Of a stretch of 64,000 nt of DNA, positions 1-64,000 are shown piece after piece. Made by a program: the position numbers and the translations under genes. Each line of letters starts with the position of its first letter. Positions within the stretch are counted from its first letter, which is position 1. The notes under the pieces were generated by a model that was given only the letters and a program-made list of their open reading frames with translations, was not told where the DNA came from and made no database searches. This DNA is from Candidatus Gastranaerophilales bacterium (lineage in GTDB: Bacteria; Cyanobacteriota; Vampirovibrionia; Gastranaerophilales; Gastranaerophilaceae): positions 1 to 64,000 of the forward strand of contig CALUYW010000015.1 in the NCBI GenBank assembly GCA_944325105.1. The letters run 5' to 3'.

Positions 1-156
1 AAAAACACCTAAATATAAATTATTGCCAGTAAAAATTAAAAAATCAAGTTTTGTTACAAAAAACCATTTCCACATTGCAACTTTTTCCTTGCCAATGGTT
101 ATTTTTATGCGAAAATAACCTTATAGTAGTAATTTAATTTAGAAAAGGAAAAAAGT
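1..156 (+). other. Upstream region of fusA
   Basis: AT-rich and without a gene. TTGCAA at 75-80 and TTATTT at 99-104 (18-base spacing) form a weak candidate promoter. A TATAGT box occurs at 122-127 without a good -35. Confidence 0.35.
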
Positions 157-2244
157 ATGCCTAGAAAGACACCTTTGGATAAAATCAGAAACATTGGTAT
201 CGCAGCGCACATTGACGCAGGTAAAACAACTACTACCGAACGTATCCTGTTCTATACGGGTAAAACTCACAAAATCGGTGAAGTTCACGATGGTGCTGCA
301 GTTACTGACTTTATGGAACAAGAAAGAGAACGCGGTATTACAATTCAATCTGCTGCGGTTACTTCATACTGGAAAGGTCACCAAGTAAACATAATAGACA
401 CCCCCGGACACGTTGACTTTACAATCGAAGTTGAACGCTCACTCAGAGTATTAGACGGCGTTGTTGCAGTATTCTGCGCAGTAGGTGGTGTTCAATCTCA
501 ATCTGAAACAGTTTGGCGTCAAGCTAACCGTTACGAAGTTCCCCGTATGGTTTTCGTTAACAAAATGGACAGAACAGGTGCTAACTTCTACCGTGTAGTT
601 GACCAAATCAAAAACAGACTTGGCGGAAACGCTCACCCGATAAGACTTCCGATTGGTGCAGAAGACCAATTCAAAGGTCTTGTTGACTTACTTGAAATGA
701 AAGCATACATCTACACAAACGACTTAGGTACAGATATTAAAGAAGAAGACGTACCCGCTGACATGGTAGAAGATGCTAAAAAATATAGAGAAGCTCTTGT
801 TGAAGCAATCGCTGAAGTTGATGACGATTTAATGGAAAAATACCTTGAAGGTCAGGAACTTTCAATTGAAGAATTGAAAAAAGGCCTAAGAAAAGGTGTT
901 TGCGAAAACAAAATCGTTCCCGTTACTTGCGGTACAGCATTTAAAAACAAAGGTGTACAACTTCTGCTTGACTCAATTGTCGAATTAATGCCTTCTCCTG
1001 TTGATGTTAAAGCTATCGAAGGCGAACTTGAAGACGGTACAAAAGTTGAACGTCACTCTTCAGATGATGAACCCTTCTCAGCTCTTGCATTCAAAGTTAT
1101 GACAGACCCATACGTTGGTCGTTTAACATTTATGAGAGTTTACTCAGGTAAATTAACATCGGGTTCATATGTTCTTAACGCTACAAACGGCAAAAAAGAA
1201 CGTATCTCAAGACTTGTACAAATGCAAGCTGACCAAAGAAACGAAATCACAGAAGTTTACGCAGGCGATATCTGCGCTGCAGTTGGTCTTAAAGATACAA
1301 CAACAGGTGATACACTTTGCGATGAAAAAGCTCCTATAATCTTAGAAAGAATGTCATTCCCGACACCCGTTATCTCGGTTGCTATCGAACCTAAAACAAA
1401 AGCTGACCAAGATAAAATGGGTATTGCATTACAAAAACTTGCCGAAGAAGACCCGTCTTTCCAAGTTAAAACAGATAATGAAACAGGACAAACAATCATC
1501 TCAGGTATGGGCGAACTTCACCTTGACATCATTGTTGACCGTTTAATGAGAGAATTTAAAGTTGACGCTAATGTCGGCAAACCTCAGGTTGCATACCGTG
1601 AAACAATTAGAGGTACAGCTGACCAAGACTCTAAATTCATCCGTCAATCAGGCGGTCGCGGTCAATACGGACACGTTAAAGTTAAAATTGAACCCGCCGA
1701 AGAAAATGCCGGATTTGTATTTGAAAACAAAATCGTCGGTGGTGCTATTCCCAAAGAATACATTGAACCGGCCAGAAAAGGCATGGAAGAAGCTCTTGAA
1801 GGCGGTATCATAGCAGGTTTCCCTGTAATCGACGTTAAAGTTACTCTGTACGACGGTACATACCACGATGTCGACTCTTCAGAAATGGCGTTCAAAATCG
1901 CAGGTTCTATGGCTATGAAAGACGGTATCAAAAAAGCTCGTCCTTGCATCCTTGAACCTATGATGAAAGTTGAAATCGAAGTTCCTGAAGAAAATACAGG
2001 TGATATCATCGGTGATATTTCTTCTCGCAGAGGCCGTGTAGAAGGTATGGAAATGATTGAAGGAACAGGTATCCAAAAAGTTCGTGCAATTGTTCCTCTG
2101 GCTGAAATGTTCGGATACGCTACAGATATCCGTTCAAAAACTCAAGGCCGCGGTACTTTCTCAATGGAATTCTGCAAATACGAACAAGTTCCTGCTAACG
2201 TAGAAGCTGAAATCATCTCCAAATCAGGTGTTTCTAACTCATAA
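157..2244 (+). CDS. fusA: Translation elongation factor G
   Basis: Ribosomal translocase: a cytosolic GTPase that moves tRNA and mRNA after peptide transfer and helps recycle ribosomes. The 695 residues match the family length. The G domain shows G1 AHIDAGKTT (residues 17-25), switch II DTPGH (81-85) and NKMD near 135, followed by the usual domains II-V. ATG has a purine-rich Shine-Dalgarno (AAAAGGAAA) just upstream. The gene stands alone here rather than in a str operon with rpsL, rpsG and tuf. It is followed by a strong hairpin terminator and converges on hydG. Codon use looks optimised for high expression. Identity is certain. Confidence 0.98.
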
Positions 2245-2268
2245 GCTGAAACTTGGTAAAACAAAAAT

Positions 2269-2295
2269 AAAAGCGAGGCACCTGCCTCGCTTTTT
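2269..2295. terminator. Bidirectional intrinsic terminator between fusA and hydG
   Basis: A GC-rich stem, GCGAGGCA paired with TGCCTCGC, is flanked by an A run on the left and a T run on the right. It can therefore end transcription from both converging genes. Confidence 0.88.
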
Positions 2296-2312
2296 AATAT
2301 TAAAAAATAAAA

Positions 2313-3731
2313 TTAAAACTTATAATCTCTGCCACCTTGTTCGATTTTCTTAAGGTTTTCAATTACTATATTTTTTATTTTTTCATCTTTTATTGTCTGA
2401 AGCTCTTTTTTAATAATCTTTTCGCCCACTGCTTTTGTTTCATCTGAAGCATAGTCTTCAAGATATTCTTTTAGTGTCATAATGGCATTTGGTTCGCAGA
2501 AGTTATGTATTTGCTGACTTTTGCAAATCTCCATAAACCTATCGCCCGTTCTTCCTTGCCTATAGCAAGAAGTGCAAAAACTTGGCAGATAGCCTAATTC
2601 CATAAGCCACTTAATAACTTCATCCAAAGGACGCCTGTCTGAAACATCAAACTGGGCAGAATCATCGCTATCGGGCATAGGCTTAAAATAGCCGCCGACA
2701 CTTGTTTTTGAACCGCCTGAAATTTGAGAAACGCCAAGGCTTAAAAGTCTTTCTCTGCATTCTTTTGACTCTCTTGTTGATATAATCATACCGACATATG
2801 GTGTTGCTATTCTAATACAAGCAACAATTTTTGCAAAAGTATCATCATCTATACCATTATCAAAAGTATCAGGGTCAATATCATCAGCGTGTTTAATCCT
2901 TGGAACGCTTATAGCATGAGGCCCTACACCAAAAGCAGCTTCTAAGTGCTCAGCATGCATTAAAAGCGCTGCAAACTCATAGCGATAAAGCTCAAGACCA
3001 AATAAAACCCCAAGACTGACATCGTCAATTCCTGCTTCCATGGCTCTGTCCATAGCCTCGGTATGATATGCATAATTGTGCTTTGGCCCTGTCGGGTGCA
3101 GTTTTTCATAAGATTCTTTATTGTATGTTTCTTGGAATAAAATATATGTGCCAATGCCTGCGTCGTGGAGCTTTTTATAGTTTTCAACCGTTGTTGCCGC
3201 TATATTTACATTCACACGACGAATTGAACCGTTTTTGTGCTTAACGTCATAAATTGTTTTAATAGAATCTAAAATATACTCAATAGGATTGTTAACAGGG
3301 TCTTCGCCAGATTCAATGGCAAGACGCTTATGTCCCATATCCTGAAGTGCCGTGACTTCCTGTCTTATTTCTTCTTGAGTAAGTTTTTTTCTTGGTATGT
3401 GTTTATTTTTCAGGTGATACGGGCAATAAACACAACCGTTTACACAGTAATTGGACAAGTACAGGGGCGCAAAAAGTACAATTCTGTTGCCATAATAATC
3501 CTGTTTAATTTCACGAGCAAGAGCATAAATTTCCTCCACTTTCTCGGGTATGTCACAGTCAAGCAAAACCGCAGCTTCTCTGTGAGTTAAACCCTTTTTA
3601 AGACGAGCTTTTTCAAGTATTTTATTAACTACTTCAAGATTGTCTTTGTTATTTTTAGCATATTCAAGAGTATCTAACACCTCCTGATGACAAATAAATT
3701 CTTCAGCCTTGTGTGATTTTGGATTATACAT
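2313..3731 (-). CDS. hydG: [FeFe]-hydrogenase maturation radical SAM tyrosine lyase HydG
   Basis: Splits tyrosine to make the CO and cyanide ligands, delivered as an Fe-Cys-CO-CN synthon, for the hydrogenase H-cluster. The 472-residue length fits HydG and is longer than the related thiamine enzyme ThiH. The SAM-cluster motif CX3CX2C is at C96, C100 and C103. A C-terminal CX2CX22C motif (around residues 385-415, CTSCYRQGRTGDRF) binds the auxiliary cluster, is diagnostic of HydG and is absent from ThiH. ATG follows AGAGAGG at good spacing. hydE, hydF and the hydrogenase itself are not in this window, so the gene is an orphan here. It implies an anaerobic, hydrogen-metabolising cell. Confidence 0.95.
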   Translation of the reverse strand: MYNPKSHKAEEFICHQEVLDTLEYAKNNKDNLEVVNKILEKARLKKGLTHREAAVLLDCDIPEKVEEIYALAREIKQDYYGNRIVLFAPLYLSNYCVNGCVYCPYHLKNKHIPRKKLTQEEIRQEVTALQDMGHKRLAIESGEDPVNNPIEYILDSIKTIYDVKHKNGSIRRVNVNIAATTVENYKKLHDAGIGTYILFQETYNKESYEKLHPTGPKHNYAYHTEAMDRAMEAGIDDVSLGVLFGLELYRYEFAALLMHAEHLEAAFGVGPHAISVPRIKHADDIDPDTFDNGIDDDTFAKIVACIRIATPYVGMIISTRESKECRERLLSLGVSQISGGSKTSVGGYFKPMPDSDDSAQFDVSDRRPLDEVIKWLMELGYLPSFCTSCYRQGRTGDRFMEICKSQQIHNFCEPNAIMTLKEYLEDYASDETKAVGEKIIKKELQTIKDEKIKNIVIENLKKIEQGGRDYKF

Positions 3732-3755
3732 ATTACTACCTCTCTTACAAGCAAC

Positions 3756-3761
3756 ATTATA
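3756..3761 (-). promoter_or_regulatory. Probable -10 box for hydG
   Basis: A perfect TATAAT on the minus strand lies about 25 bases upstream of the hydG start. No convincing -35 is seen, so confidence is modest. Confidence 0.4.
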
Positions 3762-3788
3762 TCACTTAATAAAAAAGGCAATAAAATT

Positions 3789-4085
3789 TTATCTTATTCT
3801 CCAACTGTAATTAACATAAGCAGGATAAGCATAGCTTGCACAACATGGTCTATAATAATAACCTTTGTACCAATGTCCCTTTTTATGAGGGCCTCTGTGC
3901 GGTGGCGGTGGCGGCGCGGGATGATTGCAAGGTCTTGAGAGCACTCCTGTTGCAATAGCACCGATTGCGACACCCGCTACAACTCCTCCTACAACAGAGC
4001 CTACATTAGAGCATTTTGCAAATGAGGGAGACGAAGTTACAAAAAGAAAACCGAAAATGATAAATATCGCAGCTATTTTTTTCAT
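3789..4085 (-). CDS. Small secreted glycine-zipper protein
   Basis: No family recognised. The 98-residue protein starts with a typical Sec signal peptide (KKIAAIFIIFGFLFV, cleavage after SFA near residue 23). A glycine-zipper-like hydrophobic stretch follows (GGVVAGVAIGAIATGV), then a proline run, a His/Lys/Tyr-rich stretch and a CC pair. Glycine zippers of this kind insert in or lie against membranes, so it is probably an envelope protein. It has its own Shine-Dalgarno (AGGAG/AAGGGA). It lies 57 bases upstream of hydG on the same strand, but a -10 box in the gap suggests hydG is transcribed separately. Function unknown. Confidence 0.75.
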   Translation of the reverse strand: MKKIAAIFIIFGFLFVTSSPSFAKCSNVGSVVGGVVAGVAIGAIATGVLSRPCNHPAPPPPPHRGPHKKGHWYKGYYYRPCCASYAYPAYVNYSWRIR

Positions 4086-4140
4086 ATTTAAATCCCTTAC
4101 TCCTACAAATATATAACGAGCATGGAATAAAAAATGTTCA

Positions 4141-4173
4141 AAAAAAGGTGCACCTTTTTTAAAAGTGCACCTT
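4141..4173 (-). terminator. Intrinsic terminator after eno
   Basis: AAGGTGCAC pairs with GTGCACCTT around an 11-base loop. On the minus strand a run of six or more T follows directly, 20 bases past the eno stop codon. Confidence 0.85.
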
Positions 4174-4194
4174 ATAAGCTTTATTATCTATGGA

Positions 4195-5550
<1,356 letters not shown>

Positions 5551-5683
5551 TTATCGCACATCAAAGCAGGCATGCAAACACTTTTTAAATTATCTTTATA
5601 CAGATATAAAGATTGTATAAACAAAACAGGGTTTTACATTTTTTTGGATTATACTTTAAAAGAAGTTAATCAGGAGAAATGAA

Positions 5684-5995
5684 ATGCAAGCAGTTTTAAA
5701 CCCTACAAGAACTATTGTTGAAGATAAAGAAACAAAATTGGATACATTACTTAAAATGCTTATCGATGCAGACCAAAAAACAAAAAGTGATGTTGAAAAT
5801 CGTATAGTTGGCATGGGTGATAGCATTGCAAATCTTCTTGTAGACAGACTTCAAAATGCAAAAGGCACTCAAAGAGGTGTTATTGCAATGAGCCTTATAA
5901 GACTTGGCGAATGCTCAATTGCTCCATTAAGAAAACTTGCTATGGAATCTCGCGAATTTCAATGGATTGCAAATTATTTAATCTCTGAAATTTAG
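5684..5995 (+). CDS. Small HEAT-like helical protein
   Basis: No named family recognised. The 103 residues have no signal peptide or membrane segment. The second half reads like paired HEAT/armadillo helices (DSIANLLVDRL, QRGVIAMSLIRLGECSIAPLRKLA), a scaffold used for protein-protein contact. The start has a clear Shine-Dalgarno (CAGGAGA). A TATACT box at 5650-5655 could be its -10. It is monocistronic, bounded by the divergent eno promoter region and a strong terminator. Function unknown. Confidence 0.7.
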   Translation: MQAVLNPTRTIVEDKETKLDTLLKMLIDADQKTKSDVENRIVGMGDSIANLLVDRLQNAKGTQRGVIAMSLIRLGECSIAPLRKLAMESREFQWIANYLISEI

Positions 5996-6071
5996 ATAGT
6001 CTTTAGCCTAGATAAGATAATTTAAATAGTCCTTTCAGATAACCTTTTATGGTAATGAAGATATAGTTTAG

Positions 6072-6111
6072 AAAATGCATAATTCAAGAAAAATGAGTTA
6101 TGCATTTTTTT
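6072..6111 (+). terminator. Intrinsic terminator after the HEAT-like gene
   Basis: A perfect 11-base stem, AAAATGCATAA with TTATGCATTTT, is followed by a T run. It sits between the HEAT-like gene and the SLH gene. An in-frame ATG inside it (6100) is not the SLH start. Confidence 0.82.
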
Positions 6112-6150
6112 CTGTTCAAAATAAACATGTCTTTCGATAAAGGAGGAGAA

Positions 6151-8049
6151 ATGACTATTAAAAAATTTGTACTCTGCGCAACAGCTGCCTCTGTGTTTGC
6201 TCTTACCGTACCGGTAAGCTTTGCCGCATGCCCTCTTAATAACGACTGCGGCTGCCCCGACTCTACGGTTCAAAAAGTAACCCCTGAAACTGCTGTTTGC
6301 AAAAAATGTAATCAAACACCTTGCAAATGCAAAAAAGAAAAGAAGAAAAAGCACAAATGCGACCCTTGTGAAACAGGCGCAGCAGCACCGGCACCGGATT
6401 GCGGATGTGATGTACCAAAAAATGACTGCGGATGCGACACAGGAGCAGCAGCTCCCGCGTATGAACAAGCACCGCTATCTAAAGCCCAAACATACGCTTA
6501 TCCTAACTCAATCTATTCTAACGCCAATGAAGCAATTGTCGGAGAAAGTGCAAATACTGCAATTATTAACGACAACATGCTTGAAGCATACAACGGCGTA
6601 ATGGTTGATGATTCATGCACTACAGGCGCTGCGGCACCCATTATTCAAGATTTGCCAAAAACAGACTGCAATCCTGCTCCAAACGTGTCTTCTCCGACAA
6701 GTATGGATGCAAAAAAGGTAATTAAAGAAGAAATACCTAATATTACAGGTATGGCAGCCGACATTGGCGAACAAATGTATCCCGATGTTCCCGATAACTA
6801 CTGGGCAAGCGCTGATATTAACCGCTTGACCGAACAGTGTATAGTTGTAGGTTATCCCGATAAATTCTTTAAACCTAACAAAAACGTATCAAGAGCCGAG
6901 ATGGCTACAATGGTTGTAAAAGGCTACAATCTTGAAGACCAATGCTTAACGGAAGCAGGTAACTTCCCTGACGTACCTAAATCACACTGGGCTTACGAAG
7001 CCATCAACAAAGGTGTTGGCGCTGATATGATAGAAGGTTATACTAACGGCTTATTTAAACCTAACGGCAACATCACAAGAACAGAAGCTCTTGCAATACT
7101 TTCAAAAGGCATTAACTGCCCTATGGATGAGTGTAAAGCCGATGAAATATTGTCAAAATACACAGACGGTTGTGAAGTTCCTGCTTGGGCAAAACAATGT
7201 GTAGCAAAAGCAATTGACAACGGCGCACTTAAAGATGAAGCAAGCTCAAAAATTCGTCCTAACCAAAAAGCAACAAGAGCTGAAATCAGCTCAATGCTTC
7301 AAGGTGTACGTGTAGCAGGCGGATACGATAATGAAGTTAAATCAGCTTGCGCACCTTGCGAAAAAACAGAAAAAATGTTCGTTGAAAAAGAACAATGCGT
7401 AAAAATCCCTACTCTTGAGCTTTCAATGAACGATATTATCAACGCTAAAAACGCAAACGTAGGCGAACAATTTGCTGCAAAAACATTAAATGAAATTACA
7501 ATTAACGGTACTACATTCCCTTGCGGTTCAACTGTAAGAGGTAAAGTAACCGAAGTTGTACGTCCTTCAAAATGCAACTCCGGCGCACTTAAACTTTCAT
7601 TTAATGAAATTTCTTACGGAAAATGCAAAGAAATGCTGCCAAGACAGGTTCACACCGCTATGGTACAAAAACAAAAAGATGTTAACTTCCTTGTACGCGC
7701 TATTGAATTCCCATTCACTTGGGTAGGTTCAGTTATAGGTACAGCAGGAAGAACAGTGGGCGGTGCGGCTATCGGTCTTGCTAACGCAACTGAAGCTCTG
7801 TTTGACCAAGCAGGCACAGGTACGGGCGAATTGTTATCAGGTAAATTCAGAGCAGCAGGCAGAAGCTACCAAGACGGCTTAAAAACTGCTTTCAAAGCTC
7901 CTGTTGACCTGACAAGAACAGCTCTTTCAGGTACCTTGGGCACTCTTCAAACTTCGGCTGATGAACTTACATACCTTGTAGACCCTAACGGTATGGCAAT
8001 TTCCAAAGTTAACCCTAAAGAAAAAGTTACTATCGCTTTTGGAGAGTAA
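6151..8049 (+). CDS. SLH-domain cell-surface protein with cysteine-rich N-terminus
   Basis: Secreted envelope protein of 632 residues. The start at 6151 is chosen because a near-perfect AAGGAGGAG lies just before it and the product then begins with a clean signal peptide (KKFVLCATAASVFALTVP, cleavage near SFA-A). The mature N-terminus is very cysteine-rich (repeated CGC/DCGC and KCxxxPCKCK) with a basic Lys run, and carries three copies of TGAAAP at residues 75, 97 and 158. Three SLH domains follow (about 210-262, 270-322, 330-395), each with the FPDVPxxxWA and RAEM-type signatures that bind cell-wall polymers. The C-terminal 230 residues include a Gly/Ala-rich segment (VGSVIGTAGRTVGGAAIG) and match nothing I recognise. 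Probably a major wall-anchored protein. Confidence 0.85.
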   Translation: MTIKKFVLCATAASVFALTVPVSFAACPLNNDCGCPDSTVQKVTPETAVCKKCNQTPCKCKKEKKKKHKCDPCETGAAAPAPDCGCDVPKNDCGCDTGAAAPAYEQAPLSKAQTYAYPNSIYSNANEAIVGESANTAIINDNMLEAYNGVMVDDSCTTGAAAPIIQDLPKTDCNPAPNVSSPTSMDAKKVIKEEIPNITGMAADIGEQMYPDVPDNYWASADINRLTEQCIVVGYPDKFFKPNKNVSRAEMATMVVKGYNLEDQCLTEAGNFPDVPKSHWAYEAINKGVGADMIEGYTNGLFKPNGNITRTEALAILSKGINCPMDECKADEILSKYTDGCEVPAWAKQCVAKAIDNGALKDEASSKIRPNQKATRAEISSMLQGVRVAGGYDNEVKSACAPCEKTEKMFVEKEQCVKIPTLELSMNDIINAKNANVGEQFAAKTLNEITINGTTFPCGSTVRGKVTEVVRPSKCNSGALKLSFNEISYGKCKEMLPRQVHTAMVQKQKDVNFLVRAIEFPFTWVGSVIGTAGRTVGGAAIGLANATEALFDQAGTGTGELLSGKFRAAGRSYQDGLKTAFKAPVDLTRTALSGTLGTLQTSADELTYLVDPNGMAISKVNPKEKVTIAFGE

Positions 8050-8125
8050 ACAAAAAACAGGGTGGAATCTTGAGCTTTTGATAAAAATTGCGCTCCTAGC
8101 GCTGCTAAAACCTCACATTTGAGGT

Positions 8126-8158
8126 AAGGGGGAACCAAATAAGGTGTCCCCCTTTTTT
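8126..8158 (+). terminator. Intrinsic terminator after the SLH gene
   Basis: AAGGGGGA pairs with TCCCCCTT and an inner ACC/GGT extends the stem. A T run follows. A small CCTCA/TGAGG hairpin precedes it at 8111-8124. Confidence 0.88.
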
Positions 8159-8197
8159 ATGCTATATTATTAAGGTAATCAACTTGGAGAGTAGAAA

Positions 8198-8611
8198 ATG
8201 GATAACAAATTGACTCAAATCGCTTTGGATAATTTTTTAAATAAAGGATACTCATGCTCAGAAAGTGTTGTCATGGCAGCAGTTGAACTAAATATAGTTC
8301 CAAGAGAAATCTTAAACATAGCAACATCATTCTGTGGCGGCATGGGTTCAGGATGTCTGTGCGGGGCTATTGCAGGCTCGCAAATTATTATCGGTTACCT
8401 TTTCGGTAAAGAAAAAACCAACACTGCACGCACTATAGCAAGAGAATTTGTGGAAGAATTCAAAAAAACTCATAAAGCAACTTGCTGCAGAGTATTGTCA
8501 GCAGGCTTTGACTTTCAATCAAAAGAGAGAAAGCTGCACTGCTCAAATATGGTTCAAAATTGCGCTACAATCCTAAGCAATATCATAGAGCGCGAAACAT
8601 CTAAAGTCTAA
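8198..8611 (+). CDS. C_GCAxxG_C_C family putative redox protein
   Basis: A 137-residue soluble protein of the family named for its cysteine pattern (Pfam C_GCAxxG_C_C). Visible signatures are YSCSESV near the N-terminus, FCGGMGSGCLCGAIAG in the middle and CCR near residue 94. Members are thought to be redox-active or metal/cofactor-associated, but no reaction is established. The start follows TTGGAGAG. Its stop overlaps by four bases the end of the convergent XRE regulator, with no terminator between them. Confidence 0.82.
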   Translation: MDNKLTQIALDNFLNKGYSCSESVVMAAVELNIVPREILNIATSFCGGMGSGCLCGAIAGSQIIIGYLFGKEKTNTARTIAREFVEEFKKTHKATCCRVLSAGFDFQSKERKLHCSNMVQNCATILSNIIERETSKV

Positions 8612-8838
8612 CCTATGCTTCTTAAGTTTAATTTATGCTGAATCGGCTCACATTCAAGAAGGTCTGCAATAGTACACTCAAGAGCCTCGCATAGTCTGTC
8701 CATATTCTCGTAAGACGGCTGTGTTCTACCGTTTGCCCAAGAATAGACTGTCTGCTGAGGAAGATTGAGTTCTTTAGCCAGTTTATAAAGACTGTAGCCC
8801 TTTTTTTCTTTTGCCGTTTCTCTGATTTTAATTTTCAT
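8608..8838 (-). CDS. XRE-family helix-turn-helix regulator
   Basis: A 76-residue DNA-binding protein consisting of little more than one Cro/C1-type HTH (about residues 15-62: YSLYKLAKELNLPQQTVYSW with NGRTQPSYENMDRLCEALE). Stand-alone proteins like this are transcription repressors or antitoxin-like regulators. No partner toxin is visible beside it. It is divergent from the TPR-fliW-csrA operon across a 217-base AT-rich gap, so that promoter region or its own is the natural target. Confidence 0.85.
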   Translation of the reverse strand: MKIKIRETAKEKKGYSLYKLAKELNLPQQTVYSWANGRTQPSYENMDRLCEALECTIADLLECEPIQHKLNLRSIG

Positions 8839-9055
8839 TTTAATGTCCCGAAGATATTAATACTATACAAAAACATGATATATTATATCGTTGAGGATAA
8901 ATTTAATATAGCATTTTTGATTTTTTTACTCTTTTTGTATGAAAATTCATAAAAACCATTTAAAAACGTAAAAAAATTAACGTAAACATATATAAAACAC
9001 TTGTCTTTTAGTGATAAAACATTATAAAATATAGAAAAAGAGGTTTGTTTACTTT
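8839..9055. other. Divergent AT-rich intergenic region with a direct repeat
   Basis: No gene is visible. It holds a direct repeat AACGTAAA at 8965-8972 and 8979-8986 (14-base spacing) and the candidate promoter of the TPR-fliW-csrA operon further right. Confidence 0.5.
9001..9028 (+). promoter_or_regulatory. Candidate promoter of the TPR-fliW-csrA operon
   Basis: TTGTCT is separated by 16 bases from TATAAA, about 28 bases upstream of the first start codon. It resembles a housekeeping sigma-70 site. No sigma-28 site was recognised. Confidence 0.45.
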
Positions 9056-9850
9056 ATGAAAAAAATTATTTGTTTAATACTGTTCTTTATACTGGTCGGA
9101 GGCTTTACAGTCTGCATGGCGGCTACAAAATCCGTAAGTTCTCAGGTTTACTCCGGCATTTCAAACTATAAAAAAGCCAACTACACAGGTTGTATTCAGG
9201 ATATGGAAGCAGCGCTGAAAAAAAACCCAAACGAAGTACTTGCAAAATACTATCTTGCACTTGTTTATACAAAAATAGGACTTCAGGAAGAAGCCAGAAA
9301 ATACTATCAACAAGTAGTTAACCAAAATAGCGAAAAAGTGCTTACAATGTACTCGCAAAAAGCGCTTGTGTGTCTTGAAAATCCGGATGATAAAATTTGC
9401 GGCGTAAAAACGGAAAGCAATGATAAAGAAATGGATGAATTCATTGAATCCGGCGAGTTTCTTCATCCTGACTTAAAGAAAAATATGCAAAAAAGAGAGC
9501 TCAAGGATATAAAAGATTCATTTAATGCGGATAAATTTCCTGATATGAGTGACTACAGATTTATAAATAGCGCCAAAGACGAGCTTGAACCGACTGACGC
9601 TCAAATTGCTGCAGCAGTCAAAATTCTGGCCAAAGTTGGCTATAATCCCGCAGCACAAGTATACAACAACTCATACATAAATCCTCAAACAGCTCAAATG
9701 AGTATGCTTGGAATGAATCAAAACACAAACAACAATTTCTTAAATATGCTGCCATACCTTATGGCGCAAAAAAATGGCACACCCAGCTCAAACATAAGCC
9801 CTGAAATAATTCAAACAATGCTTATGAATCAAGCAATGCCGGGATTTTAA
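9056..9850 (+). CDS. Secreted or lipid-facing TPR protein
   Basis: A 264-residue protein with a signal peptide (KKIICLILFFILVGGFTVCMA). TPR-type helices follow at about residues 30-105 (SGISNYKKANYTGCIQDMEAALKKNP, with LAKYYLALVYTKIGLQEEA). The C-terminal half is Asn/Gln/Met-rich low-complexity sequence without recognisable domains. The Cys at position 20 is not in a clean lipobox. It is the first gene of a tight run with fliW and csrA (two bases to fliW), so it may assist flagellar or surface assembly, but its role is not known. Confidence 0.72.
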   Translation: MKKIICLILFFILVGGFTVCMAATKSVSSQVYSGISNYKKANYTGCIQDMEAALKKNPNEVLAKYYLALVYTKIGLQEEARKYYQQVVNQNSEKVLTMYSQKALVCLENPDDKICGVKTESNDKEMDEFIESGEFLHPDLKKNMQKRELKDIKDSFNADKFPDMSDYRFINSAKDELEPTDAQIAAAVKILAKVGYNPAAQVYNNSYINPQTAQMSMLGMNQNTNNNFLNMLPYLMAQKNGTPSSNISPEIIQTMLMNQAMPGF

Positions 9851-9852
9851 AT

Positions 9853-10326
9853 ATGGAAAAAAATTTAGAAAAAATCAAAACAAGCCGTTTTGGAGAGGTG
9901 GAAGTAGACAACAGTTTGTTGTTTAATTTTGTTTCTCCGATTATTGGTTACAGTGACCACAAACGATTCACACTTATTGACTACAGGCCTGATTCACCTT
10001 TTAAATGGCTTCAATCAATGGAAGATATGGATTTAGCTTTCCCTGTAACGCTCTGCAGTTATTTTAATATTGATTATCAGTTTGAGTTAAGTGACGAGGA
10101 CGCGCAAACACTTGGAGTAAAAAGTGCTGATGAAATTCTTGCAATAAATATTGTTACAATACCCCAAATAAACCCTCAAGCGGCGACAATAAACCTTCTG
10201 GCGCCTATTGTAATCAACACTACAAACAACAATGCAATGCAGGTAATACTAAGGGATTCAAAACTGCCCGTAAGACACCCTCTTTTTGAAAAACAAGAAA
10301 AAAAGTCTGATGAGGGTGCAAAGTAA
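9853..10326 (+). CDS. fliW: Flagellar assembly factor FliW
   Basis: FliW binds cytosolic flagellin and also binds CsrA. When flagellin is exported, free FliW sequesters CsrA and so releases flagellin mRNA for translation. The 157 residues match family length and show the family core: SRFGEVEVD, FNFVSPIIGYSDHKRFTLID, AFPVTL, and an INLLAPIVIN segment. Its stop overlaps the csrA start by one base (TAATG), implying coupled translation. The two flagellin genes lie just beyond, convergent, which fits the known three-part homeostasis circuit. Confidence 0.93.
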   Translation: MEKNLEKIKTSRFGEVEVDNSLLFNFVSPIIGYSDHKRFTLIDYRPDSPFKWLQSMEDMDLAFPVTLCSYFNIDYQFELSDEDAQTLGVKSADEILAINIVTIPQINPQAATINLLAPIVINTTNNNAMQVILRDSKLPVRHPLFEKQEKKSDEGAK

Positions 10327-10589
10327 TGCTTATTTTAACAAGAAAACTAAACCAAAAACTAATCATAAATGATGACATTGAAGTAGTTATACTTGAAACA
10401 TACAAAAATGCAGTAAAAATTGGTATAAAAGCGCCAAATCATGTTCAGGTATTCAGAGAAGAGATATACAGAGAAATTAAAAAAGCAAACGAACAATCTA
10501 AAATATCTGATGTTAAAGTACTTGATAACATTAGTACGCCAAATACAAAAAGCTTTAATATAGCAGATAAATTGAAACATAAACAATAA
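10326..10589 (+). CDS. csrA: Carbon storage/translation regulator CsrA
   Basis: RNA-binding dimer that recognises GGA-containing loops in mRNA leaders and represses translation, classically of flagellin when paired with FliW. The beta-strand core MLILTRKLNQKLII, KIGIKAPNHVQVFREEIY is intact. At 87 residues it is longer than the minimal 60, with a Lys/Asn-rich C-terminal extension of the kind seen in FliW-dependent CsrA proteins, where FliW contacts the tail. Both flagellin leaders have GGAGAT Shine-Dalgarno sequences, a plausible CsrA target. Confidence 0.95.
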   Translation: MLILTRKLNQKLIINDDIEVVILETYKNAVKIGIKAPNHVQVFREEIYREIKKANEQSKISDVKVLDNISTPNTKSFNIADKLKHKQ

Positions 10590-10590
10590 T

Positions 10591-11199
10591 ATGTCAGAAG
10601 AACTTGCAAAAGATTTTTTCTACAAAGGGGATTACAAACGCGCACTTGAATTGTTTAAGGAATTCGACCTTAACTACCAGTGCGGCTTGTGTGCTCTTTT
10701 GTGCGGAGACAAAAAACTGGCTAAAGACTTCTGGAAAAAAGAGAAAGACCCCGATATTGCTACCAGATGGGGGCTTATTGTATTAAACATTATTGACTTA
10801 AAAATTAAAGAGCGCCCGACGTTTTTTCAGGTAAGGGCTTTTCTGGAAGTATACATAAATCTTTTCATACAAAGTGACCATCTAAATTGGGCAGAAAATC
10901 TTATAAGCGCTTGTGATATCTTGATAAGGTCAAATCCTGAAACATACAAATTTATAGCTCGAGCATTATTTGCTAACGGGTATTTGAACCTTGTGCACAA
11001 ATTTTTATCAGAATCAAAAAAACTTTTTTACGGCGACCCTGAGGCGCACTTTATTGAAGCGCAGTCATATTATCTTGAGCAGGATTACAAAAAAGCACTA
11101 AATAGCATTAATGAAACATTAAAATCGGTTAAGGACTATTATCCAGCCATTCAATTTAAAAAAATTATAGAACAAAAAATAAACCCCCAAACCATATAA
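10591..11199 (+). CDS. TPR-like helical protein at the end of the fliW-csrA operon
   Basis: A 202-residue cytosolic protein starting one base after the csrA stop. Repeating helix pairs typical of TPRs are visible at both ends (FFYKGDYKRALELFKEF, and AQSYYLEQDYKKALNSINETL), with a less regular middle. No named family recognised. Its position between csrA and the convergent flagellin genes suggests a job in flagellin handling, for instance as a chaperone or regulator, but this is context only. The 3' end of the gene runs into the shared terminator hairpin. Confidence 0.7.
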   Translation: MSEELAKDFFYKGDYKRALELFKEFDLNYQCGLCALLCGDKKLAKDFWKKEKDPDIATRWGLIVLNIIDLKIKERPTFFQVRAFLEVYINLFIQSDHLNWAENLISACDILIRSNPETYKFIARALFANGYLNLVHKFLSESKKLFYGDPEAHFIEAQSYYLEQDYKKALNSINETLKSVKDYYPAIQFKKIIEQKINPQTI

Positions 11200-11210
11200 G
11201 GTATGGGGGT
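11183..11210 (-). terminator. Terminator after the downstream flagellin gene
   Basis: ACCCCCA pairs with TGGGGGT and inner ACC with GGT. The T-rich side lies on the minus strand, so it mainly ends flagellin transcription. It overlaps the last codons of the convergent TPR gene. Confidence 0.72.
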
Positions 11211-11230
11211 AAAAACTTTATTTGTCAAAA

Positions 11231-12091
11231 TTATATTAATGACAATGCAATGTTTGGTTGTTGGTTAGCTTGAACCAATAGAGCTGCAGATGCTTGTTGC
11301 AGAATTGAGTTTTGAGTGTAGTTAGATGATTCTGTAGCAATGTCAGCATCTTTGATACGTGAATTTGCAGCCGAGAGGTTTTCATACTGAGTATCTAACT
11401 GCTCCATTGCAGAAGACAATCTGTTAGATACAGCACCAATTGTACCTCTTCTTGTTGAAATTTCGGTAATAGCTTCATCCAATTGGTCAAGTTGGTCTTG
11501 CATAGCTGATAAGTCAGTACCGACAAATTTTGAAGTAAATGCTGCTTGACCGGTTAGAGTTGAAACATGTGCATCATTAAACACGCCTGAAATTTCAAGA
11601 GTATTGGTGGCACTGTCTGAACCTGTACCAATTTGAAGAGTTACCTTTTCGTCTGCACCGTCACGAGTAGCTCCGCCAAATAGGTCAAATGTGTTAAATT
11701 TGGCACCTGTTGCAATTCTGTCAATTTCAGCCAAACGTGCAGTAGCTTCTTCTTGCATAGCGGCTAACTGTTCATCAGTTTGACCGCCGTTCATAGCTTG
11801 AAGAGTCAAGTCACGAATTCTCATAAAGTTGTCTTGCATAACGGCAAGGTTACCTTCAGCAGTTTGCAGTAAGTTAACGCCTGATTGAGCATTATCCTTG
11901 GCAACTTGAGAACCGCGAGTTTGAACTTCGATACCTTTTGAAATTACTAATCCTGCAGCATCATCCGCAGCAGAGTTAATTTTCAAACCGGTAGTCATTC
12001 TCTCCATTGCAGTGTTCATAGCGTCAGTAACGCTGTTTAGGTTGTTTTGAACCTTGATTGATTGAATGTTTGTGTTAACCACAATAGCCAT
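11231..12091 (-). CDS. fliC: Flagellin, copy A
   Basis: Structural subunit of the flagellar filament, exported through the FlhA/FlhB/FliPQR gate encoded elsewhere in this window. The 286 residues make a short flagellin. The conserved D0/D1 helices are at the N-terminus (NTNIQSIKVQNNL, TGLKINSAADDAAGLVIS) and C-terminus (RIKDADIATESSNYTQNSIL, ending NIALSLI). Only a small variable middle lies between them (about residues 145-185), so the outer D2/D3 domains are essentially absent. It has AAAGGAGAT before ATG. It lies 187 bases downstream of copy B, with a terminator between, so it likely has its own promoter. Confidence 0.97.
   Translation of the reverse strand: MAIVVNTNIQSIKVQNNLNSVTDAMNTAMERMTTGLKINSAADDAAGLVISKGIEVQTRGSQVAKDNAQSGVNLLQTAEGNLAVMQDNFMRIRDLTLQAMNGGQTDEQLAAMQEEATARLAEIDRIATGAKFNTFDLFGGATRDGADEKVTLQIGTGSDSATNTLEISGVFNDAHVSTLTGQAAFTSKFVGTDLSAMQDQLDQLDEAITEISTRRGTIGAVSNRLSSAMEQLDTQYENLSAANSRIKDADIATESSNYTQNSILQQASAALLVQANQQPNIALSLI
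11241..11454 (-). repeat. 3' flagellin repeat, copy A (214 bp identical)
   Basis: Identical base for base to 12289-12502. It encodes the C-terminal D1/D0 part of flagellin. Such identity at silent sites points to recent duplication or ongoing gene conversion. Confidence 0.9.
11901..12076 (-). repeat. 5' flagellin repeat, copy A (176 bp identical)
   Basis: Identical to 12961-13136. It encodes most of the N-terminal D0/D1 helix. Confidence 0.9.
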
Positions 12092-12214
12092 AATCTGAAT
12101 CTCCTTTCGATTGACTAAATACTTCCCTGTGTATACTTTAGTAATTCACACAAGATTTAAAATACTAACGAAATTTGCTTATTTTTTTACAAAACTTAAG
12201 ATTTTATTTGATAC

Positions 12215-12250
12215 AAAAAGCCCTCATACCGGTGTGGTCAAGGGCTTTTT
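12215..12250 (-). terminator. Terminator between the flagellin genes
   Basis: AAAAAGCCCT pairs with AGGGCTTTTT around a 16-base loop, giving a T run on the minus strand. It follows flagellin copy B and a first AT-only hairpin at its stop codon. Confidence 0.78.
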
Positions 12251-12257
12251 TGATTTT

Positions 12258-12284
12258 ATATAATTAACTTTTTGTTAATTATAT
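12258..12284 (-). other. Perfect AT-rich inverted repeat at the flagellin B stop codon
   Basis: ATATAATTAAC pairs with GTTAATTATAT around TTTTT. The stop codon lies inside the right arm. It may be an RNA-stabilising 3' hairpin ahead of the real terminator. Confidence 0.5.
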
Positions 12285-13151
12285 GAGAGACAATGCAATG
12301 TTTGGTTGTTGGTTAGCTTGAACCAATAGAGCTGCAGATGCTTGTTGCAGAATTGAGTTTTGAGTGTAGTTAGATGATTCTGTAGCAATGTCAGCATCTT
12401 TGATACGTGAATTTGCAGCCGAGAGGTTTTCATACTGAGTATCTAACTGCTCCATTGCAGAAGACAATCTGTTAGATACAGCACCAATTGTACCTCTTCT
12501 TGATGAAATTTCGGTAATTGCAACATCGAGCTGGTCAAGCTGAGCTTGCATATCAGCCAATTGAGCAGGGTCAGTGCCGTCAACAAATTTTGAAGTAAAT
12601 GCAGCTTGACCCGTTAAAGCCGAAACTTGAGCGCTGTTAAACACATCCGAAATTGTGATAGTATTTGTTGCAGTTTCTGAACCTGTACCAATTTGAAGGG
12701 TAACTTCTTCAGCATCACTATCATGTGTTGCGCCGCCAAATAGGTCAAATGAGTTAAACTTCGCACCTGTTGCAATTCTGTCAATTTCAGCTAAACGTGC
12801 ATTAGCTTCTTCTTGCATAGCTTCAAGTTGTTCTTGTGTTTGACCGCCGTTCATTGCTTGAAGAGTCAAGTCACGAATTCTCATAAAGTTGTCTTGCATA
12901 ACGGCAAGGTTACCTTCAGCAGTTTGCAGCAAGTTAACGCCGGACTGGGCGTTGCTTTTTGCAACTTGAGAACCGCGAGTTTGAACTTCGATACCTTTTG
13001 AAATTACTAATCCTGCAGCATCATCCGCAGCAGAGTTAATTTTCAAACCGGTAGTCATTCTCTCCATTGCAGTGTTCATAGCGTCAGTAACGCTGTTTAG
13101 GTTGTTTTGAACCTTGATTGATTGAATGTTTGTGTTTACTACGATTGCCAT
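12279..13151 (-). CDS. fliC: Flagellin, copy B
   Basis: Second filament subunit, 290 residues, with the same N-terminal and C-terminal D0/D1 helices as copy A. It differs almost only in the middle (about residues 112-215: QEQLEAMQEEANARL, HDSDAEEVTLQIG, FVDGTDPAQLADMQAQL). The start is set by AAAGGAGATTTG before ATG. Its 285-base upstream region holds inverted and direct repeats. Two near-identical flagellins in tandem commonly build one mixed filament. Being first after a long leader, copy B may be the more strongly regulated one. Confidence 0.97.
   Translation of the reverse strand: MAIVVNTNIQSIKVQNNLNSVTDAMNTAMERMTTGLKINSAADDAAGLVISKGIEVQTRGSQVAKSNAQSGVNLLQTAEGNLAVMQDNFMRIRDLTLQAMNGGQTQEQLEAMQEEANARLAEIDRIATGAKFNSFDLFGGATHDSDAEEVTLQIGTGSETATNTITISDVFNSAQVSALTGQAAFTSKFVDGTDPAQLADMQAQLDQLDVAITEISSRRGTIGAVSNRLSSAMEQLDTQYENLSAANSRIKDADIATESSNYTQNSILQQASAALLVQANQQPNIALSLI
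12289..12502 (-). repeat. 3' flagellin repeat, copy B (214 bp identical)
   Basis: The partner of 11241-11454. The two direct repeats are about 1.05 kb apart, so recombination between them could delete or fuse the genes. Confidence 0.9.
12961..13136 (-). repeat. 5' flagellin repeat, copy B (176 bp identical)
   Basis: The partner of 11901-12076. Identity ends within the sixth codon, just before the start codon on the upstream side. Confidence 0.9.
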
Positions 13152-13400
13152 AGTACAAATCTCCTTTTTTTAACTTTACTTCCTTGTTATTTTTTTGGCA
13201 CAAAAACCTTTGTCAGAACCGCTTTAAAGAAGTTTTAACAAAACTAATAAATATTCATATTCAAAGGTTTACTACCTTTGACAGGTCATAATTCACTTAA
13301 AACCAAAAGTAATAAGCGGGGAAATACTTACTGTCATCTTGTCAAAATTTGAAATTGTCTTCCTTGTCTTTGACATTACCATATTAATGTTTTTTAAAAG
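13152..13400 (-). promoter_or_regulatory. Flagellin B upstream region with repeated motifs
   Basis: No gene is visible. An inverted repeat TCAAAGGT/ACCTTTGA lies at 13261-13281. ACCTTTGTCAG (13206-13216) and ACCTTTGACAG (13274-13284) form a near-direct repeat. Further TTTGACA and TTGTCAAAA words lie near 13340-13375. I could not recognise a sigma-28 or sigma-54 promoter with confidence. Confidence 0.45.
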
Positions 13401-13432
13401 AGAAATATACTATAGCAGCGTTTGATATTTCT
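13401..13432 (-). terminator. Weak hairpin after the cca-like gene
   Basis: AGAAATAT pairs with ATATTTCT around a 16-base loop, with CTTTTAAAAAA following on the minus strand. It sits five bases past the stop. The stem is AT-rich and so weak. Confidence 0.45.
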
Positions 13433-13436
13433 CATA

Positions 13437-14552
13437 CTAAAGTATGGTATTTTTCTTAACAAATTCAATTTCATCATTAAGGCTTGAAACACTTGAGTTT
13501 TCCTCAAGTTTAGCCTCCAGAACCTTATCAAGCATAAGACCTATTTGTTTGCCCTCTTTGTATCCAAGGTTTAATAAATCAGAACCCTTTATGCTTAATT
13601 TAATATCTTTTAATTTACTAAAATACAAAAGCGCTCGCTCATCCTTGGTATTTGCATAATATACGCAAATTTCATCAGTATTGTAATGTTTGAAATATTT
13701 ATAAATCTCAAATCGTGTTTTTAGTTCAGGCACATCAAAAGGCACGGTAAATATATATTTTATAAGCACTTTTGAGTAGTCTTTTATTTTAAATTTTTCA
13801 ATTGCATCAAAAATCTTCTTGCAAGATAAATCTTTATTATCAAATAAAATTCTATAGTATTTTTTATCGACAAATTCCCTAAAAGCCTCTTTAGCTCTTA
13901 GGTTTGAAGAAAATAGTTTATTTAGAGTTAAAATAACCCTATCAACACTTAACCCCTCACGAGATGGGCTTTTTAGGTATTCATTAATCAACTTTTTGTC
14001 ATTTTCGCTAAAGTCAAAATTAAACCTTAATTTAAAATCCAATCCCCTCAAAATCCTTGTGGGGTCATCAATATAGCTATTTTCATGCAAAACTTTAAGA
14101 GTTCGATTTTTAATATCATCACAACCGCTAAATTTATCTATAAGCCTATAATTACCCTCCGGCAAAATCTCAAGCGCTATAGCGTTTATTGTAAAATCGC
14201 GCCTTACAAGGTCATCTTCAATAAAGCAGCCAAGTTCAACTACCTCAGGCAAACAACCCGACAGAGGGTAAAATTCTTTTCTTGTTGAGGCAAAATCAAT
14301 CTCAATGCCCTCGATTTGAGTTTTTATTGTACCAAAGTCTTTATGAACGGATTTGATATCAACAAAATCAAGTGATGTGATAAAATCAATCGCATCACCC
14401 TCAACCAAAATATCGATATCTAAAGGCTCGATACCCATAATGATATCTCGCACAAGACCCCCGACAAAATAAATTTTAACCCCGAAGTTTTTTGCTTCAA
14501 GGGCTAAATTTTTTATTATTTTGTCAGTTTTTTCACTAAACTTTATTTTCAA
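13437..14552 (-). CDS. cca: tRNA nucleotidyltransferase (CCA- or A-adding), poly(A) polymerase family
   Basis: Class II nucleotidyltransferase that adds or repairs the 3' CCA end of tRNA. The head domain shows [13 protein letters not shown] (residues 29-41) and the metal-binding [10 protein letters not shown], followed by [13 protein letters not shown] and [16 protein letters not shown]. These are the expected motifs A-D. The C-terminal helical part is short (371 residues in all) and diverged. Some lineages split the job into CC-adding and A-adding enzymes, and poly(A) polymerase is a close relative, so exact specificity is open. The gene overlaps accC by 17 bases and is last in the efp-accB-accC run. 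Confidence 0.83.
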
Positions 14553-15912
14553 GGTCTTTTTCTCTTACAAAATCCTTTTCAAGGAAACTTGTATTGAATT
14601 TACCGCTTATAAATATATCATTGTTTAAAATTTCACGATGAAAAGGAATAGTTGTTTTTATTCCCGTTATAACGTACTCATTCAATGCTCTTAACATTCT
14701 AAGACGTGCGTCCTCACGGTCTTTGCCCCAGCAGATAAGTTTTCCTACCATAGAGTCATAATACGGAGGAATACTGTAACCTGTGTATACGTGCGAATCC
14801 ACCCTTACGCCAAAACCACCGGGGGCAATATAGCCTTCGATTTTGCCTGCAAAAGGCATAAAGTCACGGTCTGGGTCTTCTGCGTTAATACGACATTCAA
14901 TAGCATGGCCTCTCAGGCAGATATCATCTTGGCTGACGCTAAGTCTTTGACCGGCTGCAACCCTAACTTGTTCTTTTACAATGTCTACACCTGAAATCAT
15001 CTCAGACACACAGTGTTCAACCTGAACACGAGTGTTCATTTCCATAAAGTACCATTTTTTGTCTTTAGGATTAGATTCATCCAAAAGAAACTCAATTGTA
15101 CCTGCGCCCTCGTAATTTATAGCTTTTGCAGCATTAACTGCAGCTTGTCCCATTGCCTTCCTTATATCTTCACTTATAGCAGGGGATGGAGCTTCTTCAA
15201 GGAGTTTTTGATGACGTCTTTGAATTGAACAATCACGCTCACCCAAGTGCACCACATTACCGAATGAATCAGCAAGTATCTGAACTTCAATGTGGCGAGG
15301 GTTTTCAAGGTATTTTTCAACATACACCTCAGGATTGCCAAAGGCATTTTTAGCTTCGTTTCTACATAAGTTATATGCATCTTCAAGCTCTGAATCCTCG
15401 CGAACTATTCTCATCCCCTTGCCGCCACCGCCTGCGGTTGCTTTAATAATTACAGGGAAACCTACCTTATGAGCAAAATCACGAACTTCTTCCACTGTCT
15501 CAACGAGTCCTGTACCTGGGGTAACAGGAACACCTGATGCTATCATTGTTGCTCTTGCTGATGCCTTATCACCCATAGCACGCATAGCTTGGGAGCTCGG
15601 GCCAATGAATTTTATATGGTGCTCTGTACAAATATCAACAAAATCAGCTCTTTCAGCCATAAAACCATATCCGGGGTGAATGGCGTCCGCACCTGAAGTC
15701 AGTGCTACCGATATTATTGCAGGTATGTGCAAATAGCTTTTTGCACTCTGAGCAGGCCCTATGCAGTATGCCTCATCTGCAAGAGATACATGTAAACTCT
15801 GAGCGTCTGCTTGAGAATATATCGCAACCGTTGCAATGCCAAGTTCTTTACACGCTCTTATAATTCTGAGGGCAATCTCCCCCCTGTTTGCTATTAATAC
15901 TTTCTTAAACAT
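14536..15912 (-). CDS. accC: Acetyl-CoA carboxylase, biotin carboxylase subunit
   Basis: Uses ATP and bicarbonate to carboxylate biotin on AccB, the first half-reaction of malonyl-CoA synthesis. At 458 residues it is full length. The ATP-grasp signatures are complete: the glycine-rich loop GGGGKGMR, the HIEVQILAD segment, [16 protein letters not shown] and [10 protein letters not shown] with the catalytic residues. ATG is preceded by a purine-rich stretch. It lies downstream of accB, separated by a strong hairpin that may tune the ratio of the two subunits. The carboxyltransferase genes accD and accA are in a separate operon 4.7 kb away. Confidence 0.97.
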
Positions 15913-15945
15913 AACTTCTTAACCTTAATCACAGGTGATAACAAA

Positions 15946-15977
15946 TTTAAAAGTGCCTCAAAAAAGGCACTTTTAAA
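15946..15977 (-). terminator. Hairpin between accB and accC (terminator or attenuator)
   Basis: A perfect 13-base stem, TTTAAAAGTGCCT with AGGCACTTTTAAA, has a six-base loop and begins three bases past the accB stop. A mixed TTTTAAATTTG follows rather than a pure T run, so partial readthrough into accC is likely. Confidence 0.65.
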
Positions 15978-15979
15978 TA

Positions 15980-16438
15980 CTATTCTATATACATTAAAAC
16001 TTGTCCGTATTCAACGCTTTGACCGTCTTCAACGCAAATTTGAGTAACCTTGCCTGATACCTCGGTCTCGATTTCGTTCATAAGTTTCATAGCTTCAACA
16101 ATACAAACAACCTGACCTGCGCTAACAACATCGCCAACCTTAACAAAAGGTTTTGCACCGGGTGATGGTGCAGCGTAGAACGCGCCAACCATAGGAGATG
16201 TAACAGGCGTACCCTTTGGAGCGTTTGAAGTTTCTTGAGGAGCTTCTTTTGCTACAGCCTGAGGAGCTGCTTGAGGAGCAACTGCAGCAACTACGGGAGC
16301 TTGTGCCTGTACAACCGTTTGATTTATTTCTCTTTTAATTGTAATTGCTTGCTCGCCGTCTTCAAGAACAATCTCGCTAAGAGATTTTTCATCTATTAAC
16401 TTTGCAAGCTTTTCAATGTATTCCACTTCAAAATTCAT
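15980..16438 (-). CDS. accB: Acetyl-CoA carboxylase biotin carboxyl carrier protein
   Basis: Carries the biotin that shuttles CO2 between AccC and the AccDA carboxyltransferase. The 152 residues have an N-terminal helical segment, an Ala/Pro/Gln-rich flexible linker (about residues 45-80) and a C-terminal biotinyl domain. The biotinylated lysine is K118 in the invariant EAMKLMN motif. It lies ten bases after efp in the same direction, the efp-accB arrangement common in cyanobacteria and several other phyla. Confidence 0.97.
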
Positions 16439-16448
16439 AATTTAATTC

Positions 16449-17006
16449 CTATACCCTGTCTAAATATTCATTAGTCCTTGTGTCAATCCTTAATTTATCA
16501 CCTACGTTAATAAAGAAAGGTACGTTCACAACAGCACCGCCTTCAAGTGTAGCGGGTTTTGTACCGCCTTGAGCGGTATTTCCTTTTTCTGACGGAGGAG
16601 TATCAACAACCTCTAACTCAACAAAGTTGGGAAGGTCAACACCAATTATTCTTCCGTCATGCATTAAAATCTGAACATTCATATTTTCTTTTAAATATTT
16701 AATGCCATCACCGATTGCAGCTTCGGGAACAGGCAACTGTTCGTATGATTCTAAGTCCATCATAACAAAATCGGAACCTTCTTTGTAAAGGTATTGCATT
16801 TCACGTCTGTCAAGCATAGCTTTTGCAACTTTTTCACCTGCGCGAAAAGTTCTTTCTACAACTTGGCCTGTTTTTACGTTTTTCAATTTTGACCTTACAA
16901 AAGCAGCGCCTTTGCCCGGTTTTACGTGCAAGAACTCTACAACCGACCACAAACCGTTATCAAGTTGTAGTGTTAAACCTGTTTTTAAATCGTTTACTGA
17001 AATCAT
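16449..17006 (-). CDS. efp: Translation elongation factor P
   Basis: Rescues ribosomes stalled on polyproline stretches by entering the E site. The 185 residues are full length, with the KOW-like domain I followed by two OB folds. The tip of domain I reads VKPGKGAAF with lysine at position 32, the lysine-type tip that is modified in many bacteria. No modification gene (epmA, epmB) is near. The start codon overlaps the stop of the upstream HEAT-like gene by four bases, implying translational coupling. Confidence 0.97.
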
Positions 17007-17749
17007 AAAGTATCCCTATAACTACTATCTTTACAAATTTTATCATAAACCTGATTTTTTACATAAAAATTTTCATCATTTTTCAATTTCTGTAACAATT
17101 CTTTTGGAGCATTAGGAATTTTAACAAGAATTTTTGCCGTTTTCTCCCTTATTGTATAATCAAGAAAATAAGCTGTAACACTACATATTTCAATAATTTC
17201 GTCAATGTACGGGCAATTAGCATCCAGTGTTTCCCCAAGTGCCTCAAGACACCAGTAAAGGTTAAAGAGTTTTTTATTTTTGGCGTGGTTTTTTCTGTTT
17301 CGCATTTTATTTGAAATACAAGCGCCAAACTCTTTTTCATATATTTTAAAATCATCAAGCAGTTTTTTAATTCTTTTAATATTAACAGGCATAATAAGCT
17401 CCGCTAAGCGCTTATTTGAACTTATAAGAGAAATTATTGCCCGACAAACATTAGGATTGATATCACAAATTGCATCTTCAAGCGTTTCAATATGACTTTG
17501 CGATTTTATAAAATCAATACCCTCGGCATTTAAAATACAATGCGCGCAGGCCTCTCTTGTGGGGCTTTGGTGATTTGTAAGATGAAACATTATTAAATCT
17601 GCCTCAGCATCATTTTTTATTTCATCAATATTAATAAAAGCAAGAGGTTTTAGTGTTTCATCTTCACCCTCAAGCACGCTAAAAGCGTCATTGCGCGGCA
17701 TATCAATAGCATTTTGGATTATTAAAAAATTTTCATTAGACTTATTCAT
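17003..17749 (-). CDS. HEAT-like helical protein upstream of efp
   Basis: No named family recognised. The 248 residues are mostly helical with no signal peptide or membrane segment. Repeat-like helix pairs are visible ([40 protein letters not shown]) of the kind found in HEAT/armadillo scaffolds. It is the first gene of the efp-accB-accC-cca run and overlaps efp by four bases. A function in translation or in carboxylase assembly cannot be told from sequence. Confidence 0.68.
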
Positions 17750-17863
17750 AAGATAAAATATAACATAAGCGGCAATTTAAAGCAGAGTTCTTTAAATTAA
17801 TATATTTATAAATTGAACGATAAATATCGGGCAAAACAACGAGCATTTTTTTAAATTTGAGTG

Positions 17864-17869
17864 TATAAT
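17864..17869 (+). promoter_or_regulatory. -10 box for the 55-residue protein gene
   Basis: A perfect TATAAT lies 30 bases ahead of the ATG at 17900. It is downstream of an in-frame GTG at 17861, which argues against using that GTG as start. Confidence 0.45.
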
Positions 17870-17899
17870 TTGAATAACAAAACAGTAACAGGTGAAATT

Positions 17900-18067
17900 A
17901 TGAATTTTTTAAAGAAACTATTTGCCATAGAATCATCAGATGAAGGTTATATTGGGCTTTCAAGCTTTACTAACAACTCTCGCTGTTTAGAAGACAAAAG
18001 AGAAGAGCCCAAAAAACACATTAAAAAAGAACCTACTCTAACCGAGCTTTTAAAAAGAGCAAACTAG
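17900..18067 (+). CDS. Small hypothetical protein
   Basis: A 55-residue product if translation starts at the ATG at 17900, which has AGGTGA at good spacing and lies downstream of a TATAAT box. It begins with an amphipathic MNFLKKLFAIE and ends with a charged Lys/Glu-rich stretch (EEPKKHIKKEPTLTELLKRA). No family recognised. Its 3' end overlaps by 18 bases the end of the convergent DUF212 gene. It could be a real small protein, but it could also be a by-product of an active promoter. Confidence 0.5.
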   Translation: MNFLKKLFAIESSDEGYIGLSSFTNNSRCLEDKREEPKKHIKKEPTLTELLKRAN

Positions 18068-18556
18068 ATTAAGGAAGTCTCTTACAGGCTCAATATAGCC
18101 CAAAAAGTGAACCGCAAAGGCAACAACTACACCTAACGCCGCACCGCAAAAGACTTCAAAGGGCGTATGCCCCAAAAGTTCTTTTAAAACCTCATAAGGT
18201 TTTGTTTCATGGTGCTCCACAAATTCTCTTACAACTCTGTTTAGCGTAGCTGCAGTTTTGCCTGCAGCACGTCTTAGACCTGCGGCATCTTGCATAATAA
18301 TAAGGGAAAAACCCAAAGACATTGCAAATTCAATTGATGTAATGCCTTGAATTATACCAACGCTTGTCGCAAGAGAAATAACGCCGGCGCTATGAGAAGA
18401 AGGCATGCCGCCGGTTGTAGTGAATATTTTAAAATTTATTTTTTTGTTTTTAATAAAGTGAAAAATAACTTTTAAAGTCTGTGCTATCCCTGCCGCCAAC
18501 AAGCCTGCAGCAAGTACTTCCAATCCCGTATTAAAAAAACCGGCTCCGCTGTTCAC
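18050..18556 (-). CDS. Divergent PAP2 family (DUF212) membrane protein
   Basis: A 168-residue integral membrane protein with several hydrophobic segments. It shows the DUF212 signatures TTGGMPSSHSAGV (about residues 46-58) and LLGHTPFEVFCGAALG. The family is distantly related to PAP2 acid phosphatases, and a role on polyprenyl or lipid phosphates is often proposed but unproven. It begins with a GTG that overlaps the ispA stop by one base. This pairing with a prenyl diphosphate synthase recurs in cyanobacteria and supports a prenyl-phosphate substrate. Confidence 0.88.
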   Translation of the reverse strand: MNSGAGFFNTGLEVLAAGLLAAGIAQTLKVIFHFIKNKKINFKIFTTTGGMPSSHSAGVISLATSVGIIQGITSIEFAMSLGFSLIIMQDAAGLRRAAGKTAATLNRVVREFVEHHETKPYEVLKELLGHTPFEVFCGAALGVVVAFAVHFLGYIEPVRDFLNLVCSF

Positions 18557-19449
18557 TATTTATTTACCCTTTCGTGCATTTTATCCAAAATGCCTTTAAA
18601 TACTTCCGATTCAATTCCTGCTTTTTTAAGTATATCATGACAATTCAAAATTAATTCATTAAATTTTTCTTTTGCGATTTCAAGTCCAAAAAGACTTACA
18701 TAGGTTGCCTTTTGAGATTTTTCATCCTTGCCCGCGGTTTTACCAAGCTCGTCAGTTGTTGAAATAACATCCAAAATATCATCATACGCCTGAAAAGCAA
18801 GTCCGAAGTTAAGCGCAAAATCTCTCATAAGCTCAACCTTATCGCAAGATGCACCCGCCAAAAGTGCACCTGAAACTATTGAACATTCAAAAAGCGCTGC
18901 GGTTTTATAAGTGTGAATATATTTTAAGTGTTCTTCATTAATCTTGCCAAGCTTTTTTTCTGCCTCCATATCGGCACATTGCCCCGCTACAATACCAAAA
19001 GCACCGGCGGATTTTAAATACAATCTCAAAACCTCCATTAGTGCGGTGCTATTAACAGTTTTTGGAGTTTTATCAATTATCATTTGAGCACCGAGGCTTA
19101 TCAGCGCATCTCCTGCAAGAACTGCCATAGCTTCGCCAAAAACCTTGTGATTAGAGGGTTTTCCACGTCTTAAATCGTCATTATCCATGCAAGGCAGGTC
19201 GTCATGAATTAAACTTTGGGCATGGAGCATTTCAATAGCGCAGGCAGTAGCTAAAGCCTCATTATATGAGCCTGAAAACATTCTGCAAGTTTCAAGGCAA
19301 AAAACCGCTCTTAATTTTTTGCCCGCCAAAAGGCAAGTATAGCTCATAGCATCCCAAATGGTTTTATCGTAAAGCGCCGTTTTCTTATAATCTTCAAAAT
19401 ATTCTTCAAGGGTTTTTTGCACCAAATCCCTATATTCACTAATATTCAT
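18556..19449 (-). CDS. ispA: Polyprenyl (farnesyl/geranylgeranyl) diphosphate synthase
   Basis: Condenses isopentenyl diphosphate with allylic diphosphates to C15-C20 prenyl chains, precursors of undecaprenyl carrier and quinones. The first Asp-rich motif reads DDLPCMDNDDLRRGKP and the second DDILDV, both intact, and the length (297 residues) is standard. The ATG at 19449 is preferred over a GTG one codon earlier because AGAGGA sits five to six bases ahead of it. The gene overlaps rsgA by 11 bases. Product length (C15 versus C20) cannot be settled by eye. ispF in this window feeds the same MEP pathway. Confidence 0.93.
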   Translation of the reverse strand: MNISEYRDLVQKTLEEYFEDYKKTALYDKTIWDAMSYTCLLAGKKLRAVFCLETCRMFSGSYNEALATACAIEMLHAQSLIHDDLPCMDNDDLRRGKPSNHKVFGEAMAVLAGDALISLGAQMIIDKTPKTVNSTALMEVLRLYLKSAGAFGIVAGQCADMEAEKKLGKINEEHLKYIHTYKTAALFECSIVSGALLAGASCDKVELMRDFALNFGLAFQAYDDILDVISTTDELGKTAGKDEKSQKATYVSLFGLEIAKEKFNELILNCHDILKKAGIESEVFKGILDKMHERVNK

Positions 19450-20467
19450 CACTATCCTCTTCCATTTGATAAAATTTAATCTTCTGTTTTGCGGTATTTC
19501 TTGAACTTTCTCTTCTCACCCGACTGATTTTTGCCTTTTGTTTACCGTGGGTGTGTTTTTTTGTTTCTTCTTCTTTTGTACCGCTATATGTGACTTTTTG
19601 TTTATATTCTCTTGATTCTTCCAAAAATTCAAGATAGCTTTCATATCTTGTAGGTTCAATTTTATCTAAATTACTTAAAACGCTGCAGCCCAAAGAGTGT
19701 TCATCTCCCTCAATATGCAGACAGTCAGAGTATCTGCAGTCTTTTGCATAAAAGCTTATGTCGTCAAAAAGGCTGTCTAAATCCTTTGGCAGAATAAAAT
19801 CAAACCTGAGGTTAGAAAAGCCTGGGGTGTCAATTATTCTAAAGTCTTTAAAATCAAGTATCTCGCAGTGTCTTGTAGTATGTCTGCCTCTTTGAGTATA
19901 AGAGCTTACTTTTGAAGTTTTAAGATTTAAATCAGGGTTTAGCGCGTTTATTACAGAACTTTTGCCGACACCTGACAAACCGCACAGGACAATAGTTTTA
20001 CCTTTTATTTCTTTTTTAAAATCCAAAAAACCTTGGTTTTCTTTAGCTGAAGTAAATAAAATCTTATAGCCTAAGGGCGAATATATTGATAAGATTTTAT
20101 CCGCCATAACACTAAAATCCGGACTTTTAAGCAAATCTTCTTTGTTGAAACATAAAAGAGTATTAATATTATGATACTTTAGAAAAGTTAAATACCTGTT
20201 TAGCTGCACAAAATCAAGCTTTGGCTCAAGTAAAGAAGATACGACAACAGCAAGGTCAATGTTTGCAACAGAGGGTCTTAGGATAAAATTTTTCCTCTCA
20301 AGTATGTTAAAAATCGCACCCGACTCGTCAAATTCTACAAAATCGCCCGTCAGGACTTTTTGGTTTTGTTTTTTTAAAACTTCACGAAGTTTACATTCAA
20401 AAACATTCCCCTCTTGGGATTTTATATAGTAAAAATCGGAATGTATTTTAAAAACCTGCCCTTGCAT
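19439..20467 (-). CDS. rsgA: Ribosome small-subunit biogenesis GTPase RsgA
   Basis: Circularly permuted GTPase acting late in 30S maturation. An N-terminal OB fold is followed by the permuted G motifs in the expected order G4 (FNKEDLL), G1 (GLSGVGKSS) and G3 (DTPGF). A zinc-binding C-terminal segment follows (CRYSDCLHIEGDEHSLGC). The last 40 residues form a basic, low-complexity extension (KKHTHGKQKAKISRVRRESS) beyond the usual end, probably rRNA-binding. It heads the rsgA-ispA-DUF212 operon and is divergent from accD. Confidence 0.94.
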   Translation of the reverse strand: MQGQVFKIHSDFYYIKSQEGNVFECKLREVLKKQNQKVLTGDFVEFDESGAIFNILERKNFILRPSVANIDLAVVVSSLLEPKLDFVQLNRYLTFLKYHNINTLLCFNKEDLLKSPDFSVMADKILSIYSPLGYKILFTSAKENQGFLDFKKEIKGKTIVLCGLSGVGKSSVINALNPDLNLKTSKVSSYTQRGRHTTRHCEILDFKDFRIIDTPGFSNLRFDFILPKDLDSLFDDISFYAKDCRYSDCLHIEGDEHSLGCSVLSNLDKIEPTRYESYLEFLEESREYKQKVTYSGTKEEETKKHTHGKQKAKISRVRRESSRNTAKQKIKFYQMEEDSDEY

Positions 20468-20509
20468 ATATTAATAATAGTTAAAAAATCCTACACATTC
20501 AATTGATTT

Positions 20510-20539
20510 TTGTACACATTATAGTATTTATATTATAAT
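20510..20539 (+). promoter_or_regulatory. Promoter of the accD-accA-flagellar operon
   Basis: TTGTAC and a perfect TATAAT are separated by 18 bases, with the predicted start about 30 bases before the accD ATG. This is one of the cleanest sigma-70-like sites in the window. Confidence 0.6.
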
Positions 20540-20574
20540 GTATTTAAAGAAGATTTTGGTTGAGGATTTTAAGG

Positions 20575-21441
20575 ATGACACTGACCGATTGGTTTAACAA
20601 GAGAAAAATGCAGCAAATAGCTGCCCGTGATAATGACGTAAAGATTGACGATTCCATATCAAAACTTTGGATGCTCTGCTACAACTGCAACTCGCAGCTG
20701 CCTAAAAAAGACTTGGAGCATAATGATATGGTATGCCCCAACTGCGACTATCACTTCAGAATAGGTGCAAGAGACAGAATTAAACTCATTGTTGATGAGG
20801 GCACATTTGTTGAGATGTTTCAGAACATTCAAGGTAAAGACCCCTTAAAATTTGTTGACACCCAACCCTACAGTGAAAGACAAAAATCCGCAAAAGAAAA
20901 ATCCGGACTTGATGAAGCGGTTATTTGCGGTGTTGGTGAAATAAACGGGCAAAAAGCAGCCATCGCGGTTATGGATTTTGATTATATGGGCGGTTCAATG
21001 GGCTCTGTAGTGGGCGAAAAAGTTACCCTTATTATGGAGCATGCCCTGAAAGAAAAACTGCCTGTTATAGTATTCACCTCATCAGGCGGTGCAAGAATGC
21101 AAGAGAGTGCTCTAAGCCTTATGCAAATGGCAAAAACAAGTTGTGCGGTTGCTAAACTTAACGAGGCAAAACTTCTTTATATAACGGTTTTAACAGAACC
21201 CACATTTGGCGGTGTTACGGCAAGCTTTGGTACAATAGGCGACATTATAATCGCCGAAAAAGGCGCAAGAATAGGCTTTGCAGGAAGAAGAGTTATTGAG
21301 CAAACAATTAAACAAAAACTCCCCGCCGATTTCCAAACGGCTGAATATCTCTTGAAATACGGTCAAATCGACCTTATTGTTACAAGAAAAGAGATGAAAG
21401 AAAAACTATCAAAACTAATTGAAATGCATACAAAAAAATAA
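20575..21441 (+). CDS. accD: Acetyl-CoA carboxylase carboxyltransferase beta subunit
   Basis: Forms the carboxyltransferase with AccA and makes malonyl-CoA from carboxybiotin and acetyl-CoA. The 288 residues start at an ATG with GAGGA nine bases upstream; a TTG fifteen bases earlier is less likely because it lies on that site. The N-terminal zinc ribbon is intact (CYNCNSQLP and CPNCDYHFR). The crotonase-fold core shows GGSMGSVVGEK and SSGGARMQES. It is the first gene of a run continuing through accA into the flagellar export genes. Confidence 0.96.
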   Translation: MTLTDWFNKRKMQQIAARDNDVKIDDSISKLWMLCYNCNSQLPKKDLEHNDMVCPNCDYHFRIGARDRIKLIVDEGTFVEMFQNIQGKDPLKFVDTQPYSERQKSAKEKSGLDEAVICGVGEINGQKAAIAVMDFDYMGGSMGSVVGEKVTLIMEHALKEKLPVIVFTSSGGARMQESALSLMQMAKTSCAVAKLNEAKLLYITVLTEPTFGGVTASFGTIGDIIIAEKGARIGFAGRRVIEQTIKQKLPADFQTAEYLLKYGQIDLIVTRKEMKEKLSKLIEMHTKK

Positions 21442-21459
21442 CGGCAAAAGGACAAAATT

Positions 21460-22410
21460 ATGCAAATACTGGAATTTGAAAAACCTATTTATAAAATGCA
21501 GGAAAAAATAGAAGAATTAAAAAAGTTGAGTGCGGATACAAATATGGATTATAACGAAGAAATCAAAAAACTCGAAAATCAAACTCAAGAATACAAAAAA
21601 GAGCTTTATGAAAGTTTGCAGCCTTATCAGAAATTGCAAATCGCACGCCACCCTCAAAGACCGAATTTTCTTGACTACATTCACTACATGACAGAAGATT
21701 TTATCGAACTTCATGGCGACAGAGCAGGTTGTGACGACAGGGCTATTATTGGCGGAGTTGCAAAAATCGACGGAAAACCCGTTATGATTGTAGGCACTCA
21801 AAAAGGTAAAACAACAAAAGAAAACCTTGAATACAACTTTGGCATGCCTCAGCCTCAAGGCTACAGAAAAGCCTTAAAATTATTTGAGCATGCTTCGAAA
21901 TTTAATCTGCCAATTATAACTCTTGTAGACACTATGGGCGCATACCCCGGTATGCAGGCAGAGCAAACGGGTCAGGGTATAGCAATTGCTGTGAACTTAA
22001 AAGAAATGGCAAAACTTGAAGTGCCCGTTATAGCGGTAATTACAGGCGAGGGCTGCTCAGGCGGAGCTTTAGGTTTAGCGGTTGCAAATAAAGTAATGAT
22101 ACTTGAACATGCTTACTACACGGTAATTTCACCCGAGGGTTGCGCTTCAATTCTGTGGCGTGACGCCAATATGGCTCGTGAAGCTGCTAACGCACTTAAA
22201 ATCACAGGTAATGACCTGCTTCAATACGGCATTGTTGATGAAGTAATTAAAGAACCCGTAGGCGGTGCGCATTATGACCCTGAAGCAATGGCAAAAGAAC
22301 TTAAAAAATCACTGCTAAATGCGCTTGATGAGTATAAAAATATGACACCTGAAGAACTAAAGAAAGACAGATACGACAAATTTAGACGCATGGGAGTATT
22401 TGCACAATAA
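21460..22410 (+). CDS. accA: Acetyl-CoA carboxylase carboxyltransferase alpha subunit
   Basis: Partner of AccD in the carboxyltransferase. The 316 residues are standard. An N-terminal coiled-coil helix (about residues 8-50) is followed by the acyltransferase core with HGDRAGCDDRAIIGG, GMPQPQGYRKALKL, DTMGAYPG and GEGCSGGALGLAVANK. It lies 18 bases after accD, with a purine-rich Shine-Dalgarno (AAAAGGACAA). fliP begins only 17 bases later with no terminator, so fatty-acid and flagellar genes appear co-transcribed. Confidence 0.97.
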   Translation: MQILEFEKPIYKMQEKIEELKKLSADTNMDYNEEIKKLENQTQEYKKELYESLQPYQKLQIARHPQRPNFLDYIHYMTEDFIELHGDRAGCDDRAIIGGVAKIDGKPVMIVGTQKGKTTKENLEYNFGMPQPQGYRKALKLFEHASKFNLPIITLVDTMGAYPGMQAEQTGQGIAIAVNLKEMAKLEVPVIAVITGEGCSGGALGLAVANKVMILEHAYYTVISPEGCASILWRDANMAREAANALKITGNDLLQYGIVDEVIKEPVGGAHYDPEAMAKELKKSLLNALDEYKNMTPEELKKDRYDKFRRMGVFAQ

Positions 22411-22427
22411 AAAAACAGGAAGAGTTT

Positions 22428-23195
22428 ATGGGGAGCGGAAATTTTAAAAAATATATAAAACTTTTAGGGGCATTTTGTCTTTATTTACTGACCAATGCCC
22501 ACTCTTACGCGGCATTGTCATTTCCTACAATAAATGTCGGTATGCAAGGGGCTAACACTCCTCAGGAATTTACTCAAGGTGTTCAGGTTTTAATACTTTT
22601 AACCATTTTGACCCTTGCACCAAGCATAATAATTATGACAACAGCATTTGTGCGCATAGTTATTGTTCTGACCCTTACGCGCCAAGCAATAGGAACATCA
22701 ACACTGCCTCCCTCACAAGTTATTGTAGGGCTTGCGCTTATTCTTACATTTTTTGTAATGTCGCCGACATTGTCAAAAATCAATGACACTGCGTATCAGC
22801 CCTATATTAAAAACCAAATAACCCAGCAAGCAGCACTGGATAACGCCATAAAACCTCTGAGGACTTTTATGTTTAAACAAACGCATGAGAAAGAAATAGC
22901 TCTTTTTCAGCACTTAGCAAAGCTCCCCAGATTCAAAAACCCTGACGATGTGCCGACTTACGTACTTATTCCGGCGTTTGTACTTTCAGAATTAAAAACA
23001 GCTTTTAAAATAGGCTTTATAATATTTTTACCGTTCCTTGTTATAGACATTGTCGTTGCAAGTATCCTTGTTTCAATGGGTATGCTCTTTTTGCCGCCCA
23101 CAACGATTGCTATGCCCTTTAAACTTATAATGTTTGTAATGGTGGACGGATGGTACCTGATAACAAAATCGCTTATTGAAGGCTTTGTAACTTAA
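22428..23195 (+). CDS. fliP: Flagellar type III export gate protein FliP
   Basis: Core subunit of the FliPQR export gate in the inner membrane. The 255 residues begin with a cleavable signal-like segment, as in other FliP proteins. Typical motifs follow: LTILTLAPSIIIMTTAFVRI, the LTRQAIGTSTLPPSQVIVGLA segment and PAFVLSELKTAFKIGF. Four membrane helices are evident. It is the first flagellar gene after accA and is followed in conserved order by fliQ, fliR, flhB and flhA. Confidence 0.97.
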   Translation: MGSGNFKKYIKLLGAFCLYLLTNAHSYAALSFPTINVGMQGANTPQEFTQGVQVLILLTILTLAPSIIIMTTAFVRIVIVLTLTRQAIGTSTLPPSQVIVGLALILTFFVMSPTLSKINDTAYQPYIKNQITQQAALDNAIKPLRTFMFKQTHEKEIALFQHLAKLPRFKNPDDVPTYVLIPAFVLSELKTAFKIGFIIFLPFLVIDIVVASILVSMGMLFLPPTTIAMPFKLIMFVMVDGWYLITKSLIEGFVT

Positions 23196-23205
23196 CGGGG
23201 GCAAA

Positions 23206-23475
23206 ATGGAAGAAGAGGTATTTTTAACAATTTTTCAAAAAGTTCTTGTGCTCACCATGGAAATGTGTGCGCCCGTTTTGATTACATCAATTGTAGTCGG
23301 TCTTTTGATAAGCATTGTCCAGTCGGTAACACAAATTCAAGAGTCGACTCTTACTTTTGTACCCAAAATCTTTGCCTGCATTTTAGCACTCATTATATGT
23401 ATGCCTTGGATGCTAAATGTATTTATTTCAAGGACAAACGAACTTTTTGATTATATGAGAACATTCATAGGTTGA
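23206..23475 (+). CDS. fliQ: Flagellar export gate protein FliQ
   Basis: Small two-helix membrane subunit (89 residues) of the export gate. Recognised by length, by two hydrophobic helices and by SIVQSVTQIQESTLTFVPK, the signature joining them. It has a good Shine-Dalgarno (GGGGC) and is ten bases after fliP. Confidence 0.96.
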   Translation: MEEEVFLTIFQKVLVLTMEMCAPVLITSIVVGLLISIVQSVTQIQESTLTFVPKIFACILALIICMPWMLNVFISRTNELFDYMRTFIG

Positions 23476-23483
23476 GGTGAAAA

Positions 23484-24275
23484 ATGCCCGATGCACCAAG
23501 CCTGCTGAGTCTTTTTTCGCCAAAAAACATTGTTGTATTTATGCTTATTTTTACAAGAATGTCAGGGCTTTTTGCAACCGCGCCGTTTTTTTCTACCTTT
23601 ACAATGCCCGAACAGGTTAAAATCTGGTTCTGTGCGCTCATTTCTTTTATTTTATACCCGATATTAAGCGCGAAAGCTCATTTTATTATGCCTCATTCCA
23701 TGCCTGAATTTGCAATACTTATAGCAATAGAATTTGCAATAGGTTTTGCTATAGGCTTTATTGCAAACCTGCTGTTTGTAGGGGTTTCTATGGTAGGCGA
23801 GCTAATCAGCATACAAATGGGTCTTTCTATGGCAAATGTGCTCGACCCTGTATCAGGCGAGAGTTCGACAATTATGTCGAGCCTCTATACTTACCTTGTA
23901 ACCCTTGTATTTCTGGGGCTTGGAGCGTATGAATATCTCTTTGCCGCGGTTTACAAGAGCTTTTTTGCCATGCCTGTAGGCTTAGAGGGGGTATTTAACT
24001 CAGGGATTTTTGAGGGAGCGCTTTTGCTCTCGGGACAGATGTTTCAGATAGCATTCGGACTTGCAATGCCTATTTTTTCAGTACTTCTGGTATGTGATAT
24101 TTTGCTTGGCATGATGAGTAAAGTCATGCCACAGATGAATATATTTATGGTATCACTACCCTTTAAAGTATTTTTAGGGCTTGTGCTTATACTTTTATTC
24201 CTAAAGGGTTCGGTTGCATATTTAAGCGATGTTATAGCGGATTATATGCAAGCGATTATGAGTTTATTTACATAA
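23484..24275 (+). CDS. fliR: Flagellar export gate protein FliR
   Basis: Integral membrane subunit (263 residues) completing the FliP5Q4R1 gate. About six to seven hydrophobic helices are visible, with family motifs RMSGLFATAPFFS, FAIGFAIGFIANLLF and QMGLSMANVLDPVSGE. It starts eight bases after fliQ. Motif quality and length indicate a functional protein. Confidence 0.96.
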   Translation: MPDAPSLLSLFSPKNIVVFMLIFTRMSGLFATAPFFSTFTMPEQVKIWFCALISFILYPILSAKAHFIMPHSMPEFAILIAIEFAIGFAIGFIANLLFVGVSMVGELISIQMGLSMANVLDPVSGESSTIMSSLYTYLVTLVFLGLGAYEYLFAAVYKSFFAMPVGLEGVFNSGIFEGALLLSGQMFQIAFGLAMPIFSVLLVCDILLGMMSKVMPQMNIFMVSLPFKVFLGLVLILLFLKGSVAYLSDVIADYMQAIMSLFT

Positions 24276-24297
24276 GAAAAAAGTTTATAATTAAATT

Positions 24298-25368
24298 ATG
24301 GCAAACGAAGAGAGAACAGAGAGCGCGACCCCCAAAAGGCGCGAGAAAGAAAGAGACAAGGGAAATATTGCAAAAAGTCAGGATTTCACATCCTCACTTA
24401 TGCTTACCTTGGGCGTGGGGCTTTTATATATGCTCTCTTCTTCAATTTTAGAAAATATTCAGACTATTTTGTATCAAACATTCACTCACCTGAATCCTAA
24501 TGACATTAACGAAAACAACCCCATGGGGATTTTTATACCATATGCTCAAATCACAGCCAAAATCCTTTTGCCGTTTTTGTTTTTGTTATGTGTGGGAGCG
24601 GTGCTTATTTTAAGGCTGCAAACAGGTGCTCTTTTTGCAAAAGAGGCACTAAAACCCAACCTTGAGAGGTTATCCCCCGGAAATATGATAAAAATGCTCC
24701 TTAAAAAGTTTAACTTTTTTGAGCCAAAGACTATGATGGAGCTTGTTAAATCTCTTGCAAAACTTGCCGTTGTGGGGCTTGTAGGATTTAACGTAATTAA
24801 CAAAAGAAAAGGCGACTTATTTGCAACAATAGGTATGGATGTAAATACAAGTTTTGCGGTAGTAGGCTCGGTAATTTTAGAGTTAATTGTCAATATTTGT
24901 GTAATTTTGCTTATCATTGGCATAATAGATAAAAAATTTCAGGATTATCAATACGAAAAATCCATAAAAATGACAAAACAAGAGGTCAAAGACGAGTGGA
25001 AAAACCTCGAAGGAGACCCAAAAATAAAAAGCAAAGTAAGAGCTTTTCAAATGCAGATTATGCAGCAAAAGATGATGTCAAGCGTAAAAGAGTCGGATGT
25101 CGTTGTTGTAAACCCCACTCACTATGCGGTTGCAATTAAATACGACCCTGAGAACACTCCCGTTCCGCAGGTTTTAGCCAAAGGTGTCGATTTTATAGCA
25201 TTTAAAATAAGAGAAATTGCAAAAAACAATAATATACCTATTGTAGAAAACAAACCGCTTGCGCAAAGTTTGTACAAATTAGTACCGATTGGTGGTATAA
25301 TACCACAAGAGCTCTACGTAGCGGTCGCTGAGGTTCTAAGATTTGTCTACTCGGCAAAAGGGAAGTAA
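24298..25368 (+). CDS. flhB: Flagellar export switch protein FlhB
   Basis: Inner-membrane protein that switches export from rod/hook to filament substrates. At 356 residues it is standard, with the usual N-terminus (ESATPKRREKERDKGNIAKS), four membrane helices and a cytosolic domain. The self-cleavage motif NPTH begins at residue 272. The start codon is certain from the conserved N-terminus, yet no Shine-Dalgarno precedes it. Instead a TATAAT at 24287-24292 ends six bases before ATG, which would suit a leaderless transcript or may be chance in AT-rich DNA. Confidence 0.97.
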   Translation: MANEERTESATPKRREKERDKGNIAKSQDFTSSLMLTLGVGLLYMLSSSILENIQTILYQTFTHLNPNDINENNPMGIFIPYAQITAKILLPFLFLLCVGAVLILRLQTGALFAKEALKPNLERLSPGNMIKMLLKKFNFFEPKTMMELVKSLAKLAVVGLVGFNVINKRKGDLFATIGMDVNTSFAVVGSVILELIVNICVILLIIGIIDKKFQDYQYEKSIKMTKQEVKDEWKNLEGDPKIKSKVRAFQMQIMQQKMMSSVKESDVVVVNPTHYAVAIKYDPENTPVPQVLAKGVDFIAFKIREIAKNNNIPIVENKPLAQSLYKLVPIGGIIPQELYVAVAEVLRFVYSAKGK

Positions 25369-25387
25369 AAGGGGAAGAGTATAGCAG

Positions 25388-27493
25388 TTGGGCAAGTTAG
25401 CTCTGTTATTAAAAAATAATGATATAGTTCTTGCAATCGGTCTGGTTGTCATCGTACTTATGATGGTCATACCTATTCCGCCGCAGCTTCTTGACCTTTT
25501 ACTTACAATAAATATCTCTCTTTCGGTTTTAATACTTCTTGTGTGCTTATACACCAAAGAACCGCTTGATTACTCGTCTTTCCCTACAATTCTTCTTGTT
25601 GCGACACTTTTTAGGCTGGGTCTAAACGTCACATCCACAAGGCTTATTTTGCTTGAAGCAAACGCAGGCAGCGTTATTGAATCTTTCGGTCAATTTGTAA
25701 TCGGCGGAAACTATGTAGTCGGTTTTGTAATATTTGTAATCCTTGTAATTATTAACTTTATGGTAATTACAGGCGGCGCGGGAAGAGTTGCTGAAGTATC
25801 GGCAAGATTTACATTGGATTCAATGCCAGGTAAACAACTCTCAATTGACGCTGACTTAAATTCAGGCTTAATTGATGAAAAAGAGGCAAAATTAAGGCGT
25901 AAAAAACTTGAAAGAGAAGCTGATTTCTACGGTACTATGGACGGTGCTTCAAAATTTGTCAAAGGGGACGCAACAGCAGGGATTATAATCACCGTTATAA
26001 ATATCGTAGGCGGCTTGATTATAGGTGTTCTACAGCTTAAAATGGCACCGGCGACTGCACTTTCAACTTATACGATACTAACGGTGGGTGATGGTCTTGT
26101 ATCTCAAATTCCCGCTCTTATAATATCTACCGCTACAGGTCTTATAATAAGCCGTGCATCAGGCTCTGACCGCTCATTGAGTGAAGATATAGGACTTGAA
26201 ATGTTCTCTAACCCCAAAGTTCTCTTTATAGTTTCAGGTCTTTTATTCTTTATGGGCATAGTCCCCGGTATGCCTACCATTCCGTTTTTGGCGGTATCTG
26301 TCGGAGCAGGTTGGTACGGCTGGAATAAACACAAAGATTTGCAAAAAGAGGAAGCACAAAAACTTAAAGAGCAAGAAGAGGCCAAAAAAGCTCAAAAGCT
26401 TGGCAAAAAAAGAAAAAAAGCCACAAGAGAAAGTGTGCTTGAGCTTTTGAATGTCGAAACACTTGAGATTGAAATAGGCTACAGGCTTGTTAGTCTGCTT
26501 GATGCCGAAAAAGGCGGAGATTTGCTCGACAGAATAGCGCAAATAAGACGTCAGAGTGCTCTTGACCTTGGTATTGTACTGCCATCAATTCGTGTAAGAG
26601 ATAATCTTCAGCTGCCTCCAAATACTTATCAGGTAAAGCTAAAAGGCGTATCCATTGAAACAGGCGAAGTTTATCCTGACCGCTCACTTGCCATGAACTC
26701 TATGGGCGGGGCGGAAGACCCCAATGTTAAAGGTATAAACACAATAGAGCCCGCCTTTAAACTTCCTGCAATATGGATAGAAGAAAAAGACAAAGAATAC
26801 GCAGAAACCGTGGGCTACACCGTTGTTAGCCCTTCTGCGGTTATATCAACGCACTTAACCGAAATAATTAAGAAAAACGCAAGCGAGATTATAACCCGCG
26901 CGGATGTTCAACAGCTTATTGATAACCTTAAAAAAGAAGTATCTGACGAGTATGTTAACGACTTAATGAAAGAAATTACAACCGCAGATGTTCAACAAAT
27001 TATTCAAAATCTGCTTAAAGAATGTGTATCAATAAGAGATTTGAAAACAATACTTGAAACAATGAGTCTGCAAGCAAGAACAAATAAAAATCACAACGCA
27101 CTAACCGAGTTTTGCAGACAAGCTCTTGCAAGAAACATCTGCAAACAAAACCTGGCAGATACTGGCGAACTTTTGGCTATTACATTATCTCAAGATGTTG
27201 AGCAGCAAATAGCACAAGGTGTTAATCCTGACGGAGAAAGCCTTACACTCAATCCTGATTTTGTTAAAAAACTTATGGACAGCCTTAACTATGAATTTGC
27301 AAAAGCGGTTCAGCAAACAGGTAACCGTCCCGTTATTTTATGCTCATCGCCCATAAGGTTGATTTTTAGACGATTAATTGAGAGAACATACCCACAAATT
27401 ACAATAATGTCATATAATGAAGTAACAAATAATACAAAAGCAAAATCCATAGGCACTATAAGAGTGGATATGAAAACAGCGGCCGTTAAATAA
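25388..27493 (+). CDS. flhA: Flagellar export apparatus protein FlhA
   Basis: Large export gate subunit forming the nonameric cytosolic ring that docks substrate-chaperone complexes and uses the proton gradient. The 701 residues have eight N-terminal membrane helices with family motifs (TILLVATLFRLGLNVTSTRL, VAEVSARFTLDSMPGKQ, KEAKLRRKKLEREADFYG). A charged linker (about 315-345) and the four-subdomain C-terminus follow. Translation seems to begin at a TTG with GGGGAAG upstream; no in-frame ATG fits the conserved N-terminus. flhF, flhG and the sigma-28 gene do not follow, unlike in many operons. Confidence 0.97.
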   Translation: MGKLALLLKNNDIVLAIGLVVIVLMMVIPIPPQLLDLLLTINISLSVLILLVCLYTKEPLDYSSFPTILLVATLFRLGLNVTSTRLILLEANAGSVIESFGQFVIGGNYVVGFVIFVILVIINFMVITGGAGRVAEVSARFTLDSMPGKQLSIDADLNSGLIDEKEAKLRRKKLEREADFYGTMDGASKFVKGDATAGIIITVINIVGGLIIGVLQLKMAPATALSTYTILTVGDGLVSQIPALIISTATGLIISRASGSDRSLSEDIGLEMFSNPKVLFIVSGLLFFMGIVPGMPTIPFLAVSVGAGWYGWNKHKDLQKEEAQKLKEQEEAKKAQKLGKKRKKATRESVLELLNVETLEIEIGYRLVSLLDAEKGGDLLDRIAQIRRQSALDLGIVLPSIRVRDNLQLPPNTYQVKLKGVSIETGEVYPDRSLAMNSMGGAEDPNVKGINTIEPAFKLPAIWIEEKDKEYAETVGYTVVSPSAVISTHLTEIIKKNASEIITRADVQQLIDNLKKEVSDEYVNDLMKEITTADVQQIIQNLLKECVSIRDLKTILETMSLQARTNKNHNALTEFCRQALARNICKQNLADTGELLAITLSQDVEQQIAQGVNPDGESLTLNPDFVKKLMDSLNYEFAKAVQQTGNRPVILCSSPIRLIFRRLIERTYPQITIMSYNEVTNNTKAKSIGTIRVDMKTAAVK

Positions 27494-27503
27494 AGGAAAA
27501 AAT

Positions 27504-28124
27504 ATGCAAGAAATAATCAAGAAAGGTCACGACTTTAGGATTATTCCCGAAAATTTCGAGAGTGCGACAATTTTTGAAGTAAAAGACATTAACAATGATG
27601 ATATTGAAATAATTCTAAATAAAGCCACAAGCAAAGAACTTGAAGATTACAAAAAAGATACAAATGTAGAAATATTCGGCTCGGGAGCAGAAGGACTTAT
27701 TTTCTTTGAATCAAAAGTAAAAGAATGCAGAGGCTCTACGCTTATAGTTGCAATACCAAAACACTATAAAAACATCCAAAGACGAGAGTACTCGCGTGTT
27801 AAATTTATGGGCGAATTTGATATCGAGGGTCAAAATGATAATATAATCTCAATTGAAGACATTTCAGCCGGCGGTATGAAGCTCATTACAAAAGAGCCGC
27901 TTGAAGTTGCAAAAAATTATAAAGTTAAAATTAAATTAATAAACAATATGACAATTGAGTGCTTATTGCACCCCATCAGAATTGAAGAACAGCAAAATGC
28001 AGGCAATACAACATACGCTATTTCAGGCTGCTACAAAGACATAGCAAGCATAGACAGAATAGCTCTTGTCCAGTATTCATTTAAAATATTAATGGAAACA
28101 GAAAACAGAGAAAATGAGAGATAA
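27504..28124 (+). CDS. PilZ-domain c-di-GMP-binding protein (YcgR-like)
   Basis: A 206-residue cytosolic protein. The N-terminal half resembles the YcgR-N fold, with LIFFESKVKECRGSTLIVAIP preceding the effector domain. The C-terminal half is a PilZ domain with the c-di-GMP signature RREYSR (from residue 93) and DISAGGMKL about 25 residues later. YcgR proteins slow or brake the flagellar motor when c-di-GMP rises. Its place directly after flhA and two genes before an HD-GYP phosphodiesterase supports that role. It overlaps the next gene by 11 bases. Confidence 0.88.
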   Translation: MQEIIKKGHDFRIIPENFESATIFEVKDINNDDIEIILNKATSKELEDYKKDTNVEIFGSGAEGLIFFESKVKECRGSTLIVAIPKHYKNIQRREYSRVKFMGEFDIEGQNDNIISIEDISAGGMKLITKEPLEVAKNYKVKIKLINNMTIECLLHPIRIEEQQNAGNTTYAISGCYKDIASIDRIALVQYSFKILMETENRENER

Positions 28125-28491
28125 CACGGAAGAGAAAATATCCTATCAAAAGACCCTGAGCGCATTATTTGCGTCATTTTCTATGTTGTCTTTTGGTGCT
28201 CTAAGTTTACTCAACAACTTTTCAATGGATTACTACAGTATACTCTTTATGCTCTCAATAGTAATACCCGCCTCTCTTTCGATGGGTTTTATAGGTTTTG
28301 TCATAGGCAAAATGTTTGACCAAGGAGAAAATTTTAACCCCAATCCGTTCAAAAAAGAAAAATCTAAACACAAAAGCGTTGATAACGCATATAAAATACA
28401 AAGCATGTTTGCCTCTAACCCTAATGAAGATACGAATACGCAAAGTATGTTTGAGACAAGTGGTGAGATAGTGGAAAATGAAAAAGATTAG
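28114..28491 (+). CDS. Small membrane protein between PilZ and histidine kinase genes
   Basis: No family recognised. The 125 residues have two membrane helices (about 15-33 and 41-66, the latter Gly-rich: LSMGFIGFVIGKMF) and a polar, disordered tail with a repeated QSMF word (KIQSMFASNP, NTQSMFETS). It overlaps both neighbours (11 and 14 bases), so it is surely co-translated with the PilZ protein and the kinase. It may be an accessory to the kinase or to the flagellar base. Confidence 0.72.
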   Translation: MRDNTEEKISYQKTLSALFASFSMLSFGALSLLNNFSMDYYSILFMLSIVIPASLSMGFIGFVIGKMFDQGENFNPNPFKKEKSKHKSVDNAYKIQSMFASNPNEDTNTQSMFETSGEIVENEKD

Positions 28492-30118
28492 TGAAATTTT
28501 ATCCAAAATGAAAATATTTAAAAAACACAGGGAAAGAAGCTTAAGCTCATATTTTGCCTTCGTAACAAGTATTTTAATAGCCTTAATTATCCTCACAACA
28601 ATGGGCTATGTATTCAGACACATACAAAATCTGGCGATTGATTACAACATAAATATCAAAAGCTACAGCTACTCTTTGTCTTCAGTTGTAAATGAAATAT
28701 TTTCTCAGGCATATGAAACAAATACCGAAGAAAAAACTCTAAAATTACTCAAAAATCTTGAAAATAAGGGCATGCTGAAATACGTATATGCCGTAGATAA
28801 AAAAACAGATACGGTGTTTTTCTCTACAATAAAAGACATACAGGGGGAAGATGCAGCTATAGCAAAGGGTGACATTTTCATCAAATACAAAAATAAAGAC
28901 ATAATGGAGCTGCCAACAGACACCAAAAACTATGTGCTCTACATAGGCATGCCTGTCGAACAGATAACCGGAAGCCACCTGAACAACCTGTTAGAAAGCG
29001 TAAAAGTATTCATAGCTTTATTCTTGTTCATTGGGGTTTTGGCAAGTGCAATTATGTCAAGCATATTCCTTGGCCCGCTAAATGAATTAACAAAAGGTGT
29101 TAAAGAATTTGCCGACGGAAATTTTGATTTCAGATTAAAAGCTTCAAAATTTTCGGAAATAAATAAACTTGTTGATGCCTACAACAATATGGCTTTTCAA
29201 CTTCATGATTTATACAATTCTCTTGAATTAAAAGTTCAAGAAAGAACAATAGCGCTTGAGCGTGCTAATCAGGAAATAAAAGAAACCCAAGCTATGATGG
29301 TACACTCGGAAAAAATGCGCTCTTTAGGCGAGCTTGTTGCAGGCATAGCACATGAAATAAACAACCCCGTGAACTTTATTCACGGCAACATTGTAATATT
29401 AGACAAATATGTAAAAGACATGTTTAGCTTAATTGACCTGTATATTGCAAATGAAGCTTCAATTCCTGAAGAAGAAATGAAAAAAATAAACAAAACAAAA
29501 GCAGATATCGATATAGACTTTATAAGAGATGATGTTAAAGACCTTATAAAAAGTTGCATAGAAGGAACAGAAAGGACAAAAAATATTGTCCTTGACCTTA
29601 AAAACTTCTCCAGAATGGAAGAGATGGTACTAACCCAATTTAACATTCCAAAAGAAATAGATACGACGCTTAATATTCTAAACAACAAATACAAAAACAG
29701 AATAACCGTAGTAAAAGACTATGAACAAAATGTTCCAAAAATAGAAGCCTACGGCGGGCAGTTAAACCAAGTGTTTATGAACATTCTCGATAACGCCCAA
29801 TACGCTATTAAGGGTGAAGGAACGGTAACAATAAGTGTTAAACAAGAAGATGAAAATGTTGTTATAAAATTCTCTGACACGGGCGAAGGCATTAAAAAAG
29901 AAGACTTGAAAAAAGTCTTTGAACCTTTCTTTACAACAAAACCGGTGGGTCAGGGCACAGGGCTCGGTATGTCAATTACATACAGAGTTATAAAAAACCA
30001 CAATGGTGAAATTTCCGTTGATTCCGAACTAGGCAAAGGAACAACATTTACCATAAAATTGCCGATAAATTATAAAAAAGATGATTCTCAAGAAAGCGAA
30101 AATACTCAGGAGTGTTGA
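28478..30118 (+). CDS. Membrane sensor histidine kinase
   Basis: A 546-residue sensor with one membrane helix near residues 25-46, a periplasmic sensing segment of about 120 residues, and a second helix near 168-190. A HAMP domain, a short coiled coil and the kinase core follow. The phospho-accepting histidine is H292 in GIAHEINNP. The ATPase domain shows the N box (NQVFMNILDNAQYAI), G1 (DTGEGI) and G2 (GQGTGLGMSI). The sensing segment has no recognisable ligand motif. It is followed three bases later by the HD-GYP response regulator, its likely partner. Confidence 0.93.
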   Translation: MKKISEILSKMKIFKKHRERSLSSYFAFVTSILIALIILTTMGYVFRHIQNLAIDYNINIKSYSYSLSSVVNEIFSQAYETNTEEKTLKLLKNLENKGMLKYVYAVDKKTDTVFFSTIKDIQGEDAAIAKGDIFIKYKNKDIMELPTDTKNYVLYIGMPVEQITGSHLNNLLESVKVFIALFLFIGVLASAIMSSIFLGPLNELTKGVKEFADGNFDFRLKASKFSEINKLVDAYNNMAFQLHDLYNSLELKVQERTIALERANQEIKETQAMMVHSEKMRSLGELVAGIAHEINNPVNFIHGNIVILDKYVKDMFSLIDLYIANEASIPEEEMKKINKTKADIDIDFIRDDVKDLIKSCIEGTERTKNIVLDLKNFSRMEEMVLTQFNIPKEIDTTLNILNNKYKNRITVVKDYEQNVPKIEAYGGQLNQVFMNILDNAQYAIKGEGTVTISVKQEDENVVIKFSDTGEGIKKEDLKKVFEPFFTTKPVGQGTGLGMSITYRVIKNHNGEISVDSELGKGTTFTIKLPINYKKDDSQESENTQEC

Positions 30119-30121
30119 TAA

Positions 30122-31180
30122 ATGGAAGAAAAAAAGTACAAAATTCTAATCGTGGACGACGAACCGGACAATCTTGCACTTTTATACAGAACCCTTAGGG
30201 GTAAATATGACATTACAAAAGCAACAAGTGCGGTTGAAGCTCTTGAAATACTAAAAAACCAAAGCTTTAACTGTATTTTATCTGACCACAAAATGCCTCA
30301 GATGGACGGCGTTGAATTTTTAAGACGCACTTATGAAGTATGCCCCAACACTACAAGACTGCTTGTTACTGCATACTCTGATGTTAAAATTTTAATCGAC
30401 GCCATAAACTATGCGAAAATTTATCGCTACATTAAAAAACCATTTAATCCTGATGAACTGCTTCATATAGTTGAAGCAAGTCTTGAATACCACCAACTTA
30501 AAGTTGACAACGAAAATCTTATCAAAGATTTAAAAGAACTCTTCTCGGGTACAATTAAGGCAATTATAGAGGCCCTTGATGCCAAAGACTCTTTTACATT
30601 AGGCAGAAGCCGAAGAGTTACTTTCTATTCACTTAAAATGGTTGAAAGACTGCACATAAATAATACCGAAAAAAGCAGAATAGAGCTTGCGGGACTCTTG
30701 CACGACATTGGTATGATAGGTGTAGCCGAAGACATTCTGAATAAAAGTCAAAAACTTACTCAGGAAGAATTTGAAGAAATTAAAAAACACGTTCACCACT
30801 CGGTCAAAATCTTGGAAGACATTAAACAACTCTACGAGGTAATTGAAATTATCAAATACCACCATGAATACTATGACGGCAACGGCTACCCCTACGGACT
30901 TAAAGGGGATGAAATCCCTCTTGGTTCAAGAGTAATAGCAGTAGCCGACGCTTATGACTCCATGGTTTCTGACCGTGCATACAGACAGGGATTAAGCTCC
31001 GATGAAGCTCTAAGAAACATTGAAGAGCGTGCAGGGACACAGTTTGACCCCGCATTAGTAAAACTTTTTAAAGAAATACTCCCCGATGCACAAAGAGAAG
31101 TTCGAGAGTATGAAGAAAAAATGAAAATAAAAGAAAATCTGCCCACAAACGAATCAATCAAAACTAAGGAGCAAAATTGA
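30122..31180 (+). CDS. Response regulator with HD-GYP phosphodiesterase domain (RpfG-like)
   Basis: A 352-residue two-domain regulator. The receiver domain (1-125) has acidic pair DDEPD, phosphorylatable D55 in LSDHKMPQMDG and the conserved K in IKKPFNPDEL. The HD-GYP output has HD at H194-D195 (LHDIGMIG) and the YDGNGYPYGLKGDEIPLGSR signature near residue 255, all metal ligands apparently present. Such enzymes hydrolyse c-di-GMP. Together with the histidine kinase and the PilZ protein in the same operon, it suggests a signal-to-motility circuit that clears c-di-GMP. Confidence 0.93.
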   Translation: MEEKKYKILIVDDEPDNLALLYRTLRGKYDITKATSAVEALEILKNQSFNCILSDHKMPQMDGVEFLRRTYEVCPNTTRLLVTAYSDVKILIDAINYAKIYRYIKKPFNPDELLHIVEASLEYHQLKVDNENLIKDLKELFSGTIKAIIEALDAKDSFTLGRSRRVTFYSLKMVERLHINNTEKSRIELAGLLHDIGMIGVAEDILNKSQKLTQEEFEEIKKHVHHSVKILEDIKQLYEVIEIIKYHHEYYDGNGYPYGLKGDEIPLGSRVIAVADAYDSMVSDRAYRQGLSSDEALRNIEERAGTQFDPALVKLFKEILPDAQREVREYEEKMKIKENLPTNESIKTKEQN

Positions 31181-31857
31181 CAAGAACAACAGAAGTATAC
31201 ACAGGCGCTTACGCCTCAGGCAAAAGTGAAACATCCATAAACAGAGCTCTGCAATATATAAAAAAAGGCAAAAAAATTACCCTTGTAGACCTTGATACGG
31301 TAGAACCCGCCTACTGTATGCGCCCAATTTTAGGGGAATTAAAACAAAGAGGAATTGACGTTATAGCACAAAGCGACTATTTCGGTCTTGGTGAAGCAGG
31401 GAGCTATGTCACAGGCGAGCAGATTAACTGCCTTAACAATCAAGGCGATATTATTATAGATGTAGGCTACGGTGCAACGGGGCTTGATACTCTTGATATT
31501 TTAAACGGCATAGAAAACGAACAAAATCTTAAAATTTATCTTGTCGTAAACACTTCAAAATTTGAAACTCGAGATAAGGAAAGTATTCTTGAATACATTG
31601 AGTTTTCGTCAGGGTTAAATAAAACTCCTTGGAAAAAGTTCTCGGGCCTTATATCTAACACTCACCTGTCTGATGAAACCACAAAAGAAGATATCATAAG
31701 AGGCTATGAAATTTTAAAAGAAGTTTCCAAAGAAACAAATATACCTATCGTTGCAATCGGCGCACAGGAAAAATTTAAAACCGAATTTACACAAGAAAGC
31801 TATGACGGTGTTGAGATATGGTTTTATGAAAGACTAATGCCAAAAGCCCTATGGTAA
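31177..31857 (+). CDS. P-loop NTPase of unknown role
   Basis: A 226-residue protein with a Walker A motif GAYASGKS (about residues 8-15) followed by a basic stretch and TLVDLDTVEP, then a DIIIDVGYGATGLD segment like a Walker B region. This layout is close to MinD/CobQ-type and nucleotide-dependent switch ATPases. It starts at TTG, four bases overlapping the previous stop (TTGA), with AAGGAG at ideal spacing. It is the last gene of the 11 kb accD-to-NTPase run. I do not recognise a specific family, and a regulatory or assembly role is only a guess. Confidence 0.72.
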   Translation: MTRTTEVYTGAYASGKSETSINRALQYIKKGKKITLVDLDTVEPAYCMRPILGELKQRGIDVIAQSDYFGLGEAGSYVTGEQINCLNNQGDIIIDVGYGATGLDTLDILNGIENEQNLKIYLVVNTSKFETRDKESILEYIEFSSGLNKTPWKKFSGLISNTHLSDETTKEDIIRGYEILKEVSKETNIPIVAIGAQEKFKTEFTQESYDGVEIWFYERLMPKALW

Positions 31858-31861
31858 AAGC

Positions 31862-32020
31862 TTATATACGCTTTTCATTTTCTTTTACATAATCTATTAA
31901 CATTTTTGCCGCAAGATTACCTGCCGTACGATTTTCTTTTTGTGCGAGTACTTTAAACTTTGCAAAAATTTCTTTGTCTATTAAAACAACGAAACGATGC
32001 TTTTCATCTGTTTTGCTCAT
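31862..32020 (-). CDS. Ribbon-helix-helix (CopG/Arc-type) microprotein
   Basis: A 52-residue product reading MSKTDEKHRFVVLIDKEIF at the N-terminus, then FAKFKVLAQKENRTAGNLA and AKMLIDYVKEN. This is a beta strand followed by two helices separated by an Asn/Thr turn, the classic ribbon-helix-helix DNA-binding fold, so it probably binds DNA as a dimer. The Shine-Dalgarno AAAGGAT precedes ATG. It lies 19 bases downstream of the small membrane protein gene on the same strand and ends four bases from the convergent NTPase stop. RHH proteins of this size are often antitoxins or autoregulators. Confidence 0.75.
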   Translation of the reverse strand: MSKTDEKHRFVVLIDKEIFAKFKVLAQKENRTAGNLAAKMLIDYVKENEKRI

Positions 32021-32039
32021 TTATAAATCCTTTATCAAC

Positions 32040-32453
32040 CTACTCATAAGCCTTAATTTTAAACACGGTTATTCTCTCATCAGCCGTCTGTATGCGCTTT
32101 ATGTACTTTTCATCCTGCGGAGTTTTCATAATTATGGCAACAGCGGGCTTATGTCCCGTCATTTTGGCATAATAAAGAGATTGTCCGATACTTTCTGCCC
32201 ATTTTGACGCCCAGTCATATTCTATTGCATACTCATCTGTTAAGCAGTCAATGCGGGTCTTATCAGGCAAAACGTATTCTATTGTACACTTGCAGTGCAT
32301 ATTCACATAGTCTTTTTCTTTTAGGTTAGTTTTTTGAATATTATTAACAGGTACAAAACCCGAGACAAAATCATCTTCGTTTACAAAAAAATAACCGCAA
32401 AAAGCAACAATGGCGACAATTACAAGTTGTATTATTTTTTTCTTTATCTTCAT
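32040..32453 (-). CDS. Small membrane-anchored protein with a nuclease-like core
   Basis: The 137 residues begin with a basic patch and one hydrophobic helix (IIQLVIVAIVAFCGYFF), so the rest probably lies outside the inner membrane, as a signal anchor or cleaved leader. The core RIDCLTDEYAIEYDWASKW (D69, E78, D80, K84), followed by AESIGQSLYYAKMTG, resembles the D...ExD/K pattern of PD-(D/E)XK-like folds. Whether it is catalytic is unproven. It overlaps ispF by one base and precedes the RHH microprotein. Confidence 0.68.
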   Translation of the reverse strand: MKIKKKIIQLVIVAIVAFCGYFFVNEDDFVSGFVPVNNIQKTNLKEKDYVNMHCKCTIEYVLPDKTRIDCLTDEYAIEYDWASKWAESIGQSLYYAKMTGHKPAVAIIMKTPQDEKYIKRIQTADERITVFKIKAYE

Positions 32454-32926
32454 TATATTTTCTCAATTAAACATACACACTGCGAGGCAATAGAGTTACC
32501 TTCGCCTACTGAATCCTGACCCTCATTAGTTTTTGCCTTTATAGACAAAGACATAATATCAAGATTTAAAAGAGGCGCAAGTTTTTCTTTCATTTTATCT
32601 ATATAGGGCATAAGTTTTGGCTTTTGACAAATAATATTTGAATCTATATTTATAATTTTATACCCGTTATTTTCCATAATCTGCATAGTTTTTTGCAAAA
32701 GTACTATACTGCTTATGTCTTTAAAACTCATATCGCTGTCGGGAAAATGGGTCCCTATGTCTTTTTCTCCCATAGCACCCAATAGCGCATCAATTATTGC
32801 ATGGACTAAAACATCAGCATCAGAGTGTCCCATAAGACCTTTCTCATAAGGGATTTTTACCCCGCCTAAAATAAGCGCTCTGCCCTCAACAAGCCTGTGC
32901 AGGTCATAACCTATACCTATTCGCAT
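32453..32926 (-). CDS. ispF: 2-C-methyl-D-erythritol 2,4-cyclodiphosphate synthase
   Basis: Fifth enzyme of the MEP isoprenoid pathway, a trimer with zinc. The 157 residues start at MRIGIGYDLHR, chosen over an upstream ATG because AAAGG precedes it and the family begins exactly there. Zinc ligands are D8 and H10 in YDLHR and the His of GHSDADVLVHAIIDALLGA. The C-terminal KTNEGQDSVGEG motif is intact. It overlaps the HAD gene upstream by ten bases. ispD is not adjacent. Confidence 0.96.
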   Translation of the reverse strand: MRIGIGYDLHRLVEGRALILGGVKIPYEKGLMGHSDADVLVHAIIDALLGAMGEKDIGTHFPDSDMSFKDISSIVLLQKTMQIMENNGYKIINIDSNIICQKPKLMPYIDKMKEKLAPLLNLDIMSLSIKAKTNEGQDSVGEGNSIASQCVCLIEKI

Positions 32927-33720
32927 AAAACATACCTTTCTATAACTTCGCATATACCGTCCTGCTTAACCGTAGGACAGATATAGTCGGCGATTTGTTT
33001 TAATTTTTCCGAAGCGTTGCCCATAGCGATTTTAATACCCGCATTTTTTAGCATCTCGCAGTCATTATCCTGATCGCCCGAGGCTAAAACTTCATCTTTT
33101 TTTATACCCCAATAATCTTTCAGAAAATTAAGCGCAGCGCCCTTTGTGGCGTTAGGGTCGGTAATTTCCATATAATTTTTGTGCGAGCGCACAATTGTAA
33201 GCCTGCCCAGGTATTTTTTTGTCATAAAATCAATAAGCTCAAGCATCTTTTGCTCATCATACACAATAGCTAAAAGCTTATATACACTTTTTAATTCAAT
33301 ATTATCAAAACTCTCAACCGCGCGATAAGTCACATATCTTCCCTGACAGTAATCTCGCATTATTTCTTTGTTATCATCTTCAACAATAAGCTCATCGTCA
33401 TTGTAAAGATTAGTGTGTATGTTTTTTTCTCTTAGGGTTTTTATTACATCCCTTGCAAGCTCGGGTTTAACGGGTGCTTTGTACAAAATATTATCTTCTA
33501 ATCTCACAACGGCACCCTGATAACATACAACAGGAGTCTTTAATCCCAAAAAATCAGCCACGCCCTTTGCTCCGTCAAACATTCTGCCTGTTGCAATAAC
33601 CATTTTGGTGTCGGAGTTTTTAACTTTTTCTATTGTTTCAAGCATTTTTTTTGAGAAAATGTTTGTTTCATCAACAATAGTGCCGTCGATGTCTGTTATC
33701 CAGAGTTTAACCTTGCTCAA
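32917..33720 (-). CDS. Cof-type HAD hydrolase
   Basis: A 267-residue phosphatase of the Cof/YidA subfamily. The nucleophile motif DIDGTIVDETN is at the N-terminus (D9 and D11), motif II is in VIATGRM, and the C-terminal TKGAALNFLKDYWG and SGDQDNDCEMLKNAG carry motifs III and IV. These enzymes dephosphorylate sugar phosphates or cofactors, and the substrate cannot be told. It seems to start at TTG with GAGG upstream. It heads the HAD-ispF-membrane protein-RHH run. Confidence 0.9.
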   Translation of the reverse strand: MSKVKLWITDIDGTIVDETNIFSKKMLETIEKVKNSDTKMVIATGRMFDGAKGVADFLGLKTPVVCYQGAVVRLEDNILYKAPVKPELARDVIKTLREKNIHTNLYNDDELIVEDDNKEIMRDYCQGRYVTYRAVESFDNIELKSVYKLLAIVYDEQKMLELIDFMTKKYLGRLTIVRSHKNYMEITDPNATKGAALNFLKDYWGIKKDEVLASGDQDNDCEMLKNAGIKIAMGNASEKLKQIADYICPTVKQDGICEVIERYVLCE

Positions 33721-33797
33721 AAAAACCTCATTTCACATTTTGTTTTTTTTATTATACAATAAAATCATAATGTTAAGTATGGAGAGATTTTACCAAT

Positions 33798-35180
33798 ATG
33801 AGCAAAGTAGAACGTCAAAGACCATTTGAACAGGATGAAGTTCAAAGAAGGTCAAATTTTAATCCCGTTGAAGAAAATTTTACACCCGAGCAGGCTGCTC
33901 TTGAAGCTTCAAGATGCCTAAACTGCAAAAATCCTCTTTGTAGAAAAGGCTGCCCCGTAAGCGTTGATATCCCCGGATTCATCGCAAAAGTTAAAGAGGG
34001 AGATATCCAAGCTGCAGGTGAAATTATAAGAAATTCAAACATGTTACCGTCCGTATGTGGAAGGGTTTGCCCGCAGGAAAGACAATGCGAAAGCAAATGT
34101 ATTTTAGGCATTAAAGGTGACTCGGTTGCAATCGGCGCACTTGAAAGATACGTTGGCGACAACAGCGCATCGGTTAAAACTCAAATAAAAGAAAACGGCA
34201 AAAAAGTTGCCATAGTAGGCTCAGGCTGCGCAGGTATGTCAGCTGCGGCAGACCTTAGAAACGCAGGCTTTGAAGTAAGCGTATTTGAAGCACTTCATGA
34301 GCTTGGCGGAGTTTTAAGATACGGCATACCGCCATTTAGACTTCCAAGAACGGTATTAGACAGAGAAATTGAAACCCTAAAAGAAATCGGCGTTAAGTTC
34401 TACAAAAACGTAATCGTAGGTAAATCAATCACTCTTAATCAATTAAAAGAAGAAGGCTATGACGCTATATTCATCTGCTCCGGCGCAGGACTTCCAAAAA
34501 TGCTCGGTGTCCCGGGCGAAAACCTAAACGGCGTGTACAGTGCAAATGAATTTTTAACACGTGTAAACCTAATGCACGCCAATGAACCTGATACACCTAC
34601 ACCTCTTAAAGTCGGCAACAAAGCTGCAATCATTGGCGGCGGAAACGTAGCAATGGACGCTGCAAGAACTGCGGTGCGTGTAGGATACAAGGAAGTATAC
34701 ATTGTTTACAGAAGAACGGAAGAAGAACTTCCTGCAAGAAAAGAAGAAATCCGTCACGCTAAAGAAGAAGGCATAATCTTTAAACTTCTTCACTCGCCTG
34801 TTGAAATACTTGGAAAAGACGGCTTTGTAAATGGTATTAAACTTGAAGTTATGGAACTTGGCGAGCCTGACGAATCAGGCAGAAGACGCCCCGTACCTAC
34901 AGGCAAATTTGATACAATGGATGTTGATGCAGTTATCGTATCACTGGGTACAGGCCCTAACCCCATCATTCAACAATCTGCAATGAAAGAAAATCTTGAC
35001 ATTGAAACAGATAAAAAAGGCTACATTATAATCAACGAAAACGGCGAAACATCCGTAAAAGATATATACGCCGGCGGTGACGTTGCTCCAAGAGGCGAAT
35101 CAACCGCAATTAACGCAATGGGAGCAGGAAAAGTTGCTGCAAAAGCAATAATAGAAGCTCTTTGCACTGTTAAAGCGTAA
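33798..35180 (+). CDS. gltD: NADPH-dependent glutamate synthase small subunit-type oxidoreductase
   Basis: A 460-residue FAD- and NADPH-binding electron-transfer subunit. The N-terminal domain has two cysteine clusters for 4Fe-4S centres (CLNCKNPLCRKGCPV and CGRVCPQERQCESKC). FAD (VGSGCAGMSAAADL) and NADPH (GGGNVAMDAARTA) Rossmann motifs follow, with AGGDVAPRGESTA near the end. No large subunit gltB is adjacent. Proteins of this form also work without GltB as homomeric glutamate synthase, or in NfnAB-type and dihydropyrimidine dehydrogenase-type complexes, so the electron acceptor is open. Confidence 0.88.
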   Translation: MSKVERQRPFEQDEVQRRSNFNPVEENFTPEQAALEASRCLNCKNPLCRKGCPVSVDIPGFIAKVKEGDIQAAGEIIRNSNMLPSVCGRVCPQERQCESKCILGIKGDSVAIGALERYVGDNSASVKTQIKENGKKVAIVGSGCAGMSAAADLRNAGFEVSVFEALHELGGVLRYGIPPFRLPRTVLDREIETLKEIGVKFYKNVIVGKSITLNQLKEEGYDAIFICSGAGLPKMLGVPGENLNGVYSANEFLTRVNLMHANEPDTPTPLKVGNKAAIIGGGNVAMDAARTAVRVGYKEVYIVYRRTEEELPARKEEIRHAKEEGIIFKLLHSPVEILGKDGFVNGIKLEVMELGEPDESGRRRPVPTGKFDTMDVDAVIVSLGTGPNPIIQQSAMKENLDIETDKKGYIIINENGETSVKDIYAGGDVAPRGESTAINAMGAGKVAAKAIIEALCTVKA

Positions 35181-35194
35181 GTAAGCACAAAAAA

Positions 35195-36283
35195 TTACAC
35201 GGGACAAGATACAAACTTGTCCCGTTTTTTAACGAAAAAAATTATCTTTAATTTTGTATAGGCTGAAAGCCAATTTTCACCACAAAGCTTGTTTTCATCT
35301 ATTTTTTTATACTCCCAACCCTCAATTACACCGATTTTTACAAGATAATCAAAAGCTGACTCTATCTTTTCTCTTATTCTTGAGGGTCTTTTGCCTTTTG
35401 TCTTTTTTTTAAGGTAATTAAGCGCATATGCCACTTTAAATTCAAAGCAGGAAACACTTACAAGGTAGAAAATATAAAAAGCAAGGCACTTTTCAAAATA
35501 TCTGCTTACAGGGTTAATACCAAAAACCTCCTTTGGTACTAAAAAACCGTCCCTCAGGCGGTTTTGCAGTACGCAAAATTGCCAAACATATTTTTTTATT
35601 TTTTTTACTCTTATCAAATTAAGCGCACAAAGCGTATTAATAGCCTCTTTTATCCTCTTTCTGTCAGAATTTCTGTATGTACTATGCCCTCTTAAAAAAA
35701 TAATGTCATCCGCTCTTATCTCAACAAAACAAAACAAGTTTTGCCTCTGAGCGTACAGATTGTACAAAATACATAATACGTCATCTGCAAAATAACCCGT
35801 ATTAAAGCGGTTTTTTAAAATATAATAGGGATTTATGGGATAAAATTTACCCTCAACATAAGGGCAAATATAGTAGTCAAAATTTCTAAACACGGGCTTT
35901 TCAACTTTTAAAAACACCTCCGCAAGCCCCCAGACAAGCTCGTCTAAAAAGCTTGCAAGGAGGACGGAGGTCTTTTTTACGGCATTTAGAGCTAAAATAA
36001 AACTGTCTTTGTCTTTTGCTTTGAATGAAACAAGTAGTTTTTTTGACCTTTCATCATACTTAACACTAACTAATATCTTCTCGCTTATTTTTTTGTCCAA
36101 CAAATCAAAATTACAGACAATCTGCCCCCTAAAAAGCCATTGCCCCACCCCCTTTATTTTGTCTTTATAGCAAAAAACCGTCTTTTTCTCGCTTTTTAGA
36201 GCCGTTAATGCCAGATTTAAAAAATCAAAATAAGCGTGCAAAATCGCGCCGTAAAACTCTTGCGGTGGGGAAATCCTCTTCAT
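35195..36283 (-). CDS. Orphan protein with winged-helix-like segments
   Basis: No family recognised with confidence. The 362 residues are basic and rich in Lys, Phe, Tyr and Cys. Two segments look like winged-helix recognition regions: NSDRKRIKEAINTLCALNLI (about 208-227) followed by RVKKIKKYVWQF, and KRPSRIREKIESAFDYLVKI (about 302-321) followed by GVIEGWEY. Two such domains in tandem are typical of replication initiators of plasmids and phages, but no iterons or origin are seen nearby. It follows tsaC by 44 bases on the same strand. The terminator of gltD lies inside its 3' end. Confidence 0.6.
   Translation of the reverse strand: MKRISPPQEFYGAILHAYFDFLNLALTALKSEKKTVFCYKDKIKGVGQWLFRGQIVCNFDLLDKKISEKILVSVKYDERSKKLLVSFKAKDKDSFILALNAVKKTSVLLASFLDELVWGLAEVFLKVEKPVFRNFDYYICPYVEGKFYPINPYYILKNRFNTGYFADDVLCILYNLYAQRQNLFCFVEIRADDIIFLRGHSTYRNSDRKRIKEAINTLCALNLIRVKKIKKYVWQFCVLQNRLRDGFLVPKEVFGINPVSRYFEKCLAFYIFYLVSVSCFEFKVAYALNYLKKKTKGKRPSRIREKIESAFDYLVKIGVIEGWEYKKIDENKLCGENWLSAYTKLKIIFFVKKRDKFVSCPV
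35199..35230 (+). terminator. Terminator after gltD, inside the end of the convergent gene
   Basis: ACGGGACAAG pairs with CTTGTCCCGT around ATACAAA, then six T. It lies within the last codons of the minus-strand 362-residue gene, so one sequence serves as terminator and coding DNA. Confidence 0.88.
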
Positions 36284-36327
36284 ATGGACATTTTACCCTA
36301 ATATCTTTTGTGGCGCACTTACCTGAA

Positions 36328-36891
36328 TTACTCTATTTTTACACTGCCCTGTCTTAAAACCTTAATCTCGCCCTCAGAACATAAAACTACAGTTGACGCG
36401 AGATTTTGGATTTTTGAGGGAAACTTAGGTTTAATAATTTTTACCTTATCGCCAAATTTTTCTACCGCCTCGTCATAATCCTTGCAGGGAGGCTCATTTG
36501 AGATATTAAGAGAAGTTGTAGCCAAAACTCCGCCTTTGATATTTTTTGTTATAGAGTAGAAATTTTCATTGTTTGGAACTCTTATCCCGACAGTATCAAA
36601 ACCCGCACAAATAGAGGACGGGCAGAGATTTGAGCGTTTAAAAATTAAAGTAAGCGCCCCTGGGAAAAATTTATCCATGAGTAATTCGGCGTAATCAGAA
36701 ATACCCACAACATATTTTTTTAAACAGTTTTTGTCATGACTCATCAGTATGAGCGGTTTTGAGCGGTCACGATTTTTTATTTCATAAATCTTATCAACTG
36801 CTTCATTATCATCGGGCAAACACCCCAAACCCCAGACAGTGTCTGTTTCAAAGCCTATTACTTCACCTTTTTTTATTATGCCTTCTTCCAT
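36328..36891 (-). CDS. tsaC: L-threonylcarbamoyladenylate synthase (YrdC/TsaC)
   Basis: Makes threonylcarbamoyl-AMP from threonine, bicarbonate and ATP for the t6A modification of ANN-decoding tRNAs. The 187 residues are the short TsaC form without the Sua5 domain. Typical motifs: GEVIGFETDTVWGLGC, IYEIKNRDRSKPLILM, FFPGALTLIF and GIRVPN. GAGG precedes the ATG. It overlaps murJ by 16 bases. tsaB, tsaD and tsaE are not in this window. Confidence 0.93.
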   Translation of the reverse strand: MEEGIIKKGEVIGFETDTVWGLGCLPDDNEAVDKIYEIKNRDRSKPLILMSHDKNCLKKYVVGISDYAELLMDKFFPGALTLIFKRSNLCPSSICAGFDTVGIRVPNNENFYSITKNIKGGVLATTSLNISNEPPCKDYDEAVEKFGDKVKIIKPKFPSKIQNLASTVVLCSEGEIKVLRQGSVKIE

Positions 36892-38456
36892 TTTGCCTCA
36901 ATTCTTTCTTTCAGGTCTTTCAGGTATTCGATTCTTAATATTAAAGATGCTGCCAGATAAACAACAAAGGTAGAAACCATAATAACGGTGAGCTTTATAA
37001 CCCCATGGACTAAATTCCAAGATACAAACTTGTCCCACAGAACACTTAGCGCATCACCCGCTAAAAAGGCAATTAGCGCAGCTATTAAGATTTTAAAGAC
37101 ATTATAAGTAAGTTTTCTGTAGCCTATTGAGATTTTTTTCCTTAACAAAAGCCCAAGAGATATAGCATTAAATGCGGTAATTAACGTGGTTGAAACCGCA
37201 ATACCGTTAATTCCAAAGGGTTTAACCAAGATAGAATTTAAAATAACTTTAAGACCGATACAAGCTATAGCTATATAAAACGGAGTCTTTGAATCATTAA
37301 ATGAATAAAAAAGCCTTGTAGCACTGTCACGAAAGACATAAGGAATTATTGATAATGTTATGAAAAACAAAATCTCAGACACCATAAGAGTAGCTTCTGA
37401 ACTAAAAGCACCGCGCTCAAGCGCAAGGCGAATAGCATCCGTTCTTACAATAAATATCAATATCATAAGGTAGCTGCCCGCAAAAATTAAAGACCCCACA
37501 CCCTTTGCAAAGTAGTACCTTACGCCGTCCTCGTCTTTTTGAGCAACAAGCCTTGAAAACAGAGGGAAAAGAGGCACTAAAATAGCACTCAACAAAAGTC
37601 CTACAGGGAACTGAAAAATCCTGTTTGCAAAACCAAACGCAGTCCAAGCGCCCTCTTTTAAGCCCGATGAAAAGAACATATCCACATACACACCAAGCTG
37701 TCCTATGGTAGAGCTTAAAAAAGCAGGGAATAAAAGCTCGAGCAATTCGTTAAAGTTTTTATTATGCAAAAAATCAAACGAAGGTCTATAGCCGTAACCT
37801 ATTGAGCGCACCGCCGGAGATTGCAATATTAACTGCAAAAAACACCCGAAAGTTGTACCGGCTGCAAGATAAAAACCGCTTGAGTCACCTTTTGTAATAA
37901 GAAGTGCTGCAATTATCCCAAATGAAACCATAGAGGGAGAAATATTCGGGAGCAAAAACCTTTTATAAGTTACCAAAATACCGTAATAAAGCCCCAATAC
38001 AGAACCCATTACAAGCATTGGCGACATGATTTTTAAATGATAAGCAGCAAGGTTTAAAAGCTCGGGAGCATCAGCGTTAATTATAATGCTCATTATCTGC
38101 TTTGGGAAAAAGAAACACAAAAGCGATAAAATCAAAAATATCAAAATTGAAAAAGTCTCAAATGTGTTAAAAAGTTTCTTTACCTCAGGCTCGGGCTTTT
38201 TTGAGAAATCTTTTACAATTTTTGAGAAAACAGCAACCGTTGCAGAATGAAAAGGTCCGCCCACGCCGCCTAAAATAACTATTACAAGGGCAGGGATTTG
38301 ATAAGCAAAAAAGTAAGCATCAGATACCATGCCAGCTCCGTAGTAATTTGCAACTACAATATCCCTTAAAAATCCCGCTACTTTTGATAAAAATATAATA
38401 ACAGCTATCCACCAGGCAGCCCTTAAGAGGCTCTGCCCGCTCTTAGTTTCACTCAC
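36876..38456 (-). CDS. murJ: Lipid II flippase MurJ
   Basis: Moves lipid II across the inner membrane for peptidoglycan synthesis. The 526 residues form about 14 hydrophobic helices of the MATE/MOP superfamily. It starts with the family-typical LLRAAWWIAVIIFLSKVAGF and FLRDIVVANYYGAG, carrying the conserved Arg, and has FPVGLLLSAILVPLFP later. It starts at GTG with GAGG upstream, overlapping the SpoIID-like gene by eight bases. Co-location with a SpoIID-like protein gives a wall-assembly operon. Confidence 0.93.
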   Translation of the reverse strand: MSETKSGQSLLRAAWWIAVIIFLSKVAGFLRDIVVANYYGAGMVSDAYFFAYQIPALVIVILGGVGGPFHSATVAVFSKIVKDFSKKPEPEVKKLFNTFETFSILIFLILSLLCFFFPKQIMSIIINADAPELLNLAAYHLKIMSPMLVMGSVLGLYYGILVTYKRFLLPNISPSMVSFGIIAALLITKGDSSGFYLAAGTTFGCFLQLILQSPAVRSIGYGYRPSFDFLHNKNFNELLELLFPAFLSSTIGQLGVYVDMFFSSGLKEGAWTAFGFANRIFQFPVGLLLSAILVPLFPLFSRLVAQKDEDGVRYYFAKGVGSLIFAGSYLMILIFIVRTDAIRLALERGAFSSEATLMVSEILFFITLSIIPYVFRDSATRLFYSFNDSKTPFYIAIACIGLKVILNSILVKPFGINGIAVSTTLITAFNAISLGLLLRKKISIGYRKLTYNVFKILIAALIAFLAGDALSVLWDKFVSWNLVHGVIKLTVIMVSTFVVYLAASLILRIEYLKDLKERIEAKWKKA

Positions 38457-40185
38457 GATTTATAACCTCAATTTGATAAGTCAGTGTTTTGGATTTGTCT
38501 TTAGCATCCAAAGGCTCAAATATCACCGTATTAACCCCGTCTTTTAAATACTTTGTAATGTCCATACCCAGCACTTTTGCGCTATAGCCTGTCATATCGG
38601 GATTAAAGTTGTGAGAATTTATGGAAAATTTAATGGTTGAAACTCTCTTTGGATTGCTAACCTTTAAAATATATCTTTGCTTTGAATTTTTAGGACGGTA
38701 AAATTCACTCTTGTACTGGATTTGATAGGGGTTATATGCAACTTCTTTATGCATTGTACCAAGGGTAATTGAAGAGTAATAGTGTTTTAAAATATCATCA
38801 TATTTTTTACCTAAAGATGCCATATACCCTGCCCCGTACTGGCTCATACCTACTCCATGACCAAAACCTCCGCCTGTTATTATGAATTTTTGAGGAGATT
38901 TAGGGTGCTTAACCATAGGACTTATTAATTTTTCAAAAGAAAAAACCGCCTCTGACTTAGAGTCATCGGGAATTTCAAGATTATCTTTCTTAGCAGGCTT
39001 TAACTCTTTATCCACAAAGAAATTAGCACTTGCAAGCATGGCGTTATTTTTCTTTAAAACTCTTCTTATGCCAAGCTCTCGTTTTACTTTATATGTACCG
39101 TTTTTAAAGACTATTTCTATCTCAAGGGCTTTACCCGAGTTGCCTCTTTTAAGAACTTTTATGTCTTCTAAACCCTCAAGTACAAAAGACCCGTCAAACT
39201 TAGGCTCGACAAGCCCCGCTTTTGACTGTTCAAGAAGAGTTTTATTCAAAACTTCTTCAAGCTCGGGTGTTTCCCACTCCACCTGCCATCTGTAGCGGGG
39301 GGATTTTACATCGTAAGATAAAGTTTTATTTGAATAAAATTCCCTAACTTCATCTTCTGTTTTTAAAAACTTTTGGTTTTTATCGTCACAAACAGAAACT
39401 AAATAAGGCTTTGGCTGAATTGAAGGGTTGTTGTAACCGTAGACATTTTTCCAATCTTCCGTTATACCGCCTGCAGTAGAAGAATAAAGCGCTAAAATCG
39501 GTTCATTTTCATACAGAGCAAAAATGCCTTTTGTCTCATCAACTGCCCTGTCTGAGATTTCTTTTTGAGAATTTATACCGTAGTACACCTGACATGCGGT
39601 AGAGTCACAAATATCATAATTTTTATAAACATTTTGCGGACGGTTAGCATAGTTTCTGGCTGCAACCGCCTGTGCTTTAAGCGCCTCAAGCCCGAATGAC
39701 ACGGGCATTTCGTTAGGCACAACACCCTTTAAGTAAGTCTGCATATCAAGGACATTTATTATATTAAAAGTATTTTCTTTAACACCCTCTAGTTCAATAA
39801 GCCCAGAATAATAAGCAGGAGTGCCCTTTCTGTTTAAATTTACAATACCTGTTTTTTCTTTAGGGGTAATAACAAGGGGCCCTTTTGCCTCTTCAAGAAT
39901 TGTTTTATCGCCCGATGATACGCTAAAAAGCCCTTTTTCAATTTTTACATCGATTACTTCATCGGGAGAAATTTCTAACTGCGTATTTGACGCTAAGTCA
40001 GATAATGAGGCAACATCGGGTGACACAAAAGAAGCACTCTTGTGCTCAAATGTAGAAAAGCCCTGATTTGAAAGCCCTACACGGATTGTTGTTTTTTCTT
40101 CCTGAGAAAAAACACCCACCTGCACTACTGCAAAAACGAGTAGACAAAATAAAAATTTTAAAATTCCTCTACCTGTAAATTTCAT
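38449..40185 (-). CDS. SpoIID/LytB-domain secreted protein
   Basis: A 578-residue exported protein with a signal peptide (GILKFLFCLLVFAVVQVGVF) and a SpoIID/LytB domain. SpoIID in spore formers is a lytic transglycosylase acting on stripped glycan strands. The key motifs are present: YLKGVVPNEMPVSFGLEALK followed by AQAVAARNYA (the catalytic Glu region) and GGGFGHGVGMSQYGAGYMAS. The length exceeds typical SpoIID because of an extra C-terminal beta-rich region of about 110 residues. No sporulation genes occur here, so a role in vegetative wall remodelling is more likely, as in cyanobacteria. It is first in the operon with murJ. Confidence 0.9.
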   Translation of the reverse strand: MKFTGRGILKFLFCLLVFAVVQVGVFSQEEKTTIRVGLSNQGFSTFEHKSASFVSPDVASLSDLASNTQLEISPDEVIDVKIEKGLFSVSSGDKTILEEAKGPLVITPKEKTGIVNLNRKGTPAYYSGLIELEGVKENTFNIINVLDMQTYLKGVVPNEMPVSFGLEALKAQAVAARNYANRPQNVYKNYDICDSTACQVYYGINSQKEISDRAVDETKGIFALYENEPILALYSSTAGGITEDWKNVYGYNNPSIQPKPYLVSVCDDKNQKFLKTEDEVREFYSNKTLSYDVKSPRYRWQVEWETPELEEVLNKTLLEQSKAGLVEPKFDGSFVLEGLEDIKVLKRGNSGKALEIEIVFKNGTYKVKRELGIRRVLKKNNAMLASANFFVDKELKPAKKDNLEIPDDSKSEAVFSFEKLISPMVKHPKSPQKFIITGGGFGHGVGMSQYGAGYMASLGKKYDDILKHYYSSITLGTMHKEVAYNPYQIQYKSEFYRPKNSKQRYILKVSNPKRVSTIKFSINSHNFNPDMTGYSAKVLGMDITKYLKDGVNTVIFEPLDAKDKSKTLTYQIEVINRE

Positions 40186-40194
40186 ATTTTGAAT

Positions 40195-40223
40195 TTTACA
40201 ATTAACATATTCTAATGTAAAAT
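40195..40223 (+). promoter_or_regulatory. Promoter of the MFS transporter gene
   Basis: TTTACA and TAAAAT are separated by exactly 17 bases. The predicted start lies about 30 bases before the ATG, and AAGGAG follows. Confidence 0.5.
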
Positions 40224-40260
40224 AAATATGCTAATTACGTATTAAGGAGATTTATATCAG

Positions 40261-41631
40261 ATGGCATCCGATGATTTAAAAAAATTCAGCACCTCTCAAC
40301 TGTTGAATTTTTGTCTGGGGTTTTTCGGTTTACAGTTTGCTTGGCAAATGAGGATAATTTTATCGGGGCCGCTAACCGAGTCATTTGGTGCAGATGTCCT
40401 TTTGTTTGGTCTTATATGGCTTGCAGGGCCTTTTACGGGTATTGTTGTTCAGCCAATCATAGGAGCACTAAGCGACAACACTGAAACTCCTTTTGGCAGA
40501 AGAATTCCCTACCTTATGGGCGGAGCAATTTTAGGTGCAATAGGTCTGTTTTTACTTCCTAATTCCGAAGTTTTAGCATCATTTTTCGGTGCAAATGCTC
40601 CAAAATGGAGTGCACTTTTAATAGCAGCCATTATGATATGGATAATAGATGCCTGTGTTAACGCGGCACAAGGGCCATACAGAGCTTTAATTCCCGATAA
40701 TATGCCTCGCGAGCAGCACTCACTTGCAAATTCTTATTTAAGCTTTGCAATAGGCTTGGGGTCGGTTATAGCCGCTGCAACCGCGCCTGTTTTAAAATAT
40801 GTATTTAATTTTCAAATGTCTACCGCGGCACAGTTTTATATGGCAGCAATTGCATTTTTGCTTGGCATGACTTGGACATGCTTTACAATAAAAGAGAGAA
40901 AACTCTCAAAAGCAGAGCTTAAAATTGAAGAAGAAAACGCAAAAGAAGAAATTAAAAAATCATTTATAGAAAATGTAAAAGACTTTTTTAAATTATCGCC
41001 TGAAGTTGGCAAAATCTGCACAATTCAGTTTTTCTCCTGGATTGGCGTTATGAGCCTTATGATATTTTTCACACAATATGTAGTGCACGTTATCTATCAA
41101 GTGCCTGATTTAACTGCCATTCCTCAAGAATTTCAAAATGTTTACAATCAAAGCGTTATGAGCGGTCAGAACTTTGCTTCAATTTGTCTTGCTGCTTATA
41201 ATTTAATCTGCTTTATAATTGCAATACCGATAGGTAAATTTGCAGAAAAATACGGCAACAAAAAAGTTCACTTCGTAGCGCTTTTGCTTATGGCGCTTGC
41301 TTATATACTTCTTGCATTCCTGCCAAATCCAACATCAACGGTTGCAGCTATTTCTTTAGCGGGTATCGGCTGGGCAAGTATTTTAGCACTTCCTTTTGCA
41401 ATGCTTTCAAAATACATAAAAGAAGGTACCGAAGGTTCTGTTATGGGTATATTTAATATATTCATCGCAGCACCGCAAATCCTTGTTTGCACAGTACTTG
41501 CGTGGTTTATAAACATCTCAACAACAACTATAAACAATATGCCCAACAATCACTACGAATACGCCTTTCTTGTGGGTGCGCTTATGTTGATTTTTGCGGC
41601 AGCTACCACACTTACGATAAAAGAAGACTAA
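40261..41631 (+). CDS. MFS transporter, sugar/GPH-like
   Basis: A 456-residue membrane transporter with about 12 helices. The N-terminal pattern FGLQFAWQMRIILSGPLTES with GPFTGIVVQPIIGALSD, TPFGRRIPYLMGGA and AQGPYRALIPD matches the glycoside-proton (GPH) or SLC45-like sucrose carriers. These often import di- or oligosaccharides with protons. A charged cytosolic loop of about 35 residues (LSKAELKIEEENAKEEIKKS) separates the halves. It lies 82 bases upstream of gap and may share its transcript. The real substrate cannot be deduced. Confidence 0.85.
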   Translation: MASDDLKKFSTSQLLNFCLGFFGLQFAWQMRIILSGPLTESFGADVLLFGLIWLAGPFTGIVVQPIIGALSDNTETPFGRRIPYLMGGAILGAIGLFLLPNSEVLASFFGANAPKWSALLIAAIMIWIIDACVNAAQGPYRALIPDNMPREQHSLANSYLSFAIGLGSVIAAATAPVLKYVFNFQMSTAAQFYMAAIAFLLGMTWTCFTIKERKLSKAELKIEEENAKEEIKKSFIENVKDFFKLSPEVGKICTIQFFSWIGVMSLMIFFTQYVVHVIYQVPDLTAIPQEFQNVYNQSVMSGQNFASICLAAYNLICFIIAIPIGKFAEKYGNKKVHFVALLLMALAYILLAFLPNPTSTVAAISLAGIGWASILALPFAMLSKYIKEGTEGSVMGIFNIFIAAPQILVCTVLAWFINISTTTINNMPNNHYEYAFLVGALMLIFAAATTLTIKED

Positions 41632-41668
41632 TAAAACTTGTTGCGCTTGTTTTATGTTTGTTACATAA

Positions 41669-42718
<1,050 letters not shown>

Positions 42719-42770
42719 TCGAGCCTTAGTGCTTAAGCCTTAGTGCGATGCACTTGGCGAGATAAGTTTA

Positions 42771-42800
42771 AGCCCTTCTCTTTAAGAGAAGGGCTTTTTT
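42771..42800 (+). terminator. Terminator after gap
   Basis: AGCCCTTCTCT pairs with AGAGAAGGGCT around a three-base loop, followed by six T. Confidence 0.92.
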
Positions 42801-42815
42801 CACCTAACAACAAAC

Positions 42816-43757
42816 TTATTTTGAGCTTTTTATTTCCCTTATCATATACTGCACATCTTCAAGCAATTTCCGATTTATTGCCAATAAATCGGAAATTATC
42901 GCTAAAAGTGTACACAAAAAAGAAACTATGGCCAAAATTGCACATAAAATCAAAGACTGAATATGCCCTGAACCATCACCTGTAAGATAAAAATACATAA
43001 ACCTGAACGCTAAAATTGCACTGAGCAAAAATACAAATCCTCCGACAAAAGAAAAGAACCTGAAAGGTCTGTATATTATAAAAATTCTTGCCATGGTAAA
43101 AATCGAGCGCCTTATATAGTCAAAATTATTTTTAACGAGCCTTGAGGGACGAAGCTCATCATTTACTCTTATAGGCACACAAACTACGCTTAAACCCTTT
43201 CTTTGCGCTTGTATTATTGTTTCAAGAGTGTAGGTGTAATTATCAAAAATATTTATATGTTTTGCAGCATATGCGCTAAATGCCCTAAAACCGCTTGGCG
43301 CATCATCTACATCAGCACCTGAGACTTTTTTCATAACAAAAGAGCCCAGTTTTTGAAGCATTTTTTTAACCGGAGAAAAATGCTTTATTTTCTCAATCGG
43401 ACGCGTACCTATTACAATATCTGCCTTTTTATTTAAAATAGGCTCAATTAACTTATCTATGTCATCTGCGCAGTACTGATTATCAGCATCCAGATTTACA
43501 ATAATATCTGCTTTCATAGAAAGAGAAGTATTTATGCCGCAAGCAAAAGCTCGCGCAAGACCTTGATTTTTTTTAAGTGAGACAACTTTGTTAACACCCC
43601 AATCATAAGCAACCTTTATGGTACCATCCGATGAACCGTCATCAATTATTAAGACCTCTATCTCATCAATACCCAAAAGTGACTTTGGAAGAGCATCAAG
43701 AGTAGTTGAAAGGGTTTTTTCCTCATTAAAACAAGGTATCTGAATAACTAATTTCAT
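42816..43757 (-). CDS. Membrane-anchored family 2 glycosyltransferase
   Basis: A 313-residue enzyme with a GT-A fold. The N-terminal strand ends in IPCFNEEKTLSTTL, the nucleotide-binding DDGSSDGT is next, and the metal-binding NLDADNQY is near residue 95. The C-terminus has two membrane helices (about 232-255 and 270-297), giving the dolichol-phosphate mannosyltransferase or DPM1/GtrB layout. It probably transfers a sugar from UDP- or GDP-sugar onto a polyprenyl phosphate, for surface glycan or filament modification. It is alone, convergent with gap. Confidence 0.88.
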   Translation of the reverse strand: MKLVIQIPCFNEEKTLSTTLDALPKSLLGIDEIEVLIIDDGSSDGTIKVAYDWGVNKVVSLKKNQGLARAFACGINTSLSMKADIIVNLDADNQYCADDIDKLIEPILNKKADIVIGTRPIEKIKHFSPVKKMLQKLGSFVMKKVSGADVDDAPSGFRAFSAYAAKHINIFDNYTYTLETIIQAQRKGLSVVCVPIRVNDELRPSRLVKNNFDYIRRSIFTMARIFIIYRPFRFFSFVGGFVFLLSAILAFRFMYFYLTGDGSGHIQSLILCAILAIVSFLCTLLAIISDLLAINRKLLEDVQYMIREIKSSK

Positions 43758-44106
43758 AATGTTATTCTACATCAAATGGAGGATTTTTGATACAAAAATT
43801 TCAAGCGTGGTACTGACTTGTCGATAGAAATAATACAGAGAGAAAAACATATTAAACACACCATATATTAACTTTATTGTCATCCTTGTTAAGCCATTGT
43901 TTTTATAACTTGGCTTTTTTTTATTAAGAAATATTAAGACAAATTATATACCCGATAGAGCATTGATTTTATTGGATTTATAAGGTATTTAAAAAATAAA
44001 AAAACAAAAAAGTATATAATTTTTCAATATCGCTAGCAAAAAATATAATTTTCATGTTTTATATAGTAAAGTCCAAAACACGAGATTAATTTCTTTAAGG
44101 AGAAAA
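43758..44106. other. Gene-free AT-rich stretch of 349 bases
   Basis: No open reading frame of note. A terminator-like hairpin lies at 43891-43922. TATAAT boxes occur at 44015-44020 and 44044-44049 and a TATAGT at 44062-44067, any of which could drive the next gene. A small RNA ending at the hairpin is possible but unproven. Confidence 0.5.
43891..43922 (+). terminator. Orphan terminator-like hairpin
   Basis: AAGCCA pairs with TGGCTT around a 14-base loop, then eight T. No plus-strand gene precedes it, so it could end a small RNA or antisense transcript. Confidence 0.4.
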
Positions 44107-44487
44107 ATGAGTAACAATATACCGAATATGAATAGTGTTAATCCTGCAGGATACAATCCTCAGGGACATAGACCTCCCTCGCAGCAGGAAAGTATAGAGC
44201 CAAAAGAAATACAAGCAGAAGCTGCTACAAACAAAGATCCCCTAAAATATGTCCCCACAGAACAATATGGACGTGCAATGGTAAACCAATCTCAAAATTC
44301 ACAACGTCCTCAGTTAAATCCTCAAAACATTCAAGATGATGTATTCACATTTCAACTCATGCAGGAATTTGCTCAAGACCTTATAAACGGCTACATTCAA
44401 AAAGGAGTAGAGCCCAAGAAGGCTCAAGAAATGGCAGCCTACACTGTTGATGTTCTTCTAAACCCTCCTCAAGCAAAAGTTCAGTAA
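44107..44487 (+). CDS. Pro/Gln/Asn-rich hypothetical protein
   Basis: A 126-residue protein with no recognised family. The first 80 residues are low complexity, rich in Pro, Asn and Gln (PNMNSVNPAGYNPQGHRPPS), and probably disordered. The last 45 form amphipathic helices (FTFQLMQEFAQDLINGYIQK, PKKAQEMAAYTVDVLLNP). No signal peptide. A Shine-Dalgarno AAGGAG precedes ATG. The composition resembles regulatory or secreted-effector-like proteins, but nothing specific supports this. Confidence 0.7.
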   Translation: MSNNIPNMNSVNPAGYNPQGHRPPSQQESIEPKEIQAEAATNKDPLKYVPTEQYGRAMVNQSQNSQRPQLNPQNIQDDVFTFQLMQEFAQDLINGYIQKGVEPKKAQEMAAYTVDVLLNPPQAKVQ

Positions 44488-44603
44488 ATTTTTTTGCCCT
44501 CACTAGGATAGTTTTAGCATTTAAAACACAAAAAATTAAAGTTATTTCTTGATTTAAAAACTTTTTGTGCAAAAATTTATGTATAAGTTTTTTGAGGTTT
44601 TTT

Positions 44604-45233
44604 GTGTCAAATTTAGTCTATTTTCTAGGGCAAAAGGCATATATAAATATAACAAACGCATGCACTAACGCATGCAGGTTTTGTGTGCGTGATATTAAAG
44701 ACAATGTCAAAGGCGCAAACTTATGGCTTGATGTGCAAAACGTAAGCGCGCAAGATGTAATAGAACAAATTGAAAACTCCGCCCAAAAAGTACTAGAGGG
44801 CGGAGAAATTATTTTTTGCGGTTATGGCGAACCGCTTATAAAATTTGAAGAAGTTAAAAAAATCTGCCAATATTTAAGAAAAGAGATGCCCGAATTAAAA
44901 ATAAGAATTAATACAAACGGACATGGCAGTTTTGTAAACAAAAAAAATATAGTCCCCGAGCTAAAAGGACTTATAGATTCAATTTCAATAAGCTTAAATG
45001 CTCAGGATGAAAAACTCTACAATGAGCTTTCTCAACCAAAATTTGAGGGAGCATATGAAACGATGCTTGACTTTGCACGCGAATGTGTAAAATGCGGTAT
45101 AGATACGACAATGAGCGTTGTTTCAAAATTTCAAGAAGATAAATACCCCCTTGATGTTGAAAAATGCGAAGAAATAGCGCACAGCATAGGGGCAAAATTC
45201 AGAAACAGAGAATGGATACAAGAAGGATATTAA
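44604..45233 (+). CDS. Radical SAM protein, TatD-associated type
   Basis: A 209-residue radical SAM enzyme with CX3CX2C in ITNACTNACRFCVRD near residue 20 and the GGEIIFCGYGEPL motif that binds SAM's amino group. Family recognition rests on the sequence around the cluster (NACTN-CxFCVR), which matches the TatD-associated radical SAM group. The chemistry is not established. GTG at 44604 is taken as start, since GAGG lies six bases ahead; an in-frame ATG 39 bases earlier would add a Cys-rich stretch without a ribosome site. No tatD gene is in view. Confidence 0.82.
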   Translation: MSNLVYFLGQKAYINITNACTNACRFCVRDIKDNVKGANLWLDVQNVSAQDVIEQIENSAQKVLEGGEIIFCGYGEPLIKFEEVKKICQYLRKEMPELKIRINTNGHGSFVNKKNIVPELKGLIDSISISLNAQDEKLYNELSQPKFEGAYETMLDFARECVKCGIDTTMSVVSKFQEDKYPLDVEKCEEIAHSIGAKFRNREWIQEGY

Positions 45234-45252
45234 AAACGGAAAGGTCAAAAAA

Positions 45253-47409
45253 ATGAACGTACTTGACAAAATCATGAAACCAAAATCCATAGCCGTTATT
45301 GGTGCATCAACAAAACCAAAAACTATCGGCTCTGAAATTATGCAAAGACTAAGAGATTATAAATTCAACGGTAATATTTACCCTGTTAATCCAAAAGGCG
45401 GGATAATTGAGGGTTTTCAAGCTTATACTTCAATAAAAGAAGTGCCCTCTGAAGTAGATTTAGCAGTAATTGTGGTAAATTCAAAATTTGTACTTGATAC
45501 AATTGACCAATGCCACGAAAAAGGTATCAAAGGCCTTTGCATAATCACTGCAGGTTTTAAAGAAACAGGAAAAGAAGGTGCCGAACTTGAGCGCCAACTT
45601 CTTCAAAAAGTACGTGATTACGGTATGAGATGCGTAGGCCCTAACTGCTTAGGCGTTCTAAACACAAACGATTCTGTTAAGATGGATGCTACATTTGCAG
45701 AATCACTTCCCGTTAAAGGTGACATCGGTTTTGTTTCTCAATCAGGCGCACTTGGCGGCGGTATTTTAAACATTTTAAAAGACTTAAACCTTGGTTTTGC
45801 TCAATTTGTTTCAATCGGTAACCAAGCTGATATTAACGCTGAAACAATGCTTGAATACTGGGAAAATGACGATGATGTAAAACAAATTCTCTTGTATATG
45901 GAATCAATCCAAAATCCCCAAAACTTCAGAAAACTTGCTTCAAGAATTACAAAGAAAAAACCAATCTTAGCTCTTAAAGCAGGCCGCAGCGCAGCAGGGG
46001 CATCAGCTGCAAGCTCTCACACAGGTTCTCTTGCAGGTGCGGATAAAGCAGCCGCTGCACTTTTAAAACAATCAGGCGTTATAAGAGAATTTTCGCTTAA
46101 AAACCTTTTTGCTAACGCAAAAGCATTTTCTAACTGCCCTATTCCAAAAGGCAACAGAGTAGCTATCATTACTAACTCAGGCGGCCCCGGCATTATGGCA
46201 ACGGATGCTGTTTGTGAATCAGGTATGCAAATGGCAAAAATAACAGACGAAACAAAAGAAAAATTAAGAAGCTTCCTGCCTGCTGCAGCATCTGTTAAAA
46301 ACCCTATCGATATGATAGCGTCAGCTCCTATCGAACACTACAAACAAACTCTTGAAACAGTTCTTGAAGATGAAAACGTAGATATGATAGCAGTTATCTA
46401 TCTGCCGTTCTTAGGCTTAAAAGACATTGACGTTGCTCAAGCACTTATGGAAATAAAAGCCAAAAATCCCCAAAAACCAATCATCGGTGTATTTATGACA
46501 ACATCTGATTTCTTTGTAAAAATCTCAAATATGGATGTTAATATGCCGTTTTACATGTACGCCGAAGAAGCTGCTGAGGCTATGACAAGACTTGATGAAC
46601 AACGCAGATGGATGGAAACTCCTCAAGGCAGCATTCCCTCATTCAATGTTGATAAAGCAAAAGTAGAAACTATTATCAAAAACTCTCTAAAAGAAGGACG
46701 TGACCAGCTTACAACTCTTGAGTCAATCGATGTGCTTGAAGCATACGGTATCAGAGCTTGCAAATACGGTCTTGCCACAAATGAAGAAGAAGTTGCAAAA
46801 CTCGGTAATCAAATCGGCTACCCTGTTGTTATGAAAATGACTTCAAAAACAACTTCGCACAAAACTGACGTTGGCGGTGTAGTTGTAAACATTAAAGACG
46901 AAGCACAATTAAGAAACGAATACAAAGCACTTCTTCAAAGACTTGAAGCAAAAGGACTTTTAGAAGGTCTTGAGGGTGTAATCATCCAAGAAATGGTAAA
47001 AGGCTCTCGCGAGATGGTTTGCGGTATTGCTACAGACCCTCAATACGGTCCTATGATGATGTTTGGTCTTGGCGGTGTATTTGTTGAAGTTATGAAAGAC
47101 GTAACATTTAGAATTGCACCTCTTACAGACAACGATGCAATGGATATGATTAAATCAGTTAAAGCTTATAAACTTCTTGAAGGCGCAAGAGGTACAACAC
47201 CCGCTCAAATCGGACAAATTCAAGAAACGCTTTTAAGATTATCTCAACTTGTAAGCGATTATAAATTCATTGACGAGCTTGATATCAACCCGCTTTTAAT
47301 ATCTGAAAAAACAGGTGAAGGCATAGCAGTTGACGGACGTATTAAAGTTCGCCTCGAAGAAGCTAAAAAAGCTCTTGGTATGGATGATGCCTGCGCTTGC
47401 GCTAAGTAA
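45253..47409 (+). CDS. Acetate/acyl-CoA ligase (ADP-forming)
   Basis: Converts acyl-CoA, ADP and phosphate to the acid, CoA and ATP, an energy-yielding step typical of anaerobic fermenters. The 718 residues are a fused alpha-beta form. There is an N-terminal CoA-binding Rossmann domain (AVIGASTKPKTIGSEI) and ligase domains with GPNCLGVLNTN. The phospho-histidine region SSHTGSLAGADKA is near residue 257. A C-terminal ATP-grasp domain has GYPVVMKMTSKTTSHKTDVG and VIIQEMVKGSREM. The tail ends DDACACAK, with two cysteines beyond the usual end. It lies 19 bases after the radical SAM gene. Confidence 0.95.
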   Translation: MNVLDKIMKPKSIAVIGASTKPKTIGSEIMQRLRDYKFNGNIYPVNPKGGIIEGFQAYTSIKEVPSEVDLAVIVVNSKFVLDTIDQCHEKGIKGLCIITAGFKETGKEGAELERQLLQKVRDYGMRCVGPNCLGVLNTNDSVKMDATFAESLPVKGDIGFVSQSGALGGGILNILKDLNLGFAQFVSIGNQADINAETMLEYWENDDDVKQILLYMESIQNPQNFRKLASRITKKKPILALKAGRSAAGASAASSHTGSLAGADKAAAALLKQSGVIREFSLKNLFANAKAFSNCPIPKGNRVAIITNSGGPGIMATDAVCESGMQMAKITDETKEKLRSFLPAAASVKNPIDMIASAPIEHYKQTLETVLEDENVDMIAVIYLPFLGLKDIDVAQALMEIKAKNPQKPIIGVFMTTSDFFVKISNMDVNMPFYMYAEEAAEAMTRLDEQRRWMETPQGSIPSFNVDKAKVETIIKNSLKEGRDQLTTLESIDVLEAYGIRACKYGLATNEEEVAKLGNQIGYPVVMKMTSKTTSHKTDVGGVVVNIKDEAQLRNEYKALLQRLEAKGLLEGLEGVIIQEMVKGSREMVCGIATDPQYGPMMMFGLGGVFVEVMKDVTFRIAPLTDNDAMDMIKSVKAYKLLEGARGTTPAQIGQIQETLLRLSQLVSDYKFIDELDINPLLISEKTGEGIAVDGRIKVRLEEAKKALGMDDACACAK

Positions 47410-47423
47410 GAGTACAACTATAT

Positions 47424-47460
47424 TGCATAAATCCCCGCACAATATGCGGGGATTTATGCA
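47424..47460 (+). terminator. Strong hairpin after the acyl-CoA ligase gene
   Basis: A perfect 16-base stem (TGCATAAATCCCCGCA with its complement) and a five-base loop, 15 bases past the stop. The T run is weak, so it may act in RNA stability as well as termination. Confidence 0.75.
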
Positions 47461-47490
47461 TAATTAGTATTACTTGAGTAATATAGGTAA

Positions 47491-47519
47491 TTGCAACATT
47501 ATTAAAAATAAGTTATATT
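47491..47519 (+). promoter_or_regulatory. Promoter of the cassette gene
   Basis: TTGCAA and TATATT are separated by 17 bases, 33 bases before the start codon. GGAGAGG follows as the ribosome site. Confidence 0.45.
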
Positions 47520-47552
47520 GTTCTTATCGCATACATAGCTGGAGAGGTTAAA

Positions 47553-48434
47553 ATGACGCTAAAAGGAAGGGTTGAAGAAACTGATAGAGGCTACATTTGG
47601 ATTGCTGAAAGCAATAGTTGTAAATCATGCAAAGAGCTAAGTGGTAAAAAATATAATAATACAGATAAAATTCCACAAAAACCACATCCTAACTGCAAAT
47701 GCAGAATTGAGATAGATACAAATAAAATAGAAACAGAAAGCAAAAATAAAAAAACCGAAAATTCTTTTTATACAAAATATAGAACAGCCGTAATGATATA
47801 CAAATTATGGCAAATTCTCAATCAAGCAAGAAGAAACAAACTTTTATTGGATAATGGAATACCTATATATGCTTATGTAAAAAATGAACCAATAGCCAAG
47901 AACTTTTGGTCACTTGCATCAAAACAGTTTCAAGATAGCTACGATTTCATCAAAATAAATGGTAAAACATACAAATCTACAGAAGAGTTAATTAAAGATA
48001 AAAATTTATACAGATTCAAAGACGATATCAAAAACAAAATCAAATCACAATTCCAAAAGAACGATGTGTTAGGGGTATACTTGCATGAAAATAGTATTGT
48101 ATCAAAAGCGATTGAAAACTCGCAGGAATTTAAAGAATTTTTGCAAAACAATATAAATGACATAAAAACTAATGAAAGTATCAAGCAAACTTCAATAGCT
48201 TTTAAAAAAGAATTAAGCCCAGATTTGTACCATGCCTTTGGAAAAGTCCAGGTTTTGGAATCAAAAATCGATAACATAAATAATTGCATAACAACCTACA
48301 TTTTAGATACATACGATTTTAACCCAAATGAAGGTGGAATAATTGAAATGGCACGCAAAATTCAAAATGTAAAAATGTTAACCCCATACTACACAATTAT
48401 CAAAGTTATCACTAAAACAAATAAAGTTTTATAA
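47553..48434 (+). CDS. Cassette protein with phage Mu-F-like Cys motif (possible effector)
   Basis: A 293-residue protein with no signal peptide. The N-terminus (residues 16-52) has W, then C23-x2-C26, LSGKKY and PQKPHPNCKC, ending at C50. This is the motif that closes many phage Mu-F-type head morphogenesis proteins and some polymorphic toxins, where it forms a metal-bound or disulphide cap. The rest is lysine-rich and unlike known enzymes; its end (DTYDFNPNEGGIIEMARKI, then LTPYYTI) recalls the C-terminal region of secreted toxins. Base composition is more AT-rich than the neighbours. A four-helix membrane protein follows 13 bases later. Function not established. Confidence 0.62.
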   Translation: MTLKGRVEETDRGYIWIAESNSCKSCKELSGKKYNNTDKIPQKPHPNCKCRIEIDTNKIETESKNKKTENSFYTKYRTAVMIYKLWQILNQARRNKLLLDNGIPIYAYVKNEPIAKNFWSLASKQFQDSYDFIKINGKTYKSTEELIKDKNLYRFKDDIKNKIKSQFQKNDVLGVYLHENSIVSKAIENSQEFKEFLQNNINDIKTNESIKQTSIAFKKELSPDLYHAFGKVQVLESKIDNINNCITTYILDTYDFNPNEGGIIEMARKIQNVKMLTPYYTIIKVITKTNKVL

Positions 48435-48447
48435 TATAAAAATAACA

Positions 48448-48912
48448 ATGAAAAATAACACTATGAATCAACGCTTGGAAAAAAATTTACTTGTCTTTCT
48501 GCACATATTGCACTACTTCACAAGTTTGATATTTTTTTTAATATCGTCGATTTTAATATCTTTCTTTGGTTCATTTGTAAAAATACCAAACTGCCTTATA
48601 TACCTATTGGTCTTTTTAGCCTGTTTTTACTATAAATTTGTATTTTTCCCTACGGAAATAACAAAATATATTTTAAATTTTCCAAATAGCAGATATGCAT
48701 TATTCCTAAAAACAGAAAAATGCCGGTTGATACTAATAACCGCACTGATTGACATTTTTGCCAACATGGCCATATCGTTTATTTTTTATGATTTTGCGAA
48801 AATAATAACCCTAAAGGACAGTTTATTTTTTGTTTTTACTGTATATATACTATCAAGTGGCGGTTTAGTTTTTAGTTATATTGTTACATTCTTAAAATTA
48901 AGAAATAAATAA
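48448..48912 (+). CDS. Four-helix membrane protein (possible immunity partner)
   Basis: A 154-residue polytopic membrane protein with hydrophobic helices at about residues 12-35, 50-68, 92-115 and 128-150. There are few polar motifs, and cysteines and phenylalanines are frequent. No family recognised. Directly downstream of the candidate effector with a 13-base gap and no promoter between, it sits where immunity proteins usually lie. Its own Shine-Dalgarno is poor, which points to coupling with the upstream gene. Confidence 0.6.
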   Translation: MKNNTMNQRLEKNLLVFLHILHYFTSLIFFLISSILISFFGSFVKIPNCLIYLLVFLACFYYKFVFFPTEITKYILNFPNSRYALFLKTEKCRLILITALIDIFANMAISFIFYDFAKIITLKDSLFFVFTVYILSSGGLVFSYIVTFLKLRNK

Positions 48913-48973
48913 TTCTTTAACAAAAATTTATATATCCAATATTGCCCGACTGACTGGTATTTTAGACTAATTA

Positions 48974-49012
48974 ATAACCCATGTAACTAATTCTTGTGGG
49001 TTATATTTTTTT
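48974..49012 (+). terminator. Terminator after the cassette
   Basis: ATAACCCA pairs with TGGGTTAT around a 15-base loop, followed by a long T run. Confidence 0.78.
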
Positions 49013-49059
49013 GTTTTTTATGATATAAAAAATATATTAGAAAATTGGAGGCAATAAAT

Positions 49060-50793
49060 ATGGCATCAGAAAAAGTGGGGCAATTTGTATTTATGCTGCA
49101 CTCTCACCTCCCCTATTACAGAAAAGCCGGTATGTGGCCTTTTGGGGAAGAGAACCTTTATGAATGTATGGCAGAAACATATGTTCCTTTGCTTAACATA
49201 ATTTCTGAATTGTATGATGAGGGAATTAAAGCAAAGCTTACTGTAGGTATTACCCCTATACTTGCAGAACAGTTAAACGATGAACACTTAAAAGAAGGCT
49301 TTATAAAATACCTTGACTCACGAATTGAAGCCGTATCGGGTGATTTAGAACGCTATCCTGACCCTGAGGTTGCGCACTCTCAACACCTTAAATACCTTGC
49401 AAAATACTACTATGATTGGTTTAATCACATCAAGGATTTGTTTATCAACAAGTTTAACAAAGACCTTATTGCAGGTTTTAAAAAATATCAAGACTTAGAA
49501 TGTATCGAAATTACTACATCAGGTGCAACACACGGTTTCTCACCTCTTTTAGCAACCGATACAAACTTAAATGCACAGTTCAAAGTAGGTTCAGACACTA
49601 CAAAACGCCTTTTCGGCAAAAAAGCAAAAGGCTGCTGGCTGCCTGAATGTGCTTACAGACAAGGATATGAATTTATAGGAAAAGACGGCAAGAAAAAATG
49701 GCGTCCGGCTATTGAAGTTACACTTCAAAATAACGACATAGAGTACTTCTTTACCGAATCTCACGTTATTGAAGGCGGTAACTCAATAGGAAACAGAAGA
49801 ACAATCGGAGTTTACGGAAACATTGAATACATCCCGCTTCCTCAAAGAGAAAAAACGGGATATGATACCTACAGTGCATACTGGTTACCGGATGCACAGG
49901 TAGCCGTGATGGGTAGAAATGACAGAGCAGGTTTTCAGGTATGGTCAGCAGCCGACGGTTATCCGGGTGATGGCTGCTATAGAGAATTCCACAGAAAAGA
50001 CCCGAACTCGGGTATGCATTACTGGAGAATAACTTCATCTACTACAGACCTTGGAGACAAAATGCTCTATGACCCTGTACTTGCAATGAGTCAGGTTAAT
50101 TCAAACTCAGACCACTACACAACTCTTATCTACCACTTGCTAAACGACTACAAAATGGCAAACGGCGGCAAAGAAGGCCTTGTAATGGTATCATTTGATA
50201 CAGAATTATACGGTCACTGGTGGTTTGAAGGTGTGGAATTTATTAAACAAGTTATTAAAAAATTCCACCAATACCTGCCTGAAGTTGAAAGAATGACAGC
50301 AGGCGAATACTTAAAAGCTCACCCGCCGACGGAAGCTATTCAAATCCCTGAATCAAGCTGGGGTCAAGGCGGACACTTCTGGGTATGGCAAAACCACTTA
50401 ACAGAGTGGATGTGGCCTATTATTCACGCTTGCGAAAAAAGAATAATAGAAATCGTTGCAAAACACGAAAAGCAGCCTGAAGATAAACTACTTCTAAGAG
50501 CACTAAATCAACTCGCAAGAGAAAATCTTCTTTTGCAAAGTTCAGACTGGCCGTTCTTGATTACAACATGGCAGGCTAAAGACTACGCAACAGACAGATT
50601 TAGAGAACACGTTGAAAGATTTGAAAAAATTGCAGATATGATTGAAAACAATTCAATCAACAACGATGAACTTGTTGCAATTGAGTCAATCGACAACTGC
50701 TTCCCTGAAATTGACTACAGAGTTTATCTTCCCATTGAAGAGGGCGTTATTCCTCAACAAGAAAAAAGACTCGCTCCGCTATACACGGACTAA
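49060..50793 (+). CDS. Glycoside hydrolase family 57 (alpha-glucan branching/amylase type)
   Basis: A 577-residue enzyme acting on alpha-1,4-glucans, probably glycogen metabolism. The start is ATG at 49060, with TTGGAGG eight bases upstream. The (beta/alpha)7 barrel shows MLHSHLPYYRKAGMWPFGEE at the N-terminus and the catalytic nucleophile Glu in GCWLPECAY (about residue 190). The likely acid Asp is in VSFDTELYGHWWFEGVEF. A GH57 C-terminal helical domain follows. Length and motifs fit the branching-enzyme group better than 4-alpha-glucanotransferase. It stands alone with a strong terminator. Confidence 0.88.
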   Translation: MASEKVGQFVFMLHSHLPYYRKAGMWPFGEENLYECMAETYVPLLNIISELYDEGIKAKLTVGITPILAEQLNDEHLKEGFIKYLDSRIEAVSGDLERYPDPEVAHSQHLKYLAKYYYDWFNHIKDLFINKFNKDLIAGFKKYQDLECIEITTSGATHGFSPLLATDTNLNAQFKVGSDTTKRLFGKKAKGCWLPECAYRQGYEFIGKDGKKKWRPAIEVTLQNNDIEYFFTESHVIEGGNSIGNRRTIGVYGNIEYIPLPQREKTGYDTYSAYWLPDAQVAVMGRNDRAGFQVWSAADGYPGDGCYREFHRKDPNSGMHYWRITSSTTDLGDKMLYDPVLAMSQVNSNSDHYTTLIYHLLNDYKMANGGKEGLVMVSFDTELYGHWWFEGVEFIKQVIKKFHQYLPEVERMTAGEYLKAHPPTEAIQIPESSWGQGGHFWVWQNHLTEWMWPIIHACEKRIIEIVAKHEKQPEDKLLLRALNQLARENLLLQSSDWPFLITTWQAKDYATDRFREHVERFEKIADMIENNSINNDELVAIESIDNCFPEIDYRVYLPIEEGVIPQQEKRLAPLYTD

Positions 50794-50813
50794 GCGGATA
50801 TAAATATTTTATT

Positions 50814-50848
50814 AAACCCTGAAAAGTTTTTTCTTTTCAGGGTTTTTT
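50814..50848 (+). terminator. Terminator after the GH57 gene
   Basis: A perfect 13-base stem, AAACCCTGAAAAG with its complement, followed by a T run. Confidence 0.9.
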
Positions 50849-50882
50849 GGTGTAGAATATTATCAAAAAAGGAATGATTTTT

Positions 50883-51539
50883 ATGAAAACTTTAAGCAAA
50901 AATATCTGCGTAATTAACCACCCGTTAGTAAAACACAATCTCGCGGTTCTAAGGGATGAAAAAACTGACGGAGAAAAGTTCAGATGTGCGCTAAGACGCA
51001 TTTCATACGCGGTTTTTCTTGAAGCTTCAAAAAATCTTCCAACAGAAACAAAAAAAATCAAAACCCCGATTTGCGAATGTGAAAACGATGTAATAAAAAA
51101 TGACACAAACATAATAATAGCGCCGATTTTACGCGCAGGAATGATGTTTTGTGAAGTAGCGCAAGAGATGATGCCACAAGCTCACATTCACCACCTTGGT
51201 ATGTATAGAGATGAGAGAACTCTGCAGCCTGTTTGGTACTACAATAAAATTTCCGAAGCGCCAAAAAACCCAAAAGAAACTTATGTCTTTGTGCTTGACC
51301 CGATGCTTGCAACAGGAAACTCCTCGGTTGACGGGGTCGGCAATTTTGTTAAAAAGGGCATACCTCAAGAAAACATTACTTTTGTTTGCCTGCTCGCTGC
51401 ACCTCAAGGTGTTGAGCGCTTAAGCTCTGTTTTTCCCGATGTTAAAATCATCACCTGCTCAATAGATAAAGAACTTAACGCCAAAGGATACATTGTCCCA
51501 GGTCTTGGCGATGCCGGTGATAGAATATTTAACACGTAG
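50883..51539 (+). CDS. upp: Uracil phosphoribosyltransferase
   Basis: Salvages uracil with PRPP to UMP. The start is taken at the ATG at 50883, with AAAAGGA nine bases upstream; another ATG at 50874 sits too close to that site. The 218 residues show ILRAGMMFCEVAQ and the PRPP loop VLDPMLATGNSS, with the uracil-binding GYIVPGLGDAGDR near the C-terminus. It is monocistronic. Confidence 0.93.
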   Translation: MKTLSKNICVINHPLVKHNLAVLRDEKTDGEKFRCALRRISYAVFLEASKNLPTETKKIKTPICECENDVIKNDTNIIIAPILRAGMMFCEVAQEMMPQAHIHHLGMYRDERTLQPVWYYNKISEAPKNPKETYVFVLDPMLATGNSSVDGVGNFVKKGIPQENITFVCLLAAPQGVERLSSVFPDVKIITCSIDKELNAKGYIVPGLGDAGDRIFNT

Positions 51540-51567
51540 TTAAAATGTATGAAAATTACCTAAACAA

Positions 51568-51597
51568 TTAACATAATTATACATTTTGTTGTATAAT
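51568..51597 (+). promoter_or_regulatory. Promoter of the pxpA-yvcK-panBC operon
   Basis: TTAACA and a perfect TATAAT are separated by 18 bases. The predicted start is about 34 bases before pxpA's GTG. Confidence 0.6.
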
Positions 51598-51637
51598 TTT
51601 TACATAATCAGTTAGAGGATTTTAAAGGAATAAATTA

Positions 51638-52279
51638 GTGTTTGATTTCAACTGCGATTGCGCACAGGAGTATGGGGTATACAAAAACGAAAAAGAGCTC
51701 GAGGTAGCTCAGTATATGAGTTCAATAAATATCGCCGCAGGGTTTCACGCAGGTGACCCCCTAAGCATTAAAAAAGCTCTTGAGTTTGCAAAAGAGCACG
51801 ATGTATCAATAGGCGCGCACATCGGCTATCAAGACATTCAGGGCTTTGGTTCAAGAAAAGTTGAACTGACAGATGAAGAAATTGAAACAACCGTTATATA
51901 CCAAATAGGTGCTATTGCTTCATTTGCGCAGGCTATGGGACTTGAAATTGAACATGTAAGGCTGCATGGGGCAATGAAAAATGAGATGAATAACAACATC
52001 GAATTTGCAAAAAAAGTTGCTCTTGCAATAAAAAAATACAATCCTTGGCTTAACTTATATGTCAATAATCCTCAAACAAAAGAAATTCTTGAAAAGGAAA
52101 CCGATATAAAATGCGCATATGAAGTGGATTTTGAAGAATTTGGAACGATAAGACAAATAAGAGAGCTTGAAATCAAGCCTGATACTCTTCATTTTAAAGA
52201 CATAGAAAGCGCAAAACGCGCGCGCGAAGTGCTTAAGCCAACTCCTGTTAACTACAACCGCGTCGGAGGTCAAATTTAG
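51638..52279 (+). CDS. pxpA: 5-oxoprolinase subunit A-like (LamB/YcsF)
   Basis: A 213-residue protein of the LamB/YcsF family. PxpA works with PxpB and PxpC to open 5-oxoproline with ATP. The NCD motif near the start, INIAAGFHAGDP and VSIGAHIGYQDIQGFGSRKV match the family core. It is shorter than typical PxpA (around 250) and lacks part of the C-terminus. No pxpB or pxpC is present nearby, so activity is uncertain. It starts at GTG with AAAGGA upstream and lies five bases ahead of the yvcK homologue. Confidence 0.85.
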   Translation: MFDFNCDCAQEYGVYKNEKELEVAQYMSSINIAAGFHAGDPLSIKKALEFAKEHDVSIGAHIGYQDIQGFGSRKVELTDEEIETTVIYQIGAIASFAQAMGLEIEHVRLHGAMKNEMNNNIEFAKKVALAIKKYNPWLNLYVNNPQTKEILEKETDIKCAYEVDFEEFGTIRQIRELEIKPDTLHFKDIESAKRAREVLKPTPVNYNRVGGQI

Positions 52280-52284
52280 GCATT

Positions 52285-53628
52285 ATGAAAATTTTTAAAA
52301 GGAAAGTAAAAATACCAAAAGACGCTATCTGGCTTGTTCCCGGGCTAAAAATCAAAAGATGGTTCGCACTTATCATTATAGGTTCAGTCCTTGCAGCGCT
52401 TGGACTTACGTTTTTATTCAAGCTTGAGCCTATATATTTTATAGTTGAAACTGCAAAAAAAATTGTTCACGTGCTCCCTCCCGAGCCTGTAGGCTTTGTA
52501 TTTATACTCCTTGGAGCAATAATTTTTATTCAAGCATGGAAAAAAACAAACTTCACAACTCTCGGACTTAATGAAGAAAGAAGACAAAAGTCTTTTGGTG
52601 AAGTAATTTATCGCAAAATGAAACTTGACCACGGGCCAAAAATCGTTGCCGTAGGCGGAGGCACGGGCCTGTCTACCATGCTAAAAGGTCTTAAAAAAAT
52701 AACAAACAATATTACGGCTATTGTAACCGTTGGAGATGATGGCGGTTCATCAGGACGCTTAAGAGAAGAAATGGGCGTTTTGCCCCCAGGGGACATCAGA
52801 AACTGTATTGCAGCCTTAGCAGATGATGAAGACATTGTGACAAAACTCTTCCAATACAGATTTAAAACAGGCGAAGGGCTTGAGGGTCATAGCTTTGGCA
52901 ATTTATTTATAACTGCTATGTCAAATATCTGCGGAGATATGATTAGCGCCATTAAAGAATCCTCTAAAGTTCTTTTGATAAGAGGCAGGGTCTTACCTGC
53001 CACAACAGATGATATGCGTCTTGTAGCAAAAATGGAGGATGGCTCAATCGTTAAAGGCGAAAGCCACATACCCGAAGCAGGTAAAAAAATTATAGAGCTG
53101 TCTTGTGAACCCAAAAACTGTAAACCCTCTCAAGATGTAATTGAAGCCATAAATAACGCAGATTTAATAGTTCTTGGCCCGGGCAGCTTATATACTTCAA
53201 TTACTCCAAACCTTCTTGTAAAAGAAATATCGGAAGCAATTTTGAACTCAAAAGCAAAAAAGATATATGTATGTAACGTAATGACTCAACCCGGCGAAAC
53301 AGATAACTACTCTGCAGCAGACCACGCTGAGGTTTTATTTAAACATGCAAAACTAACTACGGGAATTGTTGATAAAAAACTCTTCGATGCGATTTTAATC
53401 AACAATTTTATGCCTCAAAACCTTGCTAAAAAATATGAAGAAGCCGACTCGCTACCTGTTGAAATTGACACTTCAAGGCTAAAGAAAATGGGACTTGAGA
53501 TTGTTACAAGCAGGTTAATAGAGGACAATAAGGAAGGTCTTGTAAGACATTCGCCCTCAAGATTGGCTAAATCTATTTACTGGTGGTATAAAAGAAGTTC
53601 AAAGAAAAATTTGACCGTAAAAAAATAG
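52285..53628 (+). CDS. yvcK: YvcK/CofD-like gluconeogenesis and cell-shape factor
   Basis: A 447-residue protein of the YvcK family. In Bacillus, YvcK binds UDP-GlcNAc and is needed for gluconeogenic growth and cell shape. Two N-terminal membrane helices (about residues 28-50 and 68-90) precede the Rossmann domain with GGGTGLSTMLKGLK, VGDDGGSSGRLREE and PPGDIRNC. Membrane-anchored versions are common in cyanobacteria. A late GPGSLYTSITPNLLV motif is present. It lies between pxpA and panB in a tight operon. Confidence 0.88.
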   Translation: MKIFKRKVKIPKDAIWLVPGLKIKRWFALIIIGSVLAALGLTFLFKLEPIYFIVETAKKIVHVLPPEPVGFVFILLGAIIFIQAWKKTNFTTLGLNEERRQKSFGEVIYRKMKLDHGPKIVAVGGGTGLSTMLKGLKKITNNITAIVTVGDDGGSSGRLREEMGVLPPGDIRNCIAALADDEDIVTKLFQYRFKTGEGLEGHSFGNLFITAMSNICGDMISAIKESSKVLLIRGRVLPATTDDMRLVAKMEDGSIVKGESHIPEAGKKIIELSCEPKNCKPSQDVIEAINNADLIVLGPGSLYTSITPNLLVKEISEAILNSKAKKIYVCNVMTQPGETDNYSAADHAEVLFKHAKLTTGIVDKKLFDAILINNFMPQNLAKKYEEADSLPVEIDTSRLKKMGLEIVTSRLIEDNKEGLVRHSPSRLAKSIYWWYKRSSKKNLTVKK

Positions 53629-53636
53629 TAGGTTTT

Positions 53637-54473
53637 ATGAAAAAAACTGCAAAAAAGATTATAAATTTTAAAAAACAGGGCAAAAAAATCACTGCTCTTA
53701 CGGCTTACGACTATTCTACAGCTAAATACTTTGATAAAGCGGGAGTAGATATAATTCTTGTCGGCGACTCATTAGCGCAAGTTGCCCTTGGCTACGGTTC
53801 AACAACACAGGTGAGTACCGAAGAGATGCTTGTTTTTACAAAAGCGGTATCAAGGGGAGTTGAAGAAGCACTGGTAGTAGCCGATATGCCGTTTTTATCT
53901 TACCATGTATCAATAGAAGAAGCGGTTAAAAATGCCGGCTTATTTATACAAAGTGGTGCACAAGCAGTTAAAATCGAAGGCGCAAGCCCCTATATTCTCA
54001 AAGTTATTGAACATCTTACACAAAACGGTATTCCTGTTATGGGGCACTTGGGTTTCACACCGCAATACATAAACACAATAGGCGGACATTTTGTCTGTGG
54101 CAAAAATGTAGAGACCACTCTTGAACTTCTGCGTCTGGCACAAGCGCTGGAGCGGGCAGGAGCATTTTCCGTTGTACTTGAAATGGTGCCTACAGAAAGT
54201 TCTAAGTTTATAACACAAAGAATAGACATACCAACAATAGGAATTGGGGGCGGCAAATTCTGCGACGGGCAAATTCTTGTAAGTGATGATATTTTAGGAA
54301 AATATGATGACTTTTGTCCCAAATTTGCAAGAAAATATTCAAGCTTAAAAGATATAATATTTAACGTGGCACATGCATACTGCAACGATGTTGAAAATGA
54401 AAACTTTCCAAATATTCAGGAAAGTTTTACACTGGATAGCGAAGAGGCACAAAAACTTGAAAATTATACATAA
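53637..54473 (+). CDS. panB: 3-methyl-2-oxobutanoate hydroxymethyltransferase
   Basis: First committed step of pantothenate synthesis: makes ketopantoate using methylene-THF. The 278 residues show LTAYDYSTAK, the metal ligand Asp in LVGDSLAQV, the active-site GHLGFTPQYINTIGG and a late IGIGGGKFCDGQILV segment. It starts eight bases after yvcK. A ketopantoate reductase gene (panE) is not here. Confidence 0.95.
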   Translation: MKKTAKKIINFKKQGKKITALTAYDYSTAKYFDKAGVDIILVGDSLAQVALGYGSTTQVSTEEMLVFTKAVSRGVEEALVVADMPFLSYHVSIEEAVKNAGLFIQSGAQAVKIEGASPYILKVIEHLTQNGIPVMGHLGFTPQYINTIGGHFVCGKNVETTLELLRLAQALERAGAFSVVLEMVPTESSKFITQRIDIPTIGIGGGKFCDGQILVSDDILGKYDDFCPKFARKYSSLKDIIFNVAHAYCNDVENENFPNIQESFTLDSEEAQKLENYT

Positions 54474-55293
54474 AATAAACAAATTAAAAGAAATAATAAA
54501 AGACCAAAAAGGTAAAAACATAGGGCTTGTACCTACCATGGGAGCTCTTCATGAAGGTCATGGCAGCCTTATTAAAAAAAGTGTAGAGCAAAATGATTTC
54601 ACAATAGTGAGCGTTTTTGTAAATCCTGTACAATTTGGAATAAATGAGGACTTTGACAAATACCCGAGAACTCTTGAAAAAGATGCAAAACTGGCAGAAG
54701 AACTGGGAGCAGACATCATATTCAACCCAACGGTTGATGAAATGTATTCTGACACAAAAGAGTTGACCCTTGTTTGCCCGCCATATTCGGCTATAAACAA
54801 ACTCTGCGGAAAAAGCCGCCCGGGGCATTTTGACGGAGTTGCAACCGTTGTTTCGAAACTTTTTAATATAACTCAATGCACAAGAGCATACTTTGGACAA
54901 AAAGACGCTCAACAGCTCTTTATAATACAAAAAATGGTTAAAGACCTTAATTTTAATGTAGAAATCATACCCTGCCCCATTATAAGAGAAAAAGACGGGC
55001 TGGCACTGTCCAGCAGAAATACTTATCTTACAAGTGAAGCAAGAGCTGACGCTCTTAAACTGAGTAAAGCGCTGAATTATGCTAAAGAACTGCGAAAAAA
55101 AGGTATAAATGACAAACAAACACTATGTGACAGCGCGCTTAAAATACTGGAGGGAACAAATGTAGACTATATTGAAATAGTCAACCCCGAAACATTTGAA
55201 GACTGGAGAGAAAGCGACAAAAAAGCCCTTATGCTTGTTGCGGCAAAAATTCCTCCATCAGATACGAGACTTATAGATAATATGGAAATATAA
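54457..55293 (+). CDS. panC: Pantothenate synthetase
   Basis: Joins pantoate and beta-alanine with ATP. PTMGALHEGHGSLI holds the HxGH nucleotide motif, and FVNPVQFG, FGQKDAQQLFIIQKM and LALSSRNTYL (KMSKS-like region) complete the family. TTG at 54457 is preferred as start: it gives 278 residues, near the family length. An ATG at 54373 would add 28 basic residues lying wholly within panB's end. The gene overlaps panB by 17 bases, suggesting translational coupling. Confidence 0.9.
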   Translation: MKIIHKINKLKEIIKDQKGKNIGLVPTMGALHEGHGSLIKKSVEQNDFTIVSVFVNPVQFGINEDFDKYPRTLEKDAKLAEELGADIIFNPTVDEMYSDTKELTLVCPPYSAINKLCGKSRPGHFDGVATVVSKLFNITQCTRAYFGQKDAQQLFIIQKMVKDLNFNVEIIPCPIIREKDGLALSSRNTYLTSEARADALKLSKALNYAKELRKKGINDKQTLCDSALKILEGTNVDYIEIVNPETFEDWRESDKKALMLVAAKIPPSDTRLIDNMEI

Positions 55294-56205
55294 ATGAAAA
55301 AATTCTACACTTCATTGTACAACTTTTTTATAGTAGCAAAAGTTCTTTGCCCTGTAATCTCTTTTCTTTATGCGCTTTTATGGCTTCTTAGTTTCTTTAA
55401 CTCAGGCATATTTCCAATATTAAAAATCCCGTTTGAACCATTTGCGCAATTTGCAGGAAATATAATCCCTTTCAAAATCGAATACGAAGGACAGCTTATA
55501 GATATGTCATACATTGTTTCATCAGGACTTTTTATAGGCTTTCACTACTTATTCGGATTCTTTGCAGACAGAGTAATTGACCTTTACAATTTTGAAGAGA
55601 CAAAACAACTTGAAAAAAGAAACAAAGAAGTAAAGAGTATAAATGCAGTATTAAAAAAAGAATTTGAGCAGGAAGTTGAAAAATATGCAACCTTCACACT
55701 TTTATTCAGCCTTGACTTAAAACCCGCATACAACCTTGCAGTAAGCAGAAAGGGTGAGTTTGACCTCATAAAAAAAGAGTTTTATTCTCATGTTGTAAAA
55801 GATGTAAGCTCAAAGTACAGAAATTCAAAAGGGATAATATCAGACAAATTATTCCTTGTGTGTGACGACATTAAACACTTTGACAGTTTTATTTTGAACT
55901 TTCTGGACGAACTGAAGGCATTTAATGCATCAAACAGTAAAAAAGATATCACGACAGAGTTCTCTATATCGGTAAACGCGATAAAGCTCGGAGGCAATGT
56001 ATTTAAGGCAATGGAGTTCCTTGAAAAAATAGACTCTTTTAACTACAAAAACAAACTTGTATGCACATCTGCCTTCAAAATGAGATATGACAACAATCCA
56101 AATCCAAAGTTTAAAATCGTACCGCTCGGCATTTCAAGATTTTTTATAGAACCTGATGATTTTGAAGACTTTGAACTGTTTAATTTAAAGCCAAAAAAAA
56201 GATAA
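55294..56205 (+). CDS. Membrane protein of unknown function after panC
   Basis: A 303-residue protein with two or three N-terminal membrane helices (about residues 12-36 and 70-90) and a large cytosolic part. The latter opens with a coiled-coil-like stretch (EETKQLEKRNKEVKSINAVL) and an alpha/beta domain (KYATFTLLFSLDLKPAYNLA, DKLFLVCDDIKHFDSFIL) reminiscent of nucleotide-cyclase or GGDEF-like folds, though no catalytic motif is visible. It begins directly after the panC stop and abuts the convergent GNAT-like gene end to end. Function unknown. Confidence 0.68.
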   Translation: MKKFYTSLYNFFIVAKVLCPVISFLYALLWLLSFFNSGIFPILKIPFEPFAQFAGNIIPFKIEYEGQLIDMSYIVSSGLFIGFHYLFGFFADRVIDLYNFEETKQLEKRNKEVKSINAVLKKEFEQEVEKYATFTLLFSLDLKPAYNLAVSRKGEFDLIKKEFYSHVVKDVSSKYRNSKGIISDKLFLVCDDIKHFDSFILNFLDELKAFNASNSKKDITTEFSISVNAIKLGGNVFKAMEFLEKIDSFNYKNKLVCTSAFKMRYDNNPNPKFKIVPLGISRFFIEPDDFEDFELFNLKPKKR

Positions 56206-57210
56206 TCAGGCCGAGTTATTCGTCTTAAATGCAGGTGTAATATCGTTAAAAACTATCTTTGCACTTTTTAAAAGGCTATTTTCTTTAATTTCTTTAAGAT
56301 AGTCTTTTGTCAGAATACTGCTTGATTTAACCGGTTTATAACCTTTTAGCTCCATATACTCTTTAAACACCTTATAGTTAGAAAAATAGGTCTTTATTTT
56401 TACGTATAAATTCCATTTTTTTGTACGTTTACTAAGAGAGTTTGCAATAAACATAAGTGCATCTTGAAAATATATCTCAAAAGCACCATCCAAAACAAAA
56501 TCAAGGACATAATCAGCATTGTTATAGGTTGAAATATTAAAATACCCGTACACTCGACCTTTTTGTTCATCCTCAAGCACATAAGAAAATGATGTCTTGT
56601 CACTCATACCGCTTGCAAAATCTGGCTCAAACTGTTTTTTCACCCTTGCAAAGCTATGGCGCTGATATGAATTAATGCTTGTATTGTACAATCTGCAAAC
56701 TTCACTTACTCGAATATTTTTGTAAAAATTGAAACCTTCATAATTTATCTCAGCAGTGTTTGGTAAATCAGTATTTTCTATCTTATAAAGATACTCATCG
56801 GCATTTTTTCTAAACCCGCAACCGTCAATAAAAAGGGAGAGCAAGTCTGACTTTGAATTTTCGACAACCACCTGAAAAGACACCGCACCCATGGCACAAT
56901 ACCTGCTAACAACGTACTGCACAAGTAATTTGCCTATATCAAATGAATTTTGTTCAAGAAAAACTCTTGTAATCTTTAAGCGCTTGGGATTTTTTTCATC
57001 CTTCTCAAGACTAATTAAACCCAGTATTTTGCCTTTTTCATACGCCACATAAGATTCACACAAAAACTTCATTCTAAGGGGCAAAAAATGATGAACAAAA
57101 GCAACTAAAGACGGAGCAAACGCCTGCTTGTCAAACTCAAAGCCCTTGTGCTCCAAAATATTTTTTAATTTTGAAAAATCACAAAAAACAGTGCTCTTAA
57201 TCTGAGTCAT
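56206..57210 (-). CDS. GNAT-like (possibly tandem) protein
   Basis: A 334-residue protein whose N-terminal half has the GNAT acetyltransferase pattern: AYEKGKILGLISLEKDE, then a helix-loop FDIGKLLVQYVVSRYCAMGA, then VVVENSKSDLLSLFIDGCGF. The acetyl-CoA loop (Q/RxxGxG/A) is degraded, so it may be inactive. The second half (YVLEDEQKGRVYGYFNI, ALMFIANSLSKRTKKWNLYV) looks like a second, diverged copy. It abuts the convergent gene with no spacer, and neither gene has an obvious terminator. Confidence 0.65.
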   Translation of the reverse strand: MTQIKSTVFCDFSKLKNILEHKGFEFDKQAFAPSLVAFVHHFLPLRMKFLCESYVAYEKGKILGLISLEKDEKNPKRLKITRVFLEQNSFDIGKLLVQYVVSRYCAMGAVSFQVVVENSKSDLLSLFIDGCGFRKNADEYLYKIENTDLPNTAEINYEGFNFYKNIRVSEVCRLYNTSINSYQRHSFARVKKQFEPDFASGMSDKTSFSYVLEDEQKGRVYGYFNISTYNNADYVLDFVLDGAFEIYFQDALMFIANSLSKRTKKWNLYVKIKTYFSNYKVFKEYMELKGYKPVKSSSILTKDYLKEIKENSLLKSAKIVFNDITPAFKTNNSA

Positions 57211-57235
57211 AAATATATGATATCATATTTTATGA

Positions 57236-57796
57236 TTAATTTCTGGTAAAACTTTCATAATCAAGAGGAATTCTTGAACGCATTGAAACAATATGAGAGC
57301 AAAAATCGTTAATTTCACTTATTATTCCGCGTACAAAGTTTTTAGGAGTATCTTTTATCGGAGAGAGCTTTTCAGGAACAGGTTGATTATAAGAAAAGAA
57401 ATTTCTCCTGATTAATTCTTTTAATTTATCAAATCTTCCCGCTAAAAATTCTGCTGTTTTCCTTCTTTTTATTTCCATTTGATCAGAAAAAACTATAAAA
57501 TTTCTTTTTGGAATACCATATTTTGAATTAATATTAATCAAACTGGGATTTACACCCGAGAATAAGTTATGTCTTATCATGGGAACAACATATAAAAAAG
57601 CAACTCCTGCAGCCAAAACTGCGGCAACACCCTTGAGTAAAGGATGAGAACCGCCGCCTTTTTTAAGCTGGGGCTCATCGCTTTTCAAAGCACCGCTTTG
57701 AGTATCGGAATTTTTCTGCGAAGAAGAATTGTTTGCAACATTTGTGTTTGCTGCGCTAAAATTTCTAAATGCTGACGGAGTACTTGTTATTTCCAT
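57236..57796 (-). CDS. Single-pass membrane protein, unknown
   Basis: A 186-residue protein with a Ser/Asn/Gln-rich disordered N-terminus, a Gly stretch (KKGGGSHPLLKG) and one membrane helix (VAAVLAAGVAFLYVVPMI, about residues 58-75). The C-terminal part is basic (EIKRRKTAEFLAGRFDKLKE). No family recognised. It lies 25 bases upstream of the GNAT-like gene and could share a transcript with it. Confidence 0.62.
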   Translation of the reverse strand: MEITSTPSAFRNFSAANTNVANNSSSQKNSDTQSGALKSDEPQLKKGGGSHPLLKGVAAVLAAGVAFLYVVPMIRHNLFSGVNPSLININSKYGIPKRNFIVFSDQMEIKRRKTAEFLAGRFDKLKELIRRNFFSYNQPVPEKLSPIKDTPKNFVRGIISEINDFCSHIVSMRSRIPLDYESFTRN

Positions 57797-57888
57797 GAAT
57801 CGGCCCTATACACATAACCACAAATAACAAAACCGTTCAAGATTTTTTTTTGCAACATGGCAGGGTTAATATTAAGTTTTATTAAAAA

Positions 57889-58632
57889 CTATTCAGACTT
57901 TTTTCTGTATTCTTCGGGCGCGTCTTCTCTTTCTTGGTTCCAGCGCTCAAGGCCCATTTGTTTTCTGACAAGTCCTATACCTACATGCACACGCCATTCA
58001 TCCATTTTAAGCTGTGCAGCAAGAATTTTGTGACATCCGATAGGCGGCAGGGGTAAAAGAGGCTCATAAAGATTTTTAATAGCCATCATCTGATCGGGCG
58101 TAATCGCCAGTTTTCTTTTTGGGTAAGCAATCTTTGGCAGCATCATTTTTTGCCTTATAAGGTTTATACCAAAAAATACTTTCTTTGGCTCAAGTCCTAT
58201 CTTTTCCCCTATTACTTCATGGGCGTCAGGGTTAGGCAAAGGAAGCATTTTTTTGTATAATTCTTCAATTTGCATAAGCTGCTCTTTATTAACAAGGAGC
58301 GGCTTTGGTTTGCCCATGGGACGTCCTCCGGGACGCCTGTTATTGTTAGGACGCGGACGTCTTTGGTTAAAATTGCCGTCACGTTTTTGAAAATTAGGTC
58401 TTTGACCCTGACGATTTTGGTCTTTATTAAATCTTTTATAACTACCCTCATTACCTGTTCCGGCGCTATAACTTCTGGGGTATTGCACCGCCCCGCTTTG
58501 CGCACTTGAGGTTGCAGATGCATCTTGCAATATAGGAGTTCTGTCAGGATACAAACACTCCGGACATATGACTCTCTTGGGGTTCTTTGTTTCAAACTCC
58601 TTACCGCATTTAGTGCATTTGTTTGTGTACAT
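57889..58632 (-). CDS. Zinc-ribbon, RG-rich protein with a duplicated 51-residue domain
   Basis: A 247-residue protein. The N-terminal zinc ribbon has CTKC (C6, C9) and CPEC (C23, C26). Residues 50-112 are disordered and rich in Arg, Gly, Asn and Gln (RRPRPNNNRRPGGRP), like RNA-binding RGG stretches. The rest is two similar domains: 117-167 (EELYKKMLPLPNP, KVFFGINLIRQKM) and 180-230 (KNLYEPLLPLPPIGCHKI, RVHVGIGLVRKQM), identical at 17 of 51 positions by my alignment. Each domain may be a helical nucleic-acid-binding unit. I recognise no family. A function in RNA binding or regulation is likely but not shown. Confidence 0.75.
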   Translation of the reverse strand: MYTNKCTKCGKEFETKNPKRVICPECLYPDRTPILQDASATSSAQSGAVQYPRSYSAGTGNEGSYKRFNKDQNRQGQRPNFQKRDGNFNQRRPRPNNNRRPGGRPMGKPKPLLVNKEQLMQIEELYKKMLPLPNPDAHEVIGEKIGLEPKKVFFGINLIRQKMMLPKIAYPKRKLAITPDQMMAIKNLYEPLLPLPPIGCHKILAAQLKMDEWRVHVGIGLVRKQMGLERWNQEREDAPEEYRKKSE

Positions 58633-58773
58633 AAAAAATATCCTTCTTGGCCTTATAGTATGTTTCCATCAGAAAAATCAACAGTAATTTAAAATTCTCC
58701 CTAAATTAAAAAGATGAGACGGCTTTGTATTTATTTTATAATTAAAATTTAATTAATACAAGTATTAATTTAT

Positions 58774-58802
58774 TTGTACATATTGAACAAAACTGCTAGT
58801 AT
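58774..58802 (+). promoter_or_regulatory. Candidate promoter with start at the ATG (leaderless)
   Basis: TTGTAC and TAGTAT are separated by 17 bases. The expected transcription start falls on or next to the ATG at 58809, which has no Shine-Dalgarno. Confidence 0.4.
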
Positions 58803-58808
58803 ATAATT

Positions 58809-59285
58809 ATGAATCAACAAGGCGGGTTAATTAACTGTAAAAAATGCGGTTCGCTTTTTATCAAAGGAGCGCGCGATATTTGTGACAACTGCTTTAAGGC
58901 AGAGCTTGAAGTTGTAGAAAAAATCAAAACATTCATAAATAAAAAAGGGCAAGAAAAAACTACAATAGAAGAAATTGTAAACGAACTTGGCATAGATAAA
59001 AACGAGCTTGAAGATTTAATAGAAAAAGGCAGGCTCTTCTCCGTTATGCCAAAACTCATTATAAAGTGCAGGTTCTGCGGTATAGAAATTGAAGATGAAC
59101 AAAAATCAAGTTTTGTTTGCACAAAATGTTTAAATAAATTCAGCCCAAAGGGCGATTTGGCTAAAATAAATGCTCTCAAAGAAGAACAACAGAAAGAAAT
59201 TTCAGAAAGAAGAATAAGAAGAACATACTCGGAAACCGACGGTTCAAAAAGCCGCTGTGGCTTTATTCAAAACTACGATTTCTAA
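58809..59285 (+). CDS. YvyF-like flagellar protein with zinc ribbons
   Basis: A 158-residue protein similar to YvyF (a flagellar-operon protein of Bacillus). The N-terminal ribbon CKKCGSLFIKGARDICDNC is followed by a helical MerR-like segment (TTIEEIVNELGIDKNELEDL, EKGRLFSVM) and a second ribbon (CRFCGIEIEDE...CTKCL). The role of YvyF is not fully known. Here it is a stand-alone gene outside the main flagellar operons. There is no clear Shine-Dalgarno. It overlaps the convergent 67-residue gene by four bases. Confidence 0.82.
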   Translation: MNQQGGLINCKKCGSLFIKGARDICDNCFKAELEVVEKIKTFINKKGQEKTTIEEIVNELGIDKNELEDLIEKGRLFSVMPKLIIKCRFCGIEIEDEQKSSFVCTKCLNKFSPKGDLAKINALKEEQQKEISERRIRRTYSETDGSKSRCGFIQNYDF

Positions 59286-59485
59286 GCTATAAAGTTGTTG
59301 CCGTATTTCAGAGAACCGATAAAATAACATTCTTTTAAAAGTTTTTCCATGCTTCTGTAAACTCTCTTTTTAGGAGGTTTAATAGCATCTGTTATAGCTG
59401 ATTTTGTTTGTCTGTATTCTCTAACTGCCGAGTTTACTATAAAGAAGTTTTCGATGTTTTCGTTAATTTCTGCTTGTGTGTACAT
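59282..59485 (-). CDS. Small hypothetical protein
   Basis: A 67-residue soluble helical protein (MYTQAEINENIENFFIV..., a KRVYRSMEKLLKECYFIG segment near the end). The start is chosen at 59485, where AGAGGA sits eight bases upstream; an in-frame ATG 54 bases further back lacks a ribosome site. No family recognised. It may be a regulator, but nothing visible proves this. Confidence 0.6.
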   Translation of the reverse strand: MYTQAEINENIENFFIVNSAVREYRQTKSAITDAIKPPKKRVYRSMEKLLKECYFIGSLKYGNNFIA

Positions 59486-59587
59486 TCTCTTTTCCTCTGA
59501 TAAAATATCTCTCGTACTATAATAAAAAACAATGCACACTTTTTATTGACTTTTTAAATAAAAAATATATATTTTCTGTAATATTTC

Positions 59588-60853
59588 TTAATATAGTTTG
59601 TCAAAATCACTCATATTGCGCAATTCAAGAGTATTTCTCAAATCATCTCTTTCATCTTTAATAAAAACTTTTATATAATTTCTGCTAACAGCACTGTATA
59701 AGCCCGTTTTTTTAGATTTTCTCTCATATAAAAGCTCAAGCGTTTTATTTTTATTTCTTTCCAAAAATGACTTATGCAGAGCATCTGAAAGCTCAAGCAG
59801 CTTTTGCGTGCGCTTTGTCTTTACAGTGTCACAAATTTGATTTTTCATTTTAGCGGCAGGCGTATTTTCTCTTTTAGAATAAGGAAAAGCGTGAATATAG
59901 CTTAATTTTGAACTTTTAAGATTATTGTATGTAATTTCAAAATCCAAATCTTGCTCATCTGGAAAACCCGCTATTATGTCGCAGCCCAAATAAGGTTCAT
60001 CAAAAGAGTTATAAAGCTTATCAATAAGCTCAAGCGCAAAAGATGAACCATAGTGCCTGTTCATATTTTTTAGCGTCTTATCGCACAGTGACTGCAAAGA
60101 AAGATGAAAATGAGGACAGAACTTCTCTGAAGATTTCAAAAACTCAAGCATCTTATCATCAATCTCATTTACATACAATGACCCCAGTCTGTAGCGCGAT
60201 ATGGAGGTTTTTTCAATTTCTTTCAGTAAATCAACTAAACCAAGATTAAACTCTAACCCCCACTGGCCGATGTGAATACCTGTCAGCACAACTTCTTTTG
60301 TTCCTGATTGCGCAAGAAGTTCAATTTGAGAAATTACATTTTCAGCACTGTTTGAGCGCGAGTTGCCTCTGGCATAAGGTATTATGCAATATGAGCACCT
60401 GTTATTGCACCCCTCTTGAATTTTTATACTCGGGCGGGTTTGATAGGGGTTTATAATAGTTTTATTATTAAATTCATTAATTGAAAATATGTCGCAGACG
60501 AATTTTGACCCGTTTTTATCAAGATAATCAACTATATTTAACTTTTCATTGTTGCCTAAAATTATATCCGCATTTTGAATATCAAAATCCTTGTGCAAGT
60601 CTATGGTTTGAGCCACACAACCGGTTAAAATATTTACTATATCAGGGTTCTCGCGCTTTGCACGATTTAGCAGATACGCACTTTGAGAGTCACTGTGAGA
60701 AGTAACCGAACAAGAATTTAAAATAAAAAAATCCGCATCGCAAAAGTCCTCGCACTGCACATAACCTGCGCCTTTAAGAGATGAGGCAATTATCTGCCCC
60801 TCTATGGCATTTGTCTTGCAGCCCAGAGTTTTTAGCACGAATTTTCTACACAC
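59588..60853 (-). CDS. mtaB: tRNA t6A37 methylthiotransferase MtaB
   Basis: A 421-residue methylthiotransferase of the MiaB family that converts t6A to ms2t6A. The N-terminal domain has the three cysteines for one 4Fe-4S cluster (TLGCKTNAIE, NSCSVTSHSDSQSA, TGCVAQ). The radical SAM motif is CNNRCSYC in QEGCNNRCSYCIIPYARG. A C-terminal TRAM-like segment follows. The pattern fits MtaB better than MiaB. tsaC, which makes the t6A precursor, is also in this window. It begins at a GTG overlapping rlmD by eight bases. Confidence 0.88.
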   Translation of the reverse strand: MCRKFVLKTLGCKTNAIEGQIIASSLKGAGYVQCEDFCDADFFILNSCSVTSHSDSQSAYLLNRAKRENPDIVNILTGCVAQTIDLHKDFDIQNADIILGNNEKLNIVDYLDKNGSKFVCDIFSINEFNNKTIINPYQTRPSIKIQEGCNNRCSYCIIPYARGNSRSNSAENVISQIELLAQSGTKEVVLTGIHIGQWGLEFNLGLVDLLKEIEKTSISRYRLGSLYVNEIDDKMLEFLKSSEKFCPHFHLSLQSLCDKTLKNMNRHYGSSFALELIDKLYNSFDEPYLGCDIIAGFPDEQDLDFEITYNNLKSSKLSYIHAFPYSKRENTPAAKMKNQICDTVKTKRTQKLLELSDALHKSFLERNKNKTLELLYERKSKKTGLYSAVSRNYIKVFIKDERDDLRNTLELRNMSDFDKLY

Positions 60854-62228
60854 GTTTTATCACCGTCACAGATTCTATATGATAAGAGTATGGAAACATA
60901 TCAAAAGCCCTTGTTGAAACGGCTCTAAAACCAAGAGTATCAAGGTATTTTAAATCCCTTACAAGAGTTTGCGGATTGCAGCTTACATAAATTATTAAAT
61001 CGCTAAGTTTAGATATAGCGTCAAGCGCTTCTTTATCAGAACCTTTTCTTGGCGGGTCAATAACAATTGAGCCGAATTTCTTTTTTTCTTTTAAAAACTG
61101 AGCAAATTTGACTTTTGCATCGCCCAAAAATACTTCATAATTTTTGCAATCATTTATTTTAAAATTGTACTTAGCATCATTAACCGCTTGCGAGTTTTCC
61201 TCAACAAGATAAATCTTTCCTGCCCTATCTGAAGCCCAGACACCGATTGCACCTACGCCACCGTACGCATCAAGCAGGGTAGAATTTTCTGTAATATTTT
61301 CTTTTACTTCATCAAAAATACTTACCGAACAATATGGATTTACCTGAAAAAAGCTGTCATGCGAGATTTTATAAGTCTTTTTTGTACCATCAGGAGAATT
61401 TAGATTTTCTAAAATATAATTTTGCTCATCTAAATACTCGTATTCATTACTTAAAATACAGTTATTTTTTTGAGGGTTAAAATTCAGCGCAAAAGAGCTT
61501 ATTTGAGGGAATTTTTCTCTCATTTTTTTTGAATAATCAATAATTTCATCTTTGTATCTTGGAAAATCTTCATAAGAAACATTTAATACAAGAGTAACAA
61601 GAGCGCTTTTTATATCCGAGCTGAAACGCACCACAAAGCTTTTTAAAAGCCCTTTGCCCGTTTTTTCAACATATGCACCAAGGCGCCAATTGTCCCTTAA
61701 AAACTGCGCCATCTCATCTGCCAAAGGCGGCTGTATAGGGCAGTATTTAATATTTACTATATCATGGGTTTTTTCCCTGTAATAACCGACCAAAAGGCGT
61801 TTTGAGTTTTTTGTTTCAGATACTCTGTATTGGACTTTATGCCTGTATTGCTTGTCTTTTAAGCTTTTTTTGGGTTCTTTGAATTCAACTTCATAATCTA
61901 GCTGCAAAAAAGCCTCTTTTAGCATGTTATTTTTTTGCTCAAGCAAAAAATCATAATCAACGTATTGAAAACAACACCCTCCACAGGCGTTAAACAAAGG
62001 ACAAAAGGGTTTTACTCTATATTTTGAGGGCTTTATTATCTCAACAATCTCGCCTGTTGCGTAGTTTTTGTTTACTTTTGTAATTTTTGCTTTTACTTTA
62101 TCCTCGGGCGCACCGCCTTTTACAAAGACAACAAAGCCTTTTTCATCTTCATAATGTCTTGCAAGCGAAAGCCCCTTATAGGTGAGCTTTTCTATAGTAA
62201 GCTCAATTTCATCATTAACTTTTATCAA
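60846..62228 (-). CDS. rlmD: 23S rRNA uracil-5 methyltransferase, RlmD/RumA-like
   Basis: A 460-residue SAM-dependent methyltransferase. An N-terminal TRAM domain (KGLSLARHYEDEKGFVVFVKG) is followed by a Cys-rich cluster region (CPLFNACGGCCFQYVDY). The methylase core has FFQVNPYCS, LDAYGGVGAIG, VIDPPRKGS and the catalytic Cys in YVSCNPQTLVRDL. Paralogues RlmC, RlmD and TrmA-like enzymes are hard to separate by eye, so the target base is not certain. It overlaps the upstream gene by four bases and mtaB by eight. Confidence 0.9.
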   Translation of the reverse strand: MIKVNDEIELTIEKLTYKGLSLARHYEDEKGFVVFVKGGAPEDKVKAKITKVNKNYATGEIVEIIKPSKYRVKPFCPLFNACGGCCFQYVDYDFLLEQKNNMLKEAFLQLDYEVEFKEPKKSLKDKQYRHKVQYRVSETKNSKRLLVGYYREKTHDIVNIKYCPIQPPLADEMAQFLRDNWRLGAYVEKTGKGLLKSFVVRFSSDIKSALVTLVLNVSYEDFPRYKDEIIDYSKKMREKFPQISSFALNFNPQKNNCILSNEYEYLDEQNYILENLNSPDGTKKTYKISHDSFFQVNPYCSVSIFDEVKENITENSTLLDAYGGVGAIGVWASDRAGKIYLVEENSQAVNDAKYNFKINDCKNYEVFLGDAKVKFAQFLKEKKKFGSIVIDPPRKGSDKEALDAISKLSDLIIYVSCNPQTLVRDLKYLDTLGFRAVSTRAFDMFPYSYHIESVTVIKRV

Positions 62229-62548
62229 TATTGAAAATACCTGTCAAAATCCACATCATCAAAAGAGCACAAAAGCCTGTATACAGGGTCGTCCTCATCC
62301 ATTCTTTGAAAACTGTACTCATCAAACTTCCATAACTTCGGGTTTATCCCTATAACCCTTACTATATTATGGTCATAGAGTATTTTTAGTTTCTTTTTTA
62401 CTATATCAAGGCCTATATTAAGAGATTTTGACAGTTCAACAGCACTAATGCCCTCATCGGACGAGCATTTTTCAGGCGTTAAAAACATAAGCTCAAGCCC
62501 GACTTGTTTTAATTCTTTATCTTCCTGTTCAAAATCGTCTTCGTACAT
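62225..62548 (-). CDS. Small winged-helix-like protein
   Basis: A 107-residue protein (or 120 if an ATG at 62587 is used). The middle, SSDEGISAVELSKSLNIGLD with IVKKKLKILYDHNIVRVIGI, is a winged-helix fold. Its ends are acidic, so it may be a protein-protein module as well as a DNA binder. The start is taken at MYEDDFEQ because nothing resembling a ribosome site precedes the earlier ATG, although the site at 62548 is weak too. It is first in the operon with rlmD and mtaB. Confidence 0.6.
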   Translation of the reverse strand: MYEDDFEQEDKELKQVGLELMFLTPEKCSSDEGISAVELSKSLNIGLDIVKKKLKILYDHNIVRVIGINPKLWKFDEYSFQRMDEDDPVYRLLCSFDDVDFDRYFQY

Positions 62549-62587
62549 ATAATATATTAAATACCCAAAAAGGATTTTTTTCATCAT

Positions 62588-62616
62588 TTGTTATAATGAG
62601 CCACATATGCTAAAAT
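62588..62616 (+). promoter_or_regulatory. Promoter before the small secreted protein gene (possible leaderless start)
   Basis: TTGTTA and TAAAAT are separated by 17 bases, placing the start near the ATG at 62624. A TATAAT at 62592-62597 overlaps the first element and offers an alternative -10. Confidence 0.35.
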
Positions 62617-62623
62617 AGAGTAT

Positions 62624-62908
62624 ATGAAAAAGATTAAAAGCGCTATTTTGTTTATGTTTCTTTTAAGTGCAATTTGTCCCGCATTTGCAGTTAATATCGG
62701 CACTTATAAAACTGAAACCGAATACGGACTTGTTGACGGGTTTAAGTTTAATTTCTTTGGCAGACGCGAGGGTGAAAAGATGATACAACTTAAATCTGAA
62801 ACTAAAGAAGAACAGGAACGCTTGGAGCGCGAGAAAAATAAACCCCCTGAAAAACAAGATGAGTATCAACTTTTTAAATTTATACAAGAAAACACAGTAC
62901 CTTTTTAA
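62624..62908 (+). CDS. Small secreted hypothetical protein
   Basis: A 94-residue protein with a signal peptide (KIKSAILFMFLLSAICPAFA) and a charged, Glu/Lys-rich mature part (KSETKEEQERLEREKNKPPE). No family recognised. It ends exactly one base before the convergent XRE gene's stop codon. Confidence 0.68.
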   Translation: MKKIKSAILFMFLLSAICPAFAVNIGTYKTETEYGLVDGFKFNFFGRREGEKMIQLKSETKEEQERLEREKNKPPEKQDEYQLFKFIQENTVPF

Positions 62909-63184
62909 TTACTTATCAATAAGGCTAAAAGAGTCGGGAAGCTCATCTTCAACAAGTTTTATAAGTTCATGAGGCTTTAGCCCCAAAGCCTCTGAAACAG
63001 TCCAAATAGATACGAGTTTTGGTTCATTGACCCCATTTTCAAGACGAGAAAGCAAGGAGCGCTGAAATGCAAATTCATCCGCAAGCACACGCTGAGACTT
63101 ACCAAGGCTTTCGCGCTTAGTACGTATTACTTTAGCTAATGCTTCAAAAATTAGCCCCGAATTCTCAAAATTGACATGTTGCAT
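62909..63184 (-). CDS. XRE-family helix-turn-helix regulator
   Basis: A 91-residue DNA-binding protein. The HTH runs over about residues 22-75 (LGKSQRVLADEFAFQRSLLS, RLENGVNEPKLVSIWTVSE). It is divergent from the prepilin gene across a 76-base gap with paired repeats, so that gap is the obvious operator. No Shine-Dalgarno precedes its ATG. Confidence 0.85.
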   Translation of the reverse strand: MQHVNFENSGLIFEALAKVIRTKRESLGKSQRVLADEFAFQRSLLSRLENGVNEPKLVSIWTVSEALGLKPHELIKLVEDELPDSFSLIDK

Positions 63185-63260
63185 ATATAGAATTCTAATG
63201 ATAAAATACTCAAGGGTTGTCTATGTATAGACATGTTACTAATCTTGCTGGGGGATACGG
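63185..63260. promoter_or_regulatory. Divergent XRE-prepilin operator region
   Basis: The inverted repeat TGTCTA/TAGACA lies at 63218-63233. GACATGTT is repeated directly at 63173-63180 (over the XRE start) and 63230-63237. Such paired sites suggest control by the adjacent XRE protein. Confidence 0.45.
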
Positions 63261-64000
63261 ATGAAAAAACACGCTTTTACACTTGCAGAACTGCTTACTG
63301 CAGTACTTGTGATATCGGTTATTATGGTGGCGTTAGCTCCTGTTATAACAAAGAGGATGAAAGATAATATTACCGTACAGACTGATAATAGAGAGGGGTT
63401 AGAGATATATACCAATCCCGGTACTTATACATTTGATGTTCCTGTCGGTATTAATACATTATTTATTCAAGGTTCGGGAGGAGCAGGAGGTGGAGGAGGA
63501 GCAACCGTTAGTAATGAAAAAACGATTAGCTTTACAAGTAATTCAAGTTGGATAATACCAAATGGTGTTAATCAGGTTACTCTTACTATCACTGGAGCAG
63601 GTGGTGGTGGAGGGGGAAGTAATGGAAGTGCTACTGGTACCAATTGTTTAAGTGACGAATTTAAGGCAACAAGAGGTGCCGATGACGAGTCAGACCTTTG
63701 TTATACCAAACTAAACTCAATTGATGCAGCAATAAAAGTTGGTTCAATTATTCCAAATTGTGTTTTTCTAAAAGCAGGAGAATTATGCACCGGAGACTCA
63801 TGTGCTTGGTCTTTTTACGATACTACAGGCAATATTAAATCATATTCCTGTACAGATTCAGCAAATGGCGTGAAAGCATGCGGTTACTATGTCGCCCATA
63901 GACAGTGTCACTCAAATGCTTGTACTTTTTATAGAACCCCTGGTTATCCATTAACAGCAGGGTACAGGATGCCAAATTTAAAAGAATTAGAAAAAGTATC
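63261..64000 (+). CDS. Prepilin-like protein with glycine-rich repeats (cut by window end)
   Basis: The open frame runs from an ATG with TGGGGGATACGG upstream to the last base (246 codons seen, no stop). The N-terminus KKHAFTLAELL followed by TAVLVISVIMVALAPVIT is a type IV prepilin-type signal. Cleavage is expected after A5, with F6 at +1 and Glu at +5; Ala rather than Gly at -1 is unusual. Two glycine-rich stretches (SGGAGGGGG near residue 73 and GAGGGGGG near 112) each follow a beta-rich segment (FDVPVGIN, IIPNGVN). A Cys-rich part ends GYRMPNLKELEKV, which resembles the closing motif of DUF1566/Fib_succ-type surface domains. Likely a minor or specialised pseudopilin. Confidence 0.72.
   Translation, partial: MKKHAFTLAELLTAVLVISVIMVALAPVITKRMKDNITVQTDNREGLEIYTNPGTYTFDVPVGINTLFIQGSGGAGGGGGATVSNEKTISFTSNSSWIIPNGVNQVTLTITGAGGGGGGSNGSATGTNCLSDEFKATRGADDESDLCYTKLNSIDAAIKVGSIIPNCVFLKAGELCTGDSCAWSFYDTTGNIKSYSCTDSANGVKACGYYVAHRQCHSNACTFYRTPGYPLTAGYRMPNLKELEKV

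Follow-up and report, generated by a model that had tools for sequence, protein, structure and literature searches.

Two trihelical helix-turn-helix (HTH) units in tandem are found in DUX4, whose double homeodomains are available in DNA-bound form (PDB 6e8c, 5zfy, 7dw5). Homeodomains are marked in helix 3 by W48, N51, and R53 (homeodomain numbering). Among prokaryotes, PDB entry 2lvs, a CRISPR repeat-binding protein of the Cbp1 type, also carries repeated HTH units; a protein of this type is not known to have a zinc ribbon or basic linker. SelB binds RNA through C-terminal winged helices (1wsu, 2pjp), which belong to a translation factor. In TFIIB and TFB, a ribbon and a linker are followed by two repeats, which are cyclin folds of about 90 residues. 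YvyF (TIGR03826) combines zinc ribbons with an HTH-like middle, and the AT-hook is an RGRP core with basic residues on both sides. The gut-dwelling, non-photosynthetic relatives of cyanobacteria are mostly uncultured, and little is known of their gene regulation.

We analyzed a window of 64,000 nucleotides from Candidatus Gastranaerophilales bacterium (GenBank GCA_944325105.1, contig CALUYW010000015.1, positions 1 to 64,000), in which one gene encodes a 247-residue protein with a pI of 9.8, composed of a C4 zinc ribbon, a basic linker, and two repeats (Table 1). No NCBIfam or Pfam model gives this protein a name. Among the titles listed in literature searches on Gastranaerophilales and Melainabacteria proteins, none concerned a zinc ribbon-tandem HTH protein; searches for an AT-hook, zinc ribbon, helix-turn-helix, and disorder joined in a bacterial protein, and for a Cbp1 tandem helix-turn-helix with a CRISPR repeat, also found nothing. 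The family is real, well conserved, and unnamed; its nucleic-acid-binding unit is of a known type but sits in unusual surroundings, and its mechanism we infer. With a probability of roughly 55%, the protein is restricted to this lineage and binds DNA via two linked HTH units, either as a global regulator or as a nucleoid protein.

Table 1. Features of the gene, its protein product, and its upstream region (window coordinates).
Feature	Coordinates	Strand	Remarks
Whole gene (P0001)	57889..58632	(-)	ORF from ATG to stop, 247 aa
C4 zinc ribbon, residues 1-31 (C6, C9, C23, C26)	58540..58632	(-)	
Basic linker, residues 32-110, predicted disordered 35-99	58303..58539	(-)	pLDDT < 50, pI 11.6
Repeat 1, residues 111-167, predicted HTH unit (helices 116-129, 137-145, 149-162)	58132..58302	(-)	
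Repeat 1 third helix, residues 149-162	58147..58188	(-)	DSSP on AlphaFold2 model
Inter-repeat linker, residues 168-173, with conserved PKR (171-173)	58114..58131	(-)	
Repeat 2, residues 174-230, predicted HTH unit (helices 179-192, 200-208, 212-226)	57943..58113	(-)	
Repeat 2 third helix, residues 212-226	57955..57999	(-)	
Short C-terminal tail and stop	57889..57942	(-)	
Promoter-like TTGTAT - 17 - TAAAAT	58733..58761	(-)	Putative; block conserved across an alignment of 23 upstream regions
Leader element TGATGGAAACA	58661..58671	(-)	TGATGG(A/G)AA block in upstream alignments

The duplication is well supported. The two repeats align without gaps, with 18 of 57 residues identical; a sequence-only reading of the same DNA had counted 17 of 51, which is this alignment shortened. 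The BLOSUM62 local score was 101; when the second copy was shuffled 20,000 times, the mean was 23.5 and the maximum 55, and no shuffle reached the observed value. Profile-profile comparison of the copies gave E 1.1e-16. The pattern it had described, LPLP followed by H...GI.L.R..M, is present in each copy. AlphaFold2, run with 45 sequences, predicted an ordered ribbon (pLDDT > 90), disorder over most of the linker, and two three-helix units. Modeled alone, the tandem reached a mean pLDDT of 91 and a pTM of 0.78 and contained no strands. In the prediction, both repeats show the arrangement of a trihelical HTH: three helices, the last two joined by a tight turn.

Structure comparison gave a consistent but weak picture. 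Foldseek against the PDB ranked the DNA-bound DUX4 double homeodomains first (best E 8.4e-3 with the whole model and 3.9e-2 with only the tandem). Tandem engrailed and 2lvs (rank 8 and 3) came next, and the SelB RNA-binding domain was among the first 12 rows; no PDB match had an E under 0.001, nor did any in the BFVD structure search. The DUX4 alignments have an rmsd of about 14-22 A at an E of only 8e-3, so the arrangement of the units either differs or is not predicted, and 2lvs is only 18-20% identical to our protein. VIA-align returned mainly homeodomains and winged HTHs (Z 5-6 over about 50-60 residues, highest 6.1). Because biotin protein ligase, Z-alpha, RcsB-type, and a ribosomal chain tie with the homeodomains (Z 5.2-6.1), we claim no single HTH subfamily. 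Such weak matches of small helical domains may reflect merely a common arrangement. Pfam, HMMER, and Foldseek nevertheless all point weakly the same way, and on the predicted model both repeats fall into the trihelical, homeodomain-like type of HTH. The earlier label of a domain of unknown type is thus not supported.

The likeness to homeodomains raises the question of whether a true homeodomain protein was taken from a eukaryote. The Pfam Homeodomain family (PF00046) matched 40 of 43 tandem sequences at E <= 0.1, the best (E 1.4e-6) being one of these 43 members and outside the set of ten relatives that were scanned singly. Six of those ten matched at E <= 0.01 and one reached the gathering cut-off of 22.9 bits; the window protein scored 19.0 and its tandem 21.8. 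The first two helices and turn of repeat 1 score 19-22.9 bits in the window protein and several relatives. These near-cut-off matches and the first rank of DUX4 speak for such an origin. Against it, the match spans profile positions 7/8-45 only and does not extend to the stretch of helix 3 that is diagnostic, and repeat 2 by itself matched no Pfam family. In the register of the HMMER alignment of the tandem profile (A2) to the homeodomain, both repeats of all 118 distinct tandems have G/A at the W48 position and L/I at that of N51. The R53 position is kept in all 118 (R160 and R223). A search of profile A2 against the PDB with HMMER placed homeodomains at E 0.19 and 1.0, alongside eIF3m. We therefore regard the repeats as homeodomain-like HTHs and not homeodomains, since W48 and N51 are absent from helix 3, where R53 is kept; together with the broad spread of the protein within its class, this makes acquisition of a eukaryotic homeodomain very improbable. 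As leucine or isoleucine replaces the base-contacting N51, the homeodomain mode of DNA reading is not conserved. DUX4 also differs in having neither the zinc ribbon nor the basic linker of the window protein.

In repeat 1, the third helix, which by analogy would occupy the recognition-helix position, keeps F153, N157, L158, R160, and K162 in 118/118 sequences; in repeat 2, E212, W213, R214, H216, V217, I219, and R223 are equally constant. Between the repeats, P171, K172, and R173 do not vary in alignment A1 or A2. Hydrophobic residues are numerous among the invariant ones, and the winged helices of UFL1/DDRGK1 are among the structure matches, as would suit a scaffold with protein-binding instead of nucleic-acid-binding HTH units. 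The strong positive charge, the basic linker, and the invariant arginines and lysines of the third helices oppose this reading, which we consider improbable.

The four cysteines form a C-x2-C-x13-C-x2-C ribbon with the two CxxC knuckles of zinc-ribbon proteins, and metal binding is predicted from this pattern. Every one of the 133 distinct relatives whose N-terminus can be read has a spacer of 13; these relatives were chosen by a pattern permitting spacers of 10-16, so that only the exact spacing is informative. The N-terminus is missing at 5 of 176 loci, all at contig edges as far as coordinates show. In the AlphaFold2 model, the ribbon (residues 1-30) has a pLDDT of about 92-96, with strands at 2-5 and 12-15. 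RNA polymerase subunit P is one of its weak matches (NCBIfam E 0.013; PDB E 0.24), and those in PHROGs are weak and ribbon-type only.

The order of parts (zinc ribbon, linker, two helical DNA-binding repeats) is that of TFIIB. A convergent, TFIIB-like general transcription factor would dock its ribbon on RNA polymerase and hold promoter DNA with its repeats, and both the subunit P match and a conservation like that of EF-G would fit this. We nonetheless judge it improbable: the repeats are 57-residue three-helix units and not cyclin folds, subunit P scores no better than zinc fingers, alanyl-tRNA synthetase, and other ribbons, and absence from several families of the same class would be odd for a general factor. 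A more specific version, a class-specific basal factor with its ribbon on the bacterial RNA polymerase, its tandem HTH on promoter DNA, and an RG/GY-rich, possibly condensate-forming linker, appears slightly less probable still.

The linker of the window protein comprises 79 residues with 16 K+R versus 4 D+E. It had been described as RGG-like, basic, and disordered; the last two properties stand (Table 1), whereas this linker has only 9 glycines and no RGG, let alone the several motifs of an RGG box. The description fits relatives better. At least one RGG is present in the linkers of 46 of 133 relatives and at least two in 27, and 113 of the 133 carry at least one GGY/GYG-type motif. Linker length ranges from 72 to 236 residues and the glycine fraction from 3 to 47%. 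Five linkers (L131-L133, L142, and L144) are tandem arrays, for example, of PQGGGYGPP or QGGGYQPRPY, and such arrays vary in length between near relatives, as between L131 and L132. In some other lineages, the C-terminal tail is longer and AT-hook-like, with cores in 48/133 distinct relatives (RGRP in 12, RGRKP in 36); the window protein has neither core.

DNA is favored as the ligand because the closest folds are DNA-bound and AT-hook-like tails occur in these 48 relatives. The main competing reading, an RNA-binding or ribosome-associated factor, is possible though clearly less likely. Its HTH pair would grip structured RNA as the SelB winged helices do, aided by the RG/GY-rich linker, in ribosome maturation, tRNA modification, or RNA chaperoning. 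The SelB-RNA chains among the Foldseek matches and the RGG- or GGY-rich linkers of relatives are consistent with it, although SelB units are winged helices and our tandem model is strandless.

Gene order bears on the same question. In the tandem tree, one clade of 30 loci (support 0.957) has rimM as the next gene in 28, at a spacing that runs from about -20 to +4 nt and for most lies between -4 and +4; 25 of the 28 also have a called trmD. In the remaining two, trmD lies downstream and rimM was not called. This suggests a link to translation and is the only genomic support for an RNA chaperone or ribosome role. Because the linked genes form one clade, the linkage counts as one observation and probably as a single event, and neighbors vary in other groups. 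We also considered a replacement of KhpA. The window genome has only two matches to PF13083, both below the cut-off, but the control exceeds that threshold in only 6 of 14 genomes, so the low scores carry no weight. In the genus of the window, the gene is divergent from a yvyF-like gene (58809-59285, (+); TIGR03826 E 2.9e-21, 75.9 bits, cut-off 124), whose product consists of a zinc ribbon, an HTH-like middle, and a second zinc ribbon and whose cluster is present in 33 loci. The part order of our protein differs from that of YvyF, and the two neighbors share no informative family match. Elsewhere in the window, 56206-57210 (-) encodes a 334-residue protein with weak, sub-cut-off GNAT acetyltransferase matches, and 11231-12091 and 12279-13151 (-) are two adjacent, very similar genes that are flagellin-like by their sequence features.

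Within the window's family, the protein belongs to the single-copy core, and it is specific to part of one class. Relatives were present in 51 of 58 near genomes; the seven genomes without a match comprise six of the same order (completeness 66-88%) and one of the same class (G057). Profile A2 matched 299 of the 382 genomes that represent the class, distributed, as counted from the listed rows, over 271/276 of the window's family, 10/10 of the order's other families, and 18/96 of the rest of the class. Nearly all genomes of the window's family had one match each. Seventeen of the 18 matches outside the order belong to three families (f9, f14, and f15), and several families of the same class are without the protein. 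Two candidate outliers were set aside: a remote homologue in G057 (family f8, E 0.03) is at chance level among 382 genomes, and a single-sequence match in G093 (E 0.0015) is interrupted by internal stops and was not found again when the profile was used. In one genome (G026), a second, shorter copy (C29:66029-66562, a 190-aa open frame with the ribbon, linker, and part of repeat 1) accompanies a full copy at another place. In a phylum sample of 386 genomes, 174 matched, all from the window's family, order, or class, and none lay beyond the class. The earlier suggestion of lineage specificity is borne out by this confinement.

Sequence divergence within this range is low. Tandems from 15 genomes outside the order are 57-72% identical to that of the window, compared with 69-75% for EF-G of the same genomes and 63-70% for enolase (14 of 15 with a match), and 40 of 127 columns are invariant in 43 diverse tandem sequences. 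By these comparisons, the tandem appears to change nearly as slowly as EF-G.

Mobile or viral origin was also considered. Searches with tblastn of 72,556 plasmid and 50,697 phage records found no match, and of eight stretches in viral contigs that fit a pattern, none was confirmed; such an origin was rejected on these results. An anti-phage system was rejected as well, with 0 PADLOC families at E <= 1.

Upstream of the gene, the argument for the putative promoter is its conservation, since a standard consensus promoter scan does not list TTGTAT-17-TAAAAT among its sites. The leader element TGATGGAAACA has one exact match in the window, and TGATGGRAAYA is not enriched there (5 matches with <=1 mismatch versus 4.78 expected). 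A conserved RNA structure in the leader was rejected, as RNAalifold found no pair in the 23 upstream regions and 57400-59600 drew no Rfam hit at E <= 1. The -35 region is overlapped by TTAATACAAGTATTAA (58753-58768), a perfect 16-base palindrome that most of the window genus retains and the next group lacks. With <=2 mismatches, it has 2 matches versus 0.96 in shuffles, and 26 of 100 shuffles reach 2; as an autoregulatory DNA site, it was therefore dismissed as not significant.

Herein, our findings point strongly to nucleic-acid binding, moderately to DNA rather than RNA as the ligand, by about two to one, and weakly to a regulatory or nucleoid role. The predicted HTH folds, the basic linker, and the confinement to part of one class support the nucleic-acid-binding and lineage-specific character already proposed from the sequence. 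For the favored DNA-binding regulator or nucleoid protein, we picture a chromosomal single-copy protein that would grip nucleic acid by two covalently linked trihelical HTH units, most likely binding double-stranded DNA as a monomer. Each unit would place its third helix in the major groove over one half of a bipartite or direct-repeat site, putatively AT-rich. The basic linker, together with the AT-hook-like tails of some relatives, may add sequence-independent grip, and the zinc ribbon could contact a protein partner or nucleic acid. Weak structure matches, the absence of N51, the lack of an AT-hook in the window protein, the capacity of HTHs such as those of SelB to bind RNA, and the rimM-trmD clade count against this picture. 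In this protein, a double HTH and a zinc ribbon come together with a disordered basic linker, RG/GY-rich in relatives, although such parts usually occur separately. It changes about as slowly as EF-G and enolase, yet several families of its class and the rest of the phylum sample lack it, which makes it a good candidate for a global regulator or nucleoid protein particular to this lineage.
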